Shown here: piece by piece, positions 1-64,000 of the stretch
How positions within the stretch are numbered: position 1 is the first letter of the stretch
Layout of the letters: each line of letters begins with the position of its first letter
Assembly (NCBI RefSeq): GCF_022758295.1
Contig: NZ_JALDWJ010000003.1
Coordinates: 124,001-188,000, forward strand
Length of the DNA stretch: 64,000 bases
From: Lysobacter sp. CFH 32150
GTDB lineage: Bacteria > Pseudomonadota > Gammaproteobacteria > Xanthomonadales > Xanthomonadaceae
Direction of reading: 5' to 3'
Notes under the pieces: model-generated
Told to the model about the DNA's origin: nothing
Databases searched by the model: none
The model's input: the letters and a program-made list of their open reading frames with translations, nothing else
Program-made: the position numbers and the translations under genes

Positions 1-582
1 TGGAATTACGCAGGGACTGGCGATATCGACGGCGATGGCAAGTTCGACCTGCTGTGGCGAGACCAGGCCAACACCCGGTTCGTCTACTGGATCATGGATG
101 GCAAGACGCTGGTCCGGTCGTGGGCCGGCAGCATCGGTCCGACATGGCGGCTGGCCGCGAGTGGCGACTTCAATGGCGACGGCAAGCTCGATCTCGTCTG
201 GGCCAGCAGTGCCAGCCTGGTGCTCTGGACCGGTACGGGAACCTCGTTCGTTGCTTCGACGATCCGTGCCTATCCGGCAGGCTGGACCCTGCAGGGCGCA
301 GCCGACATCAATGCCGACGGCAAGTCAGACCTGCTGTGGCGGGACTCGGCGAAGACGAAACTGACCTGCTGGATCATGGATGGCCCAAGCCTGGTCCTGA
401 CCAGGACGTTCGCCGTGGGCAATACCTGGAACATCGGCACCTGGGGCGATTACAACGCCGATCTCAAGGCCGACATCGTGTGGAGCAACGGCGCGAAACT
501 GGTGCTGTGGACCGGCAGTGGCATCGGGTTCGCGAGCACGGTGATCGCCGACATTCCCCCCGGCTGGAACCTGATCCGCTGA
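1..582 (+). CDS. FG-GAP/VCBS-type repeat protein, C-terminal part (5' end outside window)
   Basis: The frame is open from the first base, so only the last 193 residues are present. Four Asp-rich loops of the D-x-D/N-x-D-G-x-x-D kind sit near residues 8, 56, 102 and 150. This spacing is typical of FG-GAP/VCBS repeats, which form beta-propeller blades and bind calcium. Blades 1 and 3 share WIMDG and LLWRD, and blades 2 and 4 share LVLWTG, so the real unit is a pair of about 94 residues. Such proteins are usually secreted or surface-exposed, but the signal peptide and any catalytic domain lie upstream and cannot be judged. The gene faces etfA tail to tail. Confidence 0.75.
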
Positions 583-587
583 GCAAG

Positions 588-612
588 GAGCGAGCGGTGC
601 CAGCGCTCGCTC
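588..612 (+). terminator. Hairpin between convergent genes
   Basis: Two perfect 9-base arms (GAGCGAGCG and CGCTCGCTC) surround a 7-base loop just after the stop of the FG-GAP gene. There is no T-run, so this is at best a weak or Rho-assisted terminator. Confidence 0.35.
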
Positions 613-630
613 GCGTCAGGTCGAAATCCC

Positions 631-1569
631 TCAGAGCGCCTGTTCCAGCTCCGGCAGCAGCTTGAACAAATCGCCGACCAGGCCGATGTCGGCGATCTCG
701 AAGATCGGCGCTTCGCCGTCCTTGTTGATGGCCACAATCGTGCCGGCATCCTTGATTCCGGTCAGGTGCTGGATCGCGCCACTGATGCCGATGGCGACGT
801 ACAGCTCCGGGGCGATGATCTTGCCGGTCTGGCCGACCTGCATCTCGTTGGGGCAATAACCGGCGTCGACCGCGGCGCGCGAGGCGCCGACGGCGGCACC
901 GAGCTTGTCGGCGAAGTCGTAGATGATCTTGAAGTTCTCCGCAGAGCCGACACCACGGCCGCCGGACACCACGCGACGCGCGCTCTGCAGATCGGGACGA
1001 TCCGACTTGCCGGCAGCGAGGCCGACGTAACGCGTGTGGGTCGGCAGTGCAGCGTCCACGCTGGCGGCTTCAATCGCCGCACTGCCGCCACGCGCCGCTT
1101 CCGGCCACGAGGCGGTACGCACGGTCGCGACCACGGCGTGGTCGGTCGGCGCTTCGACGGTGATGATGGCGTTGCCGGCGTAGATCGGGCGCTTGAAGGT
1201 GTGGCTGCCTTCGACGGCCATCACGTCGGAAACCTGCGCTACGCCCAGCAGCGCGGCGATGCAGGGCATCAGGTCTTTGCCGAAAGTGGTGCTGGGCCCG
1301 AACACATGCGTGTAGCCGGCGGCGAGCTTGGCGATTTGTGGCGCCAACACCTGCGCGATCGCATTCGCGTTGGCGGCGTTGGCCACGGTCAGCACTTTGG
1401 CGACGCCGGCGATCTGCGCGGCTTCGCTGGCGATCGCGGCCGGGTCGGCCGCGAGCACGACGATGTCGATCGAATCAGGTTTCAACGCCTGCGCGGCGGA
1501 CACGCACTTGGCGGTGGCCGCATTGAGCTTGCCGTCGAGATGTTCGGCAACGATAAGGACCTTGCTCAT
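631..1569 (-). CDS. etfA: Electron transfer flavoprotein subunit alpha
   Basis: This 312-residue protein is the FAD-binding subunit of ETF. ETF collects electrons from acyl-CoA and other dehydrogenases and passes them to ETF-ubiquinone oxidoreductase, which is also encoded here (5495-7102). The C-terminal third carries the ETF-alpha signature: [13 protein letters not shown], then [10 protein letters not shown] and [11 protein letters not shown]. The length is usual for the family. It is the second gene of an etfB-etfA operon, but a palindromic repeat fills the gap between the two. The ATG at 1569 has a GGGAA-like ribosome site. Confidence 0.96.
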
Positions 1570-1582
1570 GAATGGTTCCCAC

Positions 1583-1645
1583 GTAGGGTGGGCTTCAGCC
1601 CACCATGATCGAATTTGAAAAGCGGTGGGCTGAAGCCCACCCTAC
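1583..1645. repeat. REP-type palindromic element between etfB and etfA
   Basis: The arms at 1583-1604 and 1624-1645 are perfect 22-base inverted copies, and each is itself a palindrome built on GTGGGCTTCAGCCCAC. They begin with GTAG, the foot sequence common in REP elements mobilised by RAYT transposases. The TAG of the outer foot serves as the stop codon of etfB (1642-1644). A close relative lies at 44894-44961. Confidence 0.85.
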
Positions 1646-2388
1646 AACAGGCCTTTTCGCTTCAACGCAGCGACCAGTTCGGCCGCATCCTTCACCATCA
1701 CGCCCTTGCTGCGCTTCGGCGGCGGCGCGTAAAGCGTGGTCTTGAGCGTGTCGCCGGTATCGACGCCGAGGTCGGCGAACGCGATCGTCTCCATCGGCTT
1801 GCTCTTGGCCTTCATGATGTCCGGCAGCTTGATGAAGCGCGGCTCGTTGAGGCGCAGGTCGGTAGTGACCACCGCAGGCAGGTCGACTTCCAGCGTTTCC
1901 AGGCCGGCGTCGACTTCGCGCGTCACTGTGGCCTTGCCGTCGGCAACCTCAAGCTTGGACGCGAACGTCGCCTGCGGACGACCCCACAGCGTGGCCAGCA
2001 TCTGCCCGGTCTGGTTGGCGTCGTCGTCGATCGCCTGCTTGCCGAGGATGACCAGGTCCGGCTGTTCCTTCTCGATCAGCTTGAGCAGGGTGCGGGCCGC
2101 GGTCAGCGGCTGGATCGGTTGGTCGCTGACGACGTGGATGGCACGGTTGGCGCCCATCGCCAGGCCGTTGCGCAGGTGCGCCTGGGCATCGGCCGGGGCG
2201 ATCGTGGCGACCACGACTTCGGTGGCGATGCCCTTGTCGCGCAGGCGCAGGGCTTCTTCGAGCGCGATCTCGTCAAACGGGTTGGCCGACAGCTTGACGC
2301 CGTCGGTGACCACGCCGGAGCCGTCCGGCTTGACCTGGATGCGGACATTGAAGTCCACCACGCGCTTGTAGCCGACGAGGATCTTCAT
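1642..2388 (-). CDS. etfB: Electron transfer flavoprotein subunit beta
   Basis: This 248-residue AMP-binding subunit of ETF is the partner of EtfA. It starts MKILVGYKRVVDFNVRIQ and contains NPFDEIALEEALRLRDKG, both typical of ETF-beta. ATG 2388 is chosen over a longer in-frame start because it matches the family N-terminus and has an AGGAAT ribosome site. The stop codon TAG is formed by the edge of a REP palindrome, so the final residues (RKGLL) may have been altered when the repeat arrived. It is the first gene of the operon and divergent from the guanylyltransferase gene. Confidence 0.96.
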   Translation of the reverse strand: MKILVGYKRVVDFNVRIQVKPDGSGVVTDGVKLSANPFDEIALEEALRLRDKGIATEVVVATIAPADAQAHLRNGLAMGANRAIHVVSDQPIQPLTAARTLLKLIEKEQPDLVILGKQAIDDDANQTGQMLATLWGRPQATFASKLEVADGKATVTREVDAGLETLEVDLPAVVTTDLRLNEPRFIKLPDIMKAKSKPMETIAFADLGVDTGDTLKTTLYAPPPKRSKGVMVKDAAELVAALKRKGLL

Positions 2389-2534
2389 CGTGCGGGGATT
2401 CCTGAGGGGGCGCGGCCGGGGGGTGGCCGAGACCGGCAATTCTAGCGGACGGGGCGGAGGGGTGCAGTCGGGTCAGAGGCCAGAGTGAGGCAGTGGGCTA
2501 TGCTTTCGAGGCCAGACAGACAAAAGGCGACGGA

Positions 2535-3947
2535 ATGCTTCATCCGGTAGTACTCAGTGGCGGCAGCGGTACGCGACTCTGGCCGTTGTCGCGACAGAAC
2601 CAGCCCAAACAGTTCCTCTCGTTGATCGGCGATCGCTCGCTGTTCCAGGAGACCATCCTGCGTGCCAGCAAGCTGCCAGGCGTACAGCCGCCGGTGACGG
2701 TCTGCAGCGAGGACCACCGCTTCATGGTCGGCGAGCAATTGCAGGACATCGGCGTCGCCAGCGGCGGCATCCTGCTCGAGCCGGTCGCGCGCAACACCGC
2801 GCCCGCCATTGCATTGGCGGCCTTGCACCTGGTCGCGCGCGACCCCGACGCGACGATGCTGGTGATGCCGGCGGACCACCTGATCGAGGACGAAGCCGCA
2901 TTCCGGGAGGCGGTGGCGCAAGCCGCGCACCTGGGCGAAGCCGGCTGGCTGGTCACGTTCGGGATCCGCCCTGACTACGCCGAAACCGGCTATGGCTACA
3001 TCCTGCGTGGCGAGTCGCTCAGCGACTCGGGGTATCGCGTGCAGCGCTTCGTCGAGAAGCCCGACCAGGCGACCGCCGAGCGTTACGTCGCCGAAGGCAC
3101 CTATGCCTGGAACTCGGGCATGTTCCTGTTCAAGGCGCAGCGTTATCTCGACGAACTCGCCCAGCACGCGGTGGACATTCTCGCTGCGGCTACGGCGGCC
3201 TATGCCACGGCCGGATCCGACCTCGATTTCATCCGTATCGACAAGGACGCGTTCGCCACGAGTCCCAGCGATTCGATCGACTATGCGGTGATGGAAAAAA
3301 CCAGCCGCGCCGCCGTGGTTCCGGTGAGCTGCGGCTGGAGCGACATCGGCTCGTGGTCGTCGCTGTGGTCGGTCGCAGAACGTGACGCCGACGGCAATCG
3401 TCACGAAGGCGACGTGATTTCGGTCGATACGCGCGACAGCCTGGTCCGTGCGTCCGACCGCCGCATGATCGCCACGATCGGCGTTGAGGACCTTGTCGTC
3501 ATCGACACCGCCGACGCGACGTTGGTCGCGCGCAAGGACCGCGTGCAGGACGTCAAGGCCATCGTCGACAAGCTCAAGGCCGCTGGCCGTACCGAGCACC
3601 TGTTCCATCGCAAGGTGTACCGGCCATGGGGCAGCTACGACTCGATCGGCGTCGGCGAACGCTTCCAGGTCAAGCGCATCGTGGTGAAGCCCGGTGCGGC
3701 ACTCAGCCTGCAGAAGCACCACAAGCGCGCGGAGCACTGGATCGTGGTCTCGGGCGTCGCCGAAGTCACCTGCGACGACAAGGTGTTCGACCTGCACGAG
3801 AACGAAAGCACTTACATCCCGCTCGGCAGCGTGCACCGGCTGCGCAATCGTGGCACCGAGCCGGTGGAGTTGATCGAGGTGCAGTCCGGCAGCTACCTGG
3901 GCGAAGACGACATCGTCCGGCTCGAGGATGTGTACGGCCGTAACTGA
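2535..3947 (+). CDS. manC: Mannose-1-phosphate guanylyltransferase / mannose-6-phosphate isomerase
   Basis: This bifunctional 470-residue enzyme makes GDP-mannose for exopolysaccharide and lipopolysaccharide; the family includes ManC, AlgA and XanB. The N-terminal nucleotidyltransferase domain begins with GGSGTRLWPLSR and then PKQ at about residues 8-25. The last 110 residues are a type II phosphomannose isomerase cupin with VYRPWGSY and HHKRAEHWIVVSG. The start at 2535 puts the glycine-rich loop at the usual distance from the N-terminus. No other sugar-nucleotide genes are adjacent, so the pathway it feeds cannot be told from context. Confidence 0.95.
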   Translation: MLHPVVLSGGSGTRLWPLSRQNQPKQFLSLIGDRSLFQETILRASKLPGVQPPVTVCSEDHRFMVGEQLQDIGVASGGILLEPVARNTAPAIALAALHLVARDPDATMLVMPADHLIEDEAAFREAVAQAAHLGEAGWLVTFGIRPDYAETGYGYILRGESLSDSGYRVQRFVEKPDQATAERYVAEGTYAWNSGMFLFKAQRYLDELAQHAVDILAAATAAYATAGSDLDFIRIDKDAFATSPSDSIDYAVMEKTSRAAVVPVSCGWSDIGSWSSLWSVAERDADGNRHEGDVISVDTRDSLVRASDRRMIATIGVEDLVVIDTADATLVARKDRVQDVKAIVDKLKAAGRTEHLFHRKVYRPWGSYDSIGVGERFQVKRIVVKPGAALSLQKHHKRAEHWIVVSGVAEVTCDDKVFDLHENESTYIPLGSVHRLRNRGTEPVELIEVQSGSYLGEDDIVRLEDVYGRN

Positions 3948-4055
3948 GCGCGTGGTGATGCGGCGTCCTGGTTGGGCGCCGCCCTTGTCCCAACGTCCGA
4001 TGCCGTGGCCGGGAAGCGCACGCTAAACTGCGCGCATCTGGAAAGGAGTTGTCCC

Positions 4056-4790
4056 ATGGCCGAGGCCATCGCCGCGACGCACGGCGCCGCGAAGAACAAG
4101 GTGTTCCCGAATGCCGCCGAGGCACTGCGCGGCATCGTGGCCGACGGCCAAACGCTCGCCGTCGGCGGCTTCGGCCTGTGTGGCATCCCCGAAGCGCTGA
4201 TCGCCGCGTTGCACGATAGCGGCGTCAAGGGACTGACCGCGATCTCCAACAACGCCGGCGTCGATGGCTTCGGCCTCGGCTTGCTGCTCGAGACGCGGCA
4301 GATCAAGAAGATGATTTCGTCCTACGTTGGCGAGAACAAGGAATTCGAACGCCAGTTCCTCTCCGGCGAACTCGAACTCGAATTCAACCCGCAAGGCACG
4401 CTGGCCGAACGCCTGCGTGCGGGCGGTGCCGGCATCCCGGCGTTCTTCACCCGCACCGGCTACGGCACCATCGTCGCCGAGGGCAAGGAAACGCGCGAGT
4501 TCGACGGTCACCACTACGTGCTGGAAACCGCGCTCAAGGCCGACGTGTCGCTGGTGAAGGCCTGGAAGGCCGACAAGGCCGGCAACCTCGTGTTCCGCAA
4601 GACCGCACGCAACTTCAATCCAGCGTGCGCGATGGCCGGCAAGGTCTGCATCGTCGAAGTGGAGCAGATCGTGGAGATCGGTGCGATCGATCCGGACCAC
4701 GTGCACCTGCCCGGCATCTACGTCGATCGCATCGTGCTCAATGCCTCGCCCGAGAAGCGCATCGAACAGCGCATCACTCGCGCCGCCTGA
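4056..4790 (+). CDS. scoA: 3-oxoacid CoA-transferase subunit A
   Basis: This 244-residue alpha subunit of a succinyl-CoA:3-ketoacid-type CoA-transferase activates acetoacetate and related ketoacids using succinyl-CoA. It contains [24 protein letters not shown], and the conserved [25 protein letters not shown] stretch. An AAAGGAG ribosome site lies just upstream of ATG 4056. It is followed after 29 bases by subunit B. The closeness to ETF and ETF-QO fits a ketone body and fatty or amino acid breakdown neighbourhood; that link is inference. Confidence 0.93.
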
Positions 4791-4819
4791 TTACAGGTAA
4801 TCACAGGAAACTCGTCGAC

Positions 4820-5449
4820 ATGCCCTGGACCCGCGACCAAATGGCGCAGCGCGCCGCGCAGGAACTCACTGACGGTGCTTACGTCAATCTCGGCATCGGC
4901 CTGCCGACGCTGGTGGCCAACTTCATTCCAGAAGGGATGGACGTGTGGCTGCAATCGGAGAATGGCCTGCTCGGCATCGGCCCGTTCCCGACCGAAGCCG
5001 AAGTCGATGCCGACCTGATCAACGCCGGCAAGCAGACCGTCACCGCGCGCGCCGGCGCCAGCTACTTCGGCAGCCACGATTCCTTCGCGATGATCCGCGG
5101 CGGCCATATCGACCTGGCCATCCTTGGCGCGATGCAGGTCACCGACAAGGGCGACCTGGCCAACTGGATGGTTCCCGGCAAGATGGTCAAGGGCATGGGC
5201 GGTGCGATGGACCTGGTCGCCGGCGTCAAGCGCGTCGTCGTGCTGATGGAACACGCCGCGAAGAATGGGGAGCACAAGATCCTGCCCGAGTGCACGTTGC
5301 CGCTCACCGGCGTCGGCGTGGTCAATCGCATCATCACCGAACTGGCGGTGTTCGATGTCACCGATCGTGGATTGGTGCTGACGGAGACTGCGCCCGGTGT
5401 GACGGAAGAAGAATTGCGCGAAAGGACCGGCGTGCCGTTCACGCGGTGA
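4820..5449 (+). CDS. scoB: 3-oxoacid CoA-transferase subunit B
   Basis: This 209-residue beta subunit is the partner of ScoA. It has [14 protein letters not shown] near the N-terminus and [10 protein letters not shown], where the Glu is the catalytic residue that carries CoA as a thioester. It also carries [14 protein letters not shown] and [18 protein letters not shown], which are standard for the family. A clear terminator follows the gene (5471-5492). Confidence 0.94.
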
Positions 5450-5470
5450 TTGGTCCGTCAGGTACAAGAA

Positions 5471-5492
5471 GCCGCCTTCCGGCGGCTTTTTT
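5471..5492 (+). terminator. Rho-independent terminator after scoB
   Basis: A GCCGCC/GGCGGC stem with a short TTCC loop is followed directly by six T residues. It lies between scoB and the convergent ETF-QO gene. Confidence 0.88.
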
Positions 5493-5494
5493 GT

Positions 5495-7102
5495 TTACAG
5501 GTTCTGGTAGTTCGGTCCCGCGCCACCTTCAGGCGTGACCCAGTTGATGATCTCATACGGATCCTTGATGTCGCAGGTCTTGCAGTGCACGCAGTTGGCT
5601 GCGTTGATCTGCAGGCGTTTGCCGGCGTCGTCATTGACGATCTCATAGACGGCGGCGGGGCAGAAGCGGGTACAGGGATTGCCGTATTCCTCGGTGCAGC
5701 GGGTGACGCAGATGTTGGTGTCGAGCACCTGCAAATGCACGGGCTGGTCTTCGTCGTGTTCGGTGGCGGCGTAGTAGACGCCGGCCAGGCGATCGCGCGG
5801 TGCGAGCGTGCGGTCGAGGTAATCGCGCTTCGGTGATTCCTGCTCACCGAGCTTGTCGAGCGATGACCAGTCGGCTTTGTTCTTCAGCGTCCACGGCGAG
5901 AGACCGCCAGTGATCGTTTCCCATGCGGCATTCAGCATGCCGAACCACAGGCCGCGCTTGAAGCCGGGTTTGATGTTGCGAACCTTCTTCAACTCGGTCA
6001 TCGCGTCGGACGCGCGCAGCTTGGCGTCGAAACCTTCCGGCGCGAGCTGGCTGGCGACGAGATGCTCGGCAGCCAGCATGCCGGAGCGGATGGCCTGGTG
6101 CGTGCCTTTCACTTTCGGCACGTTCAACAAGCCCGCGGTATCGCCGATCAGCAGCGCCCCCGGCATTTCCACTTTCGGCAACGATTGATAACCACCGGTG
6201 ACGATCGCGCGCGCACCCGCGGAAACGATGCTACCGCCTTCGAGCAGCGGCTTGACCATCGGGTGGTTCTTCCATTGCTGGAAGGCCTCCCACGGCTTGT
6301 ATTCCGGATCCTGATAATCGAGTCCGCTGACGTAGCCGAGTGCGATGCGGCCCTTGTCGAGGTGATACAGGAAGCTGCCGCCATACGTCTTGTTGTCGGC
6401 AGGCCAACCGAAGCTGTGCACGATCTTGCCGGGCGTGACGCGCTCTTCCGGCACCTGCCACAGTTCCTTGATGCCGATCGAATACCCCTGTGGATCGCTC
6501 TCCGTATCGAGCTTGAATTGCTTGATGAGCCGCTTGGTGAGATGGCCGCGTGCGCCTTCGGCGAGCACGGTGACCTTCGCACGGATATCGATGCCCGGCG
6601 TGTAACCGGGTTTGTGCGCCCCGTCTTTCGCGACACCCATGTCGCCGATGCGCACGCCAAGCACTTTGCCATCGTCGTCGTGCAGCGTTTCGGCCGCGGC
6701 GAAGCCCGGGTAGATTTCGACGCCCAAAGCCTCGGCTTGCGGTGCCAACCACGCGCACATCGCACCCAGGCTGACGATCACATTGCCGTGGTTCTTCATG
6801 CCCGGGGGCACCGGCAGTTTGCGTCCGCCGGTCTTGCTGAGCAGCCAGAACTCGTCCTCGCCGGCCGGCACGCAGATCGGCGGCGGATTGTCGCGCCAGT
6901 TCGGCAACAGGGCGTCAAGCGGACCGGTTTCGATCACCGCGCCGGAGAGGATGTGCGCACCGATCGTCGACGCCTTCTCGATCACGCAGACGCTGATTTC
7001 CGGATTGAGCTGCTTGAGCCGGATCGCGAACGCCAAGCCGGACGGCCCGGCGCCGACGGTGACGACGTCGTACTCCATCACATCGCGTTCGGTCTCGGTC
7101 AT
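5495..7102 (-). CDS. Electron transfer flavoprotein-ubiquinone oxidoreductase
   Basis: This 535-residue membrane-associated flavoprotein moves electrons from reduced ETF to ubiquinone. The N-terminus has the FAD-binding GAGPSGLAFAIRLKQL. The C-terminal ferredoxin-like domain holds the 4Fe-4S cysteines in CTRFCPAAVYE and NCVHCKTCDI. Length and domain order match the family. Two starts are possible, MTETERD or MEYDVV eight residues later; the first is kept here. It is convergent with scoB and divergent from the AlkB gene. Confidence 0.96.
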   Translation of the reverse strand: MTETERDVMEYDVVTVGAGPSGLAFAIRLKQLNPEISVCVIEKASTIGAHILSGAVIETGPLDALLPNWRDNPPPICVPAGEDEFWLLSKTGGRKLPVPPGMKNHGNVIVSLGAMCAWLAPQAEALGVEIYPGFAAAETLHDDDGKVLGVRIGDMGVAKDGAHKPGYTPGIDIRAKVTVLAEGARGHLTKRLIKQFKLDTESDPQGYSIGIKELWQVPEERVTPGKIVHSFGWPADNKTYGGSFLYHLDKGRIALGYVSGLDYQDPEYKPWEAFQQWKNHPMVKPLLEGGSIVSAGARAIVTGGYQSLPKVEMPGALLIGDTAGLLNVPKVKGTHQAIRSGMLAAEHLVASQLAPEGFDAKLRASDAMTELKKVRNIKPGFKRGLWFGMLNAAWETITGGLSPWTLKNKADWSSLDKLGEQESPKRDYLDRTLAPRDRLAGVYYAATEHDEDQPVHLQVLDTNICVTRCTEEYGNPCTRFCPAAVYEIVNDDAGKRLQINAANCVHCKTCDIKDPYEIINWVTPEGGAGPNYQNL

Positions 7103-7177
7103 GCGGTGCTCCTGGGCAATTCAACGATTTTCCGGCTTTACACCGGGCCCGGCAAATCGCCGTGCTAGCGTCCATGC

Positions 7178-7774
7178 ATGTCCTTGAAAGCGCTGCCTTT
7201 GCCGGACGCTGAACTGGCGTTTGACCCGCACTGGCTGGCGCCGGCCGCGGCGGATGCGTTGTTTCTGGCCTTGCGCGAGAGGGTGGCGTGGGAGCGCCAC
7301 CGCATCCGTTTGTTCGGCCGTGAGCATGACTCGCCGCGGTTGAGCTGCTGGATCGGCGATCCCGAAGCTTCTTATCGCTACTCGGGAACGCACTTCGAAC
7401 CGCGGCCATGGCCGGACTCGCTACTGCCGGTGCGCGCGCGCCTGCGCGATGAGTTGTGCATCGATTTCAATAGCGTGCTGGCCAACCTGTATCGCGATGG
7501 CCGCGATGCGATGGGCTTGCACAGCGACAACGAAGTAGAACTCGGTACGCGGCCGGTGATCGCGTCGTTGAGCCTTGGGGCGACACGACGTTTCGTGCTC
7601 AAGCATCGTGGCGATCCGGACCGCAAGCTGGCGCTCGACCTGCCGCACGGCAGCTTGCTGGTGATGTCGGGCGAAACGCAGCGGAACTACCGCCATGCGT
7701 TGCCGCGCACGGCGAAGCAGGTGGGTGCGCGGATCAATCTGACGTTCCGACGGATCTACGCAGCGAATCGGTAG
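7178..7774 (+). CDS. AlkB-type 2-oxoglutarate/Fe(II) dioxygenase
   Basis: This 198-residue protein belongs to the AlkB family, which removes alkyl groups from damaged DNA or RNA bases by oxidation. The iron ligands are visible as H115-x-D117 (GLHSDNE) and H173. R185 and R191 form the R-x5-R motif that binds 2-oxoglutarate and substrate. Upstream SCWIGDPEASYRYSG matches the nucleotide-lid region of AlkB2/3-like proteins. It stands alone with no ada or alkA nearby. Whether it acts on single- or double-stranded substrates is not resolved. Confidence 0.9.
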   Translation: MSLKALPLPDAELAFDPHWLAPAAADALFLALRERVAWERHRIRLFGREHDSPRLSCWIGDPEASYRYSGTHFEPRPWPDSLLPVRARLRDELCIDFNSVLANLYRDGRDAMGLHSDNEVELGTRPVIASLSLGATRRFVLKHRGDPDRKLALDLPHGSLLVMSGETQRNYRHALPRTAKQVGARINLTFRRIYAANR

Positions 7775-7822
7775 TGCGCAGGCGCTTACGATGCGACGTG
7801 CGCGCTACAGCGCGCCGCGTTG

Positions 7823-8497
7823 CTACTTGGCCCGTGCAACAGGTTCGTAGCTGTTGCCTGTCGTCAGCGTCCACCCTGCAAGGTCGCGCGAGATGGTCGC
7901 GAGCGCCTGCTCGAAAGCGTTGACAACTTCCGGTACGGCGGTGCCCGCCGCAGGTTGCGCCTGCAGGAACGTGCGCGAGGCCACCACCTGCTGCGATTTC
8001 ACGTGCAGCAGCTTGGCGGAGACTTCGATGGTCGCCGCGGGCGTGGCATTGCCGGCGTAATCCGATTCGAAGCGGCGCAGGTCGAGCAGCAGGCGGTAAT
8101 CGGCACCGATGCCGCTGCCCTGGCGGCCCACTGCGGGGATGCGACCCGAGTCCTCGAGCGCGCGCAGCAACGCATCCTCGAGCATCTCGCCCGGCGGCTT
8201 GGCCCATTGCGCGCCCTTGTAGACCTGCAGTTCGTTCGGTGTCGGTCGCACGGCGATGCGCTGGCTATCGATGTTGCGGGCGCCTTGTGGCCGACCCAGT
8301 GCCAATTGCCAGCGCACGGTCGGCCAGCTTGCCTCGGCCTGCACGCGCGGATCGGGTGCGTAGACCGTCGCCGCGTCCTTGGGCTTGGGGCCGAGGATCG
8401 AGCAACCTGCCAGCAGCAGCATGCCGAGGCATGTGGCGAAGCGGGACGCGGTTGCGCGGGCGTTCGATGTGGTCATGGATGTCGGCACGGGGTTCAT
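7823..8497 (-). CDS. ABC-type transport auxiliary lipoprotein (PqiC/Mla-associated family)
   Basis: This 224-residue lipoprotein has a lipobox LLAGC with Cys at residue 32. It belongs to the family found last in MCE-type ABC transporter operons, where it is thought to sit in the outer membrane and take part in lipid movement between membranes. The ATG at 8497 overlaps the stop of the MCE gene as ATGA, which supports this start over an internal ATG at 8476. It is the fourth and last gene of the operon. Confidence 0.88.
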   Translation of the reverse strand: MNPVPTSMTTSNARATASRFATCLGMLLLAGCSILGPKPKDAATVYAPDPRVQAEASWPTVRWQLALGRPQGARNIDSQRIAVRPTPNELQVYKGAQWAKPPGEMLEDALLRALEDSGRIPAVGRQGSGIGADYRLLLDLRRFESDYAGNATPAATIEVSAKLLHVKSQQVVASRTFLQAQPAAGTAVPEVVNAFEQALATISRDLAGWTLTTGNSYEPVARAK

Positions 8498-9420
8498 TCG
8501 GGGTCGAACTCCTTGGGTGCGTCGCGACCGAGCAGGTAAGCCGCCGGTCCTCCGTCGAGCCGATCGCTGATGCGGCGCAGGTCGCGCACCAGGGCGCGCA
8601 GCTCGACCATGGTGGGGCCGATCTGCGCCAGGCCATCATTGGCGAAGCTGCTGATGGCGGAGCGGTTGTCGTTGACGATGCTGTCGGCGCCCTTTGCGGC
8701 CGCATCGAGTCGGCCGAGCGTGCTGTCGAGCTTGGTGATCAGCGCGGGCAGCTTCTGCACCAGCTCGCGATCGAGTCCGCGCACTGCCGAATCGGTGGTG
8801 GCCAGCGTCTTCTCCAACTGCTCGCTGGATTTGCGCGCGTTGATGACCAGTGCGCGCAGGTCGTCCTTCTGGTCGCCGATCGCGCCGGTCATCGCCTCGA
8901 TGCTGTCGAGCGAATTGGTGATGCGGGCGACGTTCTCGTCGCTCAGCACCTGGTCGAGCCGTGCGACCAGGCGATTGGCGGTGTCGGCGATGTTCTGCAG
9001 CGCCGAAGGTTCGGTCTGGATCACCGGGATATCGTCGTCGCTCTTCGCGACCAGCGCCGGTGCGCCCGGACTGCCGCCGCTGAGCTGGACGAAGGTCGGG
9101 CCGGTCAGGCCGTCCTGCGAGATCTTGGCCTTGGTGTCGGTCTTGATCGGCGTGTCGGCGCCGATGCGCACCTGTGCCAGCACGCGGCGCGGGTCGTCCG
9201 GCGCCAGGCTCAGCTGCTGCACGGTGCCGACGCTGATGCCGTTGTAACGCACAGTGCTGCCTTCATCCAGGCCGGTGACGGCCTCGTTGAAGATGATCCG
9301 ATAGGTGCGCCATTCCTTCTCCGACGACCAGTTCGCCGCCCACAACGCGAACAGCAGACCGGCGATGGCGACGACGATCGTGAAGACGCCGATCAGGACA
9401 TAGTTGGCTTTGGTTTCCAT
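8494..9420 (-). CDS. MCE domain protein (MlaD family), lipid ABC transporter substrate-binding component
   Basis: This 308-residue protein has one N-terminal membrane helix (about residues 6-28, VLIGVFTIVVAIAGLLFALWAA) and then a single MCE domain with YNGISVGTV and DGLTGPTFVQLSGG. A long helical C-terminal part with regular spacing follows (about residues 130-290), as in MCE proteins that form hexameric rings with helical barrels. ATG 9420 has a GCAGGAGA ribosome site. It lies between the ATPase and the lipoprotein genes. Confidence 0.93.
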   Translation of the reverse strand: METKANYVLIGVFTIVVAIAGLLFALWAANWSSEKEWRTYRIIFNEAVTGLDEGSTVRYNGISVGTVQQLSLAPDDPRRVLAQVRIGADTPIKTDTKAKISQDGLTGPTFVQLSGGSPGAPALVAKSDDDIPVIQTEPSALQNIADTANRLVARLDQVLSDENVARITNSLDSIEAMTGAIGDQKDDLRALVINARKSSEQLEKTLATTDSAVRGLDRELVQKLPALITKLDSTLGRLDAAAKGADSIVNDNRSAISSFANDGLAQIGPTMVELRALVRDLRRISDRLDGGPAAYLLGRDAPKEFDPE

Positions 9421-9448
9421 GTTCGTCTCCTGCGTCTGCGCTACCGCA

Positions 9449-10240
9449 TCATGCCGGCAACGGCCGTGCATCGCGCGCGGCGCGGGCACGCGGGCCGTGG
9501 AAATATTCCTGCACCCACGGGTGATCGTAGCGTTCGACTTCGGCGAGCGGCGCGTTGATCACCAGTTTGCGGTCGGCCAGCACGGCGATGCGGTCGCAGA
9601 TCGAGTACAGGGTGTCGAGGTCGTGGGTGATCAGGAACACTGTCAGCCCAAGCGCGCGCTGCAGTGTGCGGATCAGTTCGTCGAACGCGGCCGCGCCGAT
9701 CGGGTCAAGGCCGGCGGTCGGTTCGTCGAGGAACAATAACGGTGGATCCAGCGCGAGCGCGCGTGCGAGGCCTGCACGTTTGCGCATGCCGCCGGACAAC
9801 TGCGAGGGCAGCTTGTTGATCGAGTCCGCAGGCAACCCGGCCAGTTTGACCTTCAGCAGCGCCAGTTCGTAACGCAGCGTATCCGGCAGGTCCGGATGCT
9901 GTTCCTTCAACGGCACCTGCACGTTCTCGCCGACGGTGAGCGACGAGAACAGCGCGCCATCCTGGAACAGCACTCCGGTGTTGCGCTGGATCTGCATGCG
10001 CACGTCGGTGTCGTCCGAGCGCGCGTCGACGCCCAGCACTTCGATCCGTCCCGCATCCGGCGTGTGCAGGCCGATGATCGAGCGCATCAGCACCGACTTG
10101 CCGCTGCCGGATCCGCCGACGACGCCAAGGATCTCGCCGCGACGGACATCGAGGTCGAGATCCTCGTGCACGATCTGTTCGCCGAAACGGTTGGCCAGGC
10201 CGCGCACGCGGATGATTGGGTTGTCGGCGTCACCGGCCAT
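9449..10240 (-). CDS. MlaF-type ABC transporter ATP-binding protein
   Basis: This 263-residue ATPase drives the MCE lipid transporter. Walker A is GGSGSGKSVL, the ABC signature is LSGGMRKRAGLARAL, Walker B is LLFLDEPTAGLDP, and the switch His is in ITHDLDTLY. A much longer open frame runs upstream in the same phase, but the real start is ATG 10240, which shares one base with the TGA of the permease gene (TGATG). Confidence 0.95.
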   Translation of the reverse strand: MAGDADNPIIRVRGLANRFGEQIVHEDLDLDVRRGEILGVVGGSGSGKSVLMRSIIGLHTPDAGRIEVLGVDARSDDTDVRMQIQRNTGVLFQDGALFSSLTVGENVQVPLKEQHPDLPDTLRYELALLKVKLAGLPADSINKLPSQLSGGMRKRAGLARALALDPPLLFLDEPTAGLDPIGAAAFDELIRTLQRALGLTVFLITHDLDTLYSICDRIAVLADRKLVINAPLAEVERYDHPWVQEYFHGPRARAARDARPLPA

Positions 10241-11355
10241 CAGAATTCCATCCGCATGAACCACAGCGCCATGATGGCGTCGAGCACGATCACCAGCGAG
10301 ATCGCCTGCACCACGCTGGACGTGGTGCGTTCGCCGACCGACTGCGCGCTGCCTTCCACCTGCAGTCCTTCGAGGCAACCGACCAGCGAAATGATCAGCG
10401 CGAACAACGGCGCCTTGCTGATGCCGACCCAGAAGTGCCGCACTTCCATGGTCGCGTCCATCCGCGCGTAATACGCCTGCGGCGGGATGTCCAGGTTGAA
10501 CGCGCCGACCACCATGCCGCCGGCCAGGCCGGCCAGCATCGCGATGAAAGTCAGCAGCGGCAGCATCACCATGAGCGCGATGATCCGCGGCAACACCAGC
10601 AGGTCGATCGGGTCGAGCCCGAGGGTGCGGATCGCGTCGACTTCCTCGCGGGCCTTCATCGCACCGATCTGCGCAGTGAACGCGCTGGCAGTGCGACCGG
10701 CGAGGATGATCGCGGTGAGCAACACGCCGAACTCGCGCAAGAACGCGATGCTGACCAGTTCGACGACGTAGATCTCGGCGCCGAAGTCCTTGAGGATGTT
10801 CGCGCCGAGGAAGGCGATCACGGCGCCGACCAGGAACGACAGCAGCGCCACCAGCGGGACGGCGTCCAGGCCAACCTGTTCCATGTGGTGCACGGTCGAG
10901 GTGATGCGGAAACGCCGTGGCGCGAGCAGCATGCGGCCGAGCTTCACCAGGTTTTCGCCGAGGAAGCCGACCAGGGCCAGGGCCTCGTGCCAGTTGTCCT
11001 GCACCGCGAAGCCGAGGCGGGCGAGGGCATCGGCCACGCCGTATTGGCGTTTCTTCTTCGGCCGATCGTCGATCACGTCCTCGATCGCCTCGACCAGTGC
11101 ACGGTGGTCGTCGCGGAAGTTGAACTCGGCGAAATCGAGCCCGCGGCGGCGTGCGAAGCGCAACAGCTGCAGCACGCCAGCCGAATCGAGGCGGTCGACC
11201 TCGCTCGCATCGACCGCGCTGACGTCCTGCGGTGCCGTGCGCAGGCGTTCGCCGATCGTGGTCGCGTAGGCCAGCGTCCATGCCCCGACCAGCCGCAGCC
11301 GCGCGGGGTCGCGCTCATCGGCGGCGAAACTGGGCGGGCTGCTGGCATCGCGCAT
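10240..11355 (-). CDS. MlaE-type permease with N-terminal STAS domain
   Basis: This 371-residue protein has residues 15-95 resembling a STAS domain (VDRLDSAGVLQLLRFARRRGL), and about residues 115-371 are the MlaE permease with several membrane helices. In the E. coli Mla system the STAS protein MlaB is separate; here the two are one polypeptide, as in several other proteobacterial MCE systems. It is the first gene of the operon and is divergent from the exporter gene at 11455. No MlaC-type periplasmic carrier is encoded here. Confidence 0.93.
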   Translation of the reverse strand: MRDASSPPSFAADERDPARLRLVGAWTLAYATTIGERLRTAPQDVSAVDASEVDRLDSAGVLQLLRFARRRGLDFAEFNFRDDHRALVEAIEDVIDDRPKKKRQYGVADALARLGFAVQDNWHEALALVGFLGENLVKLGRMLLAPRRFRITSTVHHMEQVGLDAVPLVALLSFLVGAVIAFLGANILKDFGAEIYVVELVSIAFLREFGVLLTAIILAGRTASAFTAQIGAMKAREEVDAIRTLGLDPIDLLVLPRIIALMVMLPLLTFIAMLAGLAGGMVVGAFNLDIPPQAYYARMDATMEVRHFWVGISKAPLFALIISLVGCLEGLQVEGSAQSVGERTTSSVVQAISLVIVLDAIMALWFMRMEF

Positions 11356-11407
11356 GCGCCGGAGGATACAGGGGGATCGTGGGAATGGCGTAGAGGCCTA
11401 GGGACCT

Positions 11408-11426
11408 TGTTGTCGTGCTGACAACA
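11408..11426 (+). promoter_or_regulatory. Inverted repeat upstream of the threonine/serine exporter gene
   Basis: TGTTGTC and GACAACA form perfect 7-base arms around a 5-base centre, 28 bases before the exporter ATG. The symmetry suits a repressor operator, but the binding protein is unknown. Confidence 0.3.
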
Positions 11427-11454
11427 CGCGGCATCCGCATGCGATCCTTCTTCC

Positions 11455-12705
11455 ATGCAAACCCCCATCGACACCGTCGCCACCGGCTTCGCCGAGCGTG
11501 TTGCCTTCGTCATCGCACTGGCGCAGCGGTTGCATGCCTACGGCACGACCGCGCAACGCCTCGAAGGCGCGGTGGTTGCGGTAACGCAGCGGCTCAGGCT
11601 CGAGTGCGAACCGTGGTCGAACCCGACCGGGATGATCCTCTCGTTCAGCGACCCGACCCGGCCCGCGGGGACGTCCGAAACGACCCGCGTGATCCGCCTC
11701 GCCCCGGGCGACACGAACCTGTACAAGTTGTGCGAGGCCGACCGCATCGCCGAGGAAGTGATGGCGGGCCACATCGGCATCGCGCAGGGACAGGCCGACC
11801 TGCGCGCCCTCGACGGCGGGCTGGGCTGGCGCGGGCGCGCCCAGCAGGTGTTCGGCTTCGGCCTGGCGTCCGCGGCCGTGGCTGGGTTGTTGCGGTTGCC
11901 GTGGCTGGACCTCGCGACCGCTGGTTTGATCGGCCTGCTGATCGGCGTGCTGGAACAGCAGGGAAGAGGTCGGCCGCGATTGCAGGAAGCCAGCGACGCG
12001 ATCGCCGGCATGGTCGCGGGCTTCGTCGCGATCGCAGTCGCCAGCCTGGTCGCACCACTCAATCTCAACACCGTCACTATCGCCGCGCTGATCGTGTTGT
12101 TACCCGGTATGGCGCTGACCAACGCCATCAATGAACTCACCAGCCGCCACCTGGTGTCTGGCACGGCGCGCTTTGCCGGCGCGTTGACCACCGTCCTCAA
12201 GCTCACCGTCGGCACCGCCATCGCACTGACCGTTGCCGAGCTCGCCGGCCTGGAGCCGGAAGTGCGCGCATGGCGACCGCAGCCGGACTGGGTCGCCTGG
12301 GTCGCGCTCGTCGCCGGCGCGTATGCGTTCGCGGTGCTGTTCCGCGCCAATCGCCGCGACTATCCGCTGGTGATGGCGTCGGCGATGGCCGGTTATCTGA
12401 TCTCGCGGTTCGGCGACGAGGCCTTCGGCAGCCCCGCCGGCGTGTTCCTCGCCGCGTTGGTCACCACCGCTGCGGGTAACGCCTATGCGCGCTGGATCAA
12501 GCGTCCCGGCGCGCTGATCCGCGTGCCGGGCATCATCATGCTGGTGCCCGGCAGCTTGGCGCTGCGCGGGGTGATCTCGTCGGTGCAGCAGCAGGATCTC
12601 AGCGCGGGGCAGAGTGCGGCGATCGCGGCGCTGAACATCCTGATGGCGCTGATCGCCGGACTGCTGTTCGGCAACCTGCTGGTGTCCGCGCGCAGGAACC
12701 TCTGA
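11455..12705 (+). CDS. Threonine/serine exporter family protein (ThrE type)
   Basis: This 416-residue membrane protein has the two-part ThrE build. A cytoplasmic N-terminal region (about residues 1-130, with AQRLHAYGTTAQRLEGAV) is followed by about ten hydrophobic segments. The line GIIMLVPGSLALRGV near residue 360 is typical of the C-terminal ThrE domain. Family members export threonine and serine with the proton gradient. It is a single gene with a possible operator upstream, and it converges on the H-NS gene. Confidence 0.88.
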   Translation: MQTPIDTVATGFAERVAFVIALAQRLHAYGTTAQRLEGAVVAVTQRLRLECEPWSNPTGMILSFSDPTRPAGTSETTRVIRLAPGDTNLYKLCEADRIAEEVMAGHIGIAQGQADLRALDGGLGWRGRAQQVFGFGLASAAVAGLLRLPWLDLATAGLIGLLIGVLEQQGRGRPRLQEASDAIAGMVAGFVAIAVASLVAPLNLNTVTIAALIVLLPGMALTNAINELTSRHLVSGTARFAGALTTVLKLTVGTAIALTVAELAGLEPEVRAWRPQPDWVAWVALVAGAYAFAVLFRANRRDYPLVMASAMAGYLISRFGDEAFGSPAGVFLAALVTTAAGNAYARWIKRPGALIRVPGIIMLVPGSLALRGVISSVQQQDLSAGQSAAIAALNILMALIAGLLFGNLLVSARRNL

Positions 12706-12714
12706 GCCATAAAA

Positions 12715-12736
12715 AACGCCGGCTTGGGCCGGCGTT
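12715..12736 (-). terminator. Rho-independent terminator of the H-NS gene
   Basis: Read on the minus strand, AACGCCGG and CCGGCGTT pair around a 6-base loop and are followed by a run of six T residues. On the plus strand the A-run lies before the stem, so the H-NS transcript is the likely target. Confidence 0.82.
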
Positions 12737-12756
12737 CTGTACACGGATCCCGATCT

Positions 12757-13122
12757 TTACTTGATCAGGAATTCCTCCAGCTTGCGGCCGTTATCGGTAT
12801 AGGCAGCGAGCCAATGCGGCTGCTTGCCACGGCCGGCCCAGGTCTCTTTCGGGTTCGCCGGGTTGCGGTACTTCGGCGCGACCTTGCCGAGCTTGTAGCC
12901 CTTGGTGCTCTTGCGCGTCGCACCGGGGGCCTTGTCCGCCTTCGGCGCGGCGCCGCCGAACAGTTCGGCGACGGTATAACCCTCGGCTTTGATGAGTGCC
13001 GTCAGCTTCTTGCGGACCACGGCGATCGGTTTGCGCTTGCTGAGCGTGTTCTTGCGCTTCTTCGCCTGGTTGATCAGCGCATCGAGTTCTTTTGCGGACA
13101 GTGCGTTGAGATCGATCGACAT
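12757..13122 (-). CDS. H-NS family nucleoid-associated protein
   Basis: This 121-residue protein has a basic, helical N-terminal half and the H-NS C-terminal DNA-binding core YRNPANPKETWAGRGKQPHW at about residues 86-105. Such proteins bind AT-rich DNA, compact the nucleoid and silence foreign genes. The layout fits the short H-NS-like proteins of Xanthomonas and Burkholderia rather than enterobacterial H-NS. It is a single gene with its own terminator. Confidence 0.92.
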   Translation of the reverse strand: MSIDLNALSAKELDALINQAKKRKNTLSKRKPIAVVRKKLTALIKAEGYTVAELFGGAAPKADKAPGATRKSTKGYKLGKVAPKYRNPANPKETWAGRGKQPHWLAAYTDNGRKLEEFLIK

Positions 13123-13241
13123 TGGGGTTCCCCGAAATGGACGACTTCAGTTGGCCATTGCATGGCCGCAAACTGAATTCTTGTTTGGCGCGCGAAGGAT
13201 AACGCCGTCCGCTGCGGACGGGGAATTCGATGCATGTGGGA

Positions 13242-14960
13242 TCAAGTGGAAACGCCGAGCCGGCCCAGCAATGCAATCCGGTCCAGGTTTTCCGATTCGG
13301 TGGCAGCGCGGGCACGGTATTCGAAGGTGCCGGCGGCCAGCCCGCGTTCGGAGACCACCACCCGGTGCGGGATGCCGATCAGTTCGATGTCGGCGAACAT
13401 CGCGCCTGGGCGCAGGCCGCGGTCATCGAGCACGGCGTCGATGCCGGCGGCATTCAATTCGCGATACAGCGCTTCGGCGGCTTCGGTCACCGCGGCATCG
13501 TTCTTCGGATTGATCATGCACACCGCCACCTGCCAGGGTGCCATCGCCGCTGGCCAGAGGATGCCGGCGTCGTCGTGGTTCTGTTCGATCGCCGCCGCCA
13601 CGATCCGCGACACGCCGATGCCGTAGCACCCCATCGCCGGCACCACCGCCTTGCCGTTGGCGTCGAGCACGGTGCATTGCATGGCTTCGGAATACTTGCG
13701 ACCGAGCGCGAACACATGGCCGACCTCGATGCCGCGGGCGAGGCCCAGCGTGCCCTTGCCGTCAGGCGACAGATCGCCGGCGACGACGTTGCGGATGTCG
13801 GCGACGAGATCGGGTTCCGGCAGGTCGCGGCCCCAGTTCACACCGGCCAGGTGGTAACCCGCTTCGTTCGCGCCGACGACGAAATCAGCCATGGCGGCGA
13901 CACTGCGATCGGCGATCACGCGGATTTGCCTGGCCGGTTTCACCGGGCCTAGGAAGCCCGGCTCACTGCCGAGGTGTTCGCTGATTTCCGCTTCGGTGGC
14001 GAGGCGGTAATCGGCGAGACCTGGCAACTTGGCGAGCTTGATCTCGTTGACGACGTGGTCGCCACGCACCAGCGCCAGCACGAAGCCAGGCTGACCATCG
14101 GGAAGCTCGCCCATGACCGCGACCGACTTCACCGTGCGTGCCAGCGGCACGCCCATCAGCGCGGCGACGTCCTCACAGGTCTTCTGCGTCGGCGTATCGA
14201 TTTTGCGCAGGGCTTCCACAGCGGCGGGACATGCGCCCGGCGATACGGCTTCTGCGAGTTCGACGTTCGCTGCGTAATCGGAGCCATCGGAGAAAGCGAT
14301 CGCGTCTTCGCCCGAGTCGGCGAGCACATGGAATTCGTGCGAGGCGCTGCCACCAATCGCCCCGGTGTCGGCGAACACGGCGCGGAACTTCAACCCAAGC
14401 CGGGTGAAAATGCGACCGTAGGTGTCGTACATGTTCTGGTATTCGGCGGCGAGCGAGGCGTCGTCGAGGTGGAACGAATACGCGTCCTTCATCAGGAATT
14501 CGCGCGCGCGCATCACACCGAAGCGCGGGCGGATCTCATCGCGGAACTTGGTCTGGATGTTGTAGAAGTTGACCGGCAGTTGCTTGTAGCTGGCGATCTC
14601 GTTGCGGGCGAAGTCGGTGATCACTTCCTCGGCGGTCGGGCCGTAGCAGTACTCGGCCTCCTTGCGGTCCTTGATCTTCAGCAGTTGGCCGCCGAACTTC
14701 TGCCAGCGCCCGGTTTCCTCCCACAACTCCTTTGGCTGCACCGTCGGCATCAGCAACTCGATCGCGCCGGCCGCGTTCATCTCCTCGCGCACGGCGGCTT
14801 CGACTTTGCGCAGCACGCGCAGGCCCAGCGGCGACCAGGTGTAGAGCCCGGCGGCGAGCTTGCGCAGCATGCCGGCCTTGAGCATCAGCTTGTGGCTGAT
14901 GATTTCGGCGTCGGCGGGGGTTTCCTTGCTGGTGCGAAGGTGGAACTGCGACAGGCGCAT
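13242..14960 (-). CDS. proS: Prolyl-tRNA synthetase
   Basis: This 572-residue class II synthetase charges tRNA-Pro. The start [19 protein letters not shown] matches the bacterial-type enzyme, and ATG 14960 is preferred over an upstream in-frame ATG. The insertion (editing) domain spans about residues 225-400 ([20 protein letters not shown] onward), and the C-terminal anticodon-binding domain ends the protein. A GTCCG/CGGAC hairpin just past the stop (13207-13220) may help end transcription. Confidence 0.97.
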
Positions 14961-15038
14961 CGGCGGCTTCAGTAGGCGGAAAGGCCGCCATTTTGCCATG
15001 CGGTTGCGCCGGGGCCGGTCCGGCAGGTGCAGACAGGC

Positions 15039-15317
15039 CTATTCCCGATCGCCGCGCACCTCGATCGTTGGCGGCGCATCCACGTCGATCCGCTCGTACT
15101 TGCGCCCCTTGGGCGGCTGTTCGGTGATCTGCAGCACGCCATTGGCGTCGCGCCAGCGATACAGGGACGGACGCGCTGCCTCGGCCGACTGTGCGGCCGC
15201 GCGTTCGGCGCGTTCCTGTTTGGCGCGGCTGCGCTCCGGCGTTTCGCGCGCAGCCCACCATGCCAGGGCGCCGACCGCGGCGAGGCCGAGGACGATCCAG
15301 CCCGCACGCACCTCCAT
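15039..15317 (-). CDS. DUF4124 domain protein, membrane-anchored
   Basis: This 92-residue protein has an N-terminal hydrophobic segment (GWIVLGLAAVGALAWWA) that looks like an uncleaved anchor or signal. A short DUF4124 motif follows, SLYRWRDANGVLQITEQPPKG, at about residues 51-71. The function of the family is unknown. It starts two bases after the stop of a second DUF4124 gene, so the pair is probably one transcript. A TTG six bases earlier could also start it. Confidence 0.7.
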   Translation of the reverse strand: MEVRAGWIVLGLAAVGALAWWAARETPERSRAKQERAERAAAQSAEAARPSLYRWRDANGVLQITEQPPKGRKYERIDVDAPPTIEVRGDRE

Positions 15318-15319
15318 CG

Positions 15320-15757
15320 TCAACCGCCGCTGGGGCAGTTGGTCTTGATCGCTTCGCGCGCAAGGCCGAGGTATTTGGCCCGATCTGCGGCACCGAGCTC
15401 GGCATCGGCTTTGCCGTCACTGTCGGCGTCGAGGCCGACTGGGGCATTGCTCTGCAATTGCTCCAGATTGAGGCGCGCTTGTGCGCATTGCGCGGCATCG
15501 GCGACCGGTGCCGGTGGTGTGGCGGGCGCTTCCTTGGGGGTGGGGGCCTGAGCAAGCGCAGCCTTCGGTTGCGGCGTGGCGGGCGTCCCCTCGGTGGTCT
15601 GCACCTCACGACGCGTGGCGCCCTTCGGTGGCGGTGAATCGGAATAGTGGGTGACGCCCTTGGCGTCTTTCCATTGATAGACGGTCTGGGCCGCGAGGGG
15701 CGAGATCACCAGGGCGAGGCCGAGGGCGAGGAGTGAACAGCTGAGCAGACGGGACAT
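15320..15757 (-). CDS. DUF4124 domain protein, secreted
   Basis: This 145-residue protein has a clear Sec signal peptide (MSRLLSCSLLALGLALVISPLAAQ) and then the DUF4124 core TVYQWKDAKGVTHYSDSPPPKG. A Pro/Ala-rich linker joins this to a helical C-terminal part holding two cysteines (AAQCAQARLNL and IKTNCPSGG) that could form a disulfide. ATG 15757 has a CGGAG ribosome site. It lies upstream of the smaller DUF4124 gene and is divergent from pssA. Role unknown. Confidence 0.75.
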   Translation of the reverse strand: MSRLLSCSLLALGLALVISPLAAQTVYQWKDAKGVTHYSDSPPPKGATRREVQTTEGTPATPQPKAALAQAPTPKEAPATPPAPVADAAQCAQARLNLEQLQSNAPVGLDADSDGKADAELGAADRAKYLGLAREAIKTNCPSGG

Positions 15758-15830
15758 GATGGCAGCTCCGGTAGGCGTCGCCCCGATTGCAGCACCGCGT
15801 CCTGGGCAGTGCAAGCGGTAAACTCACGAA

Positions 15831-16598
15831 ATGGATCAGATCGAAGTGCCGCAACCGCGCCCACGCGCCATTTACCTGCTGCCGAACCTGTTTACCACCG
15901 GCGGCTTGTTCGGCGGCTTCTTCGCCATCATCGCTGCTTCGCAAGGGCGGTTCGAGGCGGCATGCGTGGCGATCTTCATCGCCGCCATCCTCGACGGCAT
16001 CGATGGCCGCGTCGCGCGCATGACCAATACCCAGAGCGAATTCGGCGTGCAGTACGACTCGCTTGCCGACCTGGTCAGCTTCGGCATGGCGCCGGCGCTG
16101 GTGATGTACCACTGGGCACTGGTGTCGATGAAGCTCGACGGCGCCACCTTCGGCAAGATCGGTTGGCTGGTCGCATTCCTGTACGCGGCCTGCGCGGCGT
16201 TGCGGCTGGCACGCTTCAACAGCCAGGTCGGACAGGTCGACAAACGCTGGTTCATCGGCCTGGCCAGTCCGGCCGCGGCGGGATTGGTCGCGAGTTTCGT
16301 CTGGACCTTCCACGACCTCGGCTGGAGCGGCGGCGAGCTGCGCTACGCCGCCGCGGTGGTGACCGTCGTCGCGGGCCTGCTGATGGTCAGCCGCCTTCGT
16401 TACAGCAGCTTCAAGGGCAGCGGCAGCGGACCGAAGGCGGAGCGGGTGCCATTCGCCACGATAGTGATTGCTGTCGCCGTGCTCATCGCCTTATGGATCG
16501 ATCCGCCGCGCGTGCTATTCGCAGCCGCGGTGCTGTATGCGCTGTCGGGTCCGGTGCTGTGGTTGCGGCGGCGTCATGCGCCGGTGGCGGGTGGCTGA
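15831..16598 (+). CDS. pssA: CDP-diacylglycerol-serine O-phosphatidyltransferase
   Basis: This 255-residue membrane enzyme makes phosphatidylserine, the precursor of phosphatidylethanolamine. The CDP-alcohol phosphotransferase motif is complete: D58-G-R-V-A-R63, then G72, D76 and D80. About six to eight hydrophobic segments follow. It is the membrane-integral PssA type (as in Bacillus) and not the phospholipase D-like E. coli type. The next gene starts two bases after its stop. Confidence 0.93.
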   Translation: MDQIEVPQPRPRAIYLLPNLFTTGGLFGGFFAIIAASQGRFEAACVAIFIAAILDGIDGRVARMTNTQSEFGVQYDSLADLVSFGMAPALVMYHWALVSMKLDGATFGKIGWLVAFLYAACAALRLARFNSQVGQVDKRWFIGLASPAAAGLVASFVWTFHDLGWSGGELRYAAAVVTVVAGLLMVSRLRYSSFKGSGSGPKAERVPFATIVIAVAVLIALWIDPPRVLFAAAVLYALSGPVLWLRRRHAPVAGG

Positions 16599-16600
16599 CG

Positions 16601-16882
16601 ATGTGGGATGCCTTCCAGCGCGAAGTACTGACCGTGCTCGGGCACACCGTGTTCGTGCCGGCGGCAGCGGCGGTCGACAACATTCCTGTCGGAAGCCTGT
16701 CCGCGCCGATGGCCGGCACAACGGACGCACCGTCGGTGCTGTTGCGCGCACTCGCACGCGCGGCCGACGTTGATGCCGGACGGCTCGGCGATCTGCCACC
16801 GCTCGACCAACTGCGCAACGCCACCGCCAAGCGCGCGCTGTGGCCGCGCCTGCGCGCCATGCGGGGCGCGACGCAGTCGTGA
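16601..16882 (+). CDS. holD: Probable DNA polymerase III psi subunit
   Basis: This small 93-residue protein lies directly before rimI, the place holD holds in E. coli. The N-terminus (REVLTVLGHTVFVP) resembles the chi-binding end of E. coli psi (QLQQLGIT...). The C-terminus LRNATAKRALWPRL matches the conserved LRANPTARAALW of psi. The central LLRALARAADVDAGRLGDLP fits the psi LLRAL...L.P pattern. Psi links the clamp loader to chi (HolC, encoded at 20711) and SSB. It is shorter than E. coli psi (137 residues). The call rests on remembered motifs and gene order, so it is probable and not certain. Its stop overlaps the rimI GTG. Confidence 0.68.
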   Translation: MWDAFQREVLTVLGHTVFVPAAAAVDNIPVGSLSAPMAGTTDAPSVLLRALARAADVDAGRLGDLPPLDQLRNATAKRALWPRLRAMRGATQS

Positions 16883-17364
16883 ATGCCCTGGCGGTCGATG
16901 CGAATGCCGCGCCGGCCAGCCTGCGGCCGATGCGCGAAGTCGATCTCGACGCGGTGCTGGCGATCGAGCAACGCGCCTACTCTTTCCCCTGGACCCGCGG
17001 CATCTTCCGCGACTGCCTGCTGGCCGATTACCCGGCCTGGGTGCTGCAGCAGGAGGACCGCATCATCGGCTATGGCGTGCTGAGCCTCGCCGCCGATGAG
17101 GCGCACGTGCTCAACGTCTGCACCGCACCGGATGCACAGGGACGCGGCCACGGTCGCCGTCTGTTGCGCGCATTGCTGCAGATCGCCCGCGGTCGGGGGG
17201 CCCAGCGCGTTTTCCTCGAAGTGCGGCCGTCGAACGTGAACGCGATTGCGCTGTACCACGACGAAGGCTTCAACGAGATCGGCCGGCGCCCGCGTTACTA
17301 CCCGGCGAAGGACGGGCGCGAGGATGCGCTGGTGATGGCGATGGAGTTGTTGGCGCCGGAATGA
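16879..17364 (+). CDS. rimI: Ribosomal protein S18-alanine N-acetyltransferase
   Basis: This 161-residue GNAT enzyme acetylates the N-terminus of ribosomal protein S18. The acetyl-CoA loop is APDAQGRGHGRRLL, followed by LEVRPSNVNAIALYHDEGF, which is characteristic of RimI. GTG 16879 is preferred because it overlaps the preceding stop as GTGA and gives the usual length; an upstream ATG at 16840 would lie inside the holD-like gene. It converges on valS with a REP palindrome between. Confidence 0.92.
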   Translation: MNALAVDANAAPASLRPMREVDLDAVLAIEQRAYSFPWTRGIFRDCLLADYPAWVLQQEDRIIGYGVLSLAADEAHVLNVCTAPDAQGRGHGRRLLRALLQIARGRGAQRVFLEVRPSNVNAIALYHDEGFNEIGRRPRYYPAKDGREDALVMAMELLAPE

Positions 17365-17373
17365 CGGCCAACC

Positions 17374-17441
17374 GTAGGAGCGGCTTATAGCCGCGAGCAC
17401 CTGCGGACGAAAAAAAGCTCGCGGCTATAAGCCGCTCCTAC
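17374..17441. repeat. REP-type palindrome between rimI and valS
   Basis: Perfect 24-base inverted arms at 17374-17397 and 17418-17441 begin with GTAGGAGCGGC and enclose a 20-base loop containing an A-run. It lies between the ends of convergent genes and may serve as a terminator for both. Confidence 0.85.
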
Positions 17442-17445
17442 GGAA

Positions 17446-20223
17446 TCAAAGGCGGGCGCGTTGCGCAGCGAGCGCTTCGCGTTGTGCCGTCCAGTCGGCG
17501 AGGCGCTGACGTTCCTGCTCGACCACGGCGGCCGGTGCGTTCTGCACGAACGTTTCGCTGGCGAGTTTGTTCTCCGATTTCGCTCTTTCGCCTTCGACCC
17601 GCTTGAGCTCCTTGTCCAGGCGCGCGCGTTCGGCGTCGAGGTCGACGAGGCCGGCCAGCGGCACGAACAGCTTGAGATCGCCGACGATACCGGCCGCCGC
17701 GGGTGGCGGCTCGGTGGCGATCGCCTCGATGGTGTCGAGGCGGTTGAGGAACTTCAGCTGCGCGGCATAGCGCTCGATGCGTGCGGCATCGTTGGCGGAG
17801 CCGCCCTGCAACAGCAGCGTGACAGTCTTCATTGGCGACACGCCGAGTTCGCTGCGGATACGGCGCAGCGCGGACACCATCGCCTTCAGCCATTCGATAT
17901 CGGCTTCGGCCGTCGCGAAATCCTGGCCGGCGAAATCGCCCGCCTGCGGATACGGGCGCAGAGAAATCGTCGCCTCGACGATGCCGAGCTTCGGTGCGAC
18001 GCTGCGCCACAGTTCCTCGGTGACGAACGGAATCAGCGGGTGCAGCAGGCGCAGCAGTGTTTCCAGCACATGCAGGAGGGTATGGCGAGTGCTGTCCGCT
18101 GCGGCTCTGTCCGCGCCATTCAGCGCGGGCTTGGCGAGTTCGACGAACCAGTCGCAGAACTCGTTCCAGGCGAACTCGTACAGCGACTGCGCCAGCAGAT
18201 CGAACCGATAGCTGGCGAAATGCGTTTCGGCTTCGGCGGCGACTTTCGCCAGGCGTGACAGGATCCAGCGCTCGGCATCGGTCTGCGGCTGTGGCGCGCC
18301 GTTGAAGTTCGCGCCTTCGGTGTTCATCAACACGAAGCGGCTGGCGTTCCACAACTTGTTGCAGAAATTCTTGTAGCCCTCGGCACGGCCGAGATCGAAC
18401 TTGATGTCGCGGCCGTGGCCGGCGAGCGCGCTGATGGTGAAGCGCAGCGCGTCGGCACCGAAGGCGGGGATGCCCTCCGGGAATTCCTTGCGCGTGGCCT
18501 TCTCGATCTTCGGCGCGTCCTGCGGCTTCATCAGGCCGGTGGTGCGCTTGGCGACGAGGTCCTCGAGGCTGATGCCGTCGATGATGTCGATCGGATCGAG
18601 CACGTTGCCCTTCGACTTCGACATTTTCTGGCCGTGCGCGTCGCGGATCAGGCCGGTGATGTAGACGTCCTTGAACGGCACGCGGCCGGTGAAGTGGTCG
18701 GTCGTCATGATCATGCGCGCGACCCAGAAGAAGATGATGTCGAAGCCGGTGACCAGCACCGACGACGGCACGTACTTGTCGAAGCCGCGCTGCTGCATCA
18801 GCTCCGCATTCGGCCAGCCCAGGGTGCTGAAGGGCCACAGCGCGGAGGAGAACCAGGTCTCGAGGACGTCGTTGTCCTGGCGTAGGGTGGGCTTCAGCTC
18901 ACCGTTTTTCGCCGCGGCCTGCGCAAGCGCATCGACTTCATTGCGCGCGACGTAGATGTTGCCCACCTCGTCGTACCACGCCGGAATGCGATGGCCCCAC
19001 CAGAGCTGGCGGCTGATGCACCAGTCCTGGATGTTTTCCATCCAGTGACGATAGGTGTTGATCCAGTTTGGTGGAACGAACTTCACCTCGCCGCTTTCCA
19101 CCAGTTCAAGCCCGCGCTTGGCGAAGCCGTCCATCTGCACGAACCACTGGTCGGTCAGGTAGGGCTCGATCACCTGGTTGGTGCGGTCGCCGCGCGGCAC
19201 CTGCAGCTTGTGCGGCTTGGTCTCGACCAGCAGGCCCGCGGCCTCGAGGTCGGCCAGCACCGCCTTTCGTGCGACATAGCGATCCAGGCCGCGATATTGC
19301 TCCGGCACGTTGTCGTTGGTGACCGCATCCGGCGTGAAGATGTTGATCATCGGCAGCTTGTGGCGCTGGCCGACCTGGTAGTCGTTGAAGTCGTGCGCGG
19401 GCGTGACCTTGACCACGCCGGTGCCGAATTCGCGATCGACGTAGGCGTCGGCGATGACCGGGATCTCGCGATCGGTCAGCGGCAGTTTCACGGTCTTGCC
19501 GATCAGGTGCGCGTAACGCTCGTCGTCCGGATGCACCATCACCGCCGTGTCGCCGAGCATGGTTTCCGGGCGCGTGGTGGCGACGACCAGCGATTCGCTG
19601 CCGTCGGCGAGTGGGTAGGAGATCGACCAAAGGTGTCCGTCTTCTTCCTCGTTGACGACTTCAAGGTCGGAGATCGCGGTCTTCAGTACCGGATCCCAGT
19701 TCACCAGCCGCTGTCCGCGATAGATCAGGCCCTGTTCGTGCAGCTTCACGAACGCTTCGAGCACCGCATCGGCGGCCATCGGGTCCATGGTGAACACGCT
19801 GCGCGTCCAGTCGCCGGAGGTGCCGAGGCGGCGCATCTGCCGCTCGATGATGTTGCCGGACTGCTGCTTCCATTCCCAGACTTTCTCGATGAAGCCTTCG
19901 CGGCCCAACCCATCGCGGGTCAGACCCTGCTGGCCGAGATTTCGCGCCACCACCATCTCGGTGGCGATGCCGGCGTGGTCGGTACCCATCTGCCATAGCG
20001 TGTCGTAGCCGCGCATGCGGTGGTAGCGGACCAGCGAGTCCATCAGCGTGTGCTGGAACGCGTGGCCCATGTGCAGCGTGCCGGTGACGTTCGGCGGCGG
20101 CAGCAGGATGACGTAGGGCTCGCCCTCACCACGCGGCTGGAACACGCCGCTGTTTTCCCACTCCTGGTAGAGGCGGGATTCGAAGGTGGTCGGGTCGTAG
20201 CTGGAGGCCAGGGCGTTGCTCAT
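17446..20223 (-). CDS. valS: Valyl-tRNA synthetase
   Basis: This 925-residue class I synthetase has the HIGH motif as HMGH at residues 51-54 ([14 protein letters not shown]) and the KMSKS motif in [14 protein letters not shown] near residue 530. The editing domain carries [17 protein letters not shown]. The C-terminal coiled coil ([18 protein letters not shown]) is typical of ValS. The order pepA-holC-valS is conserved in many gammaproteobacteria; here a GDT1-type gene and a repeat element lie between holC and valS. Confidence 0.98.
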
Positions 20224-20242
20224 GGTGTTTGCTTTCGCTTTT

Positions 20243-20407
20243 GCTCGTCATTCCTGCGAAAGCAGGAATCCAGTGACTTGGGTTGTTGCTGTTCTGCTCT
20301 TTCGTCATTCCCGCTTTAGCGGAAGGCGAATCCAGTAACTTCTTTCGAATACCGCTTCTACAAGTAGAGCCAGGCGCTGGATTCCTGCTTTCGCAGGAAT
20401 GACGAGC
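20243..20407. repeat. 165-bp repeat element with perfect 31-bp inverted ends
   Basis: Bases 20243-20273 and 20377-20407 are exact inverted copies, each holding ATTCCTGCGAAAGCAGGAAT. A third, diverged copy in direct orientation lies at about 20302-20337. The core resembles the dRS3-like ATTCC-N-GGAAT palindromes spread through many proteobacterial genomes. The element has no coding capacity and fills almost the whole gap between valS and the GDT1 gene. Confidence 0.85.
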
Positions 20408-20412
20408 AATGT

Positions 20413-20703
20413 TTACGCGGTCGGCCTGAGTCCGCCGTACAGCGTCCAGGCCCCAATCAGCAGGAACCCCGCGCCAGCGACGATCTTGAGGAGTTGCGGA
20501 CTAACCAGTTTCGCTACCAGCTGGCCCGCGACGACGCCGATGGCGCAAGCCAGCAGCAGGGCGGCGGCGGACGCGACGAAGACCTGCCACGGACCGACCT
20601 TGCCTTCGGCCGAAAACAGCAGTGTCGCCAGCTGTGTCTTGTCGCCGATCTCGGCGAGGAACACGGTGCCGAAGATCACGGCAAGCACTTTCCATTCGGT
20701 CAT
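20413..20703 (-). CDS. Half-size TMEM165/GDT1 family protein (UPF0016)
   Basis: This 96-residue membrane protein has about three hydrophobic segments and one copy of the family motif EIGDKTQ at residues 18-24. Full GDT1 proteins contain two such halves and transport Mn2+ or Ca2+. Single-motif versions exist in bacteria and presumably pair. Manganese export is a family-based guess. The gene lies seven bases after holC and inside the otherwise conserved pepA-holC-valS order. Confidence 0.85.
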   Translation of the reverse strand: MTEWKVLAVIFGTVFLAEIGDKTQLATLLFSAEGKVGPWQVFVASAAALLLACAIGVVAGQLVAKLVSPQLLKIVAGAGFLLIGAWTLYGGLRPTA

Positions 20704-20710
20704 GGCGATC

Positions 20711-21133
20711 TCACATGTCGTACTTGTTCAGCGTCAGCCCACGCGCCTGGTACTGCTTCCAGCGCTCGCGCAGCGGCCCGCGCGACGATTCGTCGGCCGG
20801 CACGACTTCCAGCACGCGCTCGAAGCTGCCGTCGACAGCGCCATCGCGCAGGTTGATCACCAGCGGGCGCAACGGCACGTCGGTGTCGGGCGTCGCGATC
20901 AACACCGGCGTCAGTTCGTCTTCCTCGTCGCCGGCGATCTGGTGCGGGATGTAGGCGTCGTCGCCCATGTCCCACAACATCTCGTCGAGCTGCTCCGCCT
21001 GGTCCGCATCGCGCACCAGCACCAGCGTCCACAGGTTGGCGTCGTAGGCTTTGCGCGCCAACTCGCAGACCAGCCGCAGCGGTTCCTCGCGGAAACGCTC
21101 CTTGGCGATTAGGTAGAAGTCGGCGCGAGGCAC
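20711..21133 (-). CDS. holC: DNA polymerase III chi subunit
   Basis: This 140-residue protein is part of the clamp loader and links it, with psi, to single-strand binding protein. The start RADFYLIAKERF, the line WTLVLVRDADQAEQLDEMLWDM, and the C-terminal YQARGLTLNKYDM fit HolC. It starts with GTG one base after the pepA stop, so translation is probably coupled. The likely partner psi is encoded at 16601-16882. Confidence 0.93.
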   Translation of the reverse strand: MPRADFYLIAKERFREEPLRLVCELARKAYDANLWTLVLVRDADQAEQLDEMLWDMGDDAYIPHQIAGDEEDELTPVLIATPDTDVPLRPLVINLRDGAVDGSFERVLEVVPADESSRGPLRERWKQYQARGLTLNKYDM

Positions 21134-21134
21134 G

Positions 21135-22613
21135 TCAAACCGCGCGATCGATCAGCCACTGCGACAGCAGTCCGACCGGACGACCCGTCGCCATGCCCAG
21201 CTTGCCGTCGCCATTGGCCACGCCGGCGATGTCCAGATGCGCCCAGCGCTGGTTCTCGGTGAAGCGGGCGAGGAAGCAGCCGGCGGTGATCGCACCGGCC
21301 CAGCGGCCACCGATGTTGTAGACGTCCGCGAAGCTCGAATCGAGCAGGCTCTGGTATTCGTCCCACAGCGGCAGGCGCCAGGCACGGTCGAAAGTAGTTT
21401 CGCCCGCGGCGAGCAATTCGCTCGCCAGGTCGTCGTGTTTGCTCATCAGGCCGGTGGCGTATTTGCCGAGCGCGACCACGCACGCGCCGGTCAGCGTCGC
21501 GACGTCGAGCAGCGCCTGCGGTTCGAATTTCTGTGCGTAGGTCAGCGCGTCGCACAGGATCAGGCGGCCTTCGGCGTCGGTGTTGCCGACTTCGATGGTC
21601 TTGCCGGACATGCTGGTGAGCACGTCGGACGGGCGATAGCTGTCGGCGTCGGGCATGTTCTCGACCGCCGGCACGACGACGACGAGGTTGATCGGCAGCT
21701 GCATGCCGACCGCCGACACGAACGTGCCCATGACGTTGGCGGCGCCGCACATGTCGTACTTCATCTCCTCGATCCCGCCCTGGGTCTTGAGATTGATGCC
21801 GCCGGTGTCGAAGGTGATGCCCTTGCCGACGAGGACGTAAGGCTTGGCGTCGCCACCGTTGTTCCACTTCAGCACGATGAGCTTCGGCGGGTTGGCCGAA
21901 CCGCGGGAGACCGCGAGCAGCGAGCCCATGCCGAGTTCCTGCATCTGCGCGCGGTCGAGCACTTCGCACGAGGCGTTGTCGAAACGCGCGGCGAATTCCT
22001 GCGCCTGTTGCGCGAGGTACGCCGGGTTGCAGATGTTCGGCGGCAGGTTGCCGAGTTCGCGCGCGAAGGCGACGCCGGCGGCGATGGCCTGGCCCTGGGC
22101 GAGCGCTTGCGCATCGTCGCCATGGATGGCGAACGACTTCAGGCCGGTTTCTTCGCGCTTCTTGTTCTTGGCGCCGAGGGTGGCCGTGTAGCGGTAGCAG
22201 GCGTGGTCGGCGGCGATCGCGGCCTGGCGGACGTTCCAGGCGGCATCGCGATCCTTGACCGCGATTTCGCTGAGGGTGAACACGGCGCTCGCGACCGGGC
22301 CGGTCTTGAGCGCGCGCGCGGCGTCGCCGACGGCCTTGATGTATTGCGCGGTGCCGAACTTGTCCTTGTCGCCGAGCCCGATCACCAGCACCCGCGGTGC
22401 GGTGACGCCTGGCAGGTCATGCAGCAGCGCAGTCTTGCCGGTCTTGCCGCTGAGATCGCCGCGTTCGATCAACGCCGCGAGCTTGCCGCCGCTGGCGGTA
22501 TCGATGGCCTGCGCGGCGGGGGTGAGGCTGTTGTCGGCAAAAGCGCCTACCACGATGCAATCGCTGGCGACGGACGCCGGTGCGTCGTGGTTCAGGGTGA
22601 ATTCGAGGGCCAT
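21135..22613 (-). CDS. pepA: Leucyl aminopeptidase
   Basis: This 492-residue M17 metallopeptidase binds two metal ions. The metal-binding and active-site lines are visible: [28 protein letters not shown], and the signature [10 protein letters not shown]. Family members cut N-terminal residues from peptides, and in E. coli PepA also binds DNA at cer sites and at carAB. ATG 22613 is preferred to an upstream in-frame ATG because MALEFTLN matches the family start. It is divergent from lptF and coupled to holC. Confidence 0.96.
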
Positions 22614-22768
22614 CGAACAGATTCCAGACAGGGGGGAAGAAGAGTTTCCGTACAATCACGTGGCGATCGGTGTGCTCGGTGCGAGCATGCCGAATGCGGG
22701 CTGGGCCGCGCGGTGCGGCGGCCGGAAGCCGGACGAACGAATCTCGAAGTTTAAATCACGGAAGGCCG

Positions 22769-23863
22769 ATGCCGAAGCTTGACCGCTACCTGTCGCGCGA
22801 ATTCGCCCAGTCAGTCTTCGCCGCGTTGGTGGTGCTGGGCCTCGTCAGCATGGGCGGGCTGTTCGCCGACCTGCTCAGCGAGATCGCCCGCGGCAAGGTG
22901 CCGGTGGCGCTGCTGCTGTCGCAGCTCGGGCTGCGGCTGGTGAATTTCCTGCCGATCCTGCTGCCGTTGGCGCTGATGCTGGGGCTGCTGCTGTCGATCG
23001 GCCGGATGTACCGCGATTCGGAGATGCCGGTGCTGGCCTCGGTCGGGGTCGGCCCCCGGCGCCTGCTCAGACCGCTGCTACTGGTCTCGCTGCCGATGCT
23101 GGCGGTCGTGGCGCTGTGCTCGCTCTGGCTGGGGCCATGGGCGAACCGGCTGTCGCAGCAGATGATCGTGCAGGCCAACCGCAACCTGCTGATTTCCGGG
23201 CTCGAAGCCGGCCGTTTCACCGAGCTGCCCGGCGGCGGCGGGGTGGTCTATGCCGGGACGATGTCCACCGATGGCACCCGGTTCGCGCGCATGTTCGTGT
23301 ACCGGCAGCAAGGCGACCGCGTCGATATCACCACGGCGGAAGGCGCCAGCATGTTCTTCGAAGGCGAGCGCACGCGTTACCTACGGCTGGAGGACGGTTT
23401 CCGCGTCGAAGGCCCGGCCGCGGGCGGGCGCGACTTCCGCCTGGTGCGCTACGCCCGCAACGACCTGCGCCTGCCTGATCGCGAGGAAGCGCGTCTCAAG
23501 GATGACCCGGAGCTGCAGCCGACCCTGGCCCTGTTCGGCGATCGTCGCCGCGAGGCGCAGGCGCAGTTGCATTGGCGGATCGCACCGACGCTGCTCGGAC
23601 TGGCGTTCGTGCTGCTGGCGGTGCCGATGGCGCGCAGCTCGCCGCGGCAGGCGCGCTACGGCCGCATCCTGATGGCTTTCTTCGCCTACCTGTTCGGCAT
23701 GAACCTGATGATCCTCGGGACCCAGTGGCTGACGGAAGGCAAACTGCCTGCCGCCGTGGGGCTGTGGTGGCTGCTGCTGCCGGCGCTGGCGCTGGCGTCG
23801 TGGCTGTACCTGCGCGACGGGCGCATGCGCCGCCCGCGCAAGCAAAGGGCATCGGCGGCATGA
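22769..23863 (+). CDS. lptF: LPS export ABC transporter permease LptF
   Basis: This 364-residue inner membrane permease extracts lipopolysaccharide together with LptG and LptB. MPKLDRYLSREFAQSVFAAL is the usual start, six membrane helices flank a periplasmic beta-jellyroll domain (about residues 130-260), and ARSSPRQARYGRI marks the coupling region. It is divergent from pepA, the normal arrangement in gammaproteobacteria. A TACAAT-like -10 lies at 22651-22656 with no clear -35. It overlaps lptG by ATGA. Confidence 0.95.
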   Translation: MPKLDRYLSREFAQSVFAALVVLGLVSMGGLFADLLSEIARGKVPVALLLSQLGLRLVNFLPILLPLALMLGLLLSIGRMYRDSEMPVLASVGVGPRRLLRPLLLVSLPMLAVVALCSLWLGPWANRLSQQMIVQANRNLLISGLEAGRFTELPGGGGVVYAGTMSTDGTRFARMFVYRQQGDRVDITTAEGASMFFEGERTRYLRLEDGFRVEGPAAGGRDFRLVRYARNDLRLPDREEARLKDDPELQPTLALFGDRRREAQAQLHWRIAPTLLGLAFVLLAVPMARSSPRQARYGRILMAFFAYLFGMNLMILGTQWLTEGKLPAAVGLWWLLLPALALASWLYLRDGRMRRPRKQRASAA

Positions 23864-24960
23864 GGCCTTTCCCAAAGCTCCACGATCTCTATATCGGCCG
23901 CGTGGTCGTCGCCACCGTGTTGTTGACCTGGGCGGTGCTGCTCGGGCTGGACCTGGTGACGGCGATCACCGGCGAGCTGAGCGATATCGGCACCGGCGAC
24001 TATGGTTTTGTCCAGGCACTGACCCACATCGCCTACACCGTGCCGCGGCGGGCTTACACCCTGTTCCCGACTTCGGCGGTGATCGGCGCGCTGATGGGGC
24101 TGGGCCAGCTCGCGGCGAGTTCCGAGCTGACCGCGCTGCGCGCCCTCGGCCTGTCGCGACGGCGCCTGAGCTGGGCGGTGGCGCTGTCGCTTGCGGCGCT
24201 GACGTTGCTGATGGTGGTCAACGGCGAAACACTGGCGCCCTGGGGCCAGCGCCGTGCCGATGCGATCAAGGCCAGCGCCAAGTCCAAGGACATGATCGTC
24301 GCCCAGTACTCCGGGTTGTGGGCGCGCGAAGGCGACATGTTCCTCAATGCGCAGTCCGGCCAGGAGCGCGCCATCGGCACTGATCGCTGGCTGGAGTTGC
24401 GCGACGTGCGCATGTACCAGTTCGACGAGGAAGGCCGCCTGCAGTCGATCGCCCAAGCCAGCGTCGCCGAACATCGGCCCAGCGGTTGGCGCCTGCGCGA
24501 CGTGCAGCGCACCCGGTTCGCCGCCAAGTCGGTCACCCAGGAGCGCATCGCCGAAGAACGCTGGGATACGCGCCTGGACGAGACCGCGCTGGCCGCCAGC
24601 GTGACCAAGCCGCGCTACCTGCCTTCGTCCGAACTGCGCGACAGCATCAACTACTTCAAGCGCAATGCGCTGGATTCCGGCGAGTTTGAGGAAATCTACT
24701 GGGGCCGCTGGTTCTATCCGCTCAACGTGCTGGCGCTGTGCCTGGCGGCAGTGCCGTTTGCATTCGGCCTGTTGCGCAGCGGCGGCTTGGGCAAGCGGCT
24801 GTTCCTCGGCATCCTGTTCGCGCTCGGGTTCTGGATGCTGCAAACGTTGTTCGCCAACCTTGCCGGCGTGTTCCAGCTCGACTATCGCGTTGCTTACGCC
24901 CTGCCACCGATCGTGATGCTGGCGACGTCGATGGTGCTGTTCAGGCGCAGGTCCGGCTAA
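23860..24960 (+). CDS. lptG: LPS export ABC transporter permease LptG
   Basis: This 366-residue partner of LptF starts MRPFPKLHDLYIGRVVVATV. It shows the family build of three helices, a periplasmic domain (about residues 115-270), and three helices. The ATG overlaps the lptF stop. Its last four bases overlap the stop of the convergent RDD gene, so no intergenic terminator exists between the two. Confidence 0.95.
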   Translation: MRPFPKLHDLYIGRVVVATVLLTWAVLLGLDLVTAITGELSDIGTGDYGFVQALTHIAYTVPRRAYTLFPTSAVIGALMGLGQLAASSELTALRALGLSRRRLSWAVALSLAALTLLMVVNGETLAPWGQRRADAIKASAKSKDMIVAQYSGLWAREGDMFLNAQSGQERAIGTDRWLELRDVRMYQFDEEGRLQSIAQASVAEHRPSGWRLRDVQRTRFAAKSVTQERIAEERWDTRLDETALAASVTKPRYLPSSELRDSINYFKRNALDSGEFEEIYWGRWFYPLNVLALCLAAVPFAFGLLRSGGLGKRLFLGILFALGFWMLQTLFANLAGVFQLDYRVAYALPPIVMLATSMVLFRRRSG

Positions 24961-25391
24961 GGCTTCGGCTCGCGCAGCAGGCGCGTGCCGCTGTAGCGGT
25001 CGTGCCAGGTCAGGCGTTCGCGGTCGAACCACGCCCACCAGAATCCCAGGCCGGCGAGCAGCAGCGACAGCGTGCCGAGCACGTAGCGCAACCACAGGCT
25101 GGACCAGCGCGGTTGCCCGCCACCGGGAGCCACCACCCGCAGCCGCCACGGCCGCATCCCTAGGGTCTGCCCGCCGCGATACCAGCTGACGGTGGCGTAG
25201 GCGCCGGTGATCGCCCACAACGCCACGAATTCGAGCAGTCCGAGTGCGCCCCCGAGCACCGCGTCGCCGCGGATCGCGACGAAGAGGGCCGCGACCAGGA
25301 ACCACAGCCCGAACACAGGGAAGAAGTCGTAAAGCAGCGCCAGCAGGCGCCAGCCGATCAGGGCGGAAGGTTTCGTTTGCGCGTCGGTCAT
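24957..25391 (-). CDS. RDD family membrane protein
   Basis: This 144-residue protein has four hydrophobic segments. The RDD family line is visible as IGWRLLALLYDFFPVFGLWF near the N-terminus and the conserved GQTLGMRPWRLRVV and LTWHDRYSGTRLL later. The family is widespread and of uncertain role; some members are Na+/H+ antiporters. The start MTDAQTKP at 25391 avoids a long, unlike extension upstream. It overlaps lptG tail to tail. Confidence 0.85.
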   Translation of the reverse strand: MTDAQTKPSALIGWRLLALLYDFFPVFGLWFLVAALFVAIRGDAVLGGALGLLEFVALWAITGAYATVSWYRGGQTLGMRPWRLRVVAPGGGQPRWSSLWLRYVLGTLSLLLAGLGFWWAWFDRERLTWHDRYSGTRLLREPKP

Positions 25392-25414
25392 CGCGCCAGC
25401 ATAACGGCGACGGC

Positions 25415-25505
25415 TGCAGTCGATAAGCGTGCAGTCGATAAGCATGCAGTCGATAAGCATGCAGTCGATAAGCCGGCGTCGATAAGTTCGCCGCGCGTCG
25501 CTAAG
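25415..25505 (+). repeat. 15-bp tandem repeat array upstream of xerD
   Basis: Four 15-base units of the form TGCAGTCGATAAGCA run without gaps from 25415 to 25474. A fifth diverged copy of the core GTCGATAAG lies at 25478-25486, and a sixth, GTCGCTAAG, at 25497-25505, just before the xerD ATG at 25514. The array fills the divergent promoter region of the RDD gene and xerD. Confidence 0.88.
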
Positions 25506-25513
25506 CTCGGTGC

Positions 25514-26467
25514 ATGTCGTCGACCACGCCCGCCGAACGCCGCACCCGCGCCACGCAGCAACCACCGTTGCCGGACGCGGATGCCGCTGCGATCGAATCC
25601 TTCCTCGACGCGCTGTGGGCGGAGGCTGGCGTGGCCCAGGCAACGCTGGCGAGTTACCGCCGCGACCTCCAGGGCTTCGCGCGCTGGCGCAACGGTCGCG
25701 GCGGCGGCCTGGCCCGTGCGGATCGCGCCGCGCTGTTCGACTACTTCGCCCTGCGCACCCGCGAAGGGTATTCGCCGCGCAGCAATGCGCGCTTGCTGTC
25801 GGCGTTGCGCGCGTTCTTTGCGCACCGCTTGCGACGTGGCGACCGCAAAGACGATCCGACCGCATTGCTCGAACCGCCCAAACTGCCGCGCTCACTGCCA
25901 AAAGCCCTGGCCGAAAGCGAGATCGATGCACTGCTGGCCGCGCCCGACATGGCCACGCCGCTGGGTCTGCGCGATCGCGCCATGTTCGAGCTGATGTACG
26001 CCGCCGGCTTGCGCGTCAGCGAACTAGTGACCCTCCCGGCGACCGCGCTCAACCTCCGCCAGGGTGTGTTGCGCGTCGTCGGCAAAGGCGGCAAGGAGCG
26101 GCTCGTGCCGCTGGGTGAGGAAGCGCAGCACTGGCTCGAGCGCTACCTTGCCGAAGCGCGCCCGCAACTCGCCGGCAAGCGCCCGCTGGCACTGCTATTC
26201 CTCGGTAGTGGAGGGACGGCACCCAGTCGGCAGCAATTCTGGCAACTGGTCAAACGCTACGCCGGTGCTGCCGGCATCGAACCCAAACGGATCAGCCCAC
26301 ACGGCCTGCGCCACAGCTTCGCCACGCATCTGCTGAACCGCGGAGCCGACCTGCGCGCATTGCAATTACTACTCGGCCACAGCTCGTTGTCGACCACGCA
26401 GATCTATACGCTGGTGGCGCGTGAGCATCTGCAGAAGTTGCATGCGAAGCATCACCCCAGGGGGTGA
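25514..26467 (+). CDS. xerD: Tyrosine recombinase XerD
   Basis: This 317-residue recombinase resolves chromosome dimers at dif together with XerC. The catalytic residues are all visible: R167 (AAGLRVSEL), K191 ([11 protein letters not shown]), H263-x-x-R266 ([12 protein letters not shown]), H289 ([11 protein letters not shown]) and Y298. The N-terminal SAM-like core-binding domain spans about residues 22-110. The first 20 residues are unusually long and hydrophilic for XerD. Its setting next to dsbC matches the usual xerD-dsbC order, so it is the housekeeping enzyme and not an integrase. Confidence 0.94.
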
Positions 26468-26623
26468 GTGGCCCGCTTGTGTCGAAGCACAGCACGGAAC
26501 AGCCATTCAGCCCACCACTTGAATCCTGAATCCGACCGTCCATCCCGGCCCATGCCACAATCGGGAACCTCCTGTTCGCCGGGCGCTCCAATGCCCGTCT
26601 ATTCCACGCAAGGACCTCGATCC

Positions 26624-27487
26624 ATGAAGCGCACCCTCTTCGCCGTCCTCGGCGCCATCAGTCTTTCTGCCTGTGCCCAGGCGCCGTCCCCGGCGGCTAC
26701 TGCGGCCAAGCCGGGCGCGCAGAGCACGCCGACTGCACCCGGCAAGGCCGAGGCGACCGTCGTTGCCGGCACGCCCGAAGCCCGCGCCCGCGAGGCGCTG
26801 CGCAAGCTGAATCCGCAGATCAAGGTCGACCAGATCGGCGCCGCGCCGATCGCGGGGTTCCGCGAAGTGATCGTCGGCGGCCAGGTGGTGTATGTCTCCG
26901 ACGACGGCAAGTACTTGTTGCAGGGCTCGCTCTACGACATCGAGAACAAGAAGAACCTCGGCGAAGCCAGCCTGGCGAAGGTCCGTACCGAGCTGCTGAA
27001 GAGCATCCCGGCCAGCGACCGCATCGTGTTCGCGCCGCCGAACCCGAAGCACACCGTGACCGTCTTCACCGATATCGAATGCGGTTACTGCCGCAAGCTG
27101 CACAACGAGATCGCCGAGTACAACCGCCAGGGGATCGCGGTCGAATATCTTGCTTTCCCACGCGCAGGCCTGGGCAGCGCGGACTTCAAGCACATGGTCT
27201 CGGTGTGGTGCGCGACCGACAAGAAGAAGGCGCTGACCGACGCCAAGAACGACAAGCCGGTGCCGGCCAAGGACTGCAAGAACCCGGTGACGATGCAGTA
27301 CGACCTCGGCCAGCGCATGGGCCTGACCGGCACGCCGATGATCCTGGCGCGCGATGGCACCCAGCTCGGCGGTTACCTGCCGCCGGCGCAGTTGCGCGCG
27401 GCCCTGGACAAGCTCGCCGGCGGCGGCAAGCCGGCGGCGAAGTCGGAAGCGGCTGACCCGGTGGCGGCGACGGGCACCGGTGCCTGA
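26624..27487 (+). CDS. dsbC: Thiol:disulfide interchange protein DsbC, with lipoprotein-type signal
   Basis: This 287-residue periplasmic disulfide isomerase has the active site C153-G-Y-C156 (TDIECGYCRKLH), a dimerisation region at about residues 55-130, and the cis-Pro loop GLTGTPMIL. The signal peptide ends in LSAC at residues 14-17, a good lipobox. A 35-residue Ala/Pro-rich linker follows, so the protein is probably membrane-tethered and not free like E. coli DsbC. It lies after xerD, as in many gammaproteobacteria. AAGGACC serves as ribosome site. Confidence 0.9.
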   Translation: MKRTLFAVLGAISLSACAQAPSPAATAAKPGAQSTPTAPGKAEATVVAGTPEARAREALRKLNPQIKVDQIGAAPIAGFREVIVGGQVVYVSDDGKYLLQGSLYDIENKKNLGEASLAKVRTELLKSIPASDRIVFAPPNPKHTVTVFTDIECGYCRKLHNEIAEYNRQGIAVEYLAFPRAGLGSADFKHMVSVWCATDKKKALTDAKNDKPVPAKDCKNPVTMQYDLGQRMGLTGTPMILARDGTQLGGYLPPAQLRAALDKLAGGGKPAAKSEAADPVAATGTGA

Positions 27488-27512
27488 GCCTTCGCCTCTT
27501 TTGTCGTGACCA

Positions 27513-27537
27513 CGAAGCCGGCCTAGCGCCGGCTTCG
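27513..27537 (+). terminator. Hairpin after dsbC, next to the purL -10 region
   Basis: Perfect 10-base arms (CGAAGCCGGC and GCCGGCTTCG) surround a 5-base loop. There is no T-run; a TACAAT -10-like box (27539-27544), suited to purL, follows directly. Confidence 0.5.
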
Positions 27538-27575
27538 CTACAATAGCGGGCCCGTTCTACACGGTTCCCCCGGAC

Positions 27576-30500
27576 ATGATCGTCCTCGAGGGCCAATCGG
27601 CCCTGTCGCCGTTCCGCCGCGAGCGGCTCGAAACCCGCTTGCGGGCTGTTTCTCCCGAGTTGCGCATCACTGGCGCCTGGTTCACCTACTGGGTGGAGCC
27701 GGAGCCGGGTGCGCGTCCCGATGGCACGACGTTGCAGCGCATCCTGCAGGCGTCCGACGCCGCGCAGCCGCTCGCCGCGAGCGCAGTTTCGCGCTACGTG
27801 CTGCCGCGGCTGGGCACGATCTCGCCCTGGGCCAGCAAGGCCACCGAGCTGCTGCATGGCGCCGGCTTGCCGGTAAAGCGCGTCGAGCGCGGCACCCGCA
27901 TCGACCTGGCGGGTTGGCCGCAGGACCCGGCAACGCAGACCGCGGTCGCGAAGCTGCTGCACGACCCGATGACCCAATCGCTGTTGGCAGCCCGCGACGG
28001 CGCCGCCGCGCTGTTCACCACGCCGGCGCGCGGTGTCCTCGAACGCATTCCGCTGCCGCAGCTGGAAGCCGCCAACGCGCGCCTCGGCCTCGCCCTGGCC
28101 GATGACGAGATCGAGTACCTGCGCGACCGCTACACCGAACTCGGTCGCGATCCGCACGACGTCGAATTGATGATGTTCGCGCAGGCGAATTCCGAACACT
28201 GCCGGCACAAGATCTTCAACGCGTCGTGGACCATCGACGGGCGCGAGCAGTCGACGTCGCTGTTCAAGATGATCAAGCACACCCACGCGCAGACGCCGGA
28301 ACACACGCTGTCGGCCTATAGCGACAATGCTGCGGTGGTGGAAGGCTATGCAGCACGTCGCTTCCGTCCGGATGCGGTCACGCACGAATACCGTGCCGAA
28401 GCCGAGACGCCGAGTGCGTTCTGCATCAAGGTCGAGACCCATAACCACCCGACCGCGATCGCGCCGTTCCCGGGCGCATCCACCGGTGCCGGCGGCGAGA
28501 TCCGCGACGAAGGCGCGACCGGCCGCGGCGGCCGTCCGAAAGCCGGGCTGTGCGGCTTCAGCGTCTCGCACCTGCGCATTCCGACGCTGCCACAGCCGTG
28601 GGAAAGACAGCGCGCGCTGAATCCCCGCATGGCGCCGGCGCTGGAAATCATGCTCGACGGTCCGCTCGGCGCGGCGGCGTTCAACAACGAATTCGGTCGT
28701 CCCAACCTCAACGGTTATTTCCGCAGCTTCGAACTCAATGAAGGCGACGCACTCGCGCGCGCCTACGACAAGCCGATCATGCTCGCCGGCGGCCTCGGCG
28801 CCGTCGATCGACCGCTGGTCGAGAAGAAGCTGCTCTCCGCGGGCGATGCGGTGATCGTGCTCGGTGGCCCGGCGATGCTGATCGGCCTCGGCGGCGGTGC
28901 GGCCAGCTCGGTCGCTTCCGGCGACAGCGCGGAAGACCTCGATTTCGCTTCCGTGCAGCGCGACAACCCGGAAATGGAGCGGCGTGCGCAGGAAGTGATC
29001 GACCGCTGCGTCGCGCTGGCCGAACGCAATCCGATTTTGTCGGTGCACGACGTCGGCGCCGGCGGCTTGTCGAATGCGATTCCCGAGTTGCTGCACGACT
29101 CCGGCGTCGGCGGCGTGATCGATCTCGACCGGGTCCCCAGCGACGATCCTTCGTTGTCGCCGATGCAGCTGTGGTGCAACGAATCGCAGGAACGCTACGT
29201 GCTCGGTCTGCCGCAGGACCGCGTCGGTGAATTCGCCGCGATCTGTTTACGCGAACGTTGTCCGTTCGCGGTGGTGGGCACGGCGACGGCGGAAGAGCGC
29301 CTGGTCGTCGGCTATGGCGCGACGATGGAAAGCGTCTACGGCGGCGACGCTGCTCTTTCCCTTCTCCCCCCGGGAGAAGGTGCCCGTAGGGCGGATGAGG
29401 GCACGCAGCACCTCAATGTCACCGCTTCGCCGAACCCTCACCCCAACCCGCACCCCGGCCCAAGTGCTCAGCACTTGGGCGTTCACGAGCGCGCGGATCA
29501 GTGGTCCGCAAGCGCGCTCGCTCACCCCGCGGGGAGAGGGGCTCAAAGCTTCGCCATCGATTTGCCGATGGACGTGCTGTTCGGCAAGCCGCCGAAAATG
29601 CACCGCGACACCTCGCATCCGCCGGCACCGCGCTGGCCGGAACTCGCCACCGCCGCGCTCGATCTGCGCCAGGCCGGCCTGCGCGTGCTCGCGCATCCAA
29701 CCGTGGCGGCGAAATCCTTCCTCATCACCATCGGCGATCGCACCGTCGGTGGTTTGACCGCTCGCGACCAGATGGTCGGCCCCTGGCAGCTCCCCGTTGC
29801 CGATTGCGCGATCACGCTGTCCGACTTCAACGGCTACGTCGGCGAAGCGATGGCGATCGGCGAACGCACGCCGCTCGCACTGCTCGACGCCGCCGCCGCC
29901 GCGCGCATGGCAGTAGGCGAGGCGATCACCAACCTCTGCGCCGCACCGGTCGAGACCCTGCACCGGATCAAGCTGTCGGCGAACTGGATGGCCGCCGCCG
30001 GCCACGCCGGCGAAGACGCACGCCTGTTCGATGCGGTGAAAGCTGTGGGCATGGAACTGTGCCCGGAACTCGACCTCAGCATCCCGGTCGGCAAGGACTC
30101 GTTGTCGATGCAGGCGCAATGGTCGACGGACGGCGTGGCGCAGAAATCGGTGTCGCCGGTGTCGCTCATCGTCACCGCCTTCGCACCGGTGGTCGACACG
30201 CGCGCGCAACTGACGCCGCTGCTGGCGCGCGACACCGATAGCGAGCTGTGGCTAATCGGCCTGGGTGCCGGCAAGCAGCGTCTCGGCGGCTCGATCCTGG
30301 CGCAATGCCATCCCGAAGCGGCTGGCAACAGCGCGCTACCCGCATTCGCTGGCGACGTGCCCGACCTCGACGATCCGCAACGTCTGCGCGCGTTCTTCGA
30401 ACTGATCCGCGACGCCCGCGAAGCCGGTTTGTTGCGCGCCTACCACGACCGTTCCGACGGCGGCGCGTTTGCAGCGATGTGCGAGATGGCCTTCGCTTCG

Positions 30501-31700
30501 CACCTCGGTCTCGACATCAGCCTCGATGGCTGGGGCGAGGATCGCAGTGACGACGTGTATCGCACCCTGTTCAACGAAGAGCTCGGCGCGGTAGTGCAGA
30601 TCACCGCCGAGGATCGCGCCGAATTCGCCGACCTGGTCGCGAGCCACGGCCTGATCGATTGCGCGCAACGCATCGCCAGGCCGACCACGGCGCCGACGAT
30701 TCGCGTGCTCGACGGTGGCGACACCCTGGTCGAGTGGCGTTGGGAAGAGCTGTTCGATGCGTGGTGGTCGGTGACCCATGCAATGCAGAAGCTGCGCGAC
30801 AACCCCGAAGGCGCTGATGAGGAGCGTGCCGCGGCGCGCGACTTCAACGCTCCCGGACTGAAGCCGAAGCTCACGTTCGACGCCAACGATGATATTGCCG
30901 CGCCGTACATCAACACCGGCGTGCGTCCGAAGGTGGCGATCCTGCGCGAGCAGGGCGTCAACAGCCAGGTCGAAACCGCGTTCGCGTTCGACCGCGCCGG
31001 CTTCGATGCTTTCGACGTGCACATGAGCGACCTGATCAGCGGTCGCTTCACCCTCGACCAGTTCAAGGGCATCGTCGCCTGCGGTGGCTTCAGTTACGGC
31101 GACGTGCTCGGTGCCGGCCGCGGCTGGGCGACTTCCATCCTCGAACGCAGCGCGTTGCGCGATGCCTTCGCCACGTTCTTCAACCGCGACGACAGCTTCG
31201 CGCTCGGTGTCTGCAACGGCTGCCAGATGATGTCGCAGCTCAAGACGCTGATTCCCGGGGCCGAGCACTGGCCGCAGTTCCTGCGCAACCGCAGCGAGCA
31301 GTACGAAGGGCGCCTGGCGCTACTGGAAGTCTTCGAATCGCCGTCGCTGTTCCTGCAAGGCATGGCCGGCTCGCGCATCCCGGTCGCCGTCGCGCACGGC
31401 GAAGGCCGCGCCTCTTTCGATGATGCTGATGACCAGGCCAGGGCCACCATCGCCCTGCGCTACATCAACGGCGATGGCAGCCTCGCGAGCAGTTACCCGG
31501 CCAACCCGAACGGCTCCACCGCCGCCATCGCAGGACTTACCTCACGCGACGGTCGCACCACCATCCTGATGCCGCACCCGGAGCGCACGCTCCGCGCCGC
31601 CAACTTCAGCTGGTCGCCACGCGAGTGGCAGGGCCCGCTGTCATCGGGCGATTCGCCGTGGCAGCGCATGTTCCGCAATGCCCGGGCGTGGGTGGGGTAA
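27576..31700 (+). CDS. purL: Phosphoribosylformylglycinamidine synthase
   Basis: This large single-chain FGAM synthase of purine synthesis has 1374 residues against 1295 in E. coli. The synthase domains carry [37 protein letters not shown] and GSILAQC. The C-terminal glutaminase has VCNGCQMM with the catalytic Cys, VAHGEGR and MPHPERT. Residues about 594-656 (after ESVYGGDAA and before [13 protein letters not shown]) are low-complexity and are encoded by a palindromic repeat inserted in frame. All recognised catalytic parts lie outside the insertion, so the enzyme is probably active. Confidence 0.95.
29355..29543 (+). repeat. Composite palindromic repeat inserted in frame within purL
   Basis: The segment holds three hairpins: CCTTCTCCC/GGGAGAAGG around 29360-29380, CCCAAGTGCT/AGCACTTGGG at 29459-29479, and a long GAGCGCGCGGA arm pair at 29487-29519. 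It also carries GTGCCCGTAGGGCGGATGAG and CCCTCACCCC, hallmarks of a widespread intergenic repeat of Xanthomonadales, and ends with CGGGGAGAGGGGCT. It keeps the reading frame and adds about 60 residues rich in Pro, His, Ala and Gly. Confidence 0.82.
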
Positions 31701-31740
31701 TGGCGTCGTTGGACTGACGATTTCAAGGAAGGAATTCATC

Positions 31741-32385
31741 TTGCTACGCCATATCCTCATCACCACCTGCCTTTTTGTGGGCATGTCCACCGCATGGTCG
31801 AGCGAGCCAGGTCATGCGCTTTACGACCACGAGGATCCGGCGGCTTTCTATTTGCAGGCCCCACCAGGCGGCAAGGCTGGTCTTCGCAAAGCAATCAATG
31901 CGTCGTTGCAGCGTGATCCCAGGAATGTCGCTGCCCTGGTGCAGCGTGCATACGACTTCAAGGACAGGGGCGACTTGCCGCGCGCGGTGCGCGATTTCGA
32001 CGCTGCATTGACGGCGGCCGAGCCAGGCAGCGCCAATGAGCGGCATGTGTTGTGGTCGCGTGGCTGGGTGCATTACGACCTTGGTGATGCGGCCGCAGCG
32101 CTACGTGATTGGCAACGTGCAGCGGAATTGCACAAGGGGCGGCCGCGCTGGGTGACATATAGCTATGCCCTGGCGTACGGAACGATGGGCCAGATGGGAC
32201 AGGCCATCGGCTGGTACGACGCGGCCGTCGCCGCCATGCCCGAATGGGGAAGCGAAGCCGGGTTCGCTGAGCGCACCAAGCATTGGCGGGATGCGCAACG
32301 TTCTGAATTACGCGTGGTTTTCGAGGCTTGGCAGGTAAATGTCGCGGCCGGTACATCGTCGGTTCCAGCGCAGGCGGCCGACTGA
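31741..32385 (+). CDS. Secreted TPR-like protein of unknown role
   Basis: This 214-residue protein starts at TTG 31741, placed eight bases after a strong AAGGAAGG site. That start gives a signal peptide (MLRHILITTCLFVGMSTAWS). At least two TPR-like units follow, with NVAALVQRAYDFKDRGDLPRAVRDFDAAL and VLWSRGWVHYDLGDAAAALRDWQRAAEL at about residues 57-130, and a third weaker one after. TPR proteins mediate protein contacts. It lies between purL and gspE; whether it serves secretion is not known. Confidence 0.72.
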   Translation: MLRHILITTCLFVGMSTAWSSEPGHALYDHEDPAAFYLQAPPGGKAGLRKAINASLQRDPRNVAALVQRAYDFKDRGDLPRAVRDFDAALTAAEPGSANERHVLWSRGWVHYDLGDAAAALRDWQRAAELHKGRPRWVTYSYALAYGTMGQMGQAIGWYDAAVAAMPEWGSEAGFAERTKHWRDAQRSELRVVFEAWQVNVAAGTSSVPAQAAD

Positions 32386-32517
32386 ACCCAGCGTATGTTC
32401 AGGAATGCACCGCTTCGTGAACTGAGGCCCCTCCGCGCAGCCGATCACGTTATCTGACCTGATAAAGTCGGACTCCCAGCCACGGAGGGCCGGCCTTGCC
32501 CTCCGACAGGCTCAGGT

Positions 32518-34269
32518 ATGAGCGGAGTCAGATCAGCCGTGAACGCAGTCGTCAACGACATTGCCGGTAGCAGCGATGGCATCGAGGCCAGTGCCGACGA
32601 GCGCATCGTCGCCGCGCTACTGGAAAAAGGTCGGTTGAAGGATGCCGACCTTGCCCGCGCGCGCCGCTTGCAGGAGGAAACTGGCGGCAGTCTGCTGACG
32701 CTGCTGGCCCGACTCGGCCTGGTCTCCGAACGCGACCATGCCGAAACCGCCGCCACCGTGCTCGGCCTGCCGCTGGTCAGTGCCAAGGACGCGCCGGAAT
32801 TGCCGCCGGAATCGGTGGCGCTGGCACCCAAGTTCATGAAGCAGTTCCACGTCGTCCCGGTCGGCGAGTCCGCGACCCACCTCGACGTGCTGATCGCCGA
32901 TCCGCAGGACGTGTATGCACTCGACGCGGTGCGGTTGGCGACTGGTCGTGAAGTGCGGCCGCAGATTGCGCTGCGTTCGGAGATCGACGACCTGATCGAA
33001 CGCTGGCACGGTCAGGGCCGCAGCGCGATGGGCGCGATCGTCGAGACTGCCGAAGGCGAGAGCGGCGACATGGATGATGTCGAGCATCTGCGCGACCTCG
33101 CCTCGGAAGCGCCGGTCATCCGCCTGGTGAACCTGATCATCCAGCGCGCGGTCGAGCTGCGCGCCTCCGACATCCACATCGAGCCCTTCGAGAACCGGCT
33201 CAAGGTGCGCTACCGCATCGATGGCGTGCTCGAGGAAGGCGAAAGCCCACCACAGAACCTGACTGCGGCGATCATCAGCCGCGTCAAGATCATGGCGAAG
33301 TTGAACATCGCCGAACGCCGCCTGCCGCAGGACGGCCGCATCATGTTGCGCGTGCAGGGCAAGGAGTTGGACCTGCGCGTGAGCACGGTACCGACCGCGC
33401 ACGGCGAGAGCGTGGTGATGCGTCTGCTCGATCGCGAAACCGTGGTGTTCGATTTCGAGCGGCTCGGCTTCACCGATCACTTCCTGCCGCAATTCCAGAA
33501 AGTGCTGGAACAGCCGCACGGGATCCTGCTGGTCACCGGTCCCACCGGTTCCGGCAAGACCACCACGCTGTACACCGCGCTGAGCAAGCTCAACACGCCT
33601 GACGTCAAGATCATTACGGTCGAGGACCCGGTCGAATACCAGATCGAGGGCATCAACCAGATCCAGGCCAAGCCGCAGATCGGCCTCGATTTCGCCCACG
33701 CGCTGCGTTCGATCGTGCGCCAGGATCCGGACATCATCATGATCGGCGAAATGCGCGACCTCGAGACCGCGCGCATCGCCATCCAGTCCGCGCTCACCGG
33801 CCACCTGGTGCTCAGCACGCTGCACACCAACAACGCCGCCGGCGGCATCACCCGCATGCTCGACATGGGCGTCGAGGATTATTTGTTGACCTCGACCGTC
33901 AACGGCATCCTCGCGCAACGCCTGGTGCGTCGCCTCGAGCCGACGCATGCCGAGAAGTACGCGGCCTCGCCGGAGGAAATCGAGAAATTCGGCTTGCGCC
34001 GCTACCAGCCGCACGGCGAGGTCTACCTGTATCGGCCGCGGCCTTCAGCGATCGCGCCTACCGGTTACCTCGGTCGCACCACGATCATGGAATTCCTGGT
34101 GATGGACGACGAACTGCGCCGCGGCGTGATGCGCCACGCCGGCATGGGCGAACTCGAACAGCTCGCCCGCGATGCCGGCATGCGCACGATGTACGAAGAC
34201 GGCCTCGTCAAGGCATTGATGGGCGTAACGACGATCGAAGAAGTGCTGCGCGTCACCGAGGACGCCTGA
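32518..34269 (+). CDS. gspE: Type II secretion ATPase GspE (XpsE type)
   Basis: This 583-residue cytoplasmic ATPase powers pseudopilus assembly. It has an N-terminal GspE_N domain (about residues 25-170), Asp box ITVEDPVEYQ, Walker A GPTGSGKT at 341-348, His box LTGHLVLSTLHTNNA and Walker B IIMIGEMRDLETAR. The protein contains no cysteine at all, so it lacks the four-Cys metal-binding motif seen in the C-terminal domain of most GspE proteins. It is the first gene of an eleven-gene operon. A hairpin (GGAGGGC/GCCCTCC, about 32484-32503) sits in its leader. Confidence 0.95.
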   Translation: MSGVRSAVNAVVNDIAGSSDGIEASADERIVAALLEKGRLKDADLARARRLQEETGGSLLTLLARLGLVSERDHAETAATVLGLPLVSAKDAPELPPESVALAPKFMKQFHVVPVGESATHLDVLIADPQDVYALDAVRLATGREVRPQIALRSEIDDLIERWHGQGRSAMGAIVETAEGESGDMDDVEHLRDLASEAPVIRLVNLIIQRAVELRASDIHIEPFENRLKVRYRIDGVLEEGESPPQNLTAAIISRVKIMAKLNIAERRLPQDGRIMLRVQGKELDLRVSTVPTAHGESVVMRLLDRETVVFDFERLGFTDHFLPQFQKVLEQPHGILLVTGPTGSGKTTTLYTALSKLNTPDVKIITVEDPVEYQIEGINQIQAKPQIGLDFAHALRSIVRQDPDIIMIGEMRDLETARIAIQSALTGHLVLSTLHTNNAAGGITRMLDMGVEDYLLTSTVNGILAQRLVRRLEPTHAEKYAASPEEIEKFGLRRYQPHGEVYLYRPRPSAIAPTGYLGRTTIMEFLVMDDELRRGVMRHAGMGELEQLARDAGMRTMYEDGLVKALMGVTTIEEVLRVTEDA

Positions 34270-34273
34270 CCCC

Positions 34274-35491
34274 ATGCCGTTGTATCGCTATAAAGCGCTC
34301 AACACCCGCGGCGAGTTGCTCGACGGCCAGATGGAGGCTGCGAACGACAGCGAGGTGGTGCTGCGGCTGCAGGAGCAGGGCCACCTGCCGGTCGAAGCGA
34401 AACTGGCCAGCGAGGCCGGTGGCGATTCGGCGTGGCGGACGCTGTTCAAGCCCAAGCCGTTCGCCGGCGCGCGACTGGTGCAATTCACCCAGCAACTGGC
34501 GACGTTGCTGGGGGCAGGACAACCGCTGGATCGCGCACTGACGATCCTCCTTGAGTTGCCGGAAGACGAAATCGCCAAACGCACCATCGCCGACATCCGC
34601 GACTCGGTGCGCAGCGGCACCCCGCTGTCGACCGCGTTGGAGCGCCAGCACGGTACCTTCGGCAAGTTGTACGTGAACATGGTCCGTGCCGGCGAGGCCG
34701 GCGGCAGCATGCAGGAAACCCTGCAGCGGCTGGCCGATTACCTCGAACGCAGCCGCGCGCTGAAAGGCCGCGTCATCAACGCGCTGATCTACCCGGCGAT
34801 CTTGTTGGTGATGGTCGGGTTGTCGCTGTTGTTCCTGTTGGGCTACGTGGTGCCGCAGTTCGCGGCGATGTACGACAGCCTCGACGCCGAATTGCCGTTC
34901 TTCTCGCGCATCGTGCTCGGCCTCGGCCTGTTCGTGCGCGACTGGTGGATCGTGTTGATCGTGATTCCAGCGCTGGCGGCCTGGTGGTTCGACCGCAAGC
35001 TGCGCGATCCGGAAGTCCGCGCGCGCTTCGATGAATGGCTGCTGCGGCAGAAGTTCGCCGGCCCGCTGGTCGCCAAGCTGGAAACCGCGCGGCTGGCGCG
35101 CACCCTCGGCACCCTGCTCAAGAACGGGGTGCCGCTGCTGACTGCGCTCGGCATCGGCAAGAACGTGCTCGGGAACCGAATGCTGGCCGCCGATGTCGAA
35201 GCTGCGGGCGACGACGTGAAGAACGGCGTCGGCCTGTCGACCGCGCTGGCCAAGGGCAAACGCTTCCCGCGGCTGGCGTTGCAGATGATCCAGGTCGGCG
35301 AGGAGTCCGGCGCGCTCGACACCATGTTGCTGAAGACCGCGGACACGTTCGAGCACGAAACCGGCATGGCACTGGACCGGATGCTGGCCGCGCTGGTGCC
35401 GGTGGTCACGATGCTGCTGGCAGGCGTGGTCATGCTCGTGATCCTCGCCGTGCTGACCCCGATTTACGACCTTACCAACGTCATAGGCTGA
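34274..35491 (+). CDS. gspF: Type II secretion inner membrane platform protein GspF
   Basis: This 405-residue protein has two similar cytoplasmic domains, each ending in the family line (FTQQLATLLGAGQPLDRAL and ARLARTLGTLLKNGVPLLTAL). Three membrane helices lie at about residues 170-195, 215-240 and 375-400. It anchors the ATPase and pseudopilus assembly platform. It starts four bases after the gspE stop. Confidence 0.95.
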   Translation: MPLYRYKALNTRGELLDGQMEAANDSEVVLRLQEQGHLPVEAKLASEAGGDSAWRTLFKPKPFAGARLVQFTQQLATLLGAGQPLDRALTILLELPEDEIAKRTIADIRDSVRSGTPLSTALERQHGTFGKLYVNMVRAGEAGGSMQETLQRLADYLERSRALKGRVINALIYPAILLVMVGLSLLFLLGYVVPQFAAMYDSLDAELPFFSRIVLGLGLFVRDWWIVLIVIPALAAWWFDRKLRDPEVRARFDEWLLRQKFAGPLVAKLETARLARTLGTLLKNGVPLLTALGIGKNVLGNRMLAADVEAAGDDVKNGVGLSTALAKGKRFPRLALQMIQVGEESGALDTMLLKTADTFEHETGMALDRMLAALVPVVTMLLAGVVMLVILAVLTPIYDLTNVIG

Positions 35492-35494
35492 TCG

Positions 35495-35932
35495 ATGAAA
35501 CTTTCCAATCACAGCATGCGCATTACGCGTTCGCCGGCACGGTCGGCTCAGACCGGTTTCAGCCTCATCGAGATCATCCTGGTCGTGGTGCTGATCGGCG
35601 GTATCGTCGCCTTCGCCGCGACGCGCATCCTCGGCGGCGGCGATCGCGCCAAGGCCAACCTCGCCAAGTCGCAGGTGCAGACGCTGGCCGAAAAGGTGCA
35701 GCAGTTCGAGATGGATACCGGAACCCTGCCGAACTCGCTCGATGACCTGGTCGACAGCAGTGCCGCAGGCTGGCTCGGCCCGTATGCGAAAGCGGCCGAA
35801 CTGAAGGACCCCTGGAACCATCCGTTCGAGTACCACATGCCGGGCGACAACCAGGCGTTCGACCTGATCAGCTACGGCAAGGACGGCAAGGCTGGCGGCA
35901 CCAGCGTCGATGCCGACATCAAGTACGAGTAA
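35495..35932 (+). CDS. gspG: Major pseudopilin GspG
   Basis: This 145-residue major subunit of the type II pseudopilus has the prepilin peptidase site G21/F22-S-L-I-E, with Glu at +5 of the mature protein, followed by the hydrophobic stem helix. The C-terminal part carries GYGKDGKAGG-like residues (ISYGKDGKAGGTSVDADIKYE) near the calcium-binding loop known in GspG. The leader of 21 residues is long for the family. Confidence 0.95.
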   Translation: MKLSNHSMRITRSPARSAQTGFSLIEIILVVVLIGGIVAFAATRILGGGDRAKANLAKSQVQTLAEKVQQFEMDTGTLPNSLDDLVDSSAAGWLGPYAKAAELKDPWNHPFEYHMPGDNQAFDLISYGKDGKAGGTSVDADIKYE

Positions 35933-35935
35933 ACG

Positions 35936-36427
35936 ATGAACGCTGCCGGACGCCGCGGCGCGAGCCGGGCAAGAGCCGGCCGGGCGTCTGGCTTTTCCCT
36001 GCTGGAAATACTGCTGGTGATGGCGATCCTCGTCATCGCCAGCCTGCTCGCGGCCGCGGCGATGACCGGCGGCTTCGACGGCATGCGCCTGCGCTCGAGT
36101 GCGAAGGAAATCACCGCGCAGCTGCGCTACACCCGCATGCAGGCGATCGCGACCGGTCGCGCGCAACGTTTCACCATCGATCCGCGCGCACACGGCTGGA
36201 CCGCGCCGAACGACCGCAATGGCGAAATCCCCAAGCAACTCGCGATTGCCTTCATCGGTGCGCGCGAGGTGCAGCCCCGCGAAGGCGAGGGCGCGATCGT
36301 GTTCTTCGCCGATGGTGCTTCCACCGGCGGGCGTGTGCAGCTCAGCGTCAAACGCGCTGCGTGGAATGTCGATGTGAAGTGGCTGACCGGCGAGGTGCGC
36401 CTCACCCGTGGGGAGGCCGCGCAATGA
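35936..36427 (+). CDS. gspH: Minor pseudopilin GspH
   Basis: This 163-residue protein has a prepilin site G19/FSLLE and stem helix. The globular part carries AKEITAQLRYTRMQAIATGRAQRFTID, typical of GspH/FimT. Its last four bases overlap gspI as ATGA. Confidence 0.9.
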   Translation: MNAAGRRGASRARAGRASGFSLLEILLVMAILVIASLLAAAAMTGGFDGMRLRSSAKEITAQLRYTRMQAIATGRAQRFTIDPRAHGWTAPNDRNGEIPKQLAIAFIGAREVQPREGEGAIVFFADGASTGGRVQLSVKRAAWNVDVKWLTGEVRLTRGEAAQ

Positions 36428-36879
36428 AACACCAGCGCGGTTACACGCCACCGCGCGGCGAGCGCGGTTACACGCTCATCGAAGTGATCGTCGCGTTCGC
36501 CGTGCTCGCGCTGGCGCTGACCTTGCTGCTCGGCATCCTGTCGGGCGCGACCAAGCAAGTGCGCTGGGCCGACGAGGCCGGGCGTGCGGCGTTGCACGCG
36601 CAATCACTGCTCGACCAGACCGGTGTCGGCGAAGCCTTGCAACCCGGGCACGAAGAAGGCGAGTTCGAAGAAGGGCGCTATCGCTGGTCGCTCGCAGTCG
36701 AACCGTATCGCGATCCTTCCGCGCAACAGGGCCCGCAACCGGTCGATCCCGGCGCGCCACAACTGCTGCGCCTGGAATTGCTGGTGCAGTGGGGCGAGGG
36801 CGGCCCACGCCAGCGCCTGCAGCTGCAGTCGTTGCGCCTCGTGCGCCCGGATGCGACGCAAGGGCAGGCGCCGTTATGA
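36424..36879 (+). CDS. gspI: Minor pseudopilin GspI
   Basis: This 151-residue protein has a prepilin site at G15/YTLIE followed by VIVAFAVLALALTLLLGIL. GspI forms the pseudopilus tip with GspJ and GspK. It overlaps both neighbours by ATGA, and so must be translated in step with them. Confidence 0.88.
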   Translation: MKHQRGYTPPRGERGYTLIEVIVAFAVLALALTLLLGILSGATKQVRWADEAGRAALHAQSLLDQTGVGEALQPGHEEGEFEEGRYRWSLAVEPYRDPSAQQGPQPVDPGAPQLLRLELLVQWGEGGPRQRLQLQSLRLVRPDATQGQAPL

Positions 36880-37517
36880 GGCGCGCACGCGGCTTTACGC
36901 TCATCGAAGTGTTGCTGGCGACGGTACTGCTCGCCACCGCGCTCGCGCTCGCGTTCGCCACCTTGCGTGCGGCGACTGCCACCGCGCAGCGAGGCGAGGC
37001 CATCGCGCAACGCAGCGAACGCATGCGCGCGGTCGAATTGTTCCTGCGTCGCAGGCTCGCGGGGGCCCGTCCGATTGCGTTTGAGCTGGACCAGGAGACC
37101 GGCACGCCTTCGCGCTTCCTAGGCGAACCCGACCGCGTCCGCTTCGTTGCCGACCTGCCGGATTACCTCGGCCGCGGCGGTCCCTACCTGCACGACATCA
37201 GCGTGGTCGACGGCGACGGCGGCAAGCAGTTGGACGTCACTTTCGCGATGGTCCTGGCTGGCGAAACCGTCGAGGAGCAGGACGAACGCCCACCGGAACA
37301 GCTAGTCACGCGATTGGAGTCGGCACAGTTCCGCTATCGCAGCTTGGACGCCGACGGCCGTCTCGGCGAATGGCAGGAGGAGTGGACGCAGGGCGATCGC
37401 CTGCCGCTGCAGGTCGAGATCACCCTGCGCGACCAGGATGGCCGCGACTGGCCGCCGCTGATCGTCGCGCTGCCGCTGGCCGGCAGTTACAGCGGCATGG
37501 TCGGAGAGTTGCCATGA
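36876..37517 (+). CDS. gspJ: Minor pseudopilin GspJ
   Basis: This 213-residue protein has a very short leader, [11 protein letters not shown], and the stem helix [19 protein letters not shown]. The tip-complex globular region ([15 protein letters not shown] onward) fits GspJ. It overlaps gspI and gspK by ATGA. Confidence 0.9.
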
Positions 37518-38440
37518 GCACGTCTGTCATGAGCGTGTCTGCCATGGGCGCGCCTGCCATGAGCCGGCGCCACGCGGGGGCGGCGCTGCTGCTGGTGTTG
37601 TGGTTGATCGCGCTATTGACCGCGCTGATCGGTGCATTCGCGTTGATCGCCAAGGTTGAAGGCTTGCAGGGACGCGTGCTGCATCGCGGCGTGATCGCGG
37701 AGCAGGCCGCACGCGCGGGCATGGAGTACGCGATCACCCGCGCCAGCGAAAGCGATCCGCGCAGACAATGGCTGCCGGACGGACGCCCGTATGCCTGGCG
37801 ATTCGCAGACGCGACGCTCGAACTCAAACTGATCGATGAAAACGGCAAAGTCGATCTCAACCAGGGCGACATGACCTTGCTGACGGCGCTGATCGAAGCG
37901 GTCGGCAGCGAACGCCGCGCGGCCGAACAGGTCGCCGCCGCGATCCTGGACTGGCGCGATCCCGATTCGCTCACGCAGCCCGTCGGTGGCGCCGAGGATT
38001 CTGATTACGCCTCTGCAGAGCGCGCCTATGGGGCCAAGGACATGGCGTTCGAAAGCGTGGCCGAACTCGAACAAGTACTCGGCATGACGCCCGAGTTGTA
38101 TGCGAAGCTCGAACCGCACCTGACGGTATTCAGCGGCCGGACCCAGCCGGATCCCGCGTTTGCTTCAGCCGAAGTGCTGCGTGCGATGGGCCTGGATGCC
38201 GAACAGGTGTTGGCGCAGCGACGGGCCTGGGATCCGGCTTCCGGTGCACCCGCACCGACGCTGCCGGGCGGGCCGCCGCTCGTGGGCAGCAACAGCGGCA
38301 CGTATAGTATCGACAGCCGCGCACGCCTTCGCGATGGACGCGAAGCAGTGCTGCGAGTGGTGGTGCGTGCCGGTGGGAACGGCGTGCCGGGATCGGCGTA
38401 TACGCCGCTGCGTTGGGAGGAAGGAGCATCGCCACGATGA
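37514..38440 (+). CDS. gspK: Minor pseudopilin GspK
   Basis: This 308-residue tip pseudopilin has its cleavage site after G22, with a stem [19 protein letters not shown] that has Leu and not Glu at +5, the usual exception for Gsp[14 protein letters not shown] and DWRDPDS are typical GspK lines. The first 50 bases are an imperfect 15-base tandem repeat giving four in-frame ATG codons (37514, 37529, 37544, 37559), so the true start is uncertain; the first overlaps the gspJ stop. Confidence 0.92.
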
Positions 38441-39609
38441 CCGCGTTGAGCGACCGCGTAGGACGCTTTACCGCCCGCATGCAACCGGGCGCGGGCGGCT
38501 TGCTGGCATGGTGGGGACGTTCGTTGGCCGCCTGGCTGCCGGCGCGCTGGCGCGCCGCGCTCGGCTTCGGCCGCGATCGACTGCTGCTGGGCGAAGACGA
38601 CGATGCGCTGCAGCTGCGCCTGGAAAGCGGCGACGGCGTGCGTGACCTCGGTCGCCTGCCGTTACTGGGCGGCCTCGGTTTCGAGAACGATCCGCTCACG
38701 TCCGTCTTGCATTCGACCATTGCCGATCTGCCGCGTTGGCTGGTCCTGCCAGCCGCGGCCGGCCTGCGTCGGCGCCTGACCTTGCCTGCCGCTGCCGCCG
38801 AACGTCTCCGCGACGTGGTGTCGTTCGAGATCGATCGGCAGACCCCGTTCACTGCCGATGCGGTCGCATTCGACGCTCGCATCCTCGGCCGCCGCGCCAG
38901 CGACGGGCAACTCGATGTCGAACTGGTCGCGGTGCCGCGAGCCAGCCTGCAGCCACGGCTGGACGCGCTCGGCCCGCTGGCTGCGACGCTGTCGGGCATC
39001 GAGCTCGCCGACAGTGCAGGTACGCCGCTCGGCGTCAACCTGCTGCCATTGGCGCAACGGCGCCAGCGCGCCGATCCATGGCAGCTTTGGAACTGGGCAC
39101 TGGTGGCGTTCGCGCTGATCGCGCTCGGCATCGGCCTCTGGCAGGTGCTGGCCAACCGCCGCGCTGCCGCCGATGCGTTCAAGGCAAGTGTCGATGCCCG
39201 CACCCCGGATGCCCAGCGCGCCGCGGCACAACTGCGCCGACTGGTCGACGCCGTCGAAGGTCAGAACTTCCTCGACCAAAGCCGCAGCGGCCGTCCCAGT
39301 GCGATCGAGATCATGGACGAGCTCAGCCACCGACTGCCCGACAGCACTTATCTGGAAAAACTCGCGATCGAGAACGACAAGCTGCTGCTGATCGGATTGA
39401 GTAGCGAGGCTTCGTCGCTGGTCGACCGGCTCGATGACTCCAAGCTGTGGCGCGCAGTCGCCCTTACCGGCGCACTGCAGCCCGATCCGCGCACGAACCG
39501 CGATCGCTTCACCCTCACGGCCGATCTCGCCATCGCCGCCCCGCCTGCGCCACAGAAGTCTTCATCACCCCAGGAGGCCGCCGATGCCGGCAACGCCGCT
39601 GCCCGCTGA
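38437..39609 (+). CDS. gspL: Type II secretion protein GspL
   Basis: This 390-residue inner membrane protein joins the ATPase to the periplasmic assembly. It has a cytoplasmic actin-like domain (about residues 30-205), one membrane helix (about 218-242, [21 protein letters not shown]) and a periplasmic ferredoxin-like domain. A strong GGGAGGAAGGAG ribosome site and ATGA overlap support ATG 38437. It overlaps gspM by 26 bases. Confidence 0.9.
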
Positions 39610-40219
39610 GCGCGACCGCTGGCTGGCGCTGGGCCTGCTGCTGGCGGTGCTCGCGCTCGCCTACCTGGTGCTGGTGCATCCGTGGTGGACTGCGCCGATG
39701 CAGGAGGTCAACGCCCGCATCGCCGCACTGCAGGACCGCGAGCTGCGCCTGCGCACGCAATTGCAGCAGGCGCCGGAAGTCGAGCGCCGCTTGCAACAGG
39801 TACTGGCAGCCCAGCGTGCGCGCCCGGGTTTCCTGCCCGAAGCGACACCGGAATCCGCCACCGCCGGCCTGGTGCAGCGGTTGGAAACCGTGGTCGTGCA
39901 GGCCAGCCCGGGCAATCGCAGTTGCGCGATCACCAATCGCTCGCCGCTGACTGAATCGCGACCGGAACGCTTCACCCGCGTCACCGTGCAGGTGCGGTTG
40001 CGCTGCGGCGCGCCGGAGCTCGCGGCGGTGTTGCACGCACTCGAAGCCGGTACGCCACGCGTTTTCGTCGACAACCTCAATGTGTTGGCGCAGCGGTATT
40101 TCTTCCTGCCGGGACAGAACCGCTCGCAAAGCGGCGGGCTCGATGTCAGCTTCGACTTGTATGGTTACGTCGCACCGAGACCCGGTGCACCGGCGGCGGG
40201 GGTGACCCGTGCGCGTTGA
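39584..40219 (+). CDS. gspM: Type II secretion protein GspM
   Basis: This 211-residue protein has one membrane helix near the N-terminus (LALGLLLAVLALAYLVLVHPW), a coiled-coil stretch, and a periplasmic ferredoxin-like domain, the build of GspM, the partner of GspL. The start lies inside gspL. Confidence 0.88.
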   Translation: MPATPLPAERDRWLALGLLLAVLALAYLVLVHPWWTAPMQEVNARIAALQDRELRLRTQLQQAPEVERRLQQVLAAQRARPGFLPEATPESATAGLVQRLETVVVQASPGNRSCAITNRSPLTESRPERFTRVTVQVRLRCGAPELAAVLHALEAGTPRVFVDNLNVLAQRYFFLPGQNRSQSGGLDVSFDLYGYVAPRPGAPAAGVTRAR

Positions 40220-40997
40220 CACCGCCGGTCCGCGTACCTGGTTGCTGGCCACGTTTGCCGGCTGGGCGTTGCTGTTGTGGCTGCTGGCGCTGCTCGGCAT
40301 GGGTGGCAACATCGCCCGGCTGGATGACGATCCTGCCCTGCTGCAGCGCTTGCCGACGCCACGCGCGCCGGCACCGGAGCGGATCGGACCGCCGACGCAA
40401 TATGCCGAGATCGCCGCGCGACCACTGTTCGCGGAAGATCGCCGGCCGCAGCTGTTCTCGCTGCAGCCCGAGGGCGATGCGGCGCAAGCACAGGCCTTCG
40501 ACTTCGTCCTGACAAGCGTGTTGATCACGCCGTCGCTGAAGATGGCCATCGTGCAACCAGCTGCCGGAGGCGAATCGATCCGGATGAAGTTGGGCGAGGC
40601 ACCGGCGGAAGCACAGGGTTGGCGGCTGGTGACGTTGAATTCGCGCAGCGCCGTTTTCGAAGGCCCGCAAGGGCAGAAGACGCTCGACCTGCGCGTCTTC
40701 GACGGCCAGGGCGGCGAGGCGCCGACGGCAGTAGCCAGGCCGGCGACTGCGACGGCGGTCCAGCGCCCCGACCAGCCTGAGGTCGCCGTGGAGCAGCCCG
40801 CCCCCGCTACGCGCCCAGCGACGCCACCGCCAGCACCCGCTACAACCACGCCGCCCAAACAACCCGCTGTCGCCGGCGAAGCGCCGATGACCCCTGAAGC
40901 GCAGATGGAAGCGATCCGCAAACGCATCGAAGCGCGCCGTGCGCAGCTGCGTGCGGAAGCCCAACGCGATCAAGCAGCGCCGCCAAAAACAAAATGA
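40209..40997 (+). CDS. gspN: Type II secretion protein N (XpsN-like, with GspC-type HR domain)
   Basis: This 262-residue protein has an N-terminal membrane helix (TWLLATFAGWALLLWLLALLG) and then a homology-region-like domain with LTSVLITPSLKMAIV, MKLGE and GWRLVTLNSRSAVF. This fits the GspC HR domain that contacts the secretin. A Pro/Ala-rich C-terminal tail ends in charged helix. In Xanthomonas, XpsN occupies this operon position and takes the place of GspC. It starts with GTG inside gspM and overlaps gspD by ATGA. Confidence 0.85.
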   Translation: MRVDTAGPRTWLLATFAGWALLLWLLALLGMGGNIARLDDDPALLQRLPTPRAPAPERIGPPTQYAEIAARPLFAEDRRPQLFSLQPEGDAAQAQAFDFVLTSVLITPSLKMAIVQPAAGGESIRMKLGEAPAEAQGWRLVTLNSRSAVFEGPQGQKTLDLRVFDGQGGEAPTAVARPATATAVQRPDQPEVAVEQPAPATRPATPPPAPATTTPPKQPAVAGEAPMTPEAQMEAIRKRIEARRAQLRAEAQRDQAAPPKTK

Positions 40998-43222
40998 GAG
41001 TGCGAGCCATGAACCTTCGACCCAATCTCGCAGCACTGTTAGGCGCGGCCCTCGTCACGGTCCTGGCCAGCTGTGCCAGCGCGCCGACACCGACCGTGCA
41101 GCGCGGCGGACATATGCCGCCCGCCTCGACATCCGCGGGCACGCAGGTCACGCCCCTGCCCAAGGAAGCGGAGCCAGAAGCGGCCAGTCCGCAAGCGCAG
41201 ATCCGTCGTGGCACGGGCCAGGTGATCAATCGCGCCGCGGCGAGTGCGCCGCCACCGAACCTGGGCGGCACCTCCGGCGCAGCGACCTTCAACTTCGAAG
41301 GCGAATCCGTCCAGGCGGTGGTCAAGGCCATCCTTGGCGACATGCTCGGGCAGAACTACGTCATCGCGCCCGGCGTGCAGGGAACGGTCACCTTGGCGAC
41401 GCCGCACCCGGTGAGCCCGGCCAAGGCACTGTCGCTGCTGGAGATGGTGCTGGGCTGGAACAACGCGCGCATGGTCTACAGCGATGGGCGCTACAACATC
41501 GTCCCGGCCGACACCGCGCTCGCCGGTACCGTCGCACCGCGCACCGGCTCGCCTGCGCTGGCGCGTGGCTACGAGGCGCGGGTGGTGCCGCTGCGCTACA
41601 TCTCCGCCGAGGAGATGAAGAAAGTACTGACGCCCTACGCACGGCCGAACGCGATCGTCAGTACCGACAACGCCCGCAACGTCATCACCATCGCCGGTAC
41701 CCGCGCCGAGCTCGAGAACTACCTGCGCACGATCGAGATCTTTGACGTCGACTGGCTCTCGGGCATGTCGGTCGGTGTATTCCCACTGAAGTCGGGCAAG
41801 GCCAGCAAGGTCGTCGCCGACCTCGAAAAAGTCTTCGGTGAACAGAGCAAGACTCCGGTTGCCGGCATGTATCGCTTCATGCCGCTCGACGGCGCGAATG
41901 CGGTGTTGGTGATCACGCCGCAGCCGAGTTACCTCGACGACATCCAGCAGTGGCTGGAGCGCATCGAAGGCGCCGGTGGCGAGGTGCAGCTGTATTCGTA
42001 CGAACTGAAGTACGTCAAGGCCAAGGATCTCGCCGACCGCCTCTCCGAAGTCTTTGGCGGCGGCCGCAGCGGCGGCGGCAGCGATGGCGGCAGTGTCCCA
42101 TCGCTGATGCCGGGGCTGGAGCCGACCGAGATCAAGGACAGCGGTGACGGTAGTTCCAGCAGTGCGCAGGTCGGCGGCGGCCTTGGTGAGGGACAGCTGT
42201 CGCTGAGCCCGAACCGTGGCGGCGGCAATGGCAGCGTCACGCTCGAAGTCGAAGGCGACCGTGTCGGCGTGTCCGCAGTGGACGAAACCAACACTCTGCT
42301 GGTGCGCGCCAGCCCGAGCGCATGGAAATCGATCCGGGAAGTGATCGATCGCCTCGACGTGATGCCGTTGCAGGTGCATATCGAAGCGCAGGTCGCCGAA
42401 GTGAAACTGACCGGTGCGCTTGAATACGGGGTCAACTGGTATTTCGAGAACCTGATCCCGGGCCTGCCCGGCGCCGTTGCTGGGGATGGCCATACCGCAA
42501 GCGATCTACGCGGGCGCGCGCGCAGCCGTGGCATCTGGGGCGACACCGGCGGCAGTGCCGGCAGTCCCGATGGCCTGATCTGGAATTTCCTCGGCAAGAA
42601 TGGCGCAGCCGTGATTCATGCCCTCGATGAGGTCACCGATGTGCAGTTGCTGCAGACCCCGTCGGTGGTGGTGCGCAACAACGTCGAGGCCACGCTCAAC
42701 GTCGGCAGCCGGATTCCGATCTCGTCGGTCACGTTCAATCCAAATAGCGGCAGCGACGGCAACACCTTCAGCCAGGTGCAATACCTCGACACCGGCGTGA
42801 TCCTCAAGGTGCGGCCGCGGGTGACGAAGGACGGCATGGTGTTCCTGGACATCGTGCAGGAAGTCAGCTCGCCGGGCGGCGAACCGGACGACAACGGCAA
42901 CGTCCGCATCGATACGCGGCGGCTGAAGACGGAGGCTGCGATCCAGAGTGGTGAGACGGTCATGCTTGCGGGCCTGATCCAGGATGGCGTCACGCGCGGC
43001 TCGTCCGGTGTCCCCGGGCTCAGCCGGATTCCGATTATCGGGAGCCTGTTCGGTACGCAGTCATCGGCGACCGACCGCAGCGAAGTGATCGTGCTGTTGA
43101 CCCCGACCATCATCCGCAATCCACAGGAAGCACGCGACCTGACCGACGAATACGGCCGTCGCTTCCGCGCGCTTGAACCGCTGAACAGGAAGGGCAAGCC
43201 CCTGCCGCCGCAAGCGCAGTGA
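40994..43222 (+). CDS. gspD: Type II secretion secretin GspD, lipoprotein type
   Basis: This 742-residue outer membrane secretin channel has a lipobox LASC with Cys at residue 27, so it is likely self-targeted as a lipoprotein, as described for XpsD. N0 (about 96-170) and N1-N3 domains follow; a Gly/Ser-rich stretch (about 355-420) interrupts N3. The secretin core includes VPGLSRIPIIGSLFG. The start at 40994 overlaps gspN; an internal ATG at 41009 is possible. No gspO is present; the prepilin peptidase must be elsewhere. Confidence 0.95.
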   Translation: MRVRAMNLRPNLAALLGAALVTVLASCASAPTPTVQRGGHMPPASTSAGTQVTPLPKEAEPEAASPQAQIRRGTGQVINRAAASAPPPNLGGTSGAATFNFEGESVQAVVKAILGDMLGQNYVIAPGVQGTVTLATPHPVSPAKALSLLEMVLGWNNARMVYSDGRYNIVPADTALAGTVAPRTGSPALARGYEARVVPLRYISAEEMKKVLTPYARPNAIVSTDNARNVITIAGTRAELENYLRTIEIFDVDWLSGMSVGVFPLKSGKASKVVADLEKVFGEQSKTPVAGMYRFMPLDGANAVLVITPQPSYLDDIQQWLERIEGAGGEVQLYSYELKYVKAKDLADRLSEVFGGGRSGGGSDGGSVPSLMPGLEPTEIKDSGDGSSSSAQVGGGLGEGQLSLSPNRGGGNGSVTLEVEGDRVGVSAVDETNTLLVRASPSAWKSIREVIDRLDVMPLQVHIEAQVAEVKLTGALEYGVNWYFENLIPGLPGAVAGDGHTASDLRGRARSRGIWGDTGGSAGSPDGLIWNFLGKNGAAVIHALDEVTDVQLLQTPSVVVRNNVEATLNVGSRIPISSVTFNPNSGSDGNTFSQVQYLDTGVILKVRPRVTKDGMVFLDIVQEVSSPGGEPDDNGNVRIDTRRLKTEAAIQSGETVMLAGLIQDGVTRGSSGVPGLSRIPIIGSLFGTQSSATDRSEVIVLLTPTIIRNPQEARDLTDEYGRRFRALEPLNRKGKPLPPQAQ

Positions 43223-44058
43223 ATGCAGCTGCGCTACCGGTGGTGGTGCTGCCGGTAGGCGTCGACGACGACGCGCTCGATGCCTGCCTCGGCGCACTTG
43301 AGGCAGGCACACCACCAGGCACGCGCGTATGGCTCGCCGATGATGCCCAGGCCGGCCCGCGCGGGTTGGCCATCATCGAACGCTGGCTCGAGCGCACCGC
43401 GCTGCAGGCGCATTACACCCGTCGCCAGCGCATGTTCGGCGAGGTCGCACACCTGGATGAAGTGCTGCAGGCCTGTGGCAACGCCGATGTCGTCGTGCTC
43501 GCGCCGGATGCGATTCCCACGCCGGGCTGGCTGCAGCAACTTGGCGCCTGCTTCGCCCGCGATGCCGCCATCGCCACCGCGACGCCGTGGAGCAACGCCG
43601 GCGAAACCGCGTCCTGGCCACGCATCGGCGAGATTGCACCAGCGCCCGATGACGCGGGGCAATTCGCGCGCGCCTGCGCCGCGATGCCACCGTTGCATCC
43701 CGAACTTCCCGCCGCCGTCAGCCACGCCGTGGCCTTGCGCGGCTCCGCACGCAAGCGCGCCGGCGGTCTCGACGCCGCCAGCTATGGCTCCTGGTATGCA
43801 GCGCTGATCGACCTGTCGTTGCGCATGAGTGGCCTCGGTTGGCGCAATGTGCTTTGCGAAACCGCCTTCGTCGCCCGTGTCGGTGAGGGTGCCCCCTTCG
43901 ACGGCGACCTCGATGCGCTCGCCGCGCGCTGGCCCGCCTGGCACGCGCGCCTGGCGCAATTCCTGATGGACGACCCGCTGCATGCAATGCGCGCGCAACT
44001 GGTGCAATTGCTGGCCACCGTCGGCCCACCGATGCCGCAACGGGACCTGTTCACATGA
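43219..44058 (+). CDS. Glycosyltransferase family 2-like protein
   Basis: This 279-residue protein has the GT-A lines ADVVVLAPDAIPTPGWLQQL and ATATPWSNAGETASWP, as in family 2 glycosyltransferases of the type found in large polysaccharide clusters. The usual D-x-D is represented only by APDAI, so activity is uncertain. GTG 43219 overlaps the secretin stop as GTGA, and its own stop overlaps the next transferase by ATGA. It is therefore tied to the secretion operon. Sugar donor and acceptor are unknown. Confidence 0.75.
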   Translation: MNAAALPVVVLPVGVDDDALDACLGALEAGTPPGTRVWLADDAQAGPRGLAIIERWLERTALQAHYTRRQRMFGEVAHLDEVLQACGNADVVVLAPDAIPTPGWLQQLGACFARDAAIATATPWSNAGETASWPRIGEIAPAPDDAGQFARACAAMPPLHPELPAAVSHAVALRGSARKRAGGLDAASYGSWYAALIDLSLRMSGLGWRNVLCETAFVARVGEGAPFDGDLDALAARWPAWHARLAQFLMDDPLHAMRAQLVQLLATVGPPMPQRDLFT

Positions 44059-44909
44059 ACACGCTCGCTGGCATCGCCGCAGTCGTGGTCACTTATCGCA
44101 GCATCGAGACGATCGACGACTGCCTGGCACGTCTGCGCGCCGCGGAGGACGTGACCGAGATCCGTGTCGTCGACAATGGTTCCGACGATGGCACCCTGAC
44201 CAGTGTGCAGCGCCATGCCGCGGCCGATTCGCGGGTACGTTTCATTGCCAATCCCGACAATCCCGGTTTCGCCGTGGCCTGCAACCAGGGCGCAGCCGAC
44301 AGCCATGCGCCGTGGCTGGCCTTCGTCAATCCCGATTGCCTGGTCGAAACCGATTCGCTTGCGCGGCTGCAGGCACACGCAGCTGTGCTTGGCGATGCAT
44401 TGCTCGGCGCCGACCTGGTCGATGAAGACGGCGTGCGCGATGCGGCCGCGCGCCGCCACGATCCGCACTTCGCCGCGATGCTGCGCGCGCCGTCGGCGGC
44501 GCGGCTTGGCGTGCCGGTCGATGCCTCGCGGATCGTGCAGCCTGTACAGGCGATTTCCGGCGCGCTGATGCTGTTGCCGCGTGCGTTGTTCGAACGCATC
44601 AGCGGTTTCGACACGGGCTATCGCCTGCATGCGGAAGATCTCGACCTGTGCCGGCGTGTGCGTGAAGCCGGTGCCGCGGTCGCCGTCGCCAACGACGTGC
44701 GCGTGATGCACGTGCGCGGCGTTTCGTCACGCTCGAAGCCATTGTTCGTCGAATGGCACAAGCATCGCGGCCTGTGGCGTTATTTCCGCAAGTTCGAAGC
44801 ATCGCAGCGCGGCCTGCTCACGCGCTGCGCGGTGTTCGCCTTGATCTGGGGCCGCTACCCGTTCGCCACGCTGCGCGCGTTGCTGCGTTCATCGCAGGGT
44901 GGGCTTTAG
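44055..44909 (+). CDS. Glycosyltransferase family 2 (rhamnosyltransferase-like)
   Basis: This 284-residue family 2 transferase has VVVTYRSIETIDDCLA, IRVVDNGSDDGT, NPDNPGFAVACNQGA, FVNPDCLVE (the D-x-D-like site) and the acceptor loop FDTGYRLHAEDLDLCRR. Such enzymes add rhamnose or related sugars to polysaccharide or protein-linked glycans. The final residues (SSQGGL) and the stop codon lie within a REP palindrome, so the C-terminus was probably shortened or changed by that repeat. It is the last gene of the secretion transcript. Confidence 0.9.
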   Translation: MNTLAGIAAVVVTYRSIETIDDCLARLRAAEDVTEIRVVDNGSDDGTLTSVQRHAAADSRVRFIANPDNPGFAVACNQGAADSHAPWLAFVNPDCLVETDSLARLQAHAAVLGDALLGADLVDEDGVRDAAARRHDPHFAAMLRAPSAARLGVPVDASRIVQPVQAISGALMLLPRALFERISGFDTGYRLHAEDLDLCRRVREAGAAVAVANDVRVMHVRGVSSRSKPLFVEWHKHRGLWRYFRKFEASQRGLLTRCAVFALIWGRYPFATLRALLRSSQGGL

Positions 44910-44961
44910 CCCACCATCGCGGAATCCACGGTGGAAAACGGTGGGCTAAAGCCCACCCTAC
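44894..44961. repeat. REP-type palindrome at the end of the glycosyltransferase gene
   Basis: Arms at 44894-44915 and 44940-44961 are 22-base inverted copies with one mismatch, each a palindrome around GTGGGCTTTAGCCCAC. It is the same family as the element at 1583-1645. It supplies the glycosyltransferase stop codon (44907-44909) and ends three bases from the pyrF stop. Confidence 0.85.
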
Positions 44962-44963
44962 GC

Positions 44964-45806
44964 TCAACGATAGCGATTGATCTCGTCGCGCAGCGCCTTC
45001 GCGGCATCGCGCGCGGCGTCGGCGAAACCGTCGCCGGATGAGGCATACAGGATCGCGCGCGAGGAGCTGACGATCAGTCCGGTGCCATCGGCGGTCTTCG
45101 CATTCGTCACCACCGCCTCGACATCGCCGCCCTGCGCGCCGACGCCCGGCACCAGGAACGGCACGTCGCCGACGATCGCACGCACTTCGCGCAACTGCTC
45201 GGGCCAGGTTGCACCGACCACCAGCGCACAATTGCCGTTGCCGTTCCACTCGCGCGCGACTTTTTCGGCGACGTGCTGGTATAGCGGTCTAGAAGCCGGC
45301 GGGCGGCCATCGCGGCCGTGATCCGACACACAGAGGTCCTGCAGGTCGCCAGCGCCTGGGTTCGACGTGCGGCACAGGATCACTACGCCGCGTTCGGCGC
45401 GATCGAGGAAGGGCTGCACGGAGTCGCGGCCGAGATAGGGGTTCGCCGTCACCGCATCGGCGCCGTAACGATCGAAGGCTTCGGTGGCGTAGTGCTGGGC
45501 CGTGCTGCCGATGTCGCCGCGCTTGCTGTCGAGGATCACCGGGACGCCGGGATGCATCGCGTGGATGTGCGCGATGAGGCGTTGCAGTGCGTCCTCGGCG
45601 CCGAGCGCGGCGAAGTGTGCGATCTGCGGCTTGAAGCTGCAGGCGTATTCGGCGGTGGCGTCGACGATGGCGCGGCTGAAGTTGAAGACCGCATCGGGGT
45701 CGTTGGCGAACTTCCCCGGGAACTTCGCCGGCTCCGGATCGAGCCCGACGCAGACCAGCGAGTTGGCCAGTTCCCAGCGCGTGCGCAGTGCCTGCATGAA
45801 GCCCAT
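44964..45806 (-). CDS. pyrF: Orotidine 5'-phosphate decarboxylase (type 2)
   Basis: This 280-residue enzyme makes UMP from OMP in pyrimidine synthesis. LVCVGLDPEPAKFP near the N-terminus and the catalytic line DSKRGDIGSTAQHYA with the Asp/Lys pair place it in the longer type 2 group, as in Xanthomonas and mycobacteria, and not the 230-residue E. coli type. ATG 45806 has a GGAGAGG ribosome site at good spacing; earlier in-frame ATGs run into it or the REP upstream. Confidence 0.94.
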   Translation of the reverse strand: MGFMQALRTRWELANSLVCVGLDPEPAKFPGKFANDPDAVFNFSRAIVDATAEYACSFKPQIAHFAALGAEDALQRLIAHIHAMHPGVPVILDSKRGDIGSTAQHYATEAFDRYGADAVTANPYLGRDSVQPFLDRAERGVVILCRTSNPGAGDLQDLCVSDHGRDGRPPASRPLYQHVAEKVAREWNGNGNCALVVGATWPEQLREVRAIVGDVPFLVPGVGAQGGDVEAVVTNAKTADGTGLIVSSSRAILYASSGDGFADAARDAAKALRDEINRYR

Positions 45807-45828
45807 CGTCATCCTCTCCAAGCCCGAC

Positions 45829-45895
45829 CTGTGGGAGCGACGTGAGTCGCGATGCATTTCCGCAGGTCAATCGCGACTTACGTCGCTCCCACAGG
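45829..45895. repeat. REP-type palindrome between pyrF and ettA
   Basis: Inverted arms of about 23 bases (CTGTGGGAGCGACGT and its complement at the far side) enclose an 18-base centre. It resembles the GTGGGAGCGAC palindromes common in Xanthomonadales and Pseudomonas. It lies directly upstream of pyrF and 17 bases after ettA. Confidence 0.8.
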
Positions 45896-45912
45896 AATAC
45901 AAGAACATACGA

Positions 45913-47580
<1,668 letters not shown>

Positions 47581-47755
47581 GGGAGCTCCGCAGGGGGACG
47601 GCGGCGCCTGCATCGCGGGCGCCGTGAAGGAATTTCGGGATGGCGCCGATTATCCCGGAACGGGCTGGGTCGTGCCAGCTTTGGTGCCACCTCGATGGCC
47701 GTAAATCCGCGCTACAGCTACAATTTGCGCTTCCCCGACCCCCTCTGGAGCGCCG

Positions 47756-49006
47756 ATGTTCCCCCGTGATGCCCGCATCGAAGGCTTTGACCCCGAACTC
47801 GCCCAGGCCATCGCCAACGAGAACCGCCGCCAGGAAGACCACGTCGAGCTCATCGCGTCCGAGAACTACGCCAGCCCGCGGGTGATGGAGGCGCAGGGCA
47901 GCCAGCTCACCAACAAGTACGCCGAGGGCTATCCGGGCAAGCGTTATTACGGTGGCTGCGAATACGTCGATGTCGCCGAACAGCTGGCGATCGACCGTGT
48001 AAAAAAACTCTTCGGCGCCGATTACGCCAACGTGCAGCCGCATTCGGGTTCGCAGGCCAACCAGGCGGTGTACCTCGCGCTGCTGCAGCCGGGCGACACC
48101 ATCCTCGGCATGTCGCTGGCCCACGGCGGTCACCTGACCCACGGCGCCAAGGTCAACATCAGCGGCAAGTTGTTCAACGCCGTGCAGTACGGCGTCAACG
48201 ACCAGGGCCTGATCGATTACGACGAAGTCGAGCGCCTAGCGCTGGAACACAAGCCGAAGATGGTCGTCGCCGGGTTCTCCGCGTACTCGCAGGTCATCGA
48301 CTGGGCGCGCTTCCGCGCCATCGCCGACAAGGTGAATGCATACCTGTTCGTCGACATGGCCCACGTCGCCGGGCTGATCGCCGCCGGCGTCTATCCGAAT
48401 CCGGTGCCGCACGCGCACATCGTCACCTCGACCACGCACAAGACCCTGCGCGGTCCGCGCGGCGGCATCATCGTCGCCAAGGCTGACGCCGAGATCGAGA
48501 AGAAGCTGCAGTCGATCGTGTTCCCGGGCATCCAGGGCGGGCCGCTGATGCACGTGATCGCGGCCAAGGCGGTTGCCTTCAAGGAAGCGCTGGAACCGGA
48601 GTTCACTGCCTACCAGCAGCAGGTCGTGAAGAATGCGCAGGCGATGGCGAAGACCATGATCGCGCGCGGCTACAAGATCGTCTCTGGCGGCACCGAGAAC
48701 CACCTGATGCTGGTCGACATGATCGGCAAGCCGATCACCGGAAAGGTCGCCGAAGAGGCATTGGGCAAGGCCCACATCACCGTCAACAAGAACGCGGTGC
48801 CAAACGATCCGCAGAAGCCGTTCGTGACTTCGGGTCTGCGCATCGGCACGCCGGCGGTCACCACGCGCGGTTACAAGGAACCGGATTGCGTCGCGCTGGC
48901 GAACTGGATCTGCGACGTGCTCGACAACCCGAACGACGACAAGGTCATCGCCGGGGTGCGCGAGAACGTGACGCTGCAGTGCCGACAATTCCCGGTATAC
49001 GGATAA
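47756..49006 (+). CDS. glyA: Serine hydroxymethyltransferase
   Basis: This 416-residue PLP enzyme makes glycine and 5,10-methylene-THF from serine. The PLP lysine lies in [15 protein letters not shown] at about residue 229, and [11 protein letters not shown] and the N-terminal [19 protein letters not shown] are conserved. A TACAAT -10-like box lies at 47719-47724. It is followed after four bases by nrdR, a linkage common in proteobacteria (glyA-nrdR-ribD). Confidence 0.97.
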
Positions 49007-49010
49007 GTCA

Positions 49011-49556
49011 TTGCATTGCCCCTTCTGCCAGCACGAAGACACCCGCGTGATCGACTCGCGCGTGTCCGACGACGGGGCGACGATCCGTCGCCGCCGTGAG
49101 TGCGAGGCCTGCGGGGAACGCTTCAGCACGCTGGAAACCATCGAGCTGAAGCTGCCGTTGATCATCAAGGGCGATGGGCGTCGCGAGCAGTTCGACGCGC
49201 GCAAGTTGCGCCTGAGCCTCGACCGGGCGCTGCACAAGCGCCCGGTGTCTGAGGAGCAGGTCGAGGCGGCAGTGCGCGCGGTGGTGCACCAGTTGCGCAT
49301 GACCGCCGAACGCGAACTGCCTTCCCGCCGCGTCGGCGATTTCGTCATCGCCGAACTGCGCAAGCTCGACCATGTCGGTTATGTGCGGTTCGCCTCGGTC
49401 TATCGCTCGTTCGAGGATGTCGCCGATTTCCGCGAGGAACTCGACCGGCTCGAACGCGATATCCCCGGCGACGGGCAGCTTCCGCTGCTGGGCGACGTGG
49501 TCATGCTCGACAAAGGCGGCATCGACAAGCACGCCGACAAGCACAAGAAGAAGTGA
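49011..49556 (+). CDS. nrdR: Transcriptional repressor NrdR
   Basis: This 181-residue repressor of ribonucleotide reductase genes has zinc ribbon cysteines C3, C6, C31 and C34, followed by an ATP-cone domain (about residues 47-137) that senses dATP/ATP. The start is TTG 49011, which gives the invariant MHCPFC. The Lys/His-rich tail after residue 165 ([10 protein letters not shown]) is longer than in E. coli NrdR. It joins glyA and ribD. Confidence 0.95.
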
Positions 49557-49572
49557 TGCCTGGTTTGCCGAT

Positions 49573-50676
49573 ATGACGTTTTCCGCCACCGACCACGCGA
49601 TGATGGCGCGCGCGCTGCGCCTGGCCGAGCGAGGTGCCTACACCACCAAGCCGAACCCGATGGTCGGTTGCGTCATCGCGCACGGCGACGAGATCGTCGG
49701 CGAGGGCTGGCACCAACGCAAAGGCGGGCCACACGCGGAGGTGTATGCACTGCAGGCCGCGGGCGAGCGCGCCAAGGGTGCGACTGCCTACGTGACGCTG
49801 GAACCATGCGCCCACACCGGCAATACCGGCCCTTGCGCCGATGCCCTGGTCGCCGCCGGCGTCGCCCGCGTGGTCGGTGCGATGCGCGATCCATTCCCGA
49901 AAGTGGACGGTGTCGGTTTCGAAAAGCTGCAAGCCGCGGGCATCGCGGTGGAAACGGGGTTGATGGAAGCCCAGGCGCGCGCGCTCAACCGCGGCTTCCT
50001 GTCGCGGATCGAACGCGGCCGGCCTTGGCTGCGCGTGAAGCTGGCAACCAGCCTCGATGGACGCAGCGCGCTCGCGTCGGGCGATTCGAAATGGATCAGC
50101 GGCGAGCCCGCGCGCATGGACGTGCAGCATTGGCGCGCGCGCTCAGGCGCGATCCTCACCGGTGCCGGCACCGTGCTGATCGACGATCCGGAACTGACCG
50201 TACGCCTCGGCGATGCCACCGAATTCGTCGCGCCTTTACGGGTGGTGCTCGATCCCGGCCTCGCCACGGTCGCACGCGGCCGCGTCCGCGAAGGCGATGC
50301 GCCGACGTTGTATCTGCATGCGTCCGACGCGAAGCCACCACGGGATTTCAAGGCGCAGCACGCGGCGGCACCGGTGTTCGAAGGTCGGTTCGATCTCGAC
50401 GCGGTACTGAAACTGCTGGCCGAGCGCGGCATCAACGAAGTGCAGGTCGAAGCGGGTGCCACGCTCGCTGGCGCATTCCTGTCGGCGGGCCTGGTTGACG
50501 AGCTGCTGCTGTACGTCGCGCCGGTGTTGCTCGGCGACCGTGCGCGACCGCTGTTCGATGGTTTGCTGATCGACGCGATGTCCGATCGCCTGCACATGCG
50601 CATCGTCGAGACGCGCCGCATCGGCGAGGACGTGCGCGTGTTGCTGCAACCGGATGCGTCCCGGGCCACGAAGTGA
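49573..50676 (+). CDS. ribD: Riboflavin biosynthesis deaminase/reductase RibD
   Basis: This bifunctional 367-residue enzyme performs the second and third steps of riboflavin synthesis. The N-terminal deaminase has the zinc site H-A-E (PHAEVYAL) and PCAHTGNTGPC. The C-terminal reductase begins near residue 150 with WLRVKLATSLDGR and carries VQVEAGATLAGAFL. ATG 49573 is preferred to a longer frame reaching into nrdR. Its stop overlaps the next gene by GTGA. Confidence 0.95.
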   Translation: MTFSATDHAMMARALRLAERGAYTTKPNPMVGCVIAHGDEIVGEGWHQRKGGPHAEVYALQAAGERAKGATAYVTLEPCAHTGNTGPCADALVAAGVARVVGAMRDPFPKVDGVGFEKLQAAGIAVETGLMEAQARALNRGFLSRIERGRPWLRVKLATSLDGRSALASGDSKWISGEPARMDVQHWRARSGAILTGAGTVLIDDPELTVRLGDATEFVAPLRVVLDPGLATVARGRVREGDAPTLYLHASDAKPPRDFKAQHAAAPVFEGRFDLDAVLKLLAERGINEVQVEAGATLAGAFLSAGLVDELLLYVAPVLLGDRARPLFDGLLIDAMSDRLHMRIVETRRIGEDVRVLLQPDASRATK

Positions 50677-51569
50677 ACACCTCGTTCGCCGGCGCGGCTT
50701 TCAAGGATCATTTCTCTGCAGTCGCTGCCGATTACGCCAGCGCGCGGCCGGAATATCCCGAAGCGTTGTTTGCCTGGATCGGATCGCTGACGCCCGCAAG
50801 TGGCCGCGTATGGGAGGCGGGTTGCGGCAGTGGCCAGGCCAGCCGCGGGCTCGCCCGACATTTCGACACGGTGTTCGCCACCGATCCGAGTGCCGCGCAG
50901 ATCGCGCAGGCCAGCGGACCGGCAAACGTCACGTTCGCGGCCGAACCCGGCGAGCGCTGCAGCCTGCCCGATGCCAGCGTCGATGCCGTGTGCGTGGCGC
51001 AGGCCCTGCATTGGTTCGATCGCGCCGCATTCTTCGCCGAGTGCGCGCGCGTGCTCAGGCCCGGCGGCGTGCTGGTCGCATGGGGGTACCAGGACATCGA
51101 AGTACCGCCGTCGCTGGTCGCGGCGAATGCCGCGTTGCAGGAGGAAATCCGCGTCTACTGGCCGCCAGAACGCGCGCTGGTGGATTCGGCGTATGCCGGG
51201 TTCGCGTGGCCGTTCGCGAAGGTCGAGGTGCCAGCGTTCGCGATGACTGCGGAATGGGCGCTGCCACGCCTGCTCGGCTATTTCTCCAGCTACTCGGCGA
51301 CCAAGCAGTATCGCGAGGCCACTGGCACCGATCCGGTGGCGCAGCATGCGCCAGCATTGGCTGCGGCATGGGGCGATCCCGAATCGACGCAAACGTTGTG
51401 TTGGCCATTGTTCGTGCACGCGCGGCGCAAGGGTGAGCGGGCGCGTACAGCCGATGCCCTATCGGCATCGGCTGCGGCCGTGAACGCCCGGCCAGGGATG
51501 GCCGGGCAGGGCGATCCGAAGCGAGATAGTGCCGCCATGGATGGCTGCGAGGACATGGGGAAAAACTGA
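50673..51569 (+). CDS. Class I SAM-dependent methyltransferase with repeat-derived tail
   Basis: This 298-residue protein has a Rossmann methyltransferase fold at residues about 40-145: motif I VWEAGCGSGQASRGLA, an acidic strand end FATDPS, and LHWFDRAAFFAECARVLRPGGVL. It resembles small-molecule methyltransferases of the trans-aconitate/juglone type; its substrate is unknown. The natural end is probably near WPLFVHARRKGE (about residue 257). The last 40 or so residues are encoded by palindromic repeat DNA. GTG 50673 overlaps ribD. Its presence in the riboflavin operon does not by itself prove a role there. Confidence 0.85.
   Translation: MNTSFAGAAFKDHFSAVAADYASARPEYPEALFAWIGSLTPASGRVWEAGCGSGQASRGLARHFDTVFATDPSAAQIAQASGPANVTFAAEPGERCSLPDASVDAVCVAQALHWFDRAAFFAECARVLRPGGVLVAWGYQDIEVPPSLVAANAALQEEIRVYWPPERALVDSAYAGFAWPFAKVEVPAFAMTAEWALPRLLGYFSSYSATKQYREATGTDPVAQHAPALAAAWGDPESTQTLCWPLFVHARRKGERARTADALSASAAAVNARPGMAGQGDPKRDSAAMDGCEDMGKN
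51450..51558. repeat. Multi-hairpin repeat forming the 3' end of the methyltransferase gene
   Basis: GCCGATGCC/GGCATCGGC (51450-51472) and CCCGGCCA/TGGCCGGG (51487-51506) are perfect hairpins, followed by CCGCCATGGATGGCTGCGAG. This resembles intergenic repeats of the group (a GCCATGGATGGC motif next to CCAGGGATGGCCGGG) and reads through in frame as the C-terminal tail of the methyltransferase. Confidence 0.7.
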
Positions 51570-51570
51570 A

Positions 51571-52173
51571 GTGTTCACTGGTCTCATCGAAGGCGTCGGC
51601 GCGCTCGCTGCACGCGACATGCGCGGCGGCGATGCACGCCTGCGCATCGACGTCGGCACGCTGGCCGTCGCCGACGTGCAACTCGGCGAAAGCATCGCGG
51701 TCAACGGCGTGTGCCTGACCGTAGTTGCGTTCGACGCAACCAGCTTCGAGGCCGATGCCTCGAACGAGACTCTGGCGCTGACGACGCTCGGCGAATTGCC
51801 GATCGGTCGCGCCCTGAACCTGGAACGCGCCATGCGCCCGACCGACCGCCTCGGCGGCCACATGGTCAGCGGCCACGTCGATGGCGTTGGCCGTGTGCTG
51901 CAGGTGCGGGATGACGCCCGCGCGCAGCGTTGGCAATTCACCGTTCCGCCTGCACTGCTGCGCTATATCGCGCAGAAGGGCTCGATCTGCGTCGACGGCG
52001 TCAGCCTCACCGTCAACGCGGTCGACCCCCAGGGCTTCGAAGTCGCGCTGGTGCCGCACACGGTGGCGCACACCGCGTTCGCGCAGACGGCAGTCGGCGA
52101 CGCGGTCAATCTGGAAGTCGACCTGGTCGCGCGCTATGTCGAGCGACTGCTAACCGCACGAGACAACGCATGA
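51571..52173 (+). CDS. ribE: Riboflavin synthase (alpha subunit)
   Basis: This 200-residue riboflavin synthase converts two 6,7-dimethyl-8-ribityllumazine molecules to riboflavin. It has two lumazine-binding halves, each with the S-x-x-V-(N/D)-G-V-x-L-T-V line (SIAVNGVCLTVV and SICVDGVSLTVN) and GHVDGVG. The start is GTG 51571, giving M-F-T-G-L-I-E-G, the family N-terminus. The leader comes from the repeat element ending the previous gene. It overlaps ribB by ATGA. Confidence 0.94.
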   Translation: MFTGLIEGVGALAARDMRGGDARLRIDVGTLAVADVQLGESIAVNGVCLTVVAFDATSFEADASNETLALTTLGELPIGRALNLERAMRPTDRLGGHMVSGHVDGVGRVLQVRDDARAQRWQFTVPPALLRYIAQKGSICVDGVSLTVNAVDPQGFEVALVPHTVAHTAFAQTAVGDAVNLEVDLVARYVERLLTARDNA

Positions 52174-53273
52174 GTTTTGCACCGATCCCGGAACTGCTGG
52201 ACGAACTGCGCGCCGGGCGCATGGTCGTGATCGTCGACGACGAGGACCGCGAGAACGAAGGCGACCTGATCATGGCCGCCGAACTGGTGCGGCCGGCCGA
52301 CATCAACTTCATGGTTACGCATGCGCGCGGCCTGGTCTGCCTGTCGTTGACGCGCGAGCGTTGCAAGCAACTCGGACTGCCGCCGATGGTGCGCGACAAC
52401 ACTTCGCCGCACGGCACCAACTTCACCGTCAGCATCGAAGCCGCCGAAGGCGTCACCACCGGCATCTCCGCTTACGATCGCGCACACACCATCCGCACCG
52501 CGGTGCGGCCCGACGCGCATCCGAACGATCTGTCGCAGCCGGGGCATATCTTCCCGCTGATGGCGCAGCCGGGCGGGGTGCTCAATCGCGCCGGTCACAC
52601 CGAAGCGGCGAGCGATCTTGCACTGCTCGCCGGATTCGAGCCGGCGGGCGTGCTGGTCGAAATCCTGAACCCGGACGGTTCGATGGCGCGGCGCCCGGAA
52701 CTGGAAGTGTTTGCGCGCGAGCACGGCTTGAAGATGGGTTCGATCGAGGACCTGATCCGCTATCGGCTTGCCACCGAGCACACCATCGAGCGCGTCGACA
52801 GTCGCGATATCGACACCGAGCACGGGCCGTTCCGCCTGGTCACCTATCGCGACCGCGTCAGCCGCGCGCTGCATTTTGCGCTGCTGCGTGGCGAAGCCGA
52901 AGCCGCCACGCCAACGCTGGTGCGCGTGCACATGCAAAACCCGCTGGCCGATGCGCTGCACTGGCGTCGTGCGGACTTCGGGCCTGCGGTCGGCGATGTC
53001 CTCGCTGCCATCGTGCGCGAAGGCAGGGGTGCGCTGGTATTGCTTGGCGAGGCGCAGGACGCCGACGCGCTGCTGGGACGCATCCGCGAGCAGCCTGAAC
53101 CCATCACACGTGGCGGCGCGCTGGTCGAATGGCGTCGCAACGGCGCCGGCAGCCAGATCCTGGCCGATCTCGGCCTCGGCAAGCTGCGCGTACTGGGCAC
53201 CCCGCGCAAACAGATCGGCCTGGCCGGCTTCGGGCTGGAAGTCGTCGAGTACGTGGAATTGCCGCATTCCTGA
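52170..53273 (+). CDS. ribB: 3,4-dihydroxy-2-butanone 4-phosphate synthase with degenerate GTP cyclohydrolase II domain
   Basis: This 367-residue protein's N-terminal 205 residues are an intact DHBP synthase: [29 protein letters not shown] and [13 protein letters not shown]. The C-terminal part (about 210-360) aligns in layout with GTP cyclohydrolase II ([48 protein letters not shown]). It lacks the zinc-binding cysteines and the GECLTGD...RCDCG region, so it should not hydrolyse GTP. A separate ribA is needed elsewhere in the genome. Confidence 0.93.
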
Positions 53274-53334
53274 CATCCGCGGCCAGCCTGTGCTGGCAGG
53301 CGTTAAACTGGCCCACCTTTTTGAAAGCCTGCCC

Positions 53335-53817
53335 ATGCCCCGTTACGAAGGCGATCTGCGTGCCGCCGAAGGCGCCCGCTTCGCGATCCTCGCCAGCCGC
53401 TGGAACCCGCGCGTCACCGATGCGCTGGTCGCCGGCGCGCGCAAGGCGTTCATCGACAACGGCGTGGCCGAAGCCGCGGTCGACGTGATCCGCGTGCCGG
53501 GCGCGTGGGAGTTGCCGCTGGCCGCGGCGCGACTCGGTGCGGCGGGATCGCACGTCGCCATCGTTGCGCTCGGCTGCGTGGTGCGTGGCGATACGCGTCA
53601 TTACGAACACGTCGCCGATCGTTGCGCCGAAGGATTGATGCGCGTGGCGCTCGACTATCGCCTGCCGGTGCTCAACGGCGTGCTCGCAGCAGAGCGGTTT
53701 GAAGACGCCGAAGCACGCGCGGGCGGCACGCATGGCAACAAGGGCGAGGAAGCCGCACTCGCGGCAATCGAAATGGCGAACTTGTTGGAGAAACTGCCCT
53801 TGAGGACCCAGCCGTGA
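53335..53817 (+). CDS. ribH: 6,7-dimethyl-8-ribityllumazine synthase
   Basis: This 160-residue lumazine synthase joins the RibB product with the pyrimidine from RibD. It has [42 protein letters not shown] and [17 protein letters not shown]. It starts 61 bases after ribB and overlaps nusB by GTGA, giving the common ribH-nusB pair. Confidence 0.95.
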
Positions 53818-54272
53818 AGCACCGCAAGGACGGCATCGACCCCGTGGCGCGTTCGCGCGCACGTCGCCGCGCATTGCAGGCGATCTACGCCTGGCAGCTG
53901 TCGGGGGGCACGGCCCAGCAGATCATCGCGCAGTTCGCGCACGAGCAGGCGCACGAAGTCGCCGATCTCGAGTACTTCGATGACCTGGTCCGTGGCGTGA
54001 TGAAGCACACCGACGAACTCGATCACGCGCTCGCGGAATTCGTGGACCGTGACGTGGACCAGATCGACCCGATCGAGCGCGCCGCATTGCGCATTGCTGC
54101 CTACGAACTGCGCCATCGTCTGGATGTACCGTACCGGGTGGTGATCAACGAAGCGATCGACACCACCAAACGCTTCGGCTCCGAGCACGGGCACACCTAC
54201 GTCAACGGCGTGCTCGACCATGCCGCCGCCGCCTGGCGTGCGCCGGAATTCGGCGCCACGCGCGACAAGTAA
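53814..54272 (+). CDS. nusB: Transcription antitermination protein NusB
   Basis: This 152-residue all-helical protein, with NusE, binds boxA in rRNA transcripts. [17 protein letters not shown], the line [33 protein letters not shown], and the YVNGVLD end are diagnostic. The start is GTG 53814 inside the ribH stop. Confidence 0.95.
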
Positions 54273-54281
54273 CTTTTTCTC

Positions 54282-54315
54282 CCTCCCTTTCGCGAAGGGG
54301 AGGGTTGGGGAGGGG
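54282..54315. repeat. Palindromic repeat between nusB and thiL
   Basis: A CCTCCCTTTCG/CGAAGGGGAGG hairpin at 54282-54303 is followed by GGTTGGGGAGGGG. It resembles the CCCTCTCCCC-type repeat that is inserted in purL. Its right end forms the purine-rich ribosome site of thiL. Confidence 0.7.
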
Positions 54316-54320
54316 TGCTC

Positions 54321-55268
54321 TTGCGGGAATTCGATCTCATCGCGCGCATCCGAGCGCGCTCCAAGTCTCGCGATGATGTCGTGCTCGGTATCGGTGACGA
54401 TGCCGCGCTGTTGCGGGTACCCGCGGACAAGTTGCTGGTCGTGGCGACGGACACGCTCAACGCCGGCGTGCATTTTCCGGATGAGGCCATGCCCGCCGAC
54501 ATCGGCTGGAAAGCGCTGGCCGTGAACCTGTCCGACCTCGCCGCGATGGGTGCGCAACCGGCGTGGTGCACGTTGTCATTGTCTTTGCCGGACAGCGATG
54601 CCGCGTGGATCGATGCTTTCCTCGACGGATTCCTTGCGCTGGCCGATACGTTCGATGTTGCCCTGGTCGGCGGCGACACCACCCGCGGGCCGTTGTCGGT
54701 CTGCGTCACGGTGCATGGATTTGTCGACGAGACGCGCGTGTTGCGTCGCGATGCCGCGCGCATTGGCGACGAGATCTGGGTGACCGGTACGTTGGGCGAT
54801 GCCGCTGGTGCGCTGGCGCAGTGGCAGGCGCAGCAACCAATCGACCCGATGTTGCGTGCGCGACTCGATCGGCCGGCGCCACGCATCGCAGCCGGCCTGG
54901 CATTTGCCGGCATCGCGCATGCAGGCATCGATCTCTCCGATGGTTTGCTTGCCGACCTCGGCCATGTCTGTAGCGCGAGTGAAGTCGCTGCCGAGGTGGA
55001 GGTCGATGCGCTACCAGCATCGCCGGCATTGCAGGCCGCGTTCGATAGCGCTGCGCGCCGCGCACTCCAAACGAGCGGCGGCGACGATTACGAGCTGTGC
55101 TTCACCGCTGCTGCGGATCAACACGAAGGTGTCGTTCGCGTGGCACAAGAAACTGGCATCGCTGTTACCCGTATCGGCCGCGTCGTCGCGGGATCAGGCG
55201 TGCATGCCGTGTTGGCGGATGGCACCGAATGGATACCGCCGCGCGCGGGTTACGTCCACTTCGCGTAG
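54321..55268 (+). CDS. thiL: Thiamine-monophosphate kinase
   Basis: This 315-residue kinase makes thiamine pyrophosphate. It has GIGDDAALLR, TDTLNAGVHFP, ALAVNLSDLAAMGA, GGDTTRGPLSVCVT, GIDLSDGLLADLGH and GGDDYELCFT. TTG 54321 is chosen because MREFDLIARI matches the family start and AGGGG ends five bases before it. A GTG two codons earlier is possible but sits on top of the ribosome site. The order ribH-nusB-thiL is common in proteobacteria. Confidence 0.94.
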   Translation: MREFDLIARIRARSKSRDDVVLGIGDDAALLRVPADKLLVVATDTLNAGVHFPDEAMPADIGWKALAVNLSDLAAMGAQPAWCTLSLSLPDSDAAWIDAFLDGFLALADTFDVALVGGDTTRGPLSVCVTVHGFVDETRVLRRDAARIGDEIWVTGTLGDAAGALAQWQAQQPIDPMLRARLDRPAPRIAAGLAFAGIAHAGIDLSDGLLADLGHVCSASEVAAEVEVDALPASPALQAAFDSAARRALQTSGGDDYELCFTAAADQHEGVVRVAQETGIAVTRIGRVVAGSGVHAVLADGTEWIPPRAGYVHFA

Positions 55269-55272
55269 CGCA

Positions 55273-56091
55273 TTACTGCATTGCTGCTTCCAGCAACGGC
55301 GCCACCGCCTCGGCCTTGAGCACGAAGCGTTTGCCGTCGCCGGCGAGTTGCGGTTGCTGCTCGAGCGGTGCATCGGGTTTGATCAATGCATTCGGCGGCA
55401 ACAGCGGGAAATCGATGGTGACGTCGCGTGCCTGTGCTTCGCTACCGGTGATGGCGCGAAACAGCTGTGCGGCCATGATCAAGGTTGCCGGCAGGCTCGG
55501 ATGCACCTTGTCGGGGAAGGTGGTGTCCTGCGAGTGCTTCGCTGCGTAGGCGCGCAATGTGCTGCCAGCGGGCACGACTTCGGCGGATGCACGCGATGCC
55601 AGCTGTTTGATGGCGCGATCGAGCTTGAGTTGCCAGGCCTCGTCGGGACCCCATGTTGCGAGCAATAGCGTGCGCGCACCGCCGGCCTTGGCGAGTTCTG
55701 CGAACTGCTTGTGTGCGCGTTCGGCGGCGCGGCACTCGCCTTGCTGGCGTTGCTCGGCATCGACCATGCAGGCCAGGAGGCCGCCGCGTTCTTGGAGCAC
55801 GAGCGCGTCCCATTTACCTTCGCGCAAGGCAGCGGCGGCATGGCCATCCTTCCAGCGTTCCGCGACGGTGCCACCCGGTGCGACGAAGGTCGCGGTGGTG
55901 ATGCGCATGGACGTGGGCTGCGCGATGGCGAGCGCGCGCAATGTTGCAGGCAGGTTGTTGACGTAGGTGAGGCTGTTGCCGACGAACAGCACGCGCAATT
56001 CTTGCGGTACACCGGTGGCCTGTTCGCTGGCCGCCGCTGGAGCCGCATGCCAGAACAGCAACGCAGCGATCAGTAGCAGAGGTGCACGCAT
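55273..56091 (-). CDS. Secreted SGNH/GDSL-type hydrolase
   Basis: This 272-residue protein has a signal peptide (MRAPLLLIAALLFWHAAPAAA). Block I is FVGNSLTYVNN with the nucleophile S40, and block V is D194-K-V-H197. Block III lacks the usual GxND (here VLQERGG), so this is a divergent member. SGNH enzymes are esterases or carbohydrate deacetylases; the substrate is unknown. It converges on thiL and lies 25 bases before the end of the oxidase operon on the same strand. Confidence 0.8.
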   Translation of the reverse strand: MRAPLLLIAALLFWHAAPAAASEQATGVPQELRVLFVGNSLTYVNNLPATLRALAIAQPTSMRITTATFVAPGGTVAERWKDGHAAAALREGKWDALVLQERGGLLACMVDAEQRQQGECRAAERAHKQFAELAKAGGARTLLLATWGPDEAWQLKLDRAIKQLASRASAEVVPAGSTLRAYAAKHSQDTTFPDKVHPSLPATLIMAAQLFRAITGSEAQARDVTIDFPLLPPNALIKPDAPLEQQPQLAGDGKRFVLKAEAVAPLLEAAMQ

Positions 56092-56116
56092 GGAAACCTC
56101 GAATGCAAAGCTTGCG

Positions 56117-57496
56117 TCATGGCAACAGTTTGCCCGGGTTGAGGATGCCGTCCGGATCGAACACCGCTTTTACTTGTCGCATCAGCGCCAATGTCGGCGC
56201 GTCGATCGCCTGCGGCATGAATTCGCGTTTCATCATGCCGATACCGTGCTCGCCGGACAGGGTTCCACCGAGCGACAGCGTCAGTGCGAACACCCGCGCC
56301 AGTGCGGCCTGCGCGCGTTCGCCCTGGCCAGCATCGGCCGGGTCGTAGAGGATATTGACGTGCAGGTTGCCGTTGCCGGCATGGCCGAAAGTCACGATCG
56401 GCAGCAGGAATTCACTCGCAAGCGCTTGCACGCCGCCGACCAGCGCGGGGATGCGCGATACGGGCACCACCACATCTTCGTTGATCTTGCCCGGGGCCAA
56501 CGTGCGCAGCGCCGGCGACAGCGCCTTGCGCGCAGCCCAGAGTCGGGTGCGGCTGGTTTCGTCCGCGGCATCGTCGAGCGAGACCAGGCCTTCGCCTTCG
56601 GCGGCACGCGCGAGCGCTTCGATCGCGTGCGGCAAGGTTTCGGCATCGCCATCGGCTTCGATCATCAGCAACGCGCCGGCCTCCAGCGGCAGATCGGCGC
56701 CGCCCACGTCGCGTGCGAGCTTCACGCACTCGCCATCCATGAACTCCAGCATCGACGGCGTCACCGGCTGTGCCATCAAGCGCGCGACTGCAGCCGCGGC
56801 AGACGCGACGTCGTGGTACAGCACGCGCAGCACGCGCCGGTGCGGCGGCAACGGGACGAGTTTCAGCGTCGCCTCGACGATCAGCGCGAGCGTGCCTTCG
56901 CTGCCAACCAACAGGCGTTGCAGGTCGTAGCCGGTAGCGCCTTTGGTCGTCGCGCTGCCGCAGTGAACCAACTCGCCGGTGCCGGTCACTGCACTCAATG
57001 CCAGCACGTTGTCGCGGCTGGCGCCGTACTTCACCGCGCGCGGACCACCGGCATTGCACGCGAGATTGCCGCCCACGGTCGAGTAATCGGCGCTGGTCGG
57101 ATCCGGCGGCCAGAACAACGCATCCGGCGCCAGCGCACGCTGCAAGTCGCCGTTCAACACCCCAGGCTCGACGATCGCACAGCGATCGCCAGGACGGATG
57201 TCGAGGATGCGGTTCATGCGCTCGAACGACACCACCACGCCACCTGCGACCGGTACCGCGGCGCCGGTGGTGTTGGTGCCGCGGCCGCGCGCGATCACCG
57301 GCACGCGTTGCGCACGACAGAGGCGGACCAGGGCGACGACCTGCTCGCGGGTGGTCGGCAGCGCCACGGCATCCGGCACGGCCAGCCTGCGCGAATTGTC
57401 ATAGCCGTAGGTCAGGCGTTCGTCGGGGTCGGTGCGCCAACCGTCGCCGAGCAGGGCGGCGAGTTCGTTCGATAGCGATGCCGGCAGTGCGTTCAC
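56117..57496 (-). CDS. FAD-linked oxidase (GlcD / D-2-hydroxyacid dehydrogenase family)
   Basis: This 459-residue flavoprotein has a PCMH-type FAD-binding domain (about 40-215: [31 protein letters not shown] and [13 protein letters not shown]) and a C-terminal cap with [11 protein letters not shown] and [13 protein letters not shown], where the His residues bind substrate or metal. Family members oxidise D-lactate, glycolate or D-2-hydroxyglutarate; which one cannot be decided. GTG 57496 overlaps the yraN stop, making it the third gene of the lpoA-yraN unit. Confidence 0.9.
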
Positions 57497-57900
57497 GCGA
57501 GATCGTCGGCGCGGAATGCGTCGCGTAACCAGTTGAGCTGCGGTGCGGCGGGATCGCCGCTGGCTTCGACCACGTCGAAACGACAAGGCGCATGGGCGAG
57601 TTCGCGATGCGCGGCGAGGAACGATTGCGCGGCATGGATCAGCTTGCGGCGCTTGCCGGCATCGATCGAGGCAGCACCACCGCCGAAGCCGCCGTGGCTG
57701 CGATAACGCACTTCGATGAAAACGACGCAATCGCCATCGCGCCCGCCGTCGTCCAGCATGATCAGATCGAGTTCGCCGCCGCGGTAGTTGGCATTCGCGG
57801 CGATCCTGCGTAGTCCCGCGCGCTGCAGATACGCATGCGCAGCGGCTTCGACCGCGGCGCCGCGCGCCTTCCGGTCCAGCGATTTAACGACGGTTGCCAT
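57493..57900 (-). CDS. yraN: YraN family (UPF0102) nuclease-fold protein
   Basis: This 135-residue protein has the YraN core [30 protein letters not shown] and [16 protein letters not shown], an arrangement like that of Holliday-junction resolvases and other E-D-E-x-K nucleases. Function is unproven. It overlaps lpoA by 17 bases and the downstream oxidase by 4. The order rsmI, lpoA, yraN is conserved in gammaproteobacteria. Confidence 0.88.
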
Positions 57901-59296
57901 CCGCCAGCGGCAACGGGTTGCCGCCACTGAAGGTCGACCAGGTCGGCGTGCGTTGCACGTTGCCGAAACCGTCGACACGCAGGGTGCCCGTGGCGCCTTG
58001 CACTTCGCCGCCGGCGCTGAGCGCGAGGTGTTCGAGATAGGCGGTGAGTAACCATGCGTCGTAACCGAAGGCGAATAACCGTGCCGCCGGGCCGCGCGCG
58101 GTCTTCAGCCGTGATCCGACGCTGGCCGCCGACGGCAGCGCCGCAATGCCGCGTGCGCTCCAGGTGTCGGTGGGATAGGCGATGCCGTCGAGGACGAGAT
58201 CGTCGACGGGCTTGCCGGTGCCGGACACGATTTGCGACGTGGCTACGCGCAACTTGCCGCCGAGCCCGGCCGCGGCCAGCTGCGGCGCCAGCGCGCGCGC
58301 CTGCGCACCCTTCACCGCGAAGAACACGGCGTCGACGCCGCCGTCCTTCTGCGCAGCAGCTTGCAGGCGTGCGTTGAGGTCGCCGACGACTTCGGCAACA
58401 TCGAGGCTGTCGACCACGTTGCCACCGCGCTCGCTGAAGCGCTGGCGGAATGTTGCAACCGCACGACGCATACCGTCGTCGCTGCTGCCGATGATCAGCA
58501 CGCGGCGTGCGTTGCGTTCGATCAGGTATTCGGCGGCAGCGAGTCCCTCGTCTTCCGGCGACAGCGAGAAACTTGCGCTGCCGGCCGGCGTGGCGACGTT
58601 GCCGCGATTCAACGCCAGCATCGGCACGCCAAGGTTGGCTTCGCGGAATACCGCACTGACTTCGTCACGGCCGAGCGGCCCAAGCACGAAATCATTCCCT
58701 TCGGCCGCAGCCTTGCCATAGGCAGCTACGGCGCCGGCAGCGGTGCCGGTCGTGTCGTAGAAAGTGATGTCGGGGCGACGACGGGTTTCACCGTAATACC
58801 CGGTGAGCAGGCCGTCGCGTACCGGCGCGGCCGCGGCGGCGAGGCTGCCGGACAATGGCAGCAACACCGCCAGCTTCATCGGCGGACGGTAACCATCGCG
58901 CTCGGCAGGCGGGCGATTGCCCGCGTTGAACTGCCATGCGCCGCGATCGAATGGACGCGGCAGTGGCAGACCGCGATTGAGCAACGCGCGGCCTGCGAAG
59001 TTGTAGAGAGGATCCTCGGGCGGCAAAGCGGCGGCGTTGCTGGCCAGGGTGGCGTCGTCGAGTCCGGCGAGCAGACGTTCGATCTGACGCGCATTGTCGG
59101 CTTTGGCCTGGCCGCTGAGCGTGGCGTCGTTGCGGGCGAGGTCACGGGCGCTGGCGAAGGCTGGGTCCAGCGTTTTCGCAGCCGCGCCCGGGCCTTCGCT
59201 GACGCGCACCGTGGCGCAACCAGCAAACAACAGCGTTGCCGCGACAAGCGCGGCCGAAAGCCCCTTCAATGCGATCCGCGATGCGGACAAATCCAT
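57884..59296 (-). CDS. Penicillin-binding protein activator LpoA-like lipoprotein
   Basis: This 470-residue lipoprotein has a lipobox FAGC with Cys at residue 27, a shortened helical N-terminal region, and a periplasmic-binding-protein-like C-terminal domain (about 135-450: [50 protein letters not shown]). LpoA of E. coli activates PBP1a from the outer membrane. The N-terminal TPR domain is much smaller here than in E. coli LpoA, so the interaction may differ. It is divergent from rsmI, as usual. Confidence 0.87.
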
Positions 59297-59358
59297 GGCA
59301 GCCTCGTCGGCATTCCAGTCAGACCGGCTAGGATTCTACCCGTGACCGTGATGGATGG

Positions 59359-60195
59359 ATGATGCAGACCGCCGCAACCCCTGCTGGAACCTTGTTCGTG
59401 GTCGCCACGCCGATCGGCAATCTCGGCGATCTGTCGCCGCGCGCGCTCGACACGCTGAAGGCGGTGGCCGCGATCTGCGCCGAGGACACGCGCCACACCC
59501 GCCAGTTGCTGGCGCATTACGGTGTGGAGAAACCTCTGGTGGCGCTGCATGAACACAACGAGGAGCAATTGGCGGCGAAGATCGTCGCGCGGCTGTTGGC
59601 CGGCGAATCGCTGGCACTCGTCTCCGATGCCGGTACGCCACTGATCAGCGACCCGGGCTTCCGCCTGGTGCGCGCTGCGCGCGCTGCGGGCGTACGAGTG
59701 TCGCCGGTGCCGGGTGCATGCGCCTTCGTTGCCGCACTCAGCGCGGCTGGATTGCCAAGCGACCGTTTCGTCTTCGAAGGTTTCCTGCCGGCGAAGGCGA
59801 GCGGGCGGCGCGAACGATTGGCGCGACTGGTTGCCGAAACGCGCACGCTCGTGTTCTACGAATCCGCGCATCGCATCGAGGAAGCGCTCGCTGACCTCGC
59901 CACCGCATTCGGCGATGAACGCCCGGCGGTGCTCGCGCGCGAGCTGACCAAGCTGTTCGAAACCGTGCTCGACGGTACGCTCGCCGAATTGCGCGCGAAG
60001 GTTGCCACCGATGCCAACCAGCGAAAGGGCGAATTCGTCTTGTTGGTGCACGGCGCTGGCGAGGATGCCGACGCCCAGATCGCCGAAGGTCGACGGCTGT
60101 ACGCGAAATTGTCCGAACATCTGCCGCCTTCGACGGCCGCCAAACTCGCTGCGGAGCTCAGCGGTGCGCCGCGCAAGGCGCTGTACGGCCAGTAA
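59359..60195 (+). CDS. rsmI: 16S rRNA (cytidine 1402-2'-O)-methyltransferase
   Basis: This 278-residue methyltransferase has TPIGNLGDLSPRALDTLK, CAEDTRHTRQLLAHYGV, LVSDAGTPLISDPGF and FEGFLPAKASGRR, all diagnostic of RsmI. A second ATG lies one codon later. It is divergent from the lpoA-like gene, matching the conserved arrangement. Confidence 0.96.
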   Translation: MMQTAATPAGTLFVVATPIGNLGDLSPRALDTLKAVAAICAEDTRHTRQLLAHYGVEKPLVALHEHNEEQLAAKIVARLLAGESLALVSDAGTPLISDPGFRLVRAARAAGVRVSPVPGACAFVAALSAAGLPSDRFVFEGFLPAKASGRRERLARLVAETRTLVFYESAHRIEEALADLATAFGDERPAVLARELTKLFETVLDGTLAELRAKVATDANQRKGEFVLLVHGAGEDADAQIAEGRRLYAKLSEHLPPSTAAKLAAELSGAPRKALYGQ

Positions 60196-60258
60196 GCATT
60201 GCGTGATACGGTCCGCGCGCAGATCTGCGCGATGTTCGGAACCCAAGGAACGGACCAC

Positions 60259-61131
60259 ATGATTGCAAAGATCATTTTTGGCATGGTTTTGGCTGTAGTG
60301 TTACCGCTCGCAGGCCAGGCAAGAGCGGCCGAAGCGGCTGCTACGGAGCCGGAGGTCGAAACGTATGCCCGCATCGACAATGTGCCGCTGACAGCGCGCA
60401 TCTTCCGGCCGACTGAACAATCGAATGCGCCACGTGCGGCGATCGTGCTGTTCCATGGTGGCGGCTGGAACAAGGGCGATGCCAGCTGGATGGATGGGGT
60501 CGCGCAGCGCCTGGCGACTGCCGGCCTGGTAGCGATTTCTGTCGATTACCGCTTGTCCGATCAGAAAACGACGACGCCTTTCGATGCGGTCTCCGATGCG
60601 CGCGCCGCGATGCGATGGGTGCGGAGCAACGCCACACGATTGGGTATCGACCCCAAACGAATCGCCTCGGGAGGCACCTCCGCAGGCGCGCATCTCGCTG
60701 TTGCAACGGCGATTTTCGATGATCCTTGGGGCGATGCCGTCTCCGCACGTCCTGACGCCTTGGTACTACGGTCGGCGGCGGTATCGACCGCAGACTCGAC
60801 ATGGTTCCGGAAGCTCACCGGCGGCACCGCGCAAGCCGCGTCGCTCTCGCCGGACCTGCATGTTCGGCCGGGAATGCCACCTGCCATCGTCCTGCAGGGT
60901 GCAGAGGACAATGTCACCCCGGCAGCAGGGGTACAACGCTTCTGCGATCGCATGCGGCAGTCCGGCAATCGCTGCGATCTGCAGCTTTACCCGGGCGTGG
61001 GCCATCTGTTCACGCGGAATCTCCAGCAGCAGGAGATTCCAGATTACGACGCCATCGACCGGGACATTGCAGCGGACGCCAATGCCAGGACTGTCGCCTT
61101 CCTGCGCGATATCGGCTTCGCTCAGCCTTGA
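60259..61131 (+). CDS. Secreted alpha/beta hydrolase, acetylesterase-like
   Basis: This 290-residue protein has a signal peptide (about residues 1-23). It belongs to the hormone-sensitive-lipase-like/BD-FAE branch: oxyanion motif HGGGW at 66-70, nucleophile S141 in GTSAG, acid D217 (GAEDNVTP) and H249 (GVGHLF). These enzymes cut acetyl or feruloyl esters; the substrate is unknown. AAGGAACGG serves as ribosome site. It sits just before the RNase P RNA gene on the same strand. Confidence 0.87.
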   Translation: MIAKIIFGMVLAVVLPLAGQARAAEAAATEPEVETYARIDNVPLTARIFRPTEQSNAPRAAIVLFHGGGWNKGDASWMDGVAQRLATAGLVAISVDYRLSDQKTTTPFDAVSDARAAMRWVRSNATRLGIDPKRIASGGTSAGAHLAVATAIFDDPWGDAVSARPDALVLRSAAVSTADSTWFRKLTGGTAQAASLSPDLHVRPGMPPAIVLQGAEDNVTPAAGVQRFCDRMRQSGNRCDLQLYPGVGHLFTRNLQQQEIPDYDAIDRDIAADANARTVAFLRDIGFAQP

Positions 61132-61158
61132 TCTTCGGCCGCGTGCGACAATGCCCGC

Positions 61159-61529
61159 GGCGGAGCCGGCCAGACAGCCGCGTCATCCGCATCCATTTCG
61201 GTGGAGGCGGGTGCCGAGGAAAGTCCGGGCTCCACAGGGCACGGTGCCAGGTAACGCCTGGGCGGCGCGAGCCGACGGAAAGTGCAACAGAGAGATACCG
61301 CCGAACGGCGTCGCAAGACGCGCGTGGTAAGGGTGAAATGGTGCGGTAAGAGCGCACCGCGAGTCCGGCAACGGACCGGCACGGCAAACCCCACCGGGAG
61401 CAAGGCCAAATAGGGACCCCATGACGCGGCCCGCGTCGGGTCCGGGTAGGCTGCTTGAGCGTAGCGGTGACGCTGCGCCTAGAGGAATGGCTGTCCACGA
61501 CAGAACCCGGCTTACAGGCCGGCTCCGCC
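61159..61529 (+). ncRNA. rnpB: RNase P RNA, bacterial class A
   Basis: Helix P1 is formed by GGCGGAGCCGGCC (61159-61171) and its exact complement at 61517-61529. Conserved core elements are present in order: GAGGAAAGTCCGGGCTCC, ACAGAGAGATACCGCC, GGTAAGGGTGAAA, the ACCCCACCGGGAGCAAGG stretch, and AGAGGAATGGCTGTC followed by ACAGAACCCGGCTTA. A -10-like GACAAT lies at 61147-61152. The RNA cuts the 5' leader from tRNA precursors together with RnpA. Confidence 0.96.
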
Positions 61530-61677
61530 ACCTGCCCCAAGCAGGCGAAGCGTGTTTGGGGCAGGTGGCGACGCCTTCGCGCTGCGCGCGAACCCAAGAT
61601 GCTGTGCATCTTGGGTCCCGGCTAGTACTTCCAAATCCCTGCCGCTGTCGCGGCACCCCCTTTTACTAAAAGGGGGC
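61529..61677. repeat. Stack of palindromes downstream of rnpB
   Basis: Four hairpins follow one another: CACCTGCCCCAA with its complement ending near 61567; CCCAAGATGC/GCATCTTGGG at 61593-61615; GCCGC/GCGGC at 61641-61654; and CCCCCTTTTA/TAAAAGGGGG at 61656-61676. No open frame fits. The second resembles the CCCAAGTGCT hairpin inside purL. The first may end the rnpB transcript. Confidence 0.75.
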
Positions 61678-61713
61678 TATTCACGATCGATTGATGTAGC
61701 GGGTGGAATCTCT

Positions 61714-62292
61714 TCATTTCGTCAGGCCGATCTGTTGCATGAAGGCGTGGTTGTCCCAGAACAACCATTCCTCCTGCATCACGCCGTTTTCCCAGCGGCC
61801 GATGGTGACCATATCGAGTTTGAAGGGCTTGTTGGTCGGCGGGATCGTCTTGCCGTCCGGTGTCGGCATCGGCTGACTGAAGGTGCCTTCCATCACGCCG
61901 GTGACGGCAGTCCAGTTGCCTTGCGCGATCTTGATCGGGTGCGTCTTGATCTTCGTATCGGGGGCGAATACGAACTGTTTCTTGAGATCCTCGATGTGCG
62001 GCTCGATGCCGGTCGTGGTGCGGCCGTCGGGCCAGTGCACGACGATGTTCGCGGCGTGGCTCTTCGACAATTCATCCCACTTCTGGTTGCTGTAGACGTT
62101 GAAGTCGAGATCGTCGAAGTTCGCCAGGTTTTGTTCGATCTTTGCTTGCTCGGCCTTGATCTCGGCGAGTTCGCTGGCGGCGGCGGTGTCGGCGGACAGT
62201 GCGGCTGGCGCGGGCGCGGTCCGATCGCAACCGATTCCGCACAGGGCGACCAGCACCAGGGCAACGGTGCGTTGGTGGAGGGAAGAGAGCAT
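61714..62292 (-). CDS. SnoaL-like ester cyclase family protein, exported
   Basis: This 192-residue protein has an N-terminal signal (MLSSLHQRTVALVLVALCGIGC); the Cys at 22 suggests a lipoprotein, but the -3 position is Gly, so the lipobox is atypical. A short helical stretch is followed by an NTF2-like/SnoaL fold from about residue 65 (WDELSKSHAANIVVHWPDGRTTTG, VTGVMEGTF, GRWENGVMQEEWLFWDNHAFMQQIGL). Family members include polyketide cyclases and many proteins of unknown role. It is a single gene; function is not assigned. Confidence 0.78.
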   Translation of the reverse strand: MLSSLHQRTVALVLVALCGIGCDRTAPAPAALSADTAAASELAEIKAEQAKIEQNLANFDDLDFNVYSNQKWDELSKSHAANIVVHWPDGRTTTGIEPHIEDLKKQFVFAPDTKIKTHPIKIAQGNWTAVTGVMEGTFSQPMPTPDGKTIPPTNKPFKLDMVTIGRWENGVMQEEWLFWDNHAFMQQIGLTK

Positions 62293-62539
62293 TGCGGTCT
62301 CCGAGGGGGTTGGGTCGAGGCGAGGCTAAGCCTGTAACTGTTACGGACTCGTCTCGCCCTACTGCTGCATCGCAACAAGGAGAGGGCCGAAATACCACGC
62401 TCCGTCCCAGGTCGATCAGCAGCCGGGCAAAAATCTCAAAATTTGAGACTAAACAGCAGCTAGTGGATAACTCTTGAACCAGTCTCTCAAGTTTGTCGCA
62501 AGCCATTGATGCCAAAAGCGAAATTCCCCAGCAAAGTTG
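62293..62539. other. Non-coding leader region upstream of the mra promoter
   Basis: No supported gene lies here. The stretch 62420-62530 is clearly richer in A and T than its surroundings. It holds a palindrome TCTCAAAATTTGAGA (62434-62448) and a DnaA-box-like TTATCCACT on the minus strand (62462-62470, one mismatch to TTATCCACA). It may act as an upstream activating region for the mra promoter. Confidence 0.5.
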
Positions 62540-62568
62540 TTGACAACCCTGTGCACCACTCCTAAGGT
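62540..62568 (+). promoter_or_regulatory. Promoter of the mraZ division/cell-wall operon
   Basis: A consensus -35 TTGACA (62540-62545) and a -10-like TAAGGT (62563-62568) are separated by 17 bases. Initiation is expected near 62575, about 75 bases before the mraZ ATG. Confidence 0.72.
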
Positions 62569-62577
62569 GGCGGCATG

Positions 62578-62601
62578 TGGGAAAACCGGGAGATTTGTGG
62601 T
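62578..62601 (+). promoter_or_regulatory. Probable MraZ operator
   Basis: TGGGA (62578), CGGGA (62587) and TGGT (62598) recur about every ten bases just past the expected transcription start. MraZ of E. coli represses its own operon by binding direct TGGGN repeats with this spacing. Confidence 0.6.
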
Positions 62602-62651
62602 TTTCCTGAGCTGAGAAGCCCGCGGCAGACGGGCACCCACCAGGCAGGGCC

Positions 62652-63098
62652 ATGTTCCAGGGCGAGACCGCCATCACGATCGACGACAAGGGCCGGCTGG
62701 CGATCCCGACCAGTTACCGGGACCTGGTCGCGCGCGAGTGCGGCAATCGCCTGGTGATCACCTACAACCCGTTCGAGTCCGGCTGCCTCTATCTCTACCC
62801 GCAGCCGGTGTGGGAACGCGTGCGCGACCAGATCAACGCATTGCCGCGCACCAAGAGCGTCAGCCGCAACCTGCAGTTGAAGCTGGTCGGTGCGGCGAGT
62901 TTCGTCGAGCCCGATGGCAGTGGCCGCATCAGCGTGCCGGCGAGCCACCGCAACGCGGTCGGCATCGAGAAAAAAGCGGTGCTGCTGGGCATGGGCGACA
63001 AGTTCGAGTTGTGGAGCGAGCAGGCGCATCACGCGCAGATCCGGCAGACGTTGACCGATGCCGATCTGGGCGACGACCTGCTCGACCTGCAGCTGTGA
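62652..63098 (+). CDS. mraZ: Transcriptional regulator MraZ
   Basis: This 148-residue protein has two AbrB-like halves: [23 protein letters not shown] at the start and [17 protein letters not shown] at about residues 85-101. MraZ is the first gene of the division and cell wall cluster and controls it by binding the repeats upstream. Its stop overlaps rsmH by GTGA. Confidence 0.95.
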
Positions 63099-64000
63099 GC
63101 CGCGGTGGCGCGGGCGCCCGGCCCGGCCACCTTCCGGTTCTGTACGCACAGGTCATGGACGGGCTGGCGGTGAAGGCGGAGGGAACCTATCTGGACGGCA
63201 CGTTCGGGCGCGGCGGCCATGCGCGCGGAGTGCTCTCGAAGCTCGGGCCCGGAGGGCGGTTGCTGCTGATGGACAAGGATCCCGAGGCGATCGCGGTGGC
63301 TGAACGCGAGTTCGGCACGGATCCGCGCGTCTCGATCCGGCGCGGCAGCTTCGCCGACCTCGCGCACTGGGATGCCGTATCCGGCGGCCTCGATGGCGTG
63401 CTGCTCGACCTCGGGGTGTCCTCGCCGCAACTCGACGTCGCCGAGCGCGGCTTCAGTTTCGGCAAGGACGGCCCGCTCGACATGCGCATGGATCCCGACA
63501 GCGGCGAAAGCGCGGCGCAGTGGTTGGCGCGTGCCAGCGAGAAGGAAATCGCCGACGTGTTATTCACCTATGGCGAGGAGCGCATGTCGCGGCGCATCGC
63601 GCGCGCCATCGTCGCCCGTCGTGGCGAACAACCGCTCACGCGCACCGCGCAGCTGGCGGAGTTGATCGCATCGGTCATGCCGCGCGGCGACAGCAAGATT
63701 CATCCGGCGACGCGTTCATTCCAGGGCATCCGCATCTTCATCAACCGCGAGCTGGCCGATCTCGAAGCCGGCCTCGATGCCGCCTACGCATGGCTGAAGC
63801 CGGGCGGTCGCCTTGCGGTGATCAGCTTCCATTCGCTGGAAGACCGCATCGTCAAGCAGTTCATCGCCCGCCACGCCAAGGCGCCGCCGACGCATCGCCG
63901 CATGCCGGTGGTGCAGCCGTTCACGCCGACGCTGAGGGCGATCGGCGATGCGCAGAAAGCCGATTCCACCGAGCTCGCGATGAATCCACGCGCGCGCAGT
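63095..64000 (+). CDS. rsmH: 16S rRNA (cytosine 1402-N4)-methyltransferase, 3' end outside window
   Basis: This is a partial gene, with 302 codons present and open to the window edge. The start is GTG 63095, overlapping the mraZ stop. Recognised lines are [34 protein letters not shown] (SAM site), [48 protein letters not shown] and [18 protein letters not shown]. RsmH methylates the same rRNA base whose ribose is modified by RsmI, also encoded in this window. Confidence 0.95.

Follow-up and report, generated by a model that had tools for sequence, protein, structure and literature searches.

The palindromic elements of Rickettsia (RPEs) are described as spread over many genes, with a length given as ~150 bp in an excerpt of PMC10969869 and with one guanylate kinase that, according to an excerpt of PMC2229807, is translated and active while bearing such an element. 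Similarly, intragenic GTAG/CGTC REPs are portrayed in an excerpt of PMC3733652 as small palindromes in ORFs, suggested to lie in linkers or loops, and the same excerpt places different REPs at about one site in recB of X. campestris and X. oryzae. MITEs (ERIC, Yersinia, and Correia elements) are characterized in excerpts of PMC2229807 and PMC10969869 as short and non-autonomous, with terminal inverted arms and an occasional fusion to ORFs. For the Xanthomonas GGGAATC quadruplex repeat, an excerpt of PMC4692102 puts the intragenic share at 11% (Xcc) and 7% (Xac); neither "purL" nor "in-frame" occurs in the main text of that paper. In-frame intragenic repeats are already known from RPEs and from REPs, including those in recB of Xanthomonas; new here are other repeat families that are nested and recur at one loop. 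Among the top matches in the open-licence literature (without supplements), no earlier account was found of the two elements described below, A and C, or of repeated insertion into purL at one site.

In the window, meaning the whole 64,000-nt stretch of DNA that was analyzed, purL carries an in-frame insert of nested palindromic repeats; copies are dispersed, the insert is absent in some relatives, several repeats recur at the same loop, and other conserved genes are struck likewise. The sequence-only reading had likened the insert to RPEs as something that works alike in a different repeat family, and the analogy fits when the systems are compared by description, not by sequence. Like an RPE, the window repeat is palindromic, dispersed, and in frame inside a conserved protein gene, and over several genomes such inserts occupy many genes (purL, metH, putA, uvrC, and genes for a Mo oxidoreductase, an Fe-S subunit, an E2, and a glycosyltransferase). 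Unlike RPEs, the repeats belong to another host order, and several of them repeatedly strike one loop and nest.

Host gene and structure of the insert

The insert (~residues 594-656 of PurL) sits between two Pfam domains, AIRS_C (residues 422-579) and the PurM_N-like domain (713-871). A single palindromic repeat, in frame within purL, had been proposed from the sequence; the frame is indeed open across the segment, which is palindromic, and an inverted-repeat search recovers its hairpins (29360-29380, 29458-29480, and 29486-29520, the second perfect over 11 bp), but the segment consists of two nested elements instead of one (Table 1). E. coli PurL is, presumably, 79 residues shorter than the window protein. 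In a phmmer alignment with Salmonella PurL (4r7g), residues 2-577 and 660-1374 are aligned, and the Salmonella protein has 9 chain residues at the loop where the window PurL has the insert; 1t3t gives the same best range. Folded as RNA, the 189-nt insert reaches -98.4 kcal/mol versus -75.9 (sd 4.4) for shuffled sequences, and 0/200 shuffles are as good. Allowing up to three mismatches, the window contains a single occurrence of the motif CCCGTAGGGCGGATGAGG, and an Rfam search of 29200-29700 gave no match at E<=1.

Table 1. Positions of the host gene, the insert, and its component modules in the window
Feature	Positions	Strand	Basis
purL (FGAR amidotransferase), 1374 aa, host gene	27576..31700	+	ORF; Pfam FGAR-AT_N, linker, AIRS_C, PurM_N-like, GATase_5; PDB relatives 1t3t, 4r7g
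Insert in frame in purL: composite palindromic element A, whose right arm contains the nested element C	29355..29543	+	Own-genome matches; absent from short-loop PurL of relatives; RNA fold z -5.07
Element A, left module: hairpin CCTTCTCCC/GGGAGAAGG (29360-29380), hairpin GCCCGTAGGGC (29382-29392), GGATGAGGG; reads as 15 protein letters	29355..29402	+	Own-genome copies; inverted-repeat search
Element A, right module, first part: CCCTCACCCCAACCC, broken by element C	29435..29449	+	Uninterrupted CCCTCACCCCAACCCCTCTCCC in copies L007, L012, L015
Element C: two hairpins (29458-29480, 29486-29520), ends CTCACCCC; reads as 23 protein letters	29452..29528	+	Covariance model R1
Element A, right end: GCGGGGAGAGGGGCT, the arm that base-pairs with the left end	29529..29543	+	Inverted repeat I1, 29359-29374 / 29526-29541

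In general, element A consists of a left module, with the CCTTCTCCC/GGGAGAAGG hairpin, a GCCCGNAGGGC hairpin, and GGATGAGGG, and of a right module running from CCCTCACCCCAACCCCTCTCCC to GGGAGAGGGGCT; the short string CTCACCCC is common to A and C. Covariance model R1 was built from 15 copies of element C (13 purL loops and 2 other own-genome sites), in whose alignment 12 of the 22 base pairs show double-sided compensatory changes; it matches the window copy at G000:C9:153452-153528 with E 7.7e-14, this copy being among the 15 building sequences. The thought that the insert is an artefact of assembly or annotation draws on the own genome being a 17-contig draft; it is scarcely tenable, as in-frame inserts also occur in independently assembled genomes of other species, some of them named, and the coding score continues through both flanks.

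Copies in the own genome

Further genomic copies had been predicted, and the own genome yielded 14 left arms of A (purL included) and 10 copies of C. The underlying search gave 58 matches to the repeat at E<=10, many of them short and weak, and in 14 (with purL) the left arm is retained over 24 nt or more. Under a stricter pattern, 12 of the 14 left modules were recovered, with the right module starting 19-98 nt further on in 12/12. By the covariance model, element C has at least 10 copies in the own genome and at least 5-29 in nine other genomes, these counts being lower bounds (150 candidates scored per genome). A second A arm holding C lies at C7:458 kb.

Element A is mostly intergenic. A codon-score scan of own-genome loci, covering 30 fetched of the 58 repeat matches and 6 of the 10 C copies, found coding sequence spanning the element only at purL (L001, L017, and L309, which are one place), L028 being a 20-nt chance match; no conserved gene other than purL is interrupted at the loci scored. 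In a separate locus, L021 (G000:C11, ~16.8-17.0 kb), the frame of mrdA (PBP2-like; 3-1685) extends across an A copy in reverse orientation to a stop codon that overlaps, as ATGA, the following ORF, whose beginning resembles rodA; the codon score ended before the element. The reversed copy is probably a C-terminal tail of mrdA and the second protein-coding A copy of this genome. Set against the breadth of RPEs, the own genome thus offers only purL and probably also the mrdA tail.

Comparison with REPs, MITEs, and heptamer repeats

By eye, element A ends in CTTTCCC...GGGGCT and element C in CCCC...CTCACCCC. A and C differ from the GTAG/CGTC REPs, which are stem-loops of 20-40 bp tagged at one end, in showing no GTAG/CGTC end tag (again by eye), in being longer, and in having several hairpins; the GTAG of the window A copy lies in a hairpin loop, and GAAG stands there in 7 of the 13 other own-genome copies. 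Y1 transposases are present in 10/10 genomes searched, and 0/29 of their loci (Y1_Tnp) have an A motif or a C match within ~1.5 kb; this lack of RAYT association sets A and C apart from REPs, and REP/RAYT was rejected as their family. At one such locus, L439 (G000:C8, ~119 kb), an inverted pair of GTAGGGTGGGC..GCCCACC palindromes lies ~1.2 kb from the Y1 transposase gene; these palindromes are REP-like and unlike A and C. As regards recurrence at one site, the recB REPs of Xanthomonas, as far as the excerpted source goes, form a direct precedent for purL.

The terminal inverted repeats of the window insert, with 16-nt arms that are 88% complementary, are MITE-like. Neither a target duplication nor a matching transposase could be shown for A or C, the loops being divergent and the transposase search directed at Y1: in 13 loop pairs aligned for junctions, no exact empty site or target duplication is readable, since the purL loop itself diverges fast. 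The heptamer inserts (H) found in purL and metH of relatives match the GGGAATC quadruplex repeat as given in the excerpt of PMC4692102, several as inverted pairs; the window insert received no H label and is not a heptamer repeat.

The purL loop among relatives

Of 227 sampled purL loci, 208 yielded the loop, and the 19 that yielded none were dropped; loop length is a multiple of three in 208/208, and 191 distinct loops remained after duplicates were removed. A labelled repeat is found in 50 of these 191, a sample leaning to near relatives because L228-L287 were chosen among the listed rows for their closeness to the own genome. By kinship, the labels fall in 46/146 rows from Lysobacteraceae, 4/15 other kept rows, and 0/30 set-aside rows (i.e., 4/45 others), the last having been set aside by hand as distant when their short loops, all of 17 or 19 aa, were already known; they comprise 16 rows belonging to different families within the order and 14 named loci, of which L186 is titled Lysobacteraceae. 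A one-per-genus sample has labels in 14/35 relatives (own genome excluded). The sequence-only reading depended on distant relatives lacking a similar insert, and rows from other families of the order are unlabelled throughout (16/16 set-aside and 5/5 kept). Its expectation that close relatives would lack the insert holds for some of them and fails for others, which carry the same or a different insert.

The labels, assigned by peptide and DNA regular expressions and then inspected by eye, are A in 13 loops, C in 14, heptamers H in 20, D in 5, P in 3, and W in 1, with two in some rows; the nested C of G007, found by hairpin search, is absent from its label, the H part of the L123 label may be chance, and the unlabelled ("none") rows include long unclassified loops (L087, L089, L143, and L275) and heptamer-like loops (L158 and L281). 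As repeats at the purL loop, A, C, and the GGGAATC heptamers are well supported. As a dispersed repeat, D is weakly supported because so few matches lie outside purL: none in the own genome at E<=0.01, one partial match each in the D-bearing genomes G236 and G183 (55 and 56 nt, ~80%), and none in G105.

Near sisters differ at this site. G020 has A and G089 has C; G296 has C and its near sisters G275 and G196 have none, as is also the case for G255 beside G309 and G405; G014 and G264 have A, and G213 and G252 have none; G031 has A, G148 has the same A with C nested in it, and G095 has heptamers. A, C, and heptamers occur together in the loop of G007. On a quick PurL tree of 159 rows with the loop left out (LG+G4, SH-aLRT only; two further rows dropped for short flanks), the fewest changes are 10 for A, 13 for C, 4 for D, and 14 for H, with 40 for all labels together, and these are counts of changes in which gains and losses are not separable.

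Such a distribution bears on the idea of a single ancestral insertion that has since disappeared or decayed in most lineages, or that has been exchanged by purL recombination. Common descent probably explains part of the sharing (Luteimonas gilva, G031, and G148, which have A in common; G014 and G264; G003 and Lysobacter defluvii), and the short loops with a terminal HP may represent scars. However, A begins at different residues, either after GYG/GHGA or after VESVYG, the presence of different repeats means that the loop does not record one event, and A alone takes at least 10 changes on the tree, gain and loss being indistinguishable there; a single ancestral origin is accordingly quite unlikely, and inheritance of one insertion with losses as the sole cause was rejected on the tree change counts.

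Several further loci were observed in passing. The longest loop, of 122 aa, belongs to Xanthomonas massiliensis purL (L123, 4379-4744) and holds several in-frame tandem C-type units. A second PurL loop (residue ~855, after SMQAQW) carries heptamer-type inserts of 26-40 aa in G001, G006, G016, and G018. In G022 (L082), a lone 31-aa insert of no recognized family lies at residue ~116, near the N-terminal domain, and purL of G010 (L070) matches in pieces that fall in more than one open frame, which may reflect a frameshift or an error in the sequence.

Inserts in other genes

A codon-score scan of 87 loci, several of them overlapping and not a random sample because L325-L330 were fetched for their long frames, found coding across the element in 15: 11 in purL (7 genomes), 1 chance match, and 3 in other genes, namely metH (G024), an Fe-S subunit (G031), and uvrC with C (G296). 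When 29 of 30 fetched A loci from 10 genomes were scanned, 8 were flagged, comprising purL twice, a glycosyltransferase ORF twice, and once each a molybdopterin oxidoreductase, an E2 acyltransferase, metH, and putA. Besides metH, the hosts of in-frame A outside purL are the Fe-S subunit, the Mo oxidoreductase, and putA in G031, the E2 acyltransferase in G004, and the glycosyltransferase at L354. A Pfam search with 20 long ORFs that cover repeat copies gave no match at 1e-5 for 14 of them; the remaining 6 have domains, but the repeat falls outside these. At G031:C1 2090-2091 kb (L327, L356), neighbouring genes for the molybdopterin oxidoreductase and the Fe-S protein hold one in-frame A each, in opposite orientations. 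The notion of purL as the only gene hit was rejected given the inserts in metH, putA, uvrC, the Fe-S subunit, and others.

Among 31 MetH sequences, repeats at one loop are clear in six (A in the query, G024; heptamers in G001, G004, G006, and G016; a P-like insert in G019) and unclear in one more (G007). In 31 UvrC sequences, the sole clear insert is C in the query, G296; four others at the same site, 12-58 aa long, are unclassified and perhaps represent repeats that are old or of an unknown kind. Counted one per genus among G000-G021, purL is labelled in 12/22, metH is clearly hit at its one loop in 5/21, and uvrC in 0/22; purL is the most hit of these three genes and not the sole target, and because metH and uvrC were both chosen for holding an insert and are only two controls, they are too few to rank genes.

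These counts, the presence of several repeats at the purL loop, and the nesting of C at about one place in the right arm of A (purL of G000, G148, and G007, and the own-genome C7 copy) would agree with a loop that is favoured for insertion itself, through a preferred target site or because earlier elements leave behind a DNA structure that draws in later ones, and is not merely tolerant. Yet the metH loop is struck too, uvrC has its four inserts at one site, the start points of A vary, and survivorship by itself predicts clustering at tolerant loops, so that a favoured loop appears unlikely.

Reading frame, selection, and predicted structure

Where the left module of A is clear in purL (12 inserts), the element has one orientation and frame in 12/12, and 3-4 of its six readings are open in 9/12. 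The reading used has the fewest large hydrophobic residues among the open ones in 6 of 7 inserts tested, but the lowest mean hydropathy in only 2 of 7. Outside purL, the same reading is used in metH, putA, the Fe-S subunit, and the glycosyltransferase, and the element is reversed in the Mo oxidoreductase and E2. Part of this agreement in frame could stem from common ancestry and from landing at a set position.

In 10/11 insert pairs, dN is higher in the insert than in the flanks. The insert dN/dS is at least 0.4 in seven pairs (L091/L119, L063/L142, L076/L155, L076/L156, L156/L179, L155/L179, and L118/L201), of which the Xanthomonas pairs are non-independent and some, e.g., L118/L201, may compare separate insertion events; in L091/L119, the insert has dN 0.217 and dS 0.146, and the flanks have dN 0.044-0.063 and dS 0.42-0.50. 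The ratio is below 0.2 in four pairs, namely L273/L130 (dN 0.07, dS 0.52), L091/L270 (dN 0.06, dS 0.34), and two with very little data, L074/L240 (3 changes in all) and L069/L247 (11 codons).

An AlphaFold2 model of PurL residues 225-1010 (29 sequences) has a mean pLDDT of 66 and, among PDB structures, most closely matches FGAR amidotransferase of Salmonella (TM 0.69 by query). Fragment residues 374-431 (PurL 598-655) show pLDDT <50 and no secondary structure, other parts being low too. The model, which is not a strong one, supports a disordered loop for the insert residues.

A useful insert, whether as a linker, as a ribosome-slowing mRNA hairpin between the PurL halves, or as a regulatory extension, would accord with the domain-boundary position, the strongly structured RNA (z -5.07), and the four pairs of low dN/dS. 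It is nevertheless very unlikely, as close sisters have no insert or a different one, seven of the eleven pairs have a dN/dS of at least 0.4, and the metH insert of G024 falls inside a Pfam domain and not at a boundary.

Proposed explanation and significance

Palindromic elements that spread intergenically and persist within genes at disordered loops, in a stop-free frame and as nearly neutral filler, very probably account for the locus. Element A would have landed in the purL loop that joins the AIRS_C (B1) half of the synthetase to its PurM_N-like (A2) half, and a second structured repeat, C, would have come to sit in the right arm of A. Because A and C are stop-free and jointly of the right length, PurL would gain ~63 extra residues, predicted to be disordered. 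Both elements would be non-autonomous and spread as selfish DNA; most insertions elsewhere in genes would be purged, and those in flexible loops would persist as near-neutral filler, with no benefit to PurL required.

Lysobacteraceae are mostly free-living bacteria. In-frame palindromic inserts are best known in Rickettsia, and here several repeats do likewise in another family, with near sisters that differ at one core-enzyme site; questions about small repeats therefore become testable, such as by what means they spread when no transposase is known for them, whether genes merely tolerate or also attract them, and how new disordered protein segments originate. For annotators and modellers, the locus is a caution that the insert residues are not PurL proper. 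More tentatively, and on balance doubtfully, the B1-A2 linker of PurL together with one MetH loop may be a true landing pad in Lysobacterales, one that at least three and probably four palindromic families entered repeatedly, nesting in and replacing each other, with A always in one frame where it is read in purL. If so, a core purine enzyme would serve as a record of the activity of small non-autonomous elements.
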